Shown piece by piece: positions 1 through 33,418 of a DNA stretch of 33,418 nucleotides (within the stretch, counting starts at the first letter, position 1; every line of letters begins with the position of its first letter). The DNA lies in contig JAJFHO010000046.1 of the NCBI GenBank assembly GCA_021775575.1, positions 1-33,418 of the forward strand, given 5' to 3'. The notes under the pieces are model-generated. The model was not told the origin of the DNA. It saw nothing but the letters and a program-made list of their open reading frames with translations, and ran no database searches. The position numbers and the translations under genes are program-made. The DNA is from Hyphomicrobiales bacterium (GTDB lineage: Bacteria; Pseudomonadota; Alphaproteobacteria; Rhizobiales; Methyloligellaceae).

Positions 1-173
1 CAATAGTACAAGCCGGGACGGTGCGCTTTGCCCTTGCCCTTCGCGATCTTTTCTTGATCCAGATTGCCGCACTGAGGGCAAACGGGTCCCTCAGGCCAGC
101 GAACCGACTCTAAGGCTTCGCGAGCGGCATCTTCATCAAAAAAGGCGGGATTCTCAATGCTTGCTTTGGCCAT
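1..173 (-). mobile_element. IS1595-family transposase, N-terminal part only (runs off the window)
   Basis: The minus strand encodes 57 residues beginning MAKASIENPAFFDEDAA and then RWPEGPVCPQCG, a pattern typical of the N-terminal zinc-ribbon region of IS1595-type transposases (first CxxC of the zinc ribbon visible, and a Tyr-Tyr-Cys at the window edge that probably supplies the next Cys). The start ATG is at 173-171, preceded by an AGGAG ribosome-binding site at 181-185. The catalytic DDE domain would lie beyond the left edge and cannot be seen, so whether the element is intact is unknown. The outer end of the insertion sequence must lie between 174 and about 245; I cannot define the terminal inverted repeat because the other end is missing. 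It points leftwards, away from the truncated gene at 290-595. Confidence 0.82.
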
Positions 174-289
174 GGTAGTGCTCCTGTTAAGAGCTATATG
201 GGTGGCCTAGCTTCCGTTCTCAAGTATATAGTTGCCGCGAGTCGGTTACACGTCTCGTTCAAGGTGCATTTGTTGGCGCCATCGCCACC

Positions 290-595
290 ATGGCCATCGG
301 CTTTGGTTGGGGCGGATGGACCTTTGGCAGCAATGCCGAGAAAATGGCCGTTGAACGCACAACCGCCGCGCTGGTAGCCGCGTATGCGCCGGTATGCGTC
401 GAGCGATACAGCGCCAACGCAACAGCGGAACAACGCGACGCTTTCAGCAAGGAAAGCTCGTGGAACCGCGACAGTCTGATCGAGAAAACCGGCTATGCAA
501 CGCCGCCGGGTTCAAAGGCGCCTAATGGACCGGTGGCCGATGCCTGCGCCGATGCGCTTACAAAAATCCTGGCCCAGATACCGATCCCCAAATAG
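290..595 (+). CDS. Small conserved membrane-anchored protein, probably 5'-truncated by the IS
   Basis: From the first available ATG the product has 101 residues. It starts in the middle of a hydrophobic glycine-rich helix (IGFGWGGW) and continues with a helical segment holding two cysteines and a conserved-looking SSWNRDSLIEKTGYATPPGS stretch. I recognise this general pattern from hypothetical proteins of alphaproteobacteria with one N-terminal membrane helix, but no function is known to me. The frame stays open upstream of 290 back to 191 and reads VTRLVQGAFVGAIAT directly before the ATG, which looks like the true N-terminus of the helix; no ATG, GTG or TTG with a ribosome-binding site precedes it. 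The likeliest explanation is that the IS at the left edge removed the natural start, leaving a broken or re-initiated gene. Confidence 0.6.
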   Translation: MAIGFGWGGWTFGSNAEKMAVERTTAALVAAYAPVCVERYSANATAEQRDAFSKESSWNRDSLIEKTGYATPPGSKAPNGPVADACADALTKILAQIPIPK

Positions 596-684
596 CGTTC
601 TTAATTTTTGCTTGGGCCGCGGACTAATAAATCCCCTCGCCGGACTGCGTTTGCAACCCCGTCCGGCGGGAGGGATTATCACTG

Positions 685-831
685 ATGACCATGCCAGCAT
701 TCGAGCCCGCCCATCCCGGCATGGAAATGGGCAGCGAGAAAGAGCCCAATGAGGTTCTGCTGGTGAAAAAGGACGGCTCGACGGAAGTGTTTGCCCGGCA
801 CGGGCGGTACGGCTGGGACCGGACAGAGTAA
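685..831 (+). CDS. Possible small protein, 48 residues, unknown function
   Basis: An ATG at 685 (second ATG in frame at 691) opens a 48-residue frame ending in TAA at 829-831. A GGGAGGG stretch at 668-674 could serve as ribosome-binding site, 10 bases upstream. The product is charged and soluble, containing EVLLVKKDGSTEVFARHGRYGWDRTE at its end (first 20: EVLLVKKDGSTEVFARHGRY). Third codon positions are strongly G/C, as in neighbouring real genes. I recognise no family. It could also be a remnant left by rearrangement next to the IS, since the region 1-830 looks disturbed. Confidence 0.4.
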   Translation: MTMPAFEPAHPGMEMGSEKEPNEVLLVKKDGSTEVFARHGRYGWDRTE

Positions 832-941
832 TTGGGTGCCTGTATGACGCGGATGTTGTCGGAGTAGGATTTTCTGTGCATCGCTGACTGGACGGGACTG
901 GCCAACTTGGCGGCCTCAATCTTCTCAGCTAGATTTTCGCG

Positions 942-1403
942 ATGACCATTTCGATACGCGTTGATGATTTGAGCGGGCCTGAAATAGGCCTGCTGCTGCA
1001 GGCCCACCTGGATTTCGCCGCCGCGCATACCCCCGCCGGAAGTGGTCACGCACTTGACCTGGACTCGTTGAAACAGCCGGATTTAACATTCTGGACCGCG
1101 TGGGAAAATCAGACATTGTTGGGCTGCGTTGCCCTCAAGGAATTGAGCCAGCGACATGGCGAAATCAAATCCATGCATACGGCAAAAGGATTTCGCGGAA
1201 GAGGTGTCGCCAAAAAACTTCTTCAACATCTCATCGAGGAAAGCAATAAGCGCGGATACGACCGATTGAGTTTGGAAACTGGAAATTCAGACGCCTTCGC
1301 ACCGGCACAACTGCTGTATCAAAGTTTCGATTTTAAGCGTTGCGAATCCTTTGGTGACTATCTCCACGATCCTTTCAGTTTCTGCATGACAAAGACGATT
1401 TAG
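942..1403 (+). CDS. GNAT-family N-acetyltransferase
   Basis: A 153-residue protein with the GNAT fold pattern: a central beta-strand segment ending in EIKSMHTAKGFRGRGVAKKL, where RGRGVA around residues 85-90 is the Q/RxxGxG/A acetyl-CoA pyrophosphate-binding loop, and a C-terminal YDRLSLETGNSDAFAPAQLLY segment typical of the PhnO/YsnE-like subgroup (conserved ETG and LY following the last helix). Length fits a single-domain GNAT enzyme. Substrate cannot be told from sequence; small-molecule amines or amino acids are common for this subgroup. There is no clear Shine-Dalgarno sequence before the ATG at 942. It is monocistronic and convergent with the minus-strand gene ending at 1497. Confidence 0.85.
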   Translation: MTISIRVDDLSGPEIGLLLQAHLDFAAAHTPAGSGHALDLDSLKQPDLTFWTAWENQTLLGCVALKELSQRHGEIKSMHTAKGFRGRGVAKKLLQHLIEESNKRGYDRLSLETGNSDAFAPAQLLYQSFDFKRCESFGDYLHDPFSFCMTKTI

Positions 1404-1496
1404 CAGCGTCTTGATGTCGCGATAACGATCTTGACGCAGCCTCAAGTTGCGCCGGTCGGGCAACCCAGCTACTCGTCCGAAATTCACCAACCCCCT

Positions 1497-1982
1497 CTAC
1501 TCCCCCACCCTCACGGGCAGCGCGACAACCGGCTCTTCCCGCTCCGTGCAAATCGCCTGCCCCGCCCGCGCGAAGGCATAGCCATGAGGCGCGCGCAACA
1601 GCTTTGCCTCGCCCTCCCCCTTCACATAGGCCAGCGTGAATTCGGTGACGTGAAGCTCTGGCGGATCGGCGTCGAAGGCGTCGCGTATGGTGTTTGCCAA
1701 GGCTTCGGGGATTTTCGCCGCGCGCAACGCTTCGGCGACAAAGCCCTGCGATCCGACGAGGCACAGCGCCTGCCAGTCACCGCCATTCAGCTTGGCGAAA
1801 TCTCCGCGGCGCGGGGTTGCCGAGCGGGCGATGCGCTCAAGATAATCGAAGTCGGGATCGTCGCGGTCATAGCCGGAGCTCCACCGGTCCATTTGCCAGA
1901 CGGCATAGAAAGAAAGGCCGATGAGCGCGATCGCGGCGAGGATATAGGTCGAAATCCAGGGGATGGGGTATTTCGTCGCCAC
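1497..1982 (-). CDS. Hypothetical protein with one N-terminal membrane helix
   Basis: A 161-residue product starting at a GTG (1982-1980). Residues about 8-30 (WISTYILAAIALIGLSFYAVW) form one membrane segment; the remainder is probably periplasmic and contains one small soluble region with two cysteines (ALCLVGSQG, AICTERE). I recognise no domain. It begins 13 bases after the stop of the M3 oligoendopeptidase gene on the same strand, so the two are probably one transcript; a role linked to peptide breakdown is only an inference from that. Convergent with the acetyltransferase gene. Confidence 0.7.
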   Translation of the reverse strand: MATKYPIPWISTYILAAIALIGLSFYAVWQMDRWSSGYDRDDPDFDYLERIARSATPRRGDFAKLNGGDWQALCLVGSQGFVAEALRAAKIPEALANTIRDAFDADPPELHVTEFTLAYVKGEGEAKLLRAPHGYAFARAGQAICTEREEPVVALPVRVGE

Positions 1983-1995
1983 GCTACGCTCAAAC

Positions 1996-3867
1996 TCACG
2001 CTTTCGCGTCCATCGCCTCCAGTTCGTCGATCATCTCCTCGATAACCTTCAGCCCCATGGTCCAGAAGCCCGGATCGCTGGCATTCAGCCCGAAGGGCGC
2101 CAGAAGCTCGGTATGATGCTTGGTCCCGCCGGCGCGGAGCATATCGAGATATTTCTCGGCAAAGCCCTCGCTGGTGTTCTGGTAGACCGCATAGAGGGAG
2201 TTCACCAGGCACTCGCCGAAGGCATAGGCATAGACGTAGAAAGGCGAATGGATGAAGTGGGGAATGTAGCACCAGAAACTTTCATATCCCGCTTTCAGCG
2301 CTACGCCCGGTCCCAAGCTTTCGCGCTGAACCTCCAGCCAGATTTCGCCGAGCTTTTCCGCCGTCAGCTCGCCGTTCTTGCGCTCGGTATGAACCCGGCG
2401 TTCGAAGGTATAAAAAGCGATCTGGCGCACGACCGTGTTGATCATGTCTTCCACTTTCGACGCGAGCAGCGCCTTGCGATCCGGTCCCTGCCCGGTGTCG
2501 CCGAGCAGTTTCTGGAAGGTCAGCATTTCGCCGAACACGCTTGCCGTTTCGGCCAGCGTCAGCGGCGTCGAGGCCATCAGCGGGCCCTGCACATTGGCCA
2601 GCACCTGATGGACCCCGTGCCCCAGCTCGTGCGCCAGCGTCATGACATCGCGCGGCTTGCCCTGATAGTTGAGCAGGATATAGGGATGCGCGCTCGGCAC
2701 CGTCGGGTGCGAAAAAGCGCCGGGCGATTTACCGTCGCGGATCGGCGCATCGATCCAGTTTTTGTCAAAAAAGGTTTTTGCAATCGAGGCCATCTCGGGC
2801 GTGAACGCGCCATAGGCGTCGAGCACAAGGCTCTCCGCCTCGCTCCAGCCGATCACGCGCAGCGGCACCTCCGGCAACGGCGCGTTGCGGTCCCAGTGGG
2901 CGAGCGCGTCCATCCCGAGCCATTTGGCCTTGAGCTTGTAATAGCGGTGCGACAGGCGCGGATAGGCGTCATCCACCGCCGCCACCAGCGCGTCCACCAC
3001 CTCGCGCTCCACCCGGTTCGCCAGATGGCGTGAATCCGCGATATCGTCAAAGCCGCGCCAGGTGTCGGAGATCGCCTTGTCCTTGGCCAGCGTGTTGGTG
3101 ATCAGCGCAAACAGGCGCTTATTCTCGCCAAACACGCCCGCCAGAGCGCCGGCGGCTTCCTTGCGCGTGGCGGCATCCGCGCTCAGCAGCCGGTTGAGCG
3201 TCGGCTCCAGGGTGAGCTCCTCGCCGCCAACCTCGAAACGCAGCGCCGTCATCGTCTCGTTGAACAAGCGGTTCCACGCGCCGCGCGCGGTGACCGACTT
3301 TTCGTGGAACAGCCGCTCGATCTCGTCGTCGAGCTGGTAGGGCCGCTCCTTTCGCAAATCCTCAATCCAGGGCCGGTAGCGGGCAAGCGCCTCGTCCTTC
3401 ATTGCGTCTTCGATCACAGCCTCGTCGAGCCGGTTGAATTCGAGCCCGAAAAACAGGAGATGGGTCGTGATGGCGGTCAGCTTCTCCTGGATATCGCCAT
3501 AGAATTTGGCCCGGTCGGGGTCCGACGTATCGGCCGCGTAGAGCAGACTGGCGAATGAGGCGATGCGGCCCACCAGGTCCTGCAAGGCCTCAAAGTCCTG
3601 CAAAGCGCGGGCAAGCGCCGCGCCGCCCTCGTCACCACCGGCCAGACCGGAAAGTTTCCCCTGATAACTATTGGCGAAGGCCTCCGCCTCCACGCCCGCG
3701 CGCGCCAGATCACCCTTCAGGGCGCCGGAATCGGGACCGGGATAAAGATCGCTCAGGTCCCATTCGGGCATTTTCCCCAATTCGGTCTTCTGCGATGCGG
3801 AAGCCGGGCTGGCGGCCTCGCGCGGCGCGAAAACGCCCATGGCGTGTGTCTCGATTTTCGTTGTCAT
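1996..3867 (-). CDS. pepF: M3-family oligoendopeptidase F
   Basis: A 623-residue cytoplasmic zinc metallopeptidase of family M3 that cleaves short peptides (roughly 5-15 residues). The zinc site is visible: HELGH with H413, E414 and H417, and the third ligand E440 in LAETASVFGE about 23 residues later. Residues about 35-190 form the alpha-helical N-terminal part (PepF/M3 N-terminal domain beginning EWDLSDLYPG), and the C-terminal FWCYIPHFIHSPFYVYAYAFGE stretch is the conserved substrate-side helix with His/Tyr residues of the M3 active site. Length matches the family (about 600). The start is ATG at 3867. Divergent from the response regulator gene, with 300 bp between them; a short membrane protein gene follows 13 bp downstream. 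Confidence 0.95.
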   Translation of the reverse strand: MTTKIETHAMGVFAPREAASPASASQKTELGKMPEWDLSDLYPGPDSGALKGDLARAGVEAEAFANSYQGKLSGLAGGDEGGAALARALQDFEALQDLVGRIASFASLLYAADTSDPDRAKFYGDIQEKLTAITTHLLFFGLEFNRLDEAVIEDAMKDEALARYRPWIEDLRKERPYQLDDEIERLFHEKSVTARGAWNRLFNETMTALRFEVGGEELTLEPTLNRLLSADAATRKEAAGALAGVFGENKRLFALITNTLAKDKAISDTWRGFDDIADSRHLANRVEREVVDALVAAVDDAYPRLSHRYYKLKAKWLGMDALAHWDRNAPLPEVPLRVIGWSEAESLVLDAYGAFTPEMASIAKTFFDKNWIDAPIRDGKSPGAFSHPTVPSAHPYILLNYQGKPRDVMTLAHELGHGVHQVLANVQGPLMASTPLTLAETASVFGEMLTFQKLLGDTGQGPDRKALLASKVEDMINTVVRQIAFYTFERRVHTERKNGELTAEKLGEIWLEVQRESLGPGVALKAGYESFWCYIPHFIHSPFYVYAYAFGECLVNSLYAVYQNTSEGFAEKYLDMLRAGGTKHHTELLAPFGLNASDPGFWTMGLKVIEEMIDELEAMDAKA

Positions 3868-4167
3868 TGCTGGACCTGGTCCCCGGAATGGCTTGTCGAC
3901 ATGCGTGTCCTTAATGTGCTTCTCGGCAAGGGCGGCTTCAAGGTGCGAATGGATACTTGTGAAGAATCGCTGGAAAATAGAGGCTTTCAGAGCAAGCGTG
4001 ACCCAAATCGAACAGGGAATAAAGGGCTTCTTTACTATCGGCCCCTAGAGTGGGCGGCGGTGCTGGCCGAATCACGTGTCGCGGATCGGTTGGCGCCGAT
4101 GTTCGTACGGAACAGGATGTTCCGTGTTCTGTGTTGGTGTAACGAGATCAAGTAGTGAGTCCGCGTT
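3868..4167. other. Intergenic divergent region between pepF and the response regulator
   Basis: The 300 bp hold no convincing gene. They must carry the promoters of both divergent genes. The clearest structure is the inverted repeat at 4107-4125 described separately; I see no strong sigma-70, sigma-54 or CtrA site. Confidence 0.6.
4107..4125. repeat. Perfect inverted repeat ACGGAACA-N3-TGTTCCGT
   Basis: Two eight-base arms separated by GGA, lying 43 bp upstream of the response regulator start. This is the size and symmetry of a binding site for a dimeric regulator. The half-site ACGGAACA occurs again at 5834-5841 in front of the L,D-transpeptidase gene. Binding by the adjacent response regulator (autoregulation) is possible but unproven. 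Confidence 0.5.
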
Positions 4168-5676
4168 ATGGCGAAGTATGTTTTGATCGTCGATGACGAT
4201 CCCGCCCAACGGCGTATCCTTGAAGAAACCGTCAAGACATTCGGTTACGAAGCGAAGACCGCCGACTGTGGCGAGAGAGCGCTCGATCTGCTGAAAAGCG
4301 ATCAGGCGGCGAATATCGCCCTCGTGCTCCTCGATCTGGTTATGCCGGATCTTGACGGCATGGGCGTTCTGGAGAGGGTCCAGCCCGATCCCGCCACGCC
4401 GCCGATCATCGTCCAGACCGGGCATGGCAGCATCGAAACGGCGATTTCAGCCATGCGCGCGGGCGCAACGGATTTCGTCGTCAAACCGGTCAGCCCGGAA
4501 CGGCTCGAAGTGTCGATCAAGAATGCTCTTCGAATCAACCAGCTCGAGGGCGAGATCACCCGGATCAAGCGGCAGGCCACGGGCCAGCTCACCTTCAACG
4601 ATCTGGTGACGCGCAGCGCCTCTCTCGCCAAGGTTATCAAACTCAGCCGCCGCGCCGCGGAATCGACGATTCCCGTACTCATCGAAGGCGAAAGCGGTGT
4701 CGGCAAGGAGCTCGTCGCCCGCGCAATCCAGGGCGAAAGCGGCCGCGCCGGCAAGCCCTTCATCACGGTGAATTGCGGCGCCATCCCGGAAAATCTGGTC
4801 GAGAGCATTCTGTTCGGTCACGAAAAGGGCTCCTTCACCGGCGCCAGCGCCAAGCGCGACGGCAAATTCGTCGAGGCCGATGGCGGGACGCTGTTCCTGG
4901 ACGAGGTTGGCGAATTGCCGCTGGATGCCCAGGTCAAACTGCTGCGCGCGCTGCAGGAGGGCGAGGTCGATCCGGTCGGCGCGAAACGCCCGGTAAAGGT
5001 CGATTTTCGGCTTGTTTCTGCAACCAACCAGGACATGATCAAACTGGTCAACGAGGGCAAGTTCCGCGAAGATCTCTATTACCGGCTCAATGTTTTCCCG
5101 GTCTGGATTCCGCCGCTTCGCGAACGTCTGGAAGACGTGCCTGACCTGATCCAGCACTTTATCGCCCGCTTCGCGGCCGAAGAGGGCAAGCGGATCGACT
5201 CAGTTGCCGAGGATGCGCTCGACATGCTGCAGCGCTATCCCTGGCCCGGCAATGTCCGCCAACTGGAAAATGCGGTGTTCCGGGCCGTGGTGCTCGCCGA
5301 CGACGCCGTTCTTTCGGTGTCCGAGTTTCCCCAGATCGCAACTCACGTGGAAGGGTTCGACGCAACCGTTCCGCCCGCGCCCGCGCCGGTCGATGACGAG
5401 CCGCAATTCGAAGGCCCGGCGATTGTGAGCGACGACGCCAATATACCCTCGACCGTGACGATGGCCGGCAACAACGGCCGCGACGGGCTCGGCATCCCCG
5501 CCCTGAATGATCTCGGCGACGTCCGTCCGCTCGAAGACGTGGAGGCCGACATGATACGCCTCGCGATCGGACGGTATCGCGGTCATATGACGGAAATTGC
5601 CAAAAAATTGGGTATCGGCCGCTCAACGCTCTATCGAAAAATGAGAGAATTCGGTCTGGAAGCCCGCACAGGCTGA
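4168..5676 (+). CDS. NtrC-type sigma-54-dependent response regulator (orphan)
   Basis: A 502-residue protein with the full three-domain layout. Residues 1-120 are a receiver domain: acidic D9-D11, phospho-acceptor D56, T84 and K106. Residues about 140-380 are an AAA+ sigma-54 activation domain: Walker A GESGVGKE (174-181), loop GSFTGA (221-226), Walker B LFLDE (242-246), and the PWPGNVRQLEN segment. The C-terminus (about 465-500) is a Fis-type helix-turn-helix (EIAKKLGIGRSTLYRKM). Once phosphorylated it should drive RNA polymerase-sigma54 open-complex formation. The contact loop is GSFTGA instead of the usual GAFTGA. An acidic/proline-rich linker (about 395-455) separates AAA+ and DNA-binding parts. 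No histidine kinase lies in the window, so its partner is unknown. The next gene downstream is an L,D-transpeptidase. Confidence 0.93.
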   Translation: MAKYVLIVDDDPAQRRILEETVKTFGYEAKTADCGERALDLLKSDQAANIALVLLDLVMPDLDGMGVLERVQPDPATPPIIVQTGHGSIETAISAMRAGATDFVVKPVSPERLEVSIKNALRINQLEGEITRIKRQATGQLTFNDLVTRSASLAKVIKLSRRAAESTIPVLIEGESGVGKELVARAIQGESGRAGKPFITVNCGAIPENLVESILFGHEKGSFTGASAKRDGKFVEADGGTLFLDEVGELPLDAQVKLLRALQEGEVDPVGAKRPVKVDFRLVSATNQDMIKLVNEGKFREDLYYRLNVFPVWIPPLRERLEDVPDLIQHFIARFAAEEGKRIDSVAEDALDMLQRYPWPGNVRQLENAVFRAVVLADDAVLSVSEFPQIATHVEGFDATVPPAPAPVDDEPQFEGPAIVSDDANIPSTVTMAGNNGRDGLGIPALNDLGDVRPLEDVEADMIRLAIGRYRGHMTEIAKKLGIGRSTLYRKMREFGLEARTG

Positions 5677-5829
5677 GTGGAATGGCCGGAATCTTTGCAG
5701 GAATGCAACACTTTAAAAAAAAATGACCGCCTCTGCCGCCCGCATGCCATTCGCATATGGCAAATCGCTGACTCGCGCGATAGCTTCCAATCAAGCCGTT
5801 TTATCCACAGGGCGGGCGACGGCTTATGC

Positions 5830-5851
5830 GGAACGGAACATGCTCCGTTCC
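5830..5851. repeat. Inverted repeat GGAACGGA-N6-TCCGTTCC before the L,D-transpeptidase
   Basis: Two perfect eight-base arms with a six-base spacer end 20 bp before the ATG at 5872, just upstream of the ribosome-binding site AGGAGG (5858-5863). It may act as an operator or as a leader hairpin. It contains ACGGAACA, the same half-site as the repeat upstream of the response regulator, but with different spacing to the second arm. Confidence 0.5.
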
Positions 5852-5871
5852 CGAATGAGGAGGATTAAGGA

Positions 5872-7551
5872 ATGAGGCTGCTGAATAGTGCTGCGTGCGG
5901 CTTGATTCTCTGTTCCGTTTTTGCAGGTTCGGCGGTTGCCGTCGAGCCGGGCGCGCCGGAGCAGTTGATCACACGGCTCGACGCTGTTGGCGTCGAGGTT
6001 CAAAAACGATTGACGGCGAGTTTCCGGGCGAATTCGGAAACCGAATTCGAGAAGACGGAACATGGCGCGCTGGTCGAATATTATGCCGACCACGACCACA
6101 GCCCGATATGGGTGAATGCCGGCGGACTGACCGACCGGGCACGGGCGCTAAAGCGGGAACTGGCCAGGGCCGCGGACTATGGCCTCAATCCGGACGACTA
6201 TGCGCTTCCCGAGCTTGCCGCCGCCAAAGCCGGCGAAAAGCTCCCGGCGGTAAAGCTCGCCGAAGCCGAAGTGATGTTGAGCCATGCGGCGCTCGCCTAT
6301 ATCCGCGGCGCGCGCGGCGGACGTATCATTCCGGGCTCGCTCAGCAGAAATCTGGATCCGACGCTGAATTTGCCTGATCCGCTGGCGGTTATCGAAAAGA
6401 TCGCCACGCTCGACGATCCGGCGCCCTATCTCGTCGATTTCCATCCCAAACACCCGCAATTCGAGGCCTTCCGCAAGCTTTTGCTGACGATGCGCGGCGG
6501 AACGGAAGAGAAGAAAATCACCATTCCCGATGGCCCGATAATTCGGCCTGGCGGAAGCCACAAGCAAATTGCGCTGCTGCGCAAACGGCTGAAAGTGCCG
6601 GTCCCCGAGCGCGGCGGCGCCGCTGTTTTTCCGGAGCATGTGTATGATTCCGCTTTAGAAATAGCAGTGAAGGAATTTCAGAAGTCACGCGGTCTGAATG
6701 CTGAAGGCATTGTCGGCCCGGCCACGCGGCGTGCCCTCAATGTGCGCCCGCGCAACTCCGTGCGCACAATCCTGGCGAATATGGAGCGCTGGCGCTGGAT
6801 CCCGGATGACGTTGCAGAGCGGCTCAATGTCCAGGTGAATGTGCCGGAGTTTACCGTTCGCGTGTTCGACGAGGGCAAGGCAATCCACACCGAACGCGTC
6901 GTCGTCGGCAAGACCAAGAATTCAACGCCGATATTCAGCGACCAGATGGAGACGATCGTTTTCCATCCCTATTGGAATGTACCGAACTCCATTAAGGAAA
7001 AGGAGATTCTCCCGAATCTGCGCCGGCGCGTCATAAGCGACGGCTGGTTCGGCGGATTCTCGCGCGGCGACGCCCGCTTTCTGGCGCGCAACGGCCTGCA
7101 CATAAAATATAGAGGGCGGCCGGTCGATCCTTCCAGCGTCAACTGGAACAGCGTCGACATAAAACGCTACCATTTCTACCAGAAACCGGGTGGCGGCAAT
7201 GTGCTCGGCGTCGTCAAGTTCATGTTCCCGAACAAGCACTCGGTTTACATGCATGACACGCCTACCAAGCATCTGTTCGCAAAACCGACGCGCGCATACA
7301 GTCACGGCTGCATGCGGGTCAGAAACCCGCAACGGCTGGCCGAGATTCTTCTCGCCCGGGATGCCGGATGGAGCAAGGGCAGGGTCAGCGGCGCGGTGCA
7401 GAGCAAGGTTCACCGGCCGGTCCAGCTGCAAAAGCCGATTCCCGTCCATGTGACCTATTTCACCGCGCGGGTCCGGGCCGATGGCACGATTCGTTATTTT
7501 GGCGACATTTACGGTCACGATGCCCGGATGGCAAAGGCTTTGAAATTCTGA
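5872..7551 (+). CDS. L,D-transpeptidase, YkuD domain (LdtD/YcbB-like)
   Basis: A 559-residue exported peptidoglycan enzyme that forms 3-3 (mDAP-mDAP) cross-links or attaches other groups to the wall. Residues 1-23 are a signal peptide with an AVA cleavage motif. After a scaffold region (about 40-230) comes a peptidoglycan-binding motif (about 260-292, ALEIAVKEFQKSRGLNAEGI then GPATRRALN) and a YkuD catalytic domain (about 317-500) with the signature SHGCMRV, catalytic Cys480 and His478. The overall order matches the large YcbB/LdtD class, not the short periplasmic ErfK class. The ribosome-binding site AGGAGG is well placed at 5858-5863. A DUF882 peptidase gene follows after a strong terminator. 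In Escherichia coli ldtD and mepK (DUF882) are also adjacent, which supports a shared cell-wall role. Confidence 0.93.
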   Translation: MRLLNSAACGLILCSVFAGSAVAVEPGAPEQLITRLDAVGVEVQKRLTASFRANSETEFEKTEHGALVEYYADHDHSPIWVNAGGLTDRARALKRELARAADYGLNPDDYALPELAAAKAGEKLPAVKLAEAEVMLSHAALAYIRGARGGRIIPGSLSRNLDPTLNLPDPLAVIEKIATLDDPAPYLVDFHPKHPQFEAFRKLLLTMRGGTEEKKITIPDGPIIRPGGSHKQIALLRKRLKVPVPERGGAAVFPEHVYDSALEIAVKEFQKSRGLNAEGIVGPATRRALNVRPRNSVRTILANMERWRWIPDDVAERLNVQVNVPEFTVRVFDEGKAIHTERVVVGKTKNSTPIFSDQMETIVFHPYWNVPNSIKEKEILPNLRRRVISDGWFGGFSRGDARFLARNGLHIKYRGRPVDPSSVNWNSVDIKRYHFYQKPGGGNVLGVVKFMFPNKHSVYMHDTPTKHLFAKPTRAYSHGCMRVRNPQRLAEILLARDAGWSKGRVSGAVQSKVHRPVQLQKPIPVHVTYFTARVRADGTIRYFGDIYGHDARMAKALKF

Positions 7552-7591
7552 AACCCGGGCGCTGTTCGCGCTTGAAGTTCTGCGAAATTTT

Positions 7592-7625
7592 CGCCTTCCC
7601 GCCAAAACCGCGGGGAGGCGTTTTT
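7592..7625 (+). terminator. Intrinsic terminator of the L,D-transpeptidase gene
   Basis: An 11-bp stem (7592-7602 with 7610-7620, one T-G pair) and a seven-base loop, followed directly by TTTTT at 7621-7625. This is a canonical Rho-independent terminator 40 bp after the stop codon, so the DUF882 gene downstream needs its own promoter in 7626-7784. Confidence 0.88.
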
Positions 7626-7784
7626 CGTCTGCCTTGATTTGCCCAAATTCTTCACAGATACACTTACTTAACCCTATTGACCTGAATCATGGTGGTAGGC
7701 GCGCCTTGTAGGCGATACTGTTGCTGGTCGGGAAAGAAACTACTGGTTTGAGGGGAATTGCCGCGTAAACACGCGCAAAGCGGA

Positions 7785-9179
7785 ATGCGACGGGGATATT
7801 TTCTTAGCAATGCGGTCTTGAGCCCGTGGGTATGGTTGATGCCCATGGCGTTAATGCTGTGCACATTGGGGCTATCGCTTCGCGCAAGCGCGGGCGAAAC
7901 CCGTACACTCTCGATCTACAATATCCATACCAAGGAAACGGTTGCCATCACCTACAAGGTGGATGGCGAGTTCGTTCCCGACGGGTTGAAGCAAGTCAAC
8001 CACGTCATGCGCGACTGGCGCCGGGACGAGCCGACGGAAATGGACCCTGAGCTGGTCGATCTGATCTGGGAGTTGCACCGCGAGCTCGGATCGAAAAAGC
8101 CGGTGCATCTGATTTCCGGATTCCGGTCGCGCGCGACCAACGACAAGCTGCGGCGCTCTCGCGGCGGCCAGGCGCGCAATTCACGCCACATTCTCGGCAA
8201 GGCCGCCGATATCCATTTCCCGGATGTTTCGGTGAAAACCTTGCGGAATTCGGCACTGGTGCGCGAAGTCGGCGGTGTTGGCTATTACCCGACATCAGCC
8301 CTTCCCTTCGTGCATGTCGATACCGGGCATGTGCGCCACTGGCCAAGGCTGCCGCGCCAGGAACTTGCCGCTCTGTTCCCGTTGGGGAAAACCGGCCACC
8401 GGCCGCGCGACGGCAAGCCGATTACCCTGGCCGATGCCCGCCGTGCGCAGAAAAGCGGAAAATATCCCGGCCCGCCGCCAGTGATGGTAGCGGCCGTGGA
8501 GACGACGCCCGAGAAACCTGAAACCACAAGGCCGGCTGTCGTGACGGCAAGTTTGGCGCCATCGATCTCCGACCTCGCCCGCGCCGCCGCAAGCATAACC
8601 GGGACGATTTCGAGGCCTATTTCCAAACCCGCAACGCCCGCGCCTGACAGAAACCCGCAAGCCGCACTTCAGCTTGCATCCGCAACGCCGGATGCGATTT
8701 CGCGACTGCTTGGCAGGACGGCACCGCTGCCCGATCGCATGCCGCGACTCAGTAAGGCGATCGTGGCATCCGCTCCCGATTTCGACCCGGAACATCCCGA
8801 GGAGCTGAGCTATCAGCCATTCTCGATCCTGCCTTTCATGCGGGAAACGCCGGTAAGCCACGACCAGAATATGGTCGGCCTCGCATTGCCCGGCTTTAAG
8901 GAAGCAGACTATCTGCTCGTGGAGCCCGACCGCGGCCTTGATCTGCGCATGAAACCGCAGACAGGCATTCAGCGCATTGCCGCCGTGTGGGAATTCACCG
9001 GACCGGCGGTCACAAATCTGCTGGCCGGAAGTCCGGCCGCACCGCGGACGACGCCGGGCCGGATCATGACCGCGTCATCGCCAGCCGCGGCGCCGTCTCT
9101 TGCGCCTCCGGCGATTCCCGCGCCAGGCGGCTTCAGCCCCGGTCCGGGCGGTGCCGCCACGGGTCTCGGATTCCAGTAG
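7785..9179 (+). CDS. DUF882 / M15-type peptidoglycan peptidase (MepK-like)
   Basis: From the ATG at 7785 the product has 464 residues; a TTG at 7758 in the same frame has GAGGGG too close to be a good site. The N-terminus (MRRGYFLSNAV then a hydrophobic stretch to LRASA) is an export signal. The DUF882 domain covers about 40-195: SGFRSRATND, the metal-site pattern HILGKAAD (His135-x6-Asp142) and FVHVD (His177, Asp179). The E. coli homologue MepK (YcbK) cleaves the 3-3 cross-links that L,D-transpeptidases make, and the gene sits next to one here too. Unlike the short E. coli enzyme, about 260 residues rich in Pro, Ala and Thr follow; they look disordered and are common in alphaproteobacterial members. 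The stop lies only 3 bp from the stop of convergent gapR. Confidence 0.85.
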   Translation: MRRGYFLSNAVLSPWVWLMPMALMLCTLGLSLRASAGETRTLSIYNIHTKETVAITYKVDGEFVPDGLKQVNHVMRDWRRDEPTEMDPELVDLIWELHRELGSKKPVHLISGFRSRATNDKLRRSRGGQARNSRHILGKAADIHFPDVSVKTLRNSALVREVGGVGYYPTSALPFVHVDTGHVRHWPRLPRQELAALFPLGKTGHRPRDGKPITLADARRAQKSGKYPGPPPVMVAAVETTPEKPETTRPAVVTASLAPSISDLARAAASITGTISRPISKPATPAPDRNPQAALQLASATPDAISRLLGRTAPLPDRMPRLSKAIVASAPDFDPEHPEELSYQPFSILPFMRETPVSHDQNMVGLALPGFKEADYLLVEPDRGLDLRMKPQTGIQRIAAVWEFTGPAVTNLLAGSPAAPRTTPGRIMTASSPAAAPSLAPPAIPAPGGFSPGPGGAATGLGFQ

Positions 9180-9182
9180 CCG

Positions 9183-9452
9183 TTATTCCTGGGTGACCAT
9201 GCCGAGAGCGACCATATAGGTGGCGAGGATCGCTTCTTGCTCCTGGCGCTCGTTTGCATCCTGCTTTCTCAAGCGAACCACAGTGCGCAGTGTTTTGGCA
9301 TCAAAACCCATGGACTTGGCCTCGGCATAGACTTCACGGATATCCGTCGCCGTCGCAGCCTTCTCCTCCTCGAGCCTTTCAATACGCTCGATGAAGGCCC
9401 GCAGCTGGTCGCGGGTCGTTCCCTGAATATCAGATCCCTGAATATCGGACAT
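9183..9452 (-). CDS. gapR: GapR nucleoid-associated protein (DUF2312)
   Basis: An 89-residue protein matching the DUF2312/UPF0335 family end to end: coiled-coil N-terminal half ([20 protein letters not shown], about 15-34), then [20 protein letters not shown] and TVVRLRKQD. In Caulobacter GapR forms tetramers that clamp overtwisted DNA ahead of replication and transcription and stimulate topoisomerases; it is nearly universal in Alphaproteobacteria. An AGGAAA ribosome-binding site lies upstream of the ATG at 9452. Separated by 125 bp from the DUF1244 gene upstream on the same strand, enough for its own promoter. Confidence 0.95.
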
Positions 9453-9577
9453 GGGGGCTTTCCTGGCTTTGTTTGGGGGACTGCTGACAGTCTCAAGAAG
9501 CGCGAACGTTAGTCTGCCCGCGACCCGGCGATCAAGATGCCAACATCCGTTATCCAGTGGTTTGTGGGTTCCGAGCG

Positions 9578-9889
9578 CTAATGCTCGTCGCGCGGGCGAA
9601 CCTCTTCAAAATGCGCCAGTTGCTCCGGCGAGGCTTCTTTCTGATGCTTCGCTTTCCACTCGTCATAGGGCATTCCGTAGACGATTTCGCGCGAGGCTTG
9701 CTTCGACAGTTCGACGCCTTTTTCCCGCGCCGCGTCCATATACCAGTTGGAGAGGCAATTCCGGCAGAACCCGGCGAGATTCATCATGTCTATATTCTGC
9801 ACATCCGCATGGGTGCGCAGATGATCCACCAGCCGCCGGAAAACTGCAGCTTCGAGCTCACCTGTCATTTTCGGATCGATATCCGTCAT
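9578..9889 (-). CDS. DUF1244 family protein
   Basis: A 103-residue cytoplasmic protein of the DUF1244 family, recognisable by [34 protein letters not shown] (a CxxC pair) and [13 protein letters not shown]. The family is widespread in Proteobacteria, small and helical; the function is not established. The gene begins 21 bp after the stop of the N-formylglutamate amidohydrolase-like gene, so the two are probably co-transcribed, an arrangement I consider common in Alphaproteobacteria. Confidence 0.92.
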
Positions 9890-9910
9890 GGTTTTCTATC
9901 CTTTTCCGCC

Positions 9911-10774
9911 TCAGCCGTGTTGACCGCCGCCATCGGCGGGAGCGTCTGTCGAGGACCCGTGATACTCGATCCGGTGCAAGGGGTTGTCCGAAGCCCCGCC
10001 CAGAAGCGGCTCCACGATGCGCGCCAGACGTGCTGCCCATTCGGCCTGCCCCTCGGGCTCGCGCACCAGGTCCTGGCGGATTTCCACCAGCGCATGGGCC
10101 AGCCCGCGATGGGTGCCGTGTTTATACATGCAGTCGCCGAACAGCTTGCCCGTATAGGGCTCGTTGTCTCCAATCATAAGCTCCCGCTCGGCCGCGAGAC
10201 CCTCGACAAGCGGCCGGGCCAGGCGCGGATCCTTGTCCCAGAGGATTGCCGCATGCCACGGCCTTGGCCGCTCGCGCCAGACCTCGGTGAAGGTATGGAT
10301 CGACAGGACAAGCGGTACCCGCCCCGTGGCGAGGGCAGTGTCGATCTGCGTATCGATCGCGGCATGATAAGGATCGTAATAAAGCGATCTGCGCCGCGCG
10401 ATCTCCTCGTTCGTGATCCGCGCATTGCCCGGCACTACTTCGCCGTCCGACAAATGCATGACCAGCGTGGGATCATCCTCACCCCGGTTCGGATCGATCA
10501 GCAGCCGCGAGAAATTGGACAGTACAGCCGGCGCGCCCAGCAACTCCGAAAGCCCGGTCGTCACGCCGGCGGCGCCCGGGTCGTAGGCGACGTGCCGCCG
10601 CATCTGGCCCGCGTCCATGCCGAGCCCGTCATAGGCGGAGGGAACATGGTTCGCCGCATGATCGCAGATCAACACGCAACCGCACCCCGGATCGCCCGCC
10701 AGCAGCCGATAGGGCGCATCGGCCAGCGCTTTATATTCCGTCGCTATGTTGGCTTGCTCCAGCATGACGCGCAC
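9911..10774 (-). CDS. N-formylglutamate amidohydrolase family protein (first of two)
   Basis: A 287-residue protein of the N-formylglutamate amidohydrolase (FGase, DUF-type HutG) family. Visible conserved elements are ICDHAANHVP (about 36-45), the RLLIDPNRGEDDP segment, LSIHTFTEVW and the C-terminal HALVEIRQDLV. The classical enzyme hydrolyses N-formylglutamate at the end of histidine breakdown, but no other hut gene is in this window, so the substrate is uncertain. Two starts compete: GTG at 10774 with GAGG nine bases upstream, and ATG at 10765 with no clear site. It is divergent from the EamA gene and lies 21 bp before the DUF1244 gene. A second, only distantly similar member is at 23287-24189. 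Confidence 0.87.
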   Translation of the reverse strand: MRVMLEQANIATEYKALADAPYRLLAGDPGCGCVLICDHAANHVPSAYDGLGMDAGQMRRHVAYDPGAAGVTTGLSELLGAPAVLSNFSRLLIDPNRGEDDPTLVMHLSDGEVVPGNARITNEEIARRRSLYYDPYHAAIDTQIDTALATGRVPLVLSIHTFTEVWRERPRPWHAAILWDKDPRLARPLVEGLAAERELMIGDNEPYTGKLFGDCMYKHGTHRGLAHALVEIRQDLVREPEGQAEWAARLARIVEPLLGGASDNPLHRIEYHGSSTDAPADGGGQHG

Positions 10775-10829
10775 TATAGTAAGCCTCGGTCGGCCATGCT
10801 ACAGCGCGTCCGCTGTCGATAAGGAAAAA

Positions 10830-11786
10830 ATGGTGAAACCGAACGGCAAGGCGCTGGCACAGGCGCCCGAAACGATGAGCCCCCGCATGGCCCTCCCCTT
10901 CGCCGCTCTGGCGCTCGGCACCGTGGCCATGGGTGCGTCGCCGATATTCGTGCGCCTCGCCGACGTCGGCCCCTTCGCCAGCGCTTTCTGGCGCATGACC
11001 CTCGCCTTGCCGGTGCTGTGGGCCTGGCTGGCCTGGGAAAGTGCGCAAGCCGGGGCCACGCGCAAACCCGCGCTTCCCGCCGGCCGGGGCTTGGTCATAG
11101 GGCTGATCGGCTTCTTTTTCGCCGGCGACCTGTTCTTCTGGCACCTGTCGATCCTGAACACGACAATCGCCAACGCCACGCTGCTGGCGACCATGACGCC
11201 GATCGTCGTCACGCTCGGGGCATGGCTTATCCTGAAGGAGCGCATCGCGCCGCGCACGCTCACCGGCGTGCTCCTTGGCTTAGCCGGCGCCGCCATGCTT
11301 GTCGGCCTGAATGCCCGCTTCGCACCGGACAGGGTGTTCGGTGATTTGTGCGGCATCGTTACGGCATGCTTCTTCGGCAGCTATTTCCTTGCCGTTTCCC
11401 ATGCACGCCGCAGTTTGAGCGCCGCGCAGGTCATGTTCTACCCGGCGCTGGTAACCTGTTTTCTGCTCCTGCTCGTGACACTGACGCTGGAAGACAGGCT
11501 GTTTCCGCGCAGCCTTGACGGCCTGGCGGTCCTCGCCGCTCTCGCATTCATATCGCAAATCGGCGGGCAAGGACTGATGGCTTATGCGCTTGGACATTTG
11601 CCCGCGGTATTTTCCTCTCTCGTCCTCTTCCTGGAGGCTATTGCCGCGGCGGCGCTCGCCTGGCTTATATTCTCCGAACACGTATCTGTTTGGCAAATCG
11701 GCGGCGGCATTCTAATCATGGCCGGCATTTACGCGGCACGGCCCGAAACAAGCGGCGGCGACGCTCAAAAAGAAGGTGGCGGATGA
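10830..11786 (+). CDS. DMT-superfamily transporter (two EamA domains)
   Basis: A 318-residue integral membrane protein with about ten hydrophobic helices in two EamA repeats (about 30-160 and 175-300), for example LALGTVAMGASPIFVRLADV and the second-repeat AYALGHLPAVFSSLVLFLEA. Such proteins export amino acids or other metabolites; the substrate cannot be read from sequence. I chose the ATG at 10830, preceded by AAGGAAA; an in-frame start at 10746 would overlap the start of the divergent gene. The stop overlaps the start of the glycerate kinase gene (ATGA at 11783-11786), which implies translational coupling and suggests a substrate connected to glycerate or serine metabolism, as an inference. 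Confidence 0.88.
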   Translation: MVKPNGKALAQAPETMSPRMALPFAALALGTVAMGASPIFVRLADVGPFASAFWRMTLALPVLWAWLAWESAQAGATRKPALPAGRGLVIGLIGFFFAGDLFFWHLSILNTTIANATLLATMTPIVVTLGAWLILKERIAPRTLTGVLLGLAGAAMLVGLNARFAPDRVFGDLCGIVTACFFGSYFLAVSHARRSLSAAQVMFYPALVTCFLLLLVTLTLEDRLFPRSLDGLAVLAALAFISQIGGQGLMAYALGHLPAVFSSLVLFLEAIAAAALAWLIFSEHVSVWQIGGGILIMAGIYAARPETSGGDAQKEGGG

Positions 11787-13069
11787 ACCAGTCTGAAACT
11801 CATGAAACGTTGATGCGGCTGTTTCGGGCCGCCGTCGCCTCCGCCGATCCGCAGGAATGCCTGCCGCCCGCTCTGCCCGCTTTGCCCGAGAATGGGAAAC
11901 TGATCCTGCTGGGCGCGGGCAAGGGATCCGCGGCCATGGTGCGCGCGGCAGAAGCCTTTTACCGGGAAGCGGGAGCCGGGGATCAGCTGACCGGATTTGC
12001 GGTAACCCGCACCGGCTTCGCGTTACCGACCGAGACAATCCCGCTGCTGGAAGCAGGCCATCCCGTTCCCGATGAAAACAGTATCGCGGCCGCGCAAAAG
12101 GCGCTGGAGCTGGCTCGTGAGGCGCGCGACGGCGACATTGTTCTGGTCCTTCTCTCCGGCGGAGCGTCCGCCTTGTGGACCGCGCCGCTCGATGGTGTCA
12201 CGCTGGCCGAGAAGCAGGCGTTGACGCGGGACTTGCTGGCGTCGGGCGCTCCGATCAGCGAAATCAACTGTGTGCGCAAACATATCTCCGCGATCAAGGG
12301 CGGCCGGCTGGCCCTGGCGGCGGCGGCGGCAAAACTGATCACGCTGGCCGTATCCGACGTACCCGGCGACGATCCTTCGGCAATCGGTTCCGGCCCGACG
12401 GTCGGCGACCCGACGACGCTGGAAGATGCTAAGGCGATATTACGCGAGCGGGGCATAACGCCCCCGCCCTCCATTACCCGGGTCCTGGCCGATCCAGGCA
12501 GCGAGACGCCGGACCCCGATGATCCTGCCTTTGCCAATGCCCGCTACGAGCTGGTTGCCGGGCCCGCCGGCGCATTGGAAGCCGGTGCCGCAGCCGTCGC
12601 TTCGCTTGGCTACGCGGTCGAACTGCTTGGCGACTCGCTCGAGGGCGAGGCGCGCGATCTGGGACAGGCGCACGGGGAAATGGCGCTGGCGCGGAAATCG
12701 CGCGGCGAGAAAACGGCGCTGCTGTCGGGCGGAGAAACGACCGTATCGATCAGGGGGACGGGCAGCGGCGGCCCCAATCAGGAATACGCCCTGGCGCTCG
12801 CGGTGGCGCTTGATGGAACCCCCGGAATATCGGCTCTCGCCACGGATACCGACGGCATCGACGGGGGTTCAGGCGCCCCCGACGACCCGGCCGGGGCAAT
12901 GGTCGACGAGACAACGTTGAGCCGCGCCCGTAAAATAGGCCTTGAACCTGCCAAGTTTTTGGAAAATAACGATTCAACGAGTTTTTTTTCCGCTCTGGGC
13001 GACCTCGTCATAAGCGGGCCGACGCATACAAATGTTAATGATTTCAGAGTTATTCTCATTGACCCTTAG
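11783..13069 (+). CDS. Glycerate kinase, MOFRL family (GckA/TtuD type)
   Basis: A 428-residue enzyme of the glycerate-2-kinase family (older annotation: hydroxypyruvate reductase TtuD) that phosphorylates D-glycerate to 2-phosphoglycerate. Conserved stretches are LLGAGKGSAAM (about 45-55), LLSGGASALW, the ANC/VRKHIS-like segment INCVRKHISAIKGGRLA, the GSGPTVGDPTTLEDA loop and the C-terminal MOFRL domain starting LLSGGETTVSIRGTGSGG and PNQEYALALA. The start ATG overlaps the EamA stop. Product 2-phosphoglycerate enters lower glycolysis above pyruvate kinase, which is encoded two genes downstream. Downstream gap to the DUF1036 gene is 34 bp. Confidence 0.93.
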   Translation: MNQSETHETLMRLFRAAVASADPQECLPPALPALPENGKLILLGAGKGSAAMVRAAEAFYREAGAGDQLTGFAVTRTGFALPTETIPLLEAGHPVPDENSIAAAQKALELAREARDGDIVLVLLSGGASALWTAPLDGVTLAEKQALTRDLLASGAPISEINCVRKHISAIKGGRLALAAAAAKLITLAVSDVPGDDPSAIGSGPTVGDPTTLEDAKAILRERGITPPPSITRVLADPGSETPDPDDPAFANARYELVAGPAGALEAGAAAVASLGYAVELLGDSLEGEARDLGQAHGEMALARKSRGEKTALLSGGETTVSIRGTGSGGPNQEYALALAVALDGTPGISALATDTDGIDGGSGAPDDPAGAMVDETTLSRARKIGLEPAKFLENNDSTSFFSALGDLVISGPTHTNVNDFRVILIDP

Positions 13070-13103
13070 TAACCCTAAATTTTGGTGTCGTGTCAGAGTT
13101 TCA

Positions 13104-13583
13104 ATGGCGTTCTTTTCAGATAGGAATCCGGCCCGCACAGAAGCGAATTCGCGCGCCGTCGCCTTGGCGGCGGTCATTGCCGCGGGCGCTCTTTGCCTGC
13201 ACGCCCCGCCGGCCCATGCCGATCTGAAACTCTGTAATTCCACCACCAGCCGCATTGGCATCGCCATCGGCTACAAGGACAGTTCCGGCTGGACCACGGA
13301 AGGGTGGTGGAATGTCGCCTCGCATTCCTGTGAGACCCTGCTGAAAGGGAACCTGATCGCGCGTTACTACTATGTTCATGCCATCGACTACGATCGCGGC
13401 GGCGAGTGGCGCGGCGAGGCAAATTTATGTACCGATGACAAGGCCTTCACAATCGAAGGCGTCGCCAACTGCTCAACCCGCGGCTACAAGAGCACGGGAT
13501 TCTTCGAAGTCGATACCGGCGAGGAGCAGAGCTGGACGGTCCGTCTTGTCGACCCCGCCGAAGGAGAGGCCAAATCCCGATGA
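13104..13583 (+). CDS. DUF1036 secreted protein
   Basis: From the ATG at 13104 (MAFFSDRNPAR) the product has 159 residues; upstream in-frame starts would lie inside the glycerate kinase gene. A hydrophobic segment (ALAAVIAAGALCLHAPPAHA, ending about residue 39) is a signal peptide with AHA cleavage. The rest is the DUF1036 domain: KLCNSTTSRIGIAIGYKDS, GWWNVASHSCETLL, YYYVHAIDYDRGGEWRGE with several cysteines likely in disulfides. Function unknown. Its TGA overlaps the ATG of the pyruvate kinase gene (13580-13583); DUF1036 directly before pyk is a recurrent arrangement in Hyphomicrobiales. Confidence 0.88.
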   Translation: MAFFSDRNPARTEANSRAVALAAVIAAGALCLHAPPAHADLKLCNSTTSRIGIAIGYKDSSGWTTEGWWNVASHSCETLLKGNLIARYYYVHAIDYDRGGEWRGEANLCTDDKAFTIEGVANCSTRGYKSTGFFEVDTGEEQSWTVRLVDPAEGEAKSR

Positions 13584-15016
13584 GGCGAAAACGCAAGGTC
13601 AAGATCATTGCGACCCTTGGTCCCGCCTCATCCGATCAGCAGACAATACAGAAACTCTTCGACGCCGGCGCCGACGTATTCAGGATCAATATGAGCCACG
13701 CGTCGACCGACAAGCTCACCGAGTTGCATCGGATCATCCGCAAGGTAGAGGCAGACTCTGGCCGACCGATCGGCATTCTGATCGATTTGCAGGGGCCGAA
13801 GCTGCGCGTCGGCGCGTTTGAATCCGGTTCAGCCAAGCTTGAGGAAGGCGCGGACTTCACCTTCGACCGTAACGAGGCGCCCGGCACCACGGCCCGCGTC
13901 AACCTTCCACATCCCGAGATTTTCCAGGCCGTGGAGCCGGGACATGATCTCATCCTCGACGACGGCAAATTGCGGATGCGGGTGAGCGAGGTCGACGACG
14001 AAACAATTACCGCGAAAGTCATCGTGGGCGGACGGCTGATGGACCGCAAGGGAGTGGCGCTGCCCAACAGTGTTTTGCCGTTCAGCGCAATGACGGACAA
14101 AGACCGTGTGCATCTGGAGCATGCGATAAATCTGGGCGTGGACTGGATCGCCCTGTCCTTCGTGCAGCGCGGCGAAGATGTGGCCGAAGCGCGCAAACTG
14201 ACCAGAGGCCGCACCGCGATCATGACCAAAGTCGAAAAGCCCGCCGCGATCAGCCATCTCGACCAGATCCTCGAACAGTCGGACGGGCTGATGGTCGCGC
14301 GGGGCGATCTTGGCGTGGAAATGCCGCTCGAACAGGTTCCCGGCCTGCAGAAGCAGATGACCCGGGCCTGTCGGCGCGCCGGCAAACCGGTTGTGATCGC
14401 CACACAGATGCTGGAATCCATGATCACTGCGCCCGTCCCGACGCGCGCGGAGGTCTCCGACGTGGCGACGGCCGTTTTCGATGGCGCGGACGCGATCATG
14501 CTTTCCGCGGAATCCGCCGCCGGCGGCTTTCCCGAGGAAGCTGTCGCGACGATGGACAGGATTGCAATAGAAGTCGAGAACGACCCTCTGTACACGACAA
14601 TCATCCATGCGGAGCATCTCGAACCGGAAGCAACCGGCGCGGATGCAATTTCCGCCGCCGCCAACACAGTGGCCGACACGCTGCAACTGGCGGCTATCGT
14701 CTGTTATACGGGATCGGGCTCAACGGGGCTGCGCGCCGCGCGCGAACGGCCGCGCCAGCCGGTCATTGCCCTGACACCGGTCGCGGCGACCGGCCGGCGG
14801 TTGGCCCTGGTATGGGGCCTGCACTGCGTGCTGACATCGGATGCGGAAGATCTCGACGAAATGGTCGACAAGGCCTGCCGCATCGCCTTTCAGGAAGGCT
14901 TCGCCATGCCCGGCCAACGGATCATCATCTCGGCCGGCGTGCCTTTGGGGACACCGGGCGCGACCAACATGCTGCGCGTTGCCTTTGTCGGCGCCAACGA
15001 GCGCACCGATACGTAA
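13580..15016 (+). CDS. pyk: Pyruvate kinase
   Basis: A 478-residue pyruvate kinase converting phosphoenolpyruvate and ADP to pyruvate and ATP. N-terminal KIIATLGPASSDQQTI (about 6-21) and FRINMSHAS, IDLQGPKLRVG, catalytic lysine region IMTKVEKPAAISHLDQI, the signature DGLMVARGDLGVEMPLEQV, and KPVVIATQMLESMI then DGADAIMLSAESAAG are all present. The C-terminal domain (about 350-478) is complete. Length is normal for the family. It overlaps the DUF1036 gene by four bases and shares the transcript with glycerate kinase, so the operon can move glycerate carbon to pyruvate. Confidence 0.97.
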   Translation: MRRKRKVKIIATLGPASSDQQTIQKLFDAGADVFRINMSHASTDKLTELHRIIRKVEADSGRPIGILIDLQGPKLRVGAFESGSAKLEEGADFTFDRNEAPGTTARVNLPHPEIFQAVEPGHDLILDDGKLRMRVSEVDDETITAKVIVGGRLMDRKGVALPNSVLPFSAMTDKDRVHLEHAINLGVDWIALSFVQRGEDVAEARKLTRGRTAIMTKVEKPAAISHLDQILEQSDGLMVARGDLGVEMPLEQVPGLQKQMTRACRRAGKPVVIATQMLESMITAPVPTRAEVSDVATAVFDGADAIMLSAESAAGGFPEEAVATMDRIAIEVENDPLYTTIIHAEHLEPEATGADAISAAANTVADTLQLAAIVCYTGSGSTGLRAARERPRQPVIALTPVAATGRRLALVWGLHCVLTSDAEDLDEMVDKACRIAFQEGFAMPGQRIIISAGVPLGTPGATNMLRVAFVGANERTDT

Positions 15017-15025
15017 CCCGCCCGT

Positions 15026-15041
15026 GGTCCAACCCTGGACC
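15026..15041. repeat. Short hairpin between convergent pyk and TPR genes
   Basis: GGTCCA and TGGACC with a four-base loop, in the 34-bp gap between the two convergent stops. No T run follows on either strand, so it is at best a weak bidirectional transcription end. Confidence 0.35.
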
Positions 15042-15050
15042 CGCTCTGCG

Positions 15051-15695
15051 TCAGATGCCCTGCCCCTCGACCTCGCGCGTGAGCTCTTTCTCCGTCTGGC
15101 GGGTGTCGCTGGATTGCGGATAGACCTTCAGCGCCCGGCGAAAGGCCTTTAGCGCTGCTTCCTTGTCGCCGAGTTCCTGCATGATCAGCCCAAGCCCGCT
15201 GATTGCCTTGAAGTGACGCGGCTCGAGCGACAGGACATGCCGCAAATCATCGAGCGACCGGCGGAAATCGCGTTTCAGGAAAAAGATGCTCGCACGCCGG
15301 TTCCAGCCTTCCGGATAATCGGGCGCGATCTCGACCACCGAATCAAGAACATCCAGCGCCAGGTCAAGATCTTCCTGCTGGACCAGAGCCAGCGCCCGGC
15401 TCATCAGCAAGTCGACGGTGTCGCTGCCCGATTTCATCCAGATCTTTTCGATCGCTTCGGCAACCAGTTCCGCGCTGTCCGCGTCGGGCGCCTTTTGCAA
15501 TCTCTCGAAAAGATCGGCGAGCACTTCCTTGCGGCTCGCTTCGGGGTCCTTGGGCTTCGGATTCACGAGCAATTCGTCGGGATAGCGCGCGGTGGGCTCG
15601 GCGGCGCTGGAAGCAGCGCCGGCGGCAACAAGGCCCGCACAAAGGCACGCGCCGATCAACGCTCGGAAAAACGTCCGGTATGGATGCGGATTCAT
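15051..15695 (-). CDS. Secreted TPR-repeat protein
   Basis: From the ATG at 15695 the product has 214 residues; a TTG 36 bases upstream is less likely. The N-terminus (RTFFRALIGACLCAGLVAAG, ending in SSAAE) is a signal peptide; the Cys at about 20 is not in a clear lipobox. Residues about 85-205 hold tetratricopeptide-type helical repeats: DLALDVLDSVVEIAPDYPEG, SLDDLRHVLSLEPRHFKAIS and EAALKAFRRALKVYP. Such proteins scaffold protein-protein contacts in the periplasm. No enzyme motif. Convergent with pyk; rpmJ lies upstream on the same strand with 115 bp between. Confidence 0.82.
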   Translation of the reverse strand: MNPHPYRTFFRALIGACLCAGLVAAGAASSAAEPTARYPDELLVNPKPKDPEASRKEVLADLFERLQKAPDADSAELVAEAIEKIWMKSGSDTVDLLMSRALALVQQEDLDLALDVLDSVVEIAPDYPEGWNRRASIFFLKRDFRRSLDDLRHVLSLEPRHFKAISGLGLIMQELGDKEAALKAFRRALKVYPQSSDTRQTEKELTREVEGQGI

Positions 15696-15810
15696 GACTG
15701 AAGCATAGGCGTGAGCCACCGCGCGCGTCAAAGTGATTCAGACGCCGCTCGCGAGCGTGTGAACCTCCCGTGCCCAATTGTTATGGCGAGAAGTGCCGGA
15801 AAAGGACCGT

Positions 15811-15936
15811 TCAGCCCTGGCGGGCCTTGAAGCGCCGGTTGGTCTTGTTGATCACATAGAGACGGCCGCGGCGGCGCACGACGCGGTTGTCGCGGTGCCG
15901 TTTGGCCAATGACCGGAGCGAATTCCTGACTTTCAT
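15811..15936 (-). CDS. rpmJ: 50S ribosomal protein L36 (41-residue type)
   Basis: A 41-residue, very basic protein beginning [20 protein letters not shown] and ending NRRFKARQG, which is the alphaproteobacterial 41-residue L36. It lacks the zinc-binding cysteines of the C+ form, so it is the C- type. The start ATG is at 15936-15934; upstream in-frame codons would add an unsupported extension. Stands alone on the minus strand between the TPR gene and aapM, as L36 of this type usually does. Confidence 0.95.
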
Positions 15937-16076
15937 TGCTCTATGCCGTTTTTGTTGCTTTCCAACGCGCGTGGGCGCTCGTGAAACCTGCACCCGCCCA
16001 CGCGGTGGCGCACCATATGAACCGCTCCGCGCCTTGTCAACCGGCGCTCACTATACGGTGGCCCGGGCATCGCGCT

Positions 16077-17198
16077 CTAGCTTTTGTGCTCCGTCTCCAG
16101 CTTGGACTCCAGATAGAGCGAGTAACGCGACATGCTGAAACAGCAGATGAAGAAGAACACTGCGATGGAGATATACACCTCGCTCGACAGACCGGCCCAT
16201 TTGGCGTCGGCTAGCGACGCACGGCCCATGCCCAGCATATCGAGCAGGCCGATGACAATGACCAGTGTCGTGTCCTTGAATAGCCCGATAAATGTATTGA
16301 CGATGCCGGGTATGGAGATTTTCAATGCCTGCGGCAGGACGATCCGGCGCATCGACTGCCAGTATTTGAGACCCATCGAGTCGGCGGCCTCAAATTGCCC
16401 GCGCGGAATGGCCTGAAGGCCGCCGCGAACCACTTCGGCCATGTAACCCGAAGCGAACAGCGTCACCATAATCAGTACTCGCATCAGTAAATCAAAGCTG
16501 GTGCCGGGCGGCAGAAAATAGCTCAACATTGTCGACGCGACGAATAGCAGGGTGATGAGCGGAACGCCGCGGATGAACTCGATGAATGTCACGCATATGA
16601 TCCGTACAGCCGGTAACTCGGAAGCACGCCCCAGCGCCAGTACAATCCCTATAGGGAGCGAAAAAGCGATGCCCGTGACGCCAACGATGACATTCAGAAG
16701 CATCCCGCCAAACTGGTCTGTTCCGACCGGCGTGAGTCCCAACCCGCCAAGCAGAAGCCACGCAGCGATGAACGGATATGCCAGTGAGAACAGCATGGCC
16801 TTGCCGCGATACGGGAAATTGTCGAACAGCAAGGGGCCGAGTGCTACAAACATCAGCCCGAATGCCAGGATCGCTCGCCAGCGCTCAGGTTCGGGATAAA
16901 ACCCGTAAATGAAAATCTTGAAACGCTCGTGGATGAAGGCCCAGCACGCGCCGTCACCCAGAGACTGGCACTCGGTACGATCCTCTGCATTGACCACCGC
17001 ATCGGCAAACATCCAGTCGTAAAGCGGCGGAACGATCGTCCATAAAAACCATACGCCAAGAATGGTGAGCGTGACGTTATACCAGCTCGACAGCAGGTTC
17101 TTCCTGACCCAGAAGATCAGCCCTCGCTCCAGCAGCGGCGGCGGCAAATCGGGATGGGTTCCGGGCTCGTAGCTTTGTGAAATCGTTGCGTCGCTCAT
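16077..17198 (-). CDS. aapM: General L-amino acid ABC transporter permease AapM
   Basis: A 373-residue membrane permease of the polar amino acid family. An N-terminal hydrophobic region with several extra helices precedes the binding-protein-dependent transport domain (about 165-365), which shows RASELPAVRIICVTFIEFIRGVPLI and the EAA loop (EAADSMGLKYWQSMRRIVLP, where the ATPase docks). AapM-type proteins are longer than AapQ-independent permeases because of this N-terminal part. It starts 15 bp after aapQ. An aapP ATPase gene normally follows; here the next gene on this strand is rpmJ, so the ATPase must come from elsewhere. Confidence 0.93.
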   Translation of the reverse strand: MSDATISQSYEPGTHPDLPPPLLERGLIFWVRKNLLSSWYNVTLTILGVWFLWTIVPPLYDWMFADAVVNAEDRTECQSLGDGACWAFIHERFKIFIYGFYPEPERWRAILAFGLMFVALGPLLFDNFPYRGKAMLFSLAYPFIAAWLLLGGLGLTPVGTDQFGGMLLNVIVGVTGIAFSLPIGIVLALGRASELPAVRIICVTFIEFIRGVPLITLLFVASTMLSYFLPPGTSFDLLMRVLIMVTLFASGYMAEVVRGGLQAIPRGQFEAADSMGLKYWQSMRRIVLPQALKISIPGIVNTFIGLFKDTTLVIVIGLLDMLGMGRASLADAKWAGLSSEVYISIAVFFFICCFSMSRYSLYLESKLETEHKS

Positions 17199-17213
17199 CT
17201 TCCCCGCTCCCGC

Positions 17214-18437
17214 CTATCTTTCCACGAGCTTTATGCGGTTGTTGTACCAGTTCATGATCGCGGAGATGAACAGGGACACGCCGAGATAGAACAAGATCAC
17301 GATAATCATCGTCTCCATCTCCTTGCCCGTCTGCATCAGGGTAATTCCGCCAACCGTCGCCACGATATCCATATAGCCAATGGCGATCGCCAGTGACGAG
17401 TTCTTGGTCAGGTTCAGATACTGGCTGGTCAGGGGCGGCACGATCACGCGCATCGCCTGGGGAATGATAATCAGGCTCAGCGTCCGGCCGCGGCTCACAC
17501 CGAGAGCTGAAGACGCTTCCCACTGCCCTTTGGAGACGGCCTCGATGCCGGCGCGCACAATCTCCGCGATAAAGGCGGATGTGTACAAGGACAGCGCCAG
17601 CCATAGGGCCAGGAATTCAGGCCGGATGACAAAACCACCGCGGAAGTTGAAACCCTTGAGTGCGGGAATATCCCAACCAACAGGAGACCCCGCCAGCAGA
17701 TAAGCAAGTGCCGGCAGAGCGGCGATCGCACCCAGATTGATCAAGACAACCGGGAGATGCTGCCCCGTTGCGGCCTGATGCTTCTTGGCCCATCGCGCGA
17801 ATATGAAGCTGCCGACGACGGCAACCAGAAATGCAGTCGCGACCCAGCTAAAGCGGTCGCCCAGCAATGGCATGGGTGCGAAGACGCCCCGATTGGTGAA
17901 GAAGACCAAATCCGCCAAATTCGCCCACTCTTGTGCCGCCCTTGGTTTCGGCAGCATATGAACCACAAAGCCATGAATGAGCAGAATGTGCAGCAGGACC
18001 GGAACGTTGCGGGTAAATTCGACAAAGCAATAGACCATCTTGGAGACCAGCCAGTTGGGCGAAAGCCGCAACACGCCCAGGATAAATCCGAGAATTGTCG
18101 CCAGAATAATCCCGCAGATCGCGACAAGAAGCGTGTTCAGTATTCCGACCAGCCCGGCGCGGAAATGGGTGCTCTTCGAGGTATATTCGATGAGAGTCTG
18201 ATTGATATCGTAATGTGACGGTTCGCTGAGAAAATCGAAGCTGAACGTCTTGCCGAGCAGCGCCAGATTAGCGATCGCATTCAGCGTAATATAGGCAATA
18301 AACGCGAACAGAAGCACGACTGTCAAAATTTGCAAAATTACGCCGCGCGTTTCCTTTTCGTACCACAGCCGGGCGAGGATGTTTCTCTCCCCGCTGCCTG
18401 AACGCGCTGACGGCGACGGTGTATCTATTGATGCCAC
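17214..18437 (-). CDS. aapQ: General L-amino acid ABC transporter permease AapQ
   Basis: A 407-residue inner-membrane permease pairing with AapM. Features are an N-terminal membrane helix (ILQILTVVLLFAFIAYITLN region, about 32-55), the NWLVSKMVYCFVEFTRNVPV segment, a long central insertion with further helices, and the C-terminal EAA loop GQWEASSALGVSRGRTLSLI followed by IIPQAMRVIVPP. Start is a GTG at 18437 with GGTGGA upstream. It is separated from aapJ by 191 bp that contain a strong hairpin, and from aapM by 15 bp. Confidence 0.93.
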   Translation of the reverse strand: MASIDTPSPSARSGSGERNILARLWYEKETRGVILQILTVVLLFAFIAYITLNAIANLALLGKTFSFDFLSEPSHYDINQTLIEYTSKSTHFRAGLVGILNTLLVAICGIILATILGFILGVLRLSPNWLVSKMVYCFVEFTRNVPVLLHILLIHGFVVHMLPKPRAAQEWANLADLVFFTNRGVFAPMPLLGDRFSWVATAFLVAVVGSFIFARWAKKHQAATGQHLPVVLINLGAIAALPALAYLLAGSPVGWDIPALKGFNFRGGFVIRPEFLALWLALSLYTSAFIAEIVRAGIEAVSKGQWEASSALGVSRGRTLSLIIIPQAMRVIVPPLTSQYLNLTKNSSLAIAIGYMDIVATVGGITLMQTGKEMETMIIVILFYLGVSLFISAIMNWYNNRIKLVER

Positions 18438-18565
18438 GTTTCCACCCGCTTTTCTGTTAGCGACGTGCCAAAAAACCAGACTGTCGTTTTACAGCCCCCC
18501 TGAAGCCTTGAGGCAACAGTGACGCCAGAGCGCCAACCCTCTGTTTGCGCAGCCTATTCAAGGCA

Positions 18566-18593
18566 GCCGTGCCGGATATATGTCCGGCACGGC
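18566..18593 (-). other. Intercistronic hairpin between aapJ and aapQ
   Basis: A perfect 11-bp stem (GCCGTGCCGGA at 18566-18576 with its complement at 18583-18593) and a six-base loop. No T run follows on the minus strand, so it is not a typical full terminator. In binding-protein operons such hairpins commonly shield the 3' end of the first cistron and give more binding protein than permease; that role is inferred here. Confidence 0.7.
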
Positions 18594-18628
18594 ATGATCA
18601 TGTGGTCAAACCACGCGGAAATCGCGGT

Positions 18629-19642
18629 CTACCGGAACGGAGGCGTGTATTGCAGACCGCCTTTCGTCCACAGCGCGTTCAGGCCGCGCTCAAGGCCGAT
18701 CTTGGTCTTGGTGCCGATGTTCCTCTCGAAAATCTCGCCATAGTTGCCAACGGCGGCGATCGCCCTGACGGCCCAGTCTTTTTCGAGGCCCAGCATTCCG
18801 CCGAGATTACCCTCGGCCCCGAGCAGACGATTGATCTCGGGATTGTCGGTGCCCTTCGCCATTGTAGCGACGTTGGCCTGGGTGATGCCGAGTTCCTCGG
18901 CCGCCACAAGAGCGTTCTTGACCCAGCGGATGATGTCGCTCCAGTTGTCGTCACCATGACGCGTAACGGGGCCGAGCGGCTCCTTGGAGATGATCTCGGG
19001 AAGGATCACATAATTCTCGGGATCCTTGAACGTGGCGCGCGTCGCGGCCAGGCCCGATGCGTCCGTGGTGTAAACGTCACAACGTCCGGCCAGCAGGTTG
19101 GTCCGGGATTCCTCGTTGTTTTCGGTAGGAACCGGCTCATACTTCATCTTGTTGACACGGAAGAAGTCCGCAAGGTTCAGTTCCGTCGTTGTGCCGGTCT
19201 GAATGCAGACCGATGCGCCATCCAGCTCCTTGGCGCTTTTGACACCAAGTTTCTTGGGAACCATGAAGCCTTGGCCGTCATAATAGTTGACGCCCTGGAA
19301 TGCGAGCTTCACATCCACGTCCCGGACGAATGTCCAGGTCGTATTCCGCCACAGCACGTCGCCTTCGCCGGAATTCAGGATGGTGAAGCGGGTCTTGCCC
19401 GTAGCTGGCTTGTATTTGATCTTGCCAGCATCACCGAGCACAGCAGCGGCTGTCGCTTTGCAATAGTCAATGTCGTAACCCTGCCACTTGCCACTTGCGT
19501 CGGTAGATGCAAACCCGACAAAGCCCGAATTAACGATGCAGATAAGCTCACCGCGAGCTTTCACATCATCAAGGGTACCCGCGTTTGCGGCGGTTGCCAT
19601 CATTGCCAGAGCAGCTGTTGCTCCGAGCACAATACGTTTCAT
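18629..19642 (-). CDS. aapJ: General L-amino acid ABC transporter substrate-binding protein AapJ
   Basis: A 337-residue periplasmic solute-binding protein (family 3). Signal peptide MKRIVLGATAALAMMATAANA with cleavage before GTLDDVKARGELIC. Family features: GFVGFASTDASGKWQGYDID, YCKATAAAVLGD, RFTILNSGEGDVLWRNTTWT (arginine and aspartate/thr contacts of amino acid ligands), SVCIQTGTTTELNLADFF. I chose the ATG at 19642, six bases after GGGAGGA (19649-19655); an ATG at 19648 touches that site. The leader AGGGAGGAA (19656-19648) is complementary over nine bases to the anti-Shine-Dalgarno motif of the sRNA at 24217-24295. Confidence 0.95.
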   Translation of the reverse strand: MKRIVLGATAALAMMATAANAGTLDDVKARGELICIVNSGFVGFASTDASGKWQGYDIDYCKATAAAVLGDAGKIKYKPATGKTRFTILNSGEGDVLWRNTTWTFVRDVDVKLAFQGVNYYDGQGFMVPKKLGVKSAKELDGASVCIQTGTTTELNLADFFRVNKMKYEPVPTENNEESRTNLLAGRCDVYTTDASGLAATRATFKDPENYVILPEIISKEPLGPVTRHGDDNWSDIIRWVKNALVAAEELGITQANVATMAKGTDNPEINRLLGAEGNLGGMLGLEKDWAVRAIAAVGNYGEIFERNIGTKTKIGLERGLNALWTKGGLQYTPPFR

Positions 19643-19696
19643 TTCCATTCCTCCCTGATCGGCACTTACGCTGCCATTTAGTGAACCTGCCCATTA

Positions 19697-19721
19697 GCAT
19701 CCGAACGCCATATTCGGATGC
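19697..19721. repeat. Inverted repeat upstream of aapJ
   Basis: GCATCCGAA and TTCGGATGC (9 bp each, perfect) with a seven-base spacer, 55 bp upstream of the aapJ start. It could be an operator for an amino acid or nitrogen regulator or a leader hairpin. No T run on either side. The 234 bp between aapJ and the RND gene otherwise show nothing I can name. Confidence 0.45.
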
Positions 19722-19882
19722 CGCCAGGCAACGAAAGCCGTCATCCCTTCCCAATTATGAGCAGCTTCCGGGTCACTCTCGACGACGCAAAGGAATGAGT
19801 CAACGCCGTTCCCGCCAAGTTTACTGGGGCTTTACGAAGGAGCGTGCTGCGAAAGCGTTGTTTCAGCTTGGACGAGGCACGG

Positions 19883-22225
19883 TTACTGAGCCTTGGCGGC
19901 GTCCGCGCGGCGGGGTTTTCGCTTTTTTGCGCCCCTCCCCGCGTCGTCGCTTTCCTTGTGCGCCCAGCCGTCAACGACGCGGATAATGGCCGGCAAAAAC
20001 AACATGTCGCCGGCGAGCGCTGTCGCCAGCAGCAGAACGATGACCTGGCCATACAGGCGGACCATGGGCAGTTCGCTGAATACCGTCCCGCCAATGCCGG
20101 CCATAAGAACCAGCGTGCTGACGATCAGAACCGAGCCGATCGTTCTGATCGTCAATTCAATTGCATCGCGAGACGACCCCAGCTCATCCTTCGCCAACCG
20201 GTAGCGGTTGAGAACGTGGATCGTGCTGTCGACGGCGATCCCGAAGCCGATTGTGAAGGCGACGACACTGGTGAATTGCAGCCCGCGGCCCGACAGATGC
20301 AGCCACGCGCCGGCGATGAAAATCGGCAGCACATTGGGGAGAATGCTGACCAGGCCCGCGAAGACCGAGCGGTAAGCCAGCCCGATCAGAAGGATAATGA
20401 CGGCAACCGCGCTCAGAAGACTCCAGCTGAGCTGATTGATCATATCCGTGCTGGCGTGAGCGGACACCGGCACGAGACCGGTCAGCGCAAATGTCACGCC
20501 AGGATGACGCTCGCGCACATCGCTCAGAGCGCCGTTGAGGGCGTTGATGCCAGCAACCAGATCGGCCGCGGGAATGCTTCCAAAATAGCCGGTAATGACG
20601 GCGGAGTTATGCTCGGCGGAAATCAGCCGCCCGCTCAGCGACGTTTTGGTCTTTTCCAGAAAGGTGAACAGATCGTCCGCGCCTCGGTTGCCGGCGTCGT
20701 ACCAGCTTTGCACGCTGTGCATCGACGATACGAGCCTCAGCATCGCGTCGCGCGAAAGAACATCATGCGCTTCGCGGATAACCTGCAGCTTCGCGGCCGG
20801 GGAAGGCTTGGCGTCCGGCGGCCAGCGGACCAGAAGCTTGAGCGTATTCACGCCCGACAATTTGGCATTGATTGCTTCGATCGCCTGAAAGGCCGCGCTG
20901 CCCTTGGGCAGATTGTCCTGATACTGGTATTGGGGCTTGTTCAACGCATAGAACGTCCCGCAAACCAGCGCCAACGCAATGCCGATAGCCGCAATCGCCG
21001 CCGGGTTCGCGCGCACCATGGTCGCGCAAATCCGCGATATCGCCTCAAAAGCGCGATGGATTGAATCGGCTTTCCCCCAACCGCCCTCGATCGGCCCCAT
21101 TTTCCCGAGCAGCAACAAGGCAAGGGGCGGGACTGTCGCCATTATCGCCACATATGTGAAGGCGGTCCCGGTCGCGGCAGTCAATCCGAACCCGGTGATA
21201 AAGGGATGCGGCACGATCGTCAGCGAAAGCAGTGCGATGGTCGTCGTCGCCGCGGTCAGGACGCAGGCCGGCCCCACCTCGATTACCGCTTCGCCTATGG
21301 CCTCCTGAAGGTCCTTGCTGCGGCCGAGCTTGCGGCGTATGGCAAACAGCATATGAAGCGCGCTGGCAAAGGCGATGACCAGAACCAGCCCGGGAATAAC
21401 ATTGGTCAGGACATTGATGTCCTGCCCGGCCAGCCCCATGCCTCCCTTGAGACCGATAATCGCGAGGGCGGCGGGAGCAAGCGCGATAATCACATAAGGA
21501 ATGCTGCGGAAAAACAGCCAGCACAGGAGCGTTGCGACGCTCAGCCCCAAAATCCGGAAGGTTTTCTGATCGCGAATCAGCGCGCCGATGATTTCAACCC
21601 GCATCACGGACGAGCCGGTCAGCGTGAATTTCAGCCCGGAATCCGCAAGCGTCGCCCGCGCGAGCGACTCGATCTCGCCGATGCGCTGTTGCAAAGCCTC
21701 GACATCGGAATATTTGCGGTCGAGTGAAATAACGAACAGGCAGAGACTTCCATCAACGGAAATCAGCCGTCCCGAGACCAGCGGATGCGATTGCACCATT
21801 GCGCGAAGCTCCGCCATATCGTCCGTTTCGGCGATCTCCACCGGAAACAGGGACACCGTTTTGCCTGCTGCATCGGGAGGATGGCGTGCGGAAAACATCG
21901 AAAGCGTCGACTTGACCCCTTCGACCAGACCGAGGTCGAGATGGAAGTTGCGCAGCGTTTCGAGCGTTTCGGGACGGAACAAGTCGTGCCCTTCAACGAG
22001 AATCAGAATGTCCCGGCCACTGTCGGGATATTGCCGCTCGACCTCCTCCAAAGTGGCGAAATCCGCCGACCCGGAGCGGAAGATTTCACGAATGTCACTG
22101 GAAAATCCGAGCAGCGTGCCGCCATATATGAAAAATGCCGTGACGGCGGCAACGACCAAAAGCGTCGCCCGCGGAAACTTCAGCGTCAGAAGTCCAAATT
22201 TTTCAAGCCCGAATCCGGCGGTCAT
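19883..22225 (-). CDS. RND/MMPL-superfamily exporter
   Basis: A 780-residue inner-membrane protein from the ATG at 22225 (a TTG seven codons earlier is also in frame). It has the duplicated RND layout: helix 1 (about 22-42), a large periplasmic loop (about 45-215), a five-helix block (about 220-385) ending ATVPPLALLLLGK, then a second helix, periplasmic loop and five-helix block (about 610-765). The segments GLVLVIAFASALHMLFAIRR and TIGFGIAVDSTIHVLNRYRL are the two copies of the sterol-sensing-like motif. This is the single-protein MMPL type (lipids, hopanoids, hydrophobic compounds), shorter than HpnN (about 870), with no membrane-fusion or outer-membrane gene beside it. Substrate unknown. 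The tRNA-Val gene lies upstream on the same strand. Confidence 0.88.
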   Translation of the reverse strand: MTAGFGLEKFGLLTLKFPRATLLVVAAVTAFFIYGGTLLGFSSDIREIFRSGSADFATLEEVERQYPDSGRDILILVEGHDLFRPETLETLRNFHLDLGLVEGVKSTLSMFSARHPPDAAGKTVSLFPVEIAETDDMAELRAMVQSHPLVSGRLISVDGSLCLFVISLDRKYSDVEALQQRIGEIESLARATLADSGLKFTLTGSSVMRVEIIGALIRDQKTFRILGLSVATLLCWLFFRSIPYVIIALAPAALAIIGLKGGMGLAGQDINVLTNVIPGLVLVIAFASALHMLFAIRRKLGRSKDLQEAIGEAVIEVGPACVLTAATTTIALLSLTIVPHPFITGFGLTAATGTAFTYVAIMATVPPLALLLLGKMGPIEGGWGKADSIHRAFEAISRICATMVRANPAAIAAIGIALALVCGTFYALNKPQYQYQDNLPKGSAAFQAIEAINAKLSGVNTLKLLVRWPPDAKPSPAAKLQVIREAHDVLSRDAMLRLVSSMHSVQSWYDAGNRGADDLFTFLEKTKTSLSGRLISAEHNSAVITGYFGSIPAADLVAGINALNGALSDVRERHPGVTFALTGLVPVSAHASTDMINQLSWSLLSAVAVIILLIGLAYRSVFAGLVSILPNVLPIFIAGAWLHLSGRGLQFTSVVAFTIGFGIAVDSTIHVLNRYRLAKDELGSSRDAIELTIRTIGSVLIVSTLVLMAGIGGTVFSELPMVRLYGQVIVLLLATALAGDMLFLPAIIRVVDGWAHKESDDAGRGAKKRKPRRADAAKAQ

Positions 22226-22456
22226 CAAAAAGCCTATCTGCGGCAATCAGGGCCAAATTCGGGCCCTTGGTCGTGACTGGGAACACCAAGGCCGGCGGGG
22301 AGCATAACCGCCATCGATCGAAATGCGCGACGACTTGTCTGTTCCTGCAGCTCCAGAGTTTGGTCATCACGCCTTACTTTGTCGATCTGCTGAGGCCTTT
22401 TTGGCGCCCCCGCTGCTTGCCGTTCGGGCGATGACTGGTTTTGACGATACAAATGA

Positions 22457-22531
22457 TGGTGGGCGCGGTTGGGATTGAACCAACGACCCCTACGATGTCA
22501 CCGTAGTGCTCTCCCGCTGAGCTACGCGCCC
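22457..22531 (-). tRNA. tRNA-Val (anticodon GAC)
   Basis: 75 bases including an encoded CCA. Acceptor stem GGGCGCG pairs with CGCGCCC, D arm GCTC/GAGC, anticodon stem CTACG/CGTAG with loop GTGACAT (anticodon GAC, reading GUC and GUU), variable loop GGGTC, T arm GTTGG/CCAAC with loop TTCAATC. All stems are perfect. Confidence 0.97.
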
Positions 22532-22619
22532 GGAAAACCGGAACCCTGCCCGTGAATTTGGCCGGATTGTCCTTTTAGATTATCACAAATGTGATGTCTA
22601 TACGGCGGGGACGCTGAAG

Positions 22620-23009
22620 CTATGCCGCGAGAAGCCGTTCCACTTCATCGACCAGATCGCGAAGGTGGAAAGGTTTGGACAATATCTTGGCATCCTTGGG
22701 CGCGTCGCTGTCCGGCTTGAGGGCAACGGCGGCAAAGCCCGTGATGAACATGATCTTCAGCTCCGGATCGAGCTCGGCGGCCCGCCGGGCCAGTTCGATG
22801 CCATCCATCTCCGGCATCACGATATCGGTCAGCAACAGCGTGAAGGGTTCTTCCTTAAGCCGTTCATACGCCTGCGCGCCGTTGCCGAAATCGACGACAT
22901 CGTAGCCCGCATTCTGCAGTGCCTTCACAAGAAAACGCCGCATATCGGCGTCATCTTCCGCAAGAAGAATACGGCGCATATCTCCATTTTGTGGCTCGTT
23001 CACCGGCAT
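22620..23009 (-). CDS. cpdR: Single-domain response regulator CpdR
   Basis: A 129-residue receiver-only protein with strong CpdR character: RRILLAEDDADMRRFLVKAL, phospho-acceptor D62 in LLLTDIVMPEMDG, FITGFAAVALKPDSDAPKDA and SKPFHLRDLVDEVERLL. In Caulobacter, unphosphorylated CpdR docks on ClpXP and primes degradation of CtrA-pathway and other cell-cycle substrates; phosphorylation through CckA-ChpT turns it off. I kept the start at 23009 because AGGGGG lies eight bases upstream; the ATG at 22979 would give the shorter form usually annotated. A perfect CtrA box lies 73 bp upstream of this start. Confidence 0.94.
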   Translation of the reverse strand: MPVNEPQNGDMRRILLAEDDADMRRFLVKALQNAGYDVVDFGNGAQAYERLKEEPFTLLLTDIVMPEMDGIELARRAAELDPELKIMFITGFAAVALKPDSDAPKDAKILSKPFHLRDLVDEVERLLAA

Positions 23010-23081
23010 AGTATTGACCCCCTATCGCGTTCTAGCGGATTAAACGAGAATTTCGTGCCAATTTCGTAAACGCCCCCCGAA

Positions 23082-23097
23082 TTAACAATTCGTTAAC
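23082..23097. promoter_or_regulatory. CtrA-binding site TTAA-N7-TTAAC
   Basis: TTAACAATTCGTTAAC matches the full CtrA consensus (TTAA, seven bases, TTAA) and can be read from either strand. It sits in the 277-bp divergent region between cpdR (73 bp from its start) and the second N-formylglutamate amidohydrolase gene (190 bp). The position suits CtrA control of cpdR, which would close a loop because CpdR governs CtrA destruction. Confidence 0.72.
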
Positions 23098-23286
23098 GCG
23101 ACCTCCGCGCCCGACCCGGCATGGCCATGCCCAGAAGCACTGAAAAACCGATCTCATAGACAATTATAGACATAACAACGCTGGACAGCACGTCTTGTGC
23201 TTGGCACAGTCCTGCTACCATTGTGAGGGGTCAACTTATTCAGGTTATTCAGGCAGCTTTTTAAGAAGGCGGAAGACCGCACGGAT

Positions 23287-24189
23287 ATGAGTTCAAAAGA
23301 CACGGTGCCCGTCGACGGCGAGTTATCACAGCCATTCACCCTGCACAGGCCGCACCGGCGCGATACACCGTTTATCTTCAATTCACCGCATAGCGGACGC
23401 ATCTACCCCAAGGCGTTCCTGGCCGCGTCGCGCCTCGATGCCTTGACGCTTCGCAAATCCGAAGACAGCTATGTCAACGAGCTGTTCGCGGACGCGCCCG
23501 AATTTGGCGCGCCGTTGATGCATGCGCATTTCCCGCGCGCCTATCTGGATCTTAATCGCGAACCCTATGAACTCGATCCTGCGCTGATCGCCGAATCCCT
23601 GCCGCACTACGCGAATACCCAGTCGGTCCGCGTCGTTGGCGGGCTTGGAACAATTGCGCGCGTGGTGACCGAGTCGGAAGAGATCTACCGCGAACCGCTG
23701 CCGCTTACTGAGGCGCTTGAACGGATCAACCTGTTTTACAAGCCCTATCACAATATTCTGGGTGAACTGATGCTGGAGAGCCGGCGCATCTTCGGAATCG
23801 CGATTCTGATCGACTGCCATTCCATGCCCTCAGGCCAGGCCGCCGAATGCGCAGGGCCGCGACCCGACTTTGTGCTGGGAGACCGTTTTTCAACATCATG
23901 CGATACGGAGCTGACCGGCTGCATTGCCAGGGAGCTGCGCCGGTTGGGCTATGTCGTCGCACTGAACAAACCTTATGCCGGCGGCTTCATCACAGAGCAT
24001 TATGGCAGGCCGAAAGAAGGATTTCATTCGCTGCAGATCGAGGTCAACAAGGCGCTCTATATGAACGAGACGAATTTTGCGAAGACGTCCGGCTTCCGGG
24101 CAATCCGCCGGGATATGGCGCAACTGATCAGAATGCTGGCCGAATACACACCGAATCTGATTACCGTGCCGAAAGCGGCCGCGGAATAG
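23287..24189 (+). CDS. N-formylglutamate amidohydrolase (second, HutG-like)
   Basis: A 300-residue member of the N-formylglutamate amidohydrolase family: FIFNSPHSGRIYP (about 29-41, with the metal-binding SPHSG), the RAYLDLNREPYELDP segment (arginine and asparagine contacts), ILIDCHSMPSG (His and Ser), the NKPYAGGFITEHYGRP loop and LQIEVNKALYMNE. These are closer to the classical enzyme than those of the copy at 9911-10774. It would release formate and glutamate. No other histidine-degradation gene is nearby. The neighbourhood cpdR / FGase / sRNA / hisN resembles that of other Hyphomicrobiales. Confidence 0.9.
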   Translation: MSSKDTVPVDGELSQPFTLHRPHRRDTPFIFNSPHSGRIYPKAFLAASRLDALTLRKSEDSYVNELFADAPEFGAPLMHAHFPRAYLDLNREPYELDPALIAESLPHYANTQSVRVVGGLGTIARVVTESEEIYREPLPLTEALERINLFYKPYHNILGELMLESRRIFGIAILIDCHSMPSGQAAECAGPRPDFVLGDRFSTSCDTELTGCIARELRRLGYVVALNKPYAGGFITEHYGRPKEGFHSLQIEVNKALYMNETNFAKTSGFRAIRRDMAQLIRMLAEYTPNLITVPKAAAE

Positions 24190-24216
24190 TCTTGCATCAC
24201 ATACTGTCGCGGGTTC

Positions 24217-24251
24217 AAAAAAGGGGGCCGTTCGAGAAGTCCGAACGGCCC
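24217..24251 (-). terminator. Intrinsic terminator of the alpha-r8 sRNA
   Basis: A perfect 10-bp stem (GGGCCGTTCG, 24251-24242 on the minus strand with 24234-24225), seven-base loop, two Cs and then six Ts. The T run is only on the minus strand, and no protein gene on that strand lies upstream, which shows that a small transcript ends here. Confidence 0.88.
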
Positions 24252-24295
24252 AAGTCTAGGGAGGAAACGCCCAAGAAGGGCACGCAGGTCGACAT
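24217..24295 (-). ncRNA. Alpha-r8 / suhB-family small RNA (MmgR-like)
   Basis: On the minus strand a short transcript can be drawn: a small hairpin (GCCC-TTCTT-GGGC, 24282-24270), the single-stranded motif TTTCCTCCCT at 24267-24258, and an intrinsic terminator (24251-24225 plus six Ts at 24222-24217). The ten-base TTTCCTCCCT between a 5' stem and a terminator is the hallmark of the alpha-r8 family (Rfam suhB; MmgR of Sinorhizobium meliloti), so named because copies lie beside suhB-type inositol monophosphatase genes, as here (hisN at 24517). The motif is complementary to Shine-Dalgarno sequences. The 5' end is estimated from the usual length of about 77 bases. The remainder of the 327-bp gap holds the hisN promoter and no gene I can see. 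Confidence 0.82.
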
Positions 24296-24516
24296 CAATG
24301 ATGCCAATGCCGCGTTGCAACAACATGACATTGCGGCGCACAAATCACAAGATATAAACAAGCATTCGTGTAAAAATTGGACCTCACTGGTGCGGTTTTG
24401 TCACACCAACAACAAATGGGAGCATTACCGCTGCTGCCCATGAATGCTGACTTTGCTATAAGACCATTCAATAAATTACTGATCTAGTTTAGAAAAACCA
24501 GAGCCGGGATCCCTGC

Positions 24517-25332
24517 ATGAATGACCAAAAAGACCCCGGATTCGATGCCCTTTTGAGCTTTGCGCACACCCTTGCGGATCGCTCTGCCGCTGCCATTTCG
24601 CCCTATTTTCGGGCCACGCGGTCGGTCGAGAATAAGTCTCGGACGGAAGTATTCGACCCTGTGACAGCGGCGGACAAGGCCGCCGAGCAAGTGATTCGCA
24701 ATTCAGTCGCGGAGACGTGGCCGGCACATGCGGTGCTGGGCGAAGAGTTCGGATTGCAGCCCGGTATAGGCGGCGCGGAGGCCGAATACTGCTGGATCAT
24801 TGATCCAATAGACGGAACCCGGTCCTTTATCACGGGTATGCCTGTCTGGGGCACCCTGATCGGGTTAAACCGGCTCGATACTCCAATACTCGGGATCATG
24901 AACCAGCCTTTCACCGGTGAAAGATTCTGGAGCGACTTGGACGGCGCATATTATCGTGGTCCCGATGGCGAGCACCCGATTGCAACCCGGAGCTGCGCTT
25001 CCCTGGCCGCCGCGACGCTGCTCTGCACCGGCCCCGAATTCTTCGACGTTGCCGCCGATCTCGAACGCTTCGAGGAGCTTAGCGGGCAGGTTCGCATGCG
25101 CCGCTACGGCGGCGATTGCTACAGCTATTGCATGCTGGCGGCGGGGCATGTGGATCTTGTTGTCGAAGCGGGGCTGCATACCTACGACATCGCCGCGCTG
25201 ATTCCAATCGTGGAGCGTGCCGGCGGGCGGCTGACTTCGTGGACCGGGGAACCCGCAACCCAGGGCGGGCGCGTTGTCGCCAGCGGTGACCGGGAGCTGC
25301 ACGAGGCGGCGATGGAAATCCTCTCGCGCTAG
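24517..25332 (+). CDS. hisN: Histidinol-phosphatase, inositol monophosphatase family
   Basis: A 271-residue magnesium-dependent phosphatase. The metal site is visible: GEEFG (about 76-80), IDPIDGTRSFITGMP (about 94-108) and the second signature GLHTYDIAALIPIVERAGG near 220-238, with the last Asp in the YDIAA position. The DGTRSFI wording and GGDCYSYCMLAAGHVDLVVE segment favour the HisN (histidinol-phosphate) branch over inositol-phosphate SuhB, though the two are hard to separate by eye. HisN dephosphorylates histidinol phosphate in histidine synthesis. Its TAG shares the CTAG palindrome with the stop of the convergent hydrolase gene. Confidence 0.87.
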   Translation: MNDQKDPGFDALLSFAHTLADRSAAAISPYFRATRSVENKSRTEVFDPVTAADKAAEQVIRNSVAETWPAHAVLGEEFGLQPGIGGAEAEYCWIIDPIDGTRSFITGMPVWGTLIGLNRLDTPILGIMNQPFTGERFWSDLDGAYYRGPDGEHPIATRSCASLAAATLLCTGPEFFDVAADLERFEELSGQVRMRRYGGDCYSYCMLAAGHVDLVVEAGLHTYDIAALIPIVERAGGRLTSWTGEPATQGGRVVASGDRELHEAAMEILSR

Positions 25333-26273
25333 CGGCTGCCAGGGACGAAGGCGTCGAACGCGGCCCAGAGCTCTTCGCGAATCTCGTCCCGCTCCTGAAG
25401 AGGTTCATGCCGCGCATTGGCGAAAACAAGCTGCGAACCCGCGCGCAGCTGGGAGGTCAGCCGTTCCACAGCCTTCGGCGAGACGAGGTTGTCCTGACCG
25501 GCCACAAGCATGAGGATGGGCACATAAACGCTCGAAGGAAAGCTGTAACTGTTCACGGTTTTCATGGATTCGAACGCGGCCCGGGCCCAGGCTATTGTCG
25601 GTGAACCAAGCCCGAGCTCAGGGGCTACAGCCAAAATTTCACGGTTGCGGGTCCATCGGCGTTTGTCGGTGGTCAGCAGATTATTTTCAAATGGCTCGGA
25701 CTCCCAGCCAGCATTCTTCCCGCCGGGAATATAGGCATCGCCCAAACCAAGAAAGACGGCAACTTCAGCGATCGCGGCCATTGCGGCCGTGGATAGCGGG
25801 AGTTTCGCCAGCTGCAGCATAGGGGCGGTCATAATCATTCGGTCGAACCAGCAGTCACGGTGGCGAGCCGCATGCAGAAGAACATTCGCACCCATTGAAT
25901 GAGCCATCGCAAAATAAGGCGGCGGACAATCCGGCAGCACCGTTTCAGTCATGAAGGTTTCAACATCGCGTTCATATTCGCTGAAATCCTCAACATGGCC
26001 CTTGCGCCGATTCTTGAGCTTACGTTGCGATCCGCCCTGGCCGCGCCAGTCCATTATGGCGACGGCGAAACCGCGCCGGCGCAGGTCGTCTATGGTTTCG
26101 AAATATTTTTCGATGAATTCGCCGCGGCCCGTGAAAACGCACACCGTCCCGTTGCTGGCGCCGGCCGAAGCGCGCCAACGCGCGGTGCGCAAACGCAGCC
26201 CGTCGAAAGACGCGAGTCCGGCGACCACCGCGCCCGCCGGCACTGGATTGCGCGCTATGCCGACAAGATCCAT
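25329..26273 (-). CDS. Alpha/beta hydrolase (PldB-like lysophospholipase/monoglyceride lipase type)
   Basis: A 314-residue serine hydrolase with triad Ser126 (FAMAHSMGANV), Asp261 (VAGQDNLVSP) and His289 (NARHEPLQERDEIREELW). The N-terminal half shows MDWRGQGGS, the usual oxyanion-region motif of the PldB/monoacylglycerol lipase group. The nucleophile elbow reads AHSMGA rather than the common GHSMGG. No signal peptide, so probably cytoplasmic or peripherally membrane-bound; it likely hydrolyses lysophospholipids or monoacylglycerols. Its stop overlaps that of hisN by four bases (CTAG at 25329-25332). Divergent from hsp20. Confidence 0.86.
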   Translation of the reverse strand: MDLVGIARNPVPAGAVVAGLASFDGLRLRTARWRASAGASNGTVCVFTGRGEFIEKYFETIDDLRRRGFAVAIMDWRGQGGSQRKLKNRRKGHVEDFSEYERDVETFMTETVLPDCPPPYFAMAHSMGANVLLHAARHRDCWFDRMIMTAPMLQLAKLPLSTAAMAAIAEVAVFLGLGDAYIPGGKNAGWESEPFENNLLTTDKRRWTRNREILAVAPELGLGSPTIAWARAAFESMKTVNSYSFPSSVYVPILMLVAGQDNLVSPKAVERLTSQLRAGSQLVFANARHEPLQERDEIREELWAAFDAFVPGSR

Positions 26274-26461
26274 ATCGCGATGCCCGTCCTTTGCTGCTAC
26301 GCCCCGGTCCGAAGCTTGCCGGTTATATCAAGCCGCAAGCCCTTGTCATCAACTGCTTGCCACAATCGGGCTTCCGGCGGTGCAAACAACGATCGCAAGC
26401 CGGCGAGCAGGTTCAGCATAAGATCGGAAATTTTAATTATATATTTCAGTGACATAAACCT
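26274..26461. other. AT-richer non-coding stretch before hsp20 promoter
   Basis: No gene is visible. It should hold the promoter of the minus-strand hydrolase gene. The stretch around 26420-26460 is noticeably AT-rich. The rest of the 317-bp gap is the hsp20 promoter and leader described next. Confidence 0.5.
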
Positions 26462-26490
26462 CTTGAAACCTACGGGGAGCGTTCCTATAT
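26462..26490 (+). promoter_or_regulatory. RpoH (sigma-32) heat-shock promoter of hsp20
   Basis: CTTGAAA at 26462-26468 and CCTATAT at 26484-26490. The spacing CTTG-N18-CCTATAT fits the alphaproteobacterial heat-shock consensus CTTG-N17/18-CYTATNT. Transcription would start near 26497, where the thermometer structure begins. Confidence 0.85.
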
Positions 26491-26496
26491 CCAGCA

Positions 26497-26588
26497 TGAC
26501 GCAGGCCGCTGAAAGGCTGCGTCAAAACAATAGTTGCCCGGCCATTGCGGCGGGCACATGGACCATGTCGCTTCATCAGGAGGATATG
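26497..26588 (+). promoter_or_regulatory. ROSE-like RNA thermometer in the hsp20 leader
   Basis: Three consecutive hairpins fill the 94-base leader. Hairpin I: TGACGCA/TGCGTCA (26497-26503, 26518-26524) plus GCC/GGC with one bulged G. Hairpin II: TGCCCG/CGGGCA (26535-26540, 26551-26556). Hairpin III pairs CATGT (26564-26568) with ATATG (26584-26588) and places TCGCT (26568-26572) opposite the ribosome-binding site AGGAGG (26578-26583). U(U/C)GCU facing the Shine-Dalgarno sequence is the signature of ROSE elements before small heat-shock genes in rhizobia, where imperfect pairing melts on heating and allows translation. Confidence 0.75.
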
Positions 26589-26590
26589 CG

Positions 26591-27049
26591 ATGAGACATT
26601 TCGACCTTTCACCACTCTATAAATCCACCGTTGGCTTCGACCGTCTTGCGTCGTTGTTCGATTCACTCGCGCCCCTCGACGGCGAAACACCGAGTTATCC
26701 GCCCTACAATATCGAGCGGCTCGGCGAGACCGAATACCGCATCACGATGGCGGTTGCCGGCTTCAAGGAGGAAGACCTCAATATCGACGTCAAGGAGAAT
26801 GCCGTTACGATCCGCGGAGAGCAGAAGTCGGCGGAAAATAGCGCGGAATATCTGCACCGCGGGATTGCGACGCGTGCCTTCGAGCGGCGTTTTCAGCTGG
26901 CCGACCATGTCGAGGTAAAGGGCGCGGCGCTTGAGAACGGCCTGCTTCACGTCGACCTCGTGCGCGAACTGCCCGAGGCGATGAAGCCCCGTAGCATCAA
27001 GATTGTCAAATCCGATACCAACGGCAAGGCAATCGCGGACAAGTCCTAA
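26591..27049 (+). CDS. Small heat-shock protein Hsp20 (alpha-crystallin family)
   Basis: A 152-residue holdase chaperone, IbpA/HspA class A type. N-terminal MRHFDLSPLYKSTVGFDRL is the usual start of this class (compare MRTFDLSPLYRSTVGFDR). The alpha-crystallin domain spans about 35-135 with YRITMAVAGFKEEDLNIDV and the closing AALENGLLHVDL; the C-terminal IxI anchor is IKI in RSIKIV. The ATG at 26591 has AGGAGG at 26578-26583; an overlapping ATG at 26586 is out of frame. Control is expected at two levels, RpoH transcription and thermometer-gated translation. Alone in its transcript, ended by hairpins at 27064-27124. Confidence 0.96.
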   Translation: MRHFDLSPLYKSTVGFDRLASLFDSLAPLDGETPSYPPYNIERLGETEYRITMAVAGFKEEDLNIDVKENAVTIRGEQKSAENSAEYLHRGIATRAFERRFQLADHVEVKGAALENGLLHVDLVRELPEAMKPRSIKIVKSDTNGKAIADKS

Positions 27050-27063
27050 AACCTGTCATGTGC

Positions 27064-27124
27064 CGGGCCTGTCGCTCCGGCCCGTTATAACAAATATTTG
27101 CGGGCGCCTTTCCGGGGCGCCCGC
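27064..27124. terminator. Two hairpins after hsp20
   Basis: First hairpin CGGGCC/GGCCCG (27064-27069, 27079-27084). Second, stronger hairpin GCGGGCGCC/GGCGCCCGC (27100-27108, 27116-27124) with loop TTTCCGG. No long T run follows either on the plus or minus strand, but the position between convergent ends of hsp20 and the gene at 27189-27638 suggests a bidirectional transcription end. Confidence 0.6.
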
Positions 27125-27188
27125 ATTGCATGGCATCGTCTCGTCTGCGTCGCCCGCACTCACCCGAGCGCTTAGCGCCAAACCGGGC

Positions 27189-27638
27189 TCACACCTCGTC
27201 ATATTTCAACGAAGTGTGGCTCTCGGCTACCTGTCTATCGTTGGCGGCGAGCTCCGACTCGATCACGTTGAGCGAGGTCTTTATGCAGGACAGCACTCTT
27301 TCCAGCTCGACATCGCGATGGTCGACCGCGTTGACAATGCGCGCCGCGGCAAGCAAAACCTTGTCGTTGCCCGGAAATCGCGGATCGAGCACGATCTTGT
27401 GGACCATTGCATAGGCGGAATGAAGCGATTGTCGGCTTGACGCGCATTCTCCAGCCGCCTTGGCCGCGTCCACGTCGTGCCTCAAGCCCCTTATCGACTC
27501 AAGCAGCGTGCGAGTGTCCGGCGTTAACCCGGATTGAAACTGCGCCATGCTTTCACCGGCATCGCGCATCGCGTCGCATTCCTCCGAATGCATCTCCATG
27601 TAGCAGAAATCGTCCAGTGGCTCCGGTGTTTCATTCAT
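27189..27638 (-). CDS. Hypothetical helical protein
   Basis: A 149-residue soluble protein with no domain I recognise. It is acidic at the N-terminus (NETPEPLDDF, EMHSEECD) and predicted largely helical, with heptad-like hydrophobic spacing in TRTLLESIRGLRHDVDAAKA and VELERVLSCIKTSLNVIESE. It holds four cysteines, not in pairs. No signal peptide or membrane segment. There is no good ribosome-binding site before the ATG at 27638; starts at M14 or M16 are possible. Convergent with hsp20 and 107 bp upstream of the end of the S9 peptidase gene on the same strand. Confidence 0.65.
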   Translation of the reverse strand: MNETPEPLDDFCYMEMHSEECDAMRDAGESMAQFQSGLTPDTRTLLESIRGLRHDVDAAKAAGECASSRQSLHSAYAMVHKIVLDPRFPGNDKVLLAAARIVNAVDHRDVELERVLSCIKTSLNVIESELAANDRQVAESHTSLKYDEV

Positions 27639-27745
27639 TGCATGTGAACGCTAGCAAGCACAACTTAAGCAAGTATAAATAGATAATGCACTCAAAAGTC
27701 GCAGGGCTCTACTTGGGGTTGAGCGCCTCGAGGCGATGCTCAGGC

Positions 27746-29686
27746 TCACCAATTATCCATTGTGACGCCGGGAAGCGGTTCCGATGCCTTGATCGCCAGA
27801 ATATGGCAGTAGAAAGCGTATTCCAGCGTCAGGACAGACAGGATCGTCTTCGCCTGCCGGAACCCATGGCTTTCTCCGGGAAATTCATAATAGGCAACCG
27901 GAACGCCGCGCCGCTTGAGTGTGCCGGCAATCGAACGGGATTGCTGCGGCGGAACGACCTTGTCGTCAAGTCCCTGAAAGAAGATCACCGGCGCATCGAT
28001 TTTCTTGGCCAGCTGAACAGGCGAACGGTTGGCAAAGATTTCATCGCAATCCCGTGGCGTCGATCCGGTAAGGCGGTAAAGATATCCGCCCTCGAATTTA
28101 TGGGTGATGCGCTGCAATTGAGCCAGATCGGAGACGCCGTAGCTGCAGGCGCCGGCAACGAAAAGGTCATGTTTGGCCAGGGCGAGCAGGACGGTGAACC
28201 CGCCGGCGCTGCTGCCGGCGATGACCATTCGCTTCGGGTCGGCCAGTTTGCGGGCGATGAGCGTGCGCGCCGCCGCCGCGACATCGGCAACGTCGCTTAT
28301 TCCCCACTTCCCGTCGAGCCGTCTGCGGAAGTCGCGCCCATATCCAGCACTTCCGGAATAGTCGACATCGCATACGCCGAAACCGCGGCTCGTCCAATAT
28401 TGCGTCCTGATCTTGAAACCCCGGTCGGCCCGGCCCGTCGGCCCGCCATGGGCGGTGACGATCACGGGCGGCAGCTCGCCTTCAGGCGCGGCGCAGGACG
28501 CGCTCGCGGGAGGATAGTAGAGCGCATAAACCGGCTCGCCGCCGCACTCGATTTCAAGCGTCCGCGCGGCGGAAATATCTTCCGGAGCAAGGACCGGTTC
28601 CATGCTCGCGCGCAGCATCTCGCTCGCGCCGCCTTTGAGCGGCAACCGGACGACGGCGGGCGCGGCCAGATCGCTTGCGCCCATTACAGCCAGCTCAGCG
28701 CCGAAAGCCACGAGCGAGTCGATGCCGCGCAAACCGCTTTCGAGCGGTTCGCTGCCGCCGCTGGCGGGGTCGATCAGCTGGAGCTGGCTCTCGCCGGCGT
28801 CGAGATAGGCAGCGGCAATGCGGCCGTCACCCAGGATCGCGTATGACCGCATCCCGAATACCCAGAGCGGCCGCACAAGGTCCGCCTCGCGCGGCGCCAC
28901 ACAATGGGAGGTGTTACCGTCCCAGACATAGAGATTGCCCCAGCCTGTCTCGTCCCAGACGAAATACAGTCTTCCCTCCGCGTCCCATTCGGGCTGGAAC
29001 ACGGCGCTGCCATCTCCCCCGGCAATCCGCTCCGGCGTCCCGATAGCGCCATCGGTGCCGATTGGGGCGACGTAGAGGGCGGCTGTCTCCCAGGGCATAT
29101 CCGGCAAATCCCAGGACAGCCACGCGAGAGCGTCGCCAGACGGGCTGACGCGTGGTGCGGCGTAGAAATCGCCGCCGGAAACCAGGCTCTCCACCGGCGC
29201 CTCCGGGTTTTCACCCAAGGGAATGGCCGCCACAAAATTTTCCGGATAGGCATGGCCCGTGCCGGCGGGATGCCGCTCGCCGACGCAGATCAATCGGCGC
29301 CGCCGGCTGTCCAGGGTCATGTCGGCGAAGCGGATATCGGCGGCCTCGGTCAGCCGTGTCGGTTCGCCCCCGGGCACAAGGGCGAAAATGTCCTGGCTCT
29401 CCGCCTCCACGAACCAGACCGAGCCATCTTTGGCGAGGAACTCGCCGCCGCCATATTCGTGGACGCGCGTGCGCGCCGACCAGGGCGCAGGGAGGATATC
29501 TTCGGCCGGGCCATCCGGGCCGGCACGCATGATAACGCCGCGCCCGCGCTCCTCGGGCCGGCTTTCGCTCCAATATACGGCCTCTCCGTCGCTGGTGAGC
29601 ATCCCGAAGCGTAGCGACTTTCCCGCCGCCATCTCCGCGCTAACCGGGGAACGCCAACTGCCAAAGGGAAGAATAGAACGGGCCAC
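27746..29686 (-). CDS. S9-family serine peptidase (prolyl oligopeptidase / acylaminoacyl-peptidase type)
   Basis: A 646-residue enzyme from GTG at 29686, with GGGGTGA just upstream; an earlier start at 29917 would run through the preceding gene and has no homologous-looking sequence. An N-terminal beta-propeller region (about 5-370) starts PFGSWRSPVSAEM and is followed by the catalytic alpha/beta domain with Ser493 in GSSAGG, Asp574 in QGLDDKVVPPQQS and His607 in GESHGF. HGGPTG (413-418) supplies the oxyanion region. No signal peptide, so cytoplasmic; it cuts short peptides or removes blocked N-terminal residues. It begins 38 bp after bufD and is likely on the same transcript as the bufferin genes. 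Confidence 0.93.
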   Translation of the reverse strand: MARSILPFGSWRSPVSAEMAAGKSLRFGMLTSDGEAVYWSESRPEERGRGVIMRAGPDGPAEDILPAPWSARTRVHEYGGGEFLAKDGSVWFVEAESQDIFALVPGGEPTRLTEAADIRFADMTLDSRRRRLICVGERHPAGTGHAYPENFVAAIPLGENPEAPVESLVSGGDFYAAPRVSPSGDALAWLSWDLPDMPWETAALYVAPIGTDGAIGTPERIAGGDGSAVFQPEWDAEGRLYFVWDETGWGNLYVWDGNTSHCVAPREADLVRPLWVFGMRSYAILGDGRIAAAYLDAGESQLQLIDPASGGSEPLESGLRGIDSLVAFGAELAVMGASDLAAPAVVRLPLKGGASEMLRASMEPVLAPEDISAARTLEIECGGEPVYALYYPPASASCAAPEGELPPVIVTAHGGPTGRADRGFKIRTQYWTSRGFGVCDVDYSGSAGYGRDFRRRLDGKWGISDVADVAAAARTLIARKLADPKRMVIAGSSAGGFTVLLALAKHDLFVAGACSYGVSDLAQLQRITHKFEGGYLYRLTGSTPRDCDEIFANRSPVQLAKKIDAPVIFFQGLDDKVVPPQQSRSIAGTLKRRGVPVAYYEFPGESHGFRQAKTILSVLTLEYAFYCHILAIKASEPLPGVTMDNW

Positions 29687-29724
29687 GAAATCACCCCACG
29701 GAGCACGAATGCGCGATGAGCAGC

Positions 29725-30183
29725 CTACGCCTCTCCACCGCGTTTCCGCAGCAGGTGATCGAGTGATAGCCGCCCCGGACCATATTTCATCAAATACAGC
29801 AGCCCGATCGCCCACAGCCCGTGCGTCACATAGGCATTCGGATAAACGAAGAGCTGGATTGTCAGGGTCATCAAAAGCAGCCCCGTGGCGCTCAGCCGCG
29901 TTGCCAGACCCAGCCACAGCAGTATCGGAAGGGCATGCTCCGCCGCGGTCGCCATATAGGCGGCGATATCGGGTGGAATGACCGGCAATTTATACTCATT
30001 CTCGAACAGGAAAAATGTCGATGGCTTGAGCGCGAACCCGTCCACCTTGGTGCGCCCGGACAGCCAGAAGACCATACCCACGATACCGCGCGCCAATAGG
30101 GCGATGACGTCGGGCGGAATGCATTCATACAAGCACATGACCGAATTAATAAGACCCCTCGGGCCACCGTCTCTATTGCTCAT
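29725..30183 (-). CDS. bufD: DoxX-family membrane protein, bufferin operon (BufD-type)
   Basis: A 152-residue membrane protein from ATG at 30183 with AGGAAA upstream; it shows four hydrophobic segments ([67 protein letters not shown]) and the DoxX patterns SGRTKV and the C-terminal [10 protein letters not shown]. DoxX-like proteins are the fourth gene of many DUF2282-DUF692-DUF2063 operons (HvfD in Haemophilus). The role is unknown; export or redox support of the peptide is proposed. Gene starts 28 bp after bufC. Confidence 0.88.
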
Positions 30184-30211
30184 TTTCCTGTTCTCCCCAG
30201 CATTGATAGCG

Positions 30212-30982
30212 TCACGACATTCTGATTGCGGCAATCGCACCGCTCTGGATCAGGCCGGTGAGGTTGGCCTGCAGATCGAACCCATCCGACGCTTCAATCG
30301 CCACGTCCGCGGCCTCACCAATCGTGGCCCCGCGCGCAATGCTGCCGATGAAGGCCGCCCCGCCATCCGGCAGCCTGCGCACCTCCACCGACAGCGCGGG
30401 CCGCACGACAAGCGCATCCTCGCCGCCGGCGCTCGCGTCAATGGGTTCGGGTTCCTCTTCACCGCTGTTGGCGGCCAGGATTGTCACTATCGGCCAGAGC
30501 GAGCAGACAATATGCAGGCTGGGATGCAGCGTGAACTGAAGGGCGTCGGCCTGATCCGCGGGCACGTCGGACAGCTCGTCGATGCTCACGGCTTCGGCGT
30601 CGGCGGCGTGATAGGCCGCGTTCCAGGCCCATTCCAACCGTGCTACGTCACCAACATAGGGCAGGTCCGCCACCGGCTCGAAGCCATCCAGAAAAGCCGC
30701 GAATGTTGCCCCGTAACGCATCAGCACCGGCGAGACGGGCGGTTGATTGCTCACATAGGCTTTCGCGGTTGCGCGAAAAAACTCCTCGCCAACCAGGCGC
30801 GCAACCACCGGAAAGCGCCCTTCGAGGACATCGATCAGGCTGGCATAAATATTGTTGCGGTAGACGTTGAAACGCTTCTCCGGCAGGGCACGCATGTAGC
30901 TTGTGATACCCGCCGGAACCGGGCGGTCCGCGTCGAGAACGGCCGCGGCAAAGGCTGTCTGGGTTTCAGACAATGACAGCAT
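30212..30982 (-). CDS. bufC: DUF2063 partner protein, bufferin operon (BufC/HvfC-type)
   Basis: A 256-residue protein from ATG at 30982; it overlaps the end of bufB by 17 bp. The N-terminal half is the DUF2063 'putative DNA-binding' domain: [40 protein letters not shown] (the conserved YRNN segment), [13 protein letters not shown]. The C-terminal half ([20 protein letters not shown] onward) is a RiPP-recognition-like region. In bufferin and methanobactin-type pathways the DUF2063 or related partner binds the precursor and presents it to the DUF692 enzyme; despite its old name it is not thought to bind DNA. Confidence 0.9.
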
Positions 30983-31859
30983 GTTCGCTCGTCTGTGTCG
31001 CGATGATCCGGTCGGCGCGGCGAGCTTCGTCCAGAAGCATGTTCCAGGCGGGAACATCATTGTCCCATTCGATCAGCGTCGGCGTTGGGCCGCAGCGCCC
31101 GATCGCCCGGGTGTAAAGATCCCATACGGCTTTGCTGACGGCACTGCCATGGGAATCGATCAGAAGCGGTTCACCGTCGTCACCCTCGTCGGGCGAGTAT
31201 CCGCCCAGATGAATTTCACCGACATGGGTCGCGGGAAAGGCGTCAATATATCCAGCTGCGTCATAGCCATGATTGGTGGCCGATACGTGGACATTGTTGA
31301 CGTCGAACAGGAGCCCGCACCCGGTCCGCTTCACGATACCGGACAGGAACTCAATCTCGGACATATCGCTGCCCTCGAATTCCAGATAGGTAGAAGGGTT
31401 CTCCAGCAATATGCGCCGCCCAAGCACTTCCTGCACCTCGTCGATATGATCGGCGACGTAGCCGAGCGTTTCCTCATTATAGGGGACCGGCAGCAGGTCG
31501 TTCAGGTAAATACCGTCATGGGTCGACCAGGCCAGATGCTCCGACACCAGAGCGGGCTCATAGCGCTCGCAGACCATTTTGAGCGCGGCCAGATGCTCCT
31601 TGTCCAGTGGCCCGTTGGCCCCGATCGACAGACCAACGCCATGAACCGACAAGGGATAGTCGTCGCGTATCCTGGTCAGGTAATGGTGGGGCGGCCCGCC
31701 CTCGCCCATATAATTTTCGGCATGAATCTCGAACCAGCCGATCGAAGGCCGGCTGTCGATAATTTCCGCAAAATGCTCAGCCTTCAGGCCGACCCCGGCG
31801 CTGGCCGGGATCGGATCTGAAAACCGATAATCAAATGACTGGCTCACAACGGATGCCAA
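30966..31859 (-). CDS. bufB: DUF692 multinuclear non-heme iron oxygenase, bufferin operon (BufB/HvfB-type)
   Basis: A 297-residue MNIO enzyme (TIM-barrel). Iron-ligand candidates are all present: H73 (VHGVG), E107 and H108 (SEHLAW), E153 (LENPS), D186 and N188 (FDVNN), H191, H217 (GEIHLGG), H237 (DSHG), E264 and D266 (IEWDND). The first part GVGLKAEHFAEIID and WFEIHAENYMG is family-typical. MNIOs use a di- or tri-iron centre and O2 to modify cysteines of the precursor; in bufferins this yields copper-binding thio-oxazole groups. The frame starts at a TTG touching the bufA stop; a GTG at 31847 is an equally likely start. Overlaps bufC. Confidence 0.95.
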   Translation of the reverse strand: MASVVSQSFDYRFSDPIPASAGVGLKAEHFAEIIDSRPSIGWFEIHAENYMGEGGPPHHYLTRIRDDYPLSVHGVGLSIGANGPLDKEHLAALKMVCERYEPALVSEHLAWSTHDGIYLNDLLPVPYNEETLGYVADHIDEVQEVLGRRILLENPSTYLEFEGSDMSEIEFLSGIVKRTGCGLLFDVNNVHVSATNHGYDAAGYIDAFPATHVGEIHLGGYSPDEGDDGEPLLIDSHGSAVSKAVWDLYTRAIGRCGPTPTLIEWDNDVPAWNMLLDEARRADRIIATQTSEHAVIV

Positions 31860-32177
31860 TCAGCCACACTGAAGCGTTTTCCCTGCTGGACGCGAAGTCA
31901 GGCAGCTCAGGCTACCTGCGCCCGCGGGCGTCGATATTTTTGCGCAGCTTCCCTTCTTCACGAGCTTCCAGGCATTGCCCTGATAGTCGACTGTCGATGT
32001 CCCGGCACAAGTCGTACCCGGACCTGCCTTACAGTCATTTTCGCCCTTCTTGGCAACGCCATAGCATTGCTCCATTTCGTCGGCGGCCATGACGGGCGTG
32101 GCGCCGACCAAGGCGACGGAGGCGGCAAACGCACTGGCCACGGCGAGTGCCGATACGGTTTTCGTGTTTTTGTTCAT
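31860..32177 (-). CDS. bufA: DUF2282 bufferin precursor peptide (BufA-type RiPP)
   Basis: A 105-residue secreted peptide precursor. Signal peptide [20 protein letters not shown] then [11 protein letters not shown], cleavage near residue 32. Core with cysteines at 38 (EQCYGV), 49 (ENDC), 57 (TTCAGTS) and 78 (KGSCAKI): the four-cysteine bufferin pattern EKCYG-NDC-SCAGTS-YQGNAWK-GTC. Two more cysteines (92 and 104) lie in a tail ending LQCG that is not usual for the family. In Caulobacter, related bufferins bind copper and protect against it. ATG at 32177 with GAAGGA seven bases upstream (a GTG sits just before). The stop is directly followed by bufB. Confidence 0.93.
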
Positions 32178-32211
32178 CACAGGTTCCTTCTTTGCAACAA
32201 GCTGGATTAGA

Positions 32212-32223
32212 ATGATCGATCAT
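32212..32223. repeat. 12-bp perfect palindrome upstream of bufA
   Basis: ATGATCGATCAT, 35 bp before the bufA ATG, flanked by further GATC-rich bases. It could be an operator for the regulator of the bufferin operon. I see no clear ECF-type promoter; GTAACG and CGTATC boxes exist further upstream but with 22 bp between them, longer than ECF sigma factors accept. Confidence 0.4.
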
Positions 32224-32599
32224 ACGATCTTGATACGTTAGATTCTTCGCGCACCGATGCGTTACAGCATTCACAGTTTTGTTATTGAATGCCAAAACGT
32301 CATTTAACGCGAACAGGCCACGCCGCACCACAGCCCGTGCGATGACACACGGTCCCGCTATGGTCCCAGAGTGCGCGGCAAAGTGATTTGACGTATGTAT
32401 CTTGTGATTCTGTCGCAAATCTGGCATTTTGACCCGGCAATAGGACAGTGTTGCTGTCCTTTGCTCGGGATTTTTCCAGCGCCGCGCTGACGGGAGGGCC
32501 TATCCCAGCGTAACGCCGGAACGATCCAAGGGAGGGGTTACAAAACCTGCTGGGCACTACCGGGCAACGCAACAGCCGGCTCCGGGAAAACCCTTCCAG

Positions 32600-32623
32600 A
32601 AAAACCGGCCCTCTTCGGGCCGG
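32600..32623 (-). terminator. Intrinsic terminator on the minus strand with no assigned gene
   Basis: Perfect 7-bp GC stem (CCGGCCC/GGGCCGG, 32605-32611 and 32617-32623), five-base loop and five Ts on the minus strand (A run at 32600-32604). No minus-strand protein gene lies between here and gltB, so it either ends an unknown small RNA or shields bufA from antisense transcripts starting near gltB. Confidence 0.78.
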
Positions 32624-32764
32624 CGTGGCCACTAACGGCCCCAAATGCAGATGGGCATAGCCTAGCTCTCCCGCCGGCGACCGGCGCAGGAGGGGCGGAA
32701 GGGCTGCGCTAGAGGGCGGCGGAAGCGCGCAAATGATGCGAGCGGAAATGCTATAGACTGGCAA

Positions 32765-33418
32765 ATGATGATGCAGAAAGAACCAAACAGAGCGGACGGA
32801 GCGGCGGCTTCTCATTCACCGAAGGCGGCTCGGCGGCAGGGACTTTACGACCCGCGCCACGAGCATGACGCCTGCGGCGTCGGCTTCATCGCCCATATGA
32901 AGAATGACAAATCCCATGACATCATCGTCAAGGGCCTGCAGATACTCACCAACCTCGAGCATCGCGGCGCTACCGGCGCCGACCCCAGGGCGGGAGACGG
33001 TGCTGGAATGCTGGTGCAGATTCCGCACCGATTGCTCGCCGAGGAGTGCGCCGCGCTGGGATTCGATCTGCCCGAGCCCGGAAAATATGGGGTCGGCCAT
33101 CTGTTTATGCCCCAAGATTCGGAGATCCGCGCGCACTGCCGGGAGATTGTAGAGCAAGCTATCCTCGACGAGGGCCATACCCTGCTCGGCTGGCGCGACG
33201 TGCCATGCGACAATAGCTGCCTGCCGGACTCAGTCATTGAAACAGAGCCGCTCCACCAGCAGGTGTTCATTGCACCCGGCGGGTCAATAGACTGCGCCTC
33301 CGATTTCGAACGCCAGCTATACATTCTGCGCAAGGTCATCTCGAACACGATCTTCGACGAGACCGAAGGCAGGGATAACGGCTTTTATACTGTTTCGCTG
33401 TCCTGCCGCACCCTCGTC
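32765..33418 (+). CDS. gltB: Glutamate synthase large subunit, N-terminal part (runs off the window)
   Basis: The first 218 codons are visible. After a propeptide of 36 residues comes HDACGVGFIAHM, where Cys37 is the N-terminal nucleophile of the class II (Ntn) glutaminase domain once the propeptide is removed. Further family sequence: LQILTNLEHRGATGADP (GADP, ligand region), RAGDGAGMLVQIPH and the FERQLYILRKVI segment. GltB takes ammonia from glutamine and makes glutamate from 2-oxoglutarate with GltD. The start is one of three consecutive ATG codons at 32765, 32768 and 32771; there is no strong ribosome-binding site. gltD is beyond the edge or elsewhere. Confidence 0.96.
   Translation, partial: MMMQKEPNRADGAAASHSPKAARRQGLYDPRHEHDACGVGFIAHMKNDKSHDIIVKGLQILTNLEHRGATGADPRAGDGAGMLVQIPHRLLAEECAALGFDLPEPGKYGVGHLFMPQDSEIRAHCREIVEQAILDEGHTLLGWRDVPCDNSCLPDSVIETEPLHQQVFIAPGGSIDCASDFERQLYILRKVISNTIFDETEGRDNGFYTVSLSCRTLV

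Follow-up and report, generated by a model that had tools for sequence, protein, structure and literature searches.

The window, by which we mean the whole stretch of 33,418 nucleotides analysed here (contig JAJFHO010000046.1 of a Hyphomicrobiales bacterium), holds on its minus strand a small RNA (sRNA) gene of the alpha-r8 family, flanked by a gene of the N-formylglutamate amidohydrolase (FGase) family and by hisN (Table 1). The FGase-family gene scores below the cut-off of the TIGR02017 hutG equivalog model, whereas hisN reaches 310 bits against a TIGR02067 cut-off of 275. By FGase protein, the nearest named genomes are those of uncultured bacteria, BMS3Bbin10 and the Hyphomicrobiales MAG SZUA-148. 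The cell-cycle response regulator gene cpdR also lies in the window (22620-23009, minus strand; NF046022 above its cut-off), adjoined by a tRNA gene at 22460-22531.

Table 1. Coordinates of the sRNA locus and of the second alpha-r8 copy (window positions unless a contig is given)
Feature	Position	Strand	Basis or remark
FGase family gene	23287..24189	+	PF05013, 241 bits; convergent with the sRNA
Rho-independent terminator	24219..24251	-	11-bp stem (24251-24225), then CCTTTTTT
Predicted alpha-r8 (MmgR/SisA-type) sRNA transcript	24219..24315	-	About 97 nt, the 5' end approximate and deduced from the -10 box; RF00519 match plus conserved upstream extension
Unpaired anti-Shine-Dalgarno 10-mer UUUCCUCCCU, family core	24258..24267	-	Sequence and fold
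Second hairpin SL2, GCCC-UUCUU-GGGC, invariant stem	24269..24281	-	Covariance match, fold and alignment
5' hairpin SL1, outside the Rfam model	24282..24315	-	Fold of the 99-nt transcript and covariation
-10 element CATGTT (relatives CATATT)	24322..24327	-	Promoter alignment
Dyad TGCGCCGCA in the spacer, core of the PhaR/AniA box TGCRNYGCASMA	24332..24340	-	Motif count
-35 element CTTGTG (relatives CTTGAA/T)	24346..24351	-	Promoter alignment; 18-nt spacer to the -10 element
hisN, histidinol-phosphatase, inositol monophosphatase superfamily	24517..25332	+	TIGR02067 and PF00459; divergent from the sRNA
Second alpha-r8 copy	L002:1501-1690 (own contig C84, ~6296-6485)	-	RF00519 match

Family, fold and neighbourhood of the sRNA

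A covariance-model search with RF00519 (suhB, that is MmgR, listed by Rfam as 'Makes More Granules Regulator RNA'), which the first-pass annotation had proposed, gave a minus-strand match at 24288-24210 that covers model positions 1-77 of 77. Its score of 65.5 bits is above the gathering score of 41 bits (E-value 1.5e-11 for the window, 4.4e-13 genome-wide). The location, strand and family name put forward in that annotation are thereby borne out, and so is the described arrangement of the core between a short stem and a strong terminator, which is seen both in the sequence and in the fold: on the minus strand a 4-bp stem (GCCC-TTCTT-GGGC) precedes TTTCCTCCCT, after which come a GC-rich terminator of 11 bp and CCTTTTTT. 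The 79-nt match folds at -28.6 kcal/mol (z = -3.4 against dinucleotide shuffles). The annotated interval of 24217-24295 was rightly placed but is too short, lacking the promoter and most of the conserved hairpin at the 5' end.

The Rfam model starts inside the gene, and alignment of the window with its relatives (28 sequences) revealed a further hairpin 5' of the model, SL1, whose sequence differs between species while its pairing is kept: for five of the six consensus pairs there are relatives in which both partners differ. In the same 28 sequences two upper pairs of the terminator covary, and UUUCCUCCCU is nearly invariant among the relatives. The 99-nt fold (-44.2 kcal/mol) leaves UUUCCUCCCU exposed with a mean unpaired probability of 0.91, and AGACUU lies between it and the terminator stem. 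One relative (L024:1501-1575) has a changed core, GTCTCCCTCAGACTT instead of GTTTCCTCCCTAGACTT, in an otherwise intact gene, which may reflect an error in sequencing or decay of the copy.

The order and orientation FGase-sRNA-hisN recurs in 28 of 29 relatives; the remaining one has no hisN match. In 77 of 80 further public loci the antisense core lies downstream of an FGase gene, at a distance of at most 300 nt in 74 of the 80. The first-pass annotation had regarded the place beside an inositol monophosphatase-type gene as the original genomic position of the family, which is half right. The element was indeed first noticed upstream of a COG0483 (suhB-like) ORF of A. tumefaciens, but Corbino 2005 inferred an sRNA on the opposite strand with no tie to specific neighbours (PMC1273637), and according to Vogt 2025 the main copy usually adjoins an FGase gene (PMC12559287). 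Here the sRNA is flanked by both genes, FGase being the neighbour that defines the locus and hisN the other conserved one.

RF00519 is present in 259 of the 297 genomes of the order. Because the covariance model, promoter, terminator, 10-mer and synteny all agree on the alpha-r8/suhB/MmgR identity, the locus is, judged by its sequence, a complete and typical gene for an sRNA of the MmgR/SisA type, which is widespread in Alphaproteobacteria. Weak RF00519 matches at a syntenic place in relatives were set aside, as those tested against Rfam are the known sRNA BjrC1505 (RF02356). In several relatives (L121, L122 and L126, at ~900-1050) the BjrC1505 matches are separated from the alpha-r8 gene by tens of kilobases.

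Promoter, PhaR/AniA box and second copy

The promoter is strongly conserved just upstream of the sRNA in the alignment of relatives. In the window its -35 and -10 elements are weaker than theirs, and a generic scan called no promoter. The spacer carries TGCRNYGCA in 27 of 29 related promoters, the window included, where 0.1 would be expected, and the relaxed form TGCRNYGCR occurs in 60 of 76 more distant promoters (0.5 expected). This dyad forms the core of TGCRNYGCASMA, the consensus for PhaR binding that footprinting helped to derive in Bradyrhizobium (PMC6201568); the final three consensus letters (SMA) are unmet in the window, which reads ATG. The conserved position of the box agrees with the dyad that reviews describe between the -35 and -10 elements of mmgR, together with control by AniA and NtrC (PMC8401924); in the MmgR system PhaR/AniA acts as repressor and NtrC as activator. 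The genome encodes phaR, hfq and three phasin genes. Taken at the level of sequence, the promoter looks wired to a carbon-storage sensor, and a PHB-linked input is supported. On one other contig of this genome (L118, contig C200), two tandem phasin genes lie beside a tRNA gene.

A second, divergent copy elsewhere in the genome, on contig 84, scores 52.4 bits with RF00519. In this copy UCUCCUCCCU replaces UUUCCUCCCU, and no PhaR box was found there. Upstream of it stand two direct repeats of 34 nt, GAGCGGCGTTTAAAGTTCCGCCGCTCATCCTCCC, both of which form a hairpin with CAUCCUCCC behind it. A possible small ORF also precedes this copy, and up to three CCUCCC sites may share one RNA. Among 24 relatives no orthologue was found beyond the alpha-r8 core. 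As a lead, the second copy may be a lineage-specific RNA with multiple anti-Shine-Dalgarno (anti-SD) sites.

Predicted targets

We scanned the genome for the exact complement of the core, AGGGAGGAAA, 2-10 nt ahead of an ATG. Five such places were found, against none for the reversed-pattern control. Four of the five genes encode solute-binding proteins from four Pfam families (DctP, SBP_bac_5, TctC and Phosphonate-bd), and the fifth encodes a short-chain dehydrogenase. Another strong Shine-Dalgarno (SD) sequence, GGAGGT, preceded solute-binding proteins in 0 of 19 genes of this genome, judged by protein starts and the family table (4/5 versus 0/19, Fisher p = 5e-4). Duplex energies of the five sites range from -18.9 to -25.8 kcal/mol, those of control leaders mostly from -11 to -19. 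Within the window the leaders of FGase and hisN pair weakly (-12.3 and -10.2 kcal/mol) and were rejected as targets; an exact complement of the 10-mer occurs in the window solely on the opposite strand of the sRNA itself.

In 25 genomes, this one and 24 relatives, an ATG follows the matching 10-mer ~80 times, AAGGAGGAAA 26 times and AAAGGAGGGA 11 times. Solute-binding proteins account for 34 of the 65 AGGGAGGAAA genes that were examined (the five of this genome included) and for 2 of 35 controls, counts made by hand from family tables and protein starts (the control denominator being 36 in one calculation) that are not independent, since the genes across relatives are partly orthologues.

AGGGAGGAAA doubles as a good SD sequence, and solute-binding proteins tend toward strong SDs. 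By inspection of protein starts, the scrambled strong SD AAAGGAGGGA also precedes three solute-binding genes among ten, and one genome without a detected alpha-r8 gene (G029) has solute-binding genes at two of its four AGGGAGGAAA sites; part of the enrichment is therefore due to strong SDs at transporter genes. The same AAAGGAGGGA observation would fit a reading in which AGGGAGGAAA at transporter genes reflects a preference for certain SD sequences, or in which a different anti-SD sRNA (AbcR, NfeR1 or the second alpha-r8 copy) targets these genes, with the present copy acting on other mRNAs. The candidate targets of NfeR1 are mostly ABC transporters (PMC10746234), and a second alpha-r8 copy does exist in the genome. 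Against this stand the roughly threefold excess of the sRNA-matching variant over AAGGAGGAAA in the same 25 genomes and the membership of four of the five own AGGGAGGAAA genes in unrelated solute-binding families, and we consider this explanation rather unlikely. NfeR1 (alpha-r14) and AbcR1/2 resemble the window sRNA as anti-SD sRNAs with ABC-transporter targets, but they belong to other families with a different core and structure, and Rfam places the window locus in RF00519. Transporter solute-binding proteins are the best targets that sequence predicts, and we give a transporter regulon of this sRNA an about even chance.

The first-pass annotation had suggested a tie of the sRNA to carbon storage through MmgR, which in S. 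meliloti has a PHB phenotype and is accompanied by changes in the PhaP1 and PhaP2 proteins (PMC8401924; PMC7143759). The input side of this tie is supported by the PhaR-box core in the sRNA promoter, the genome also encoding PhaR and three phasins. The output side, in which the sRNA would directly limit phasin synthesis and hence PHB, in line with the MmgR phenotype, fares worse. The three phasin leaders show no special pairing with the core (-12.8 to -15.2 kcal/mol), no better than ordinary leaders, and are not favoured as direct targets, though the sRNA may act on phasins indirectly; in addition, the Sinorhizobium literature knows no direct base-pairing target of MmgR (PMC12559287). We regard this route as improbable. 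We conclude that these comparisons do not support a direct effect on phasins in this genome, and that the sRNA most likely serves to restrain nutrient uptake. Least credible of all is that the hairpin, which lies 36 nt past the FGase stop codon, merely terminates or attenuates a neighbouring gene and makes no sRNA, for the T-run is on the minus strand alone (its plus-strand side having none, a terminator of the FGase gene is excluded), hisN is transcribed away from it, and the promoter, both hairpins (SL1 and SL2) and the exposed 10-mer are all kept across the order.

Proposed role

The window sRNA shares with MmgR (SmelC689, alpha-r8) of Sinorhizobium meliloti the full-length covariance match, the 10-mer, the terminator and three hairpins, as well as the dyad between the -35 and -10 elements and the presence of the PHB regulator PhaR/AniA in the genome. 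It differs in its predicted length of ~97 nt, compared with 77 nt for MmgR, owing to a larger 5' hairpin, and in being one of two alpha-r8 copies where S. meliloti has one. In Caulobacter crescentus, the Hfq-dependent sRNA SisA represses an mRNA through an identical 10-mer, as proven by compensatory mutations, and its targets are rich in transporters (PMC12559287). SisA has in common with the window sRNA the FGase neighbour, the 10-mer and transporter targets (predicted here); the Caulobacter siblings lack a common promoter motif, whereas the window promoter carries the conserved PhaR box. Taking identity and mode of action jointly, we think it probable that this is an alpha-r8 sRNA, an MmgR/SisA orthologue, with a SisA-like trans-acting mode.

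We infer from these features that the sRNA would be expressed from a sigma-70-type promoter, which PhaR/AniA could occupy and repress, as a minus-strand transcript that starts near 24315 and ends at about 24219. With Hfq bound, the unpaired UUUCCUCCCU would pair with the SD region of mRNAs and block their translation. The main predicted targets would be the solute-binding proteins of TRAP, dipeptide-type ABC, tripartite tricarboxylate and phosphonate-type ABC transporters, with the short-chain dehydrogenase as a further one. As PhaR signals the state of PHB, the sRNA would in this way link the rate at which nutrients are imported to the carbon store.

A broader, lineage-specific reading, which we offer tentatively, is that the alpha-r8 sRNA acts as a PHB-sensed global brake on nutrient import and that the PHB phenotype of MmgR is indirect. 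PhaR, bound to or released from PHB, would set the level of the sRNA; the 10-mer would silence a solute-binding regulon drawn from unrelated transporter classes; and the PHB phenotype of MmgR would follow from altered uptake. No direct target of MmgR has been published for Sinorhizobium. The AGGGAGGAAA transporter genes and the PhaR box amount to a short testable list, and, if true, the transporter regulon would explain the rise in PHB on loss of MmgR.
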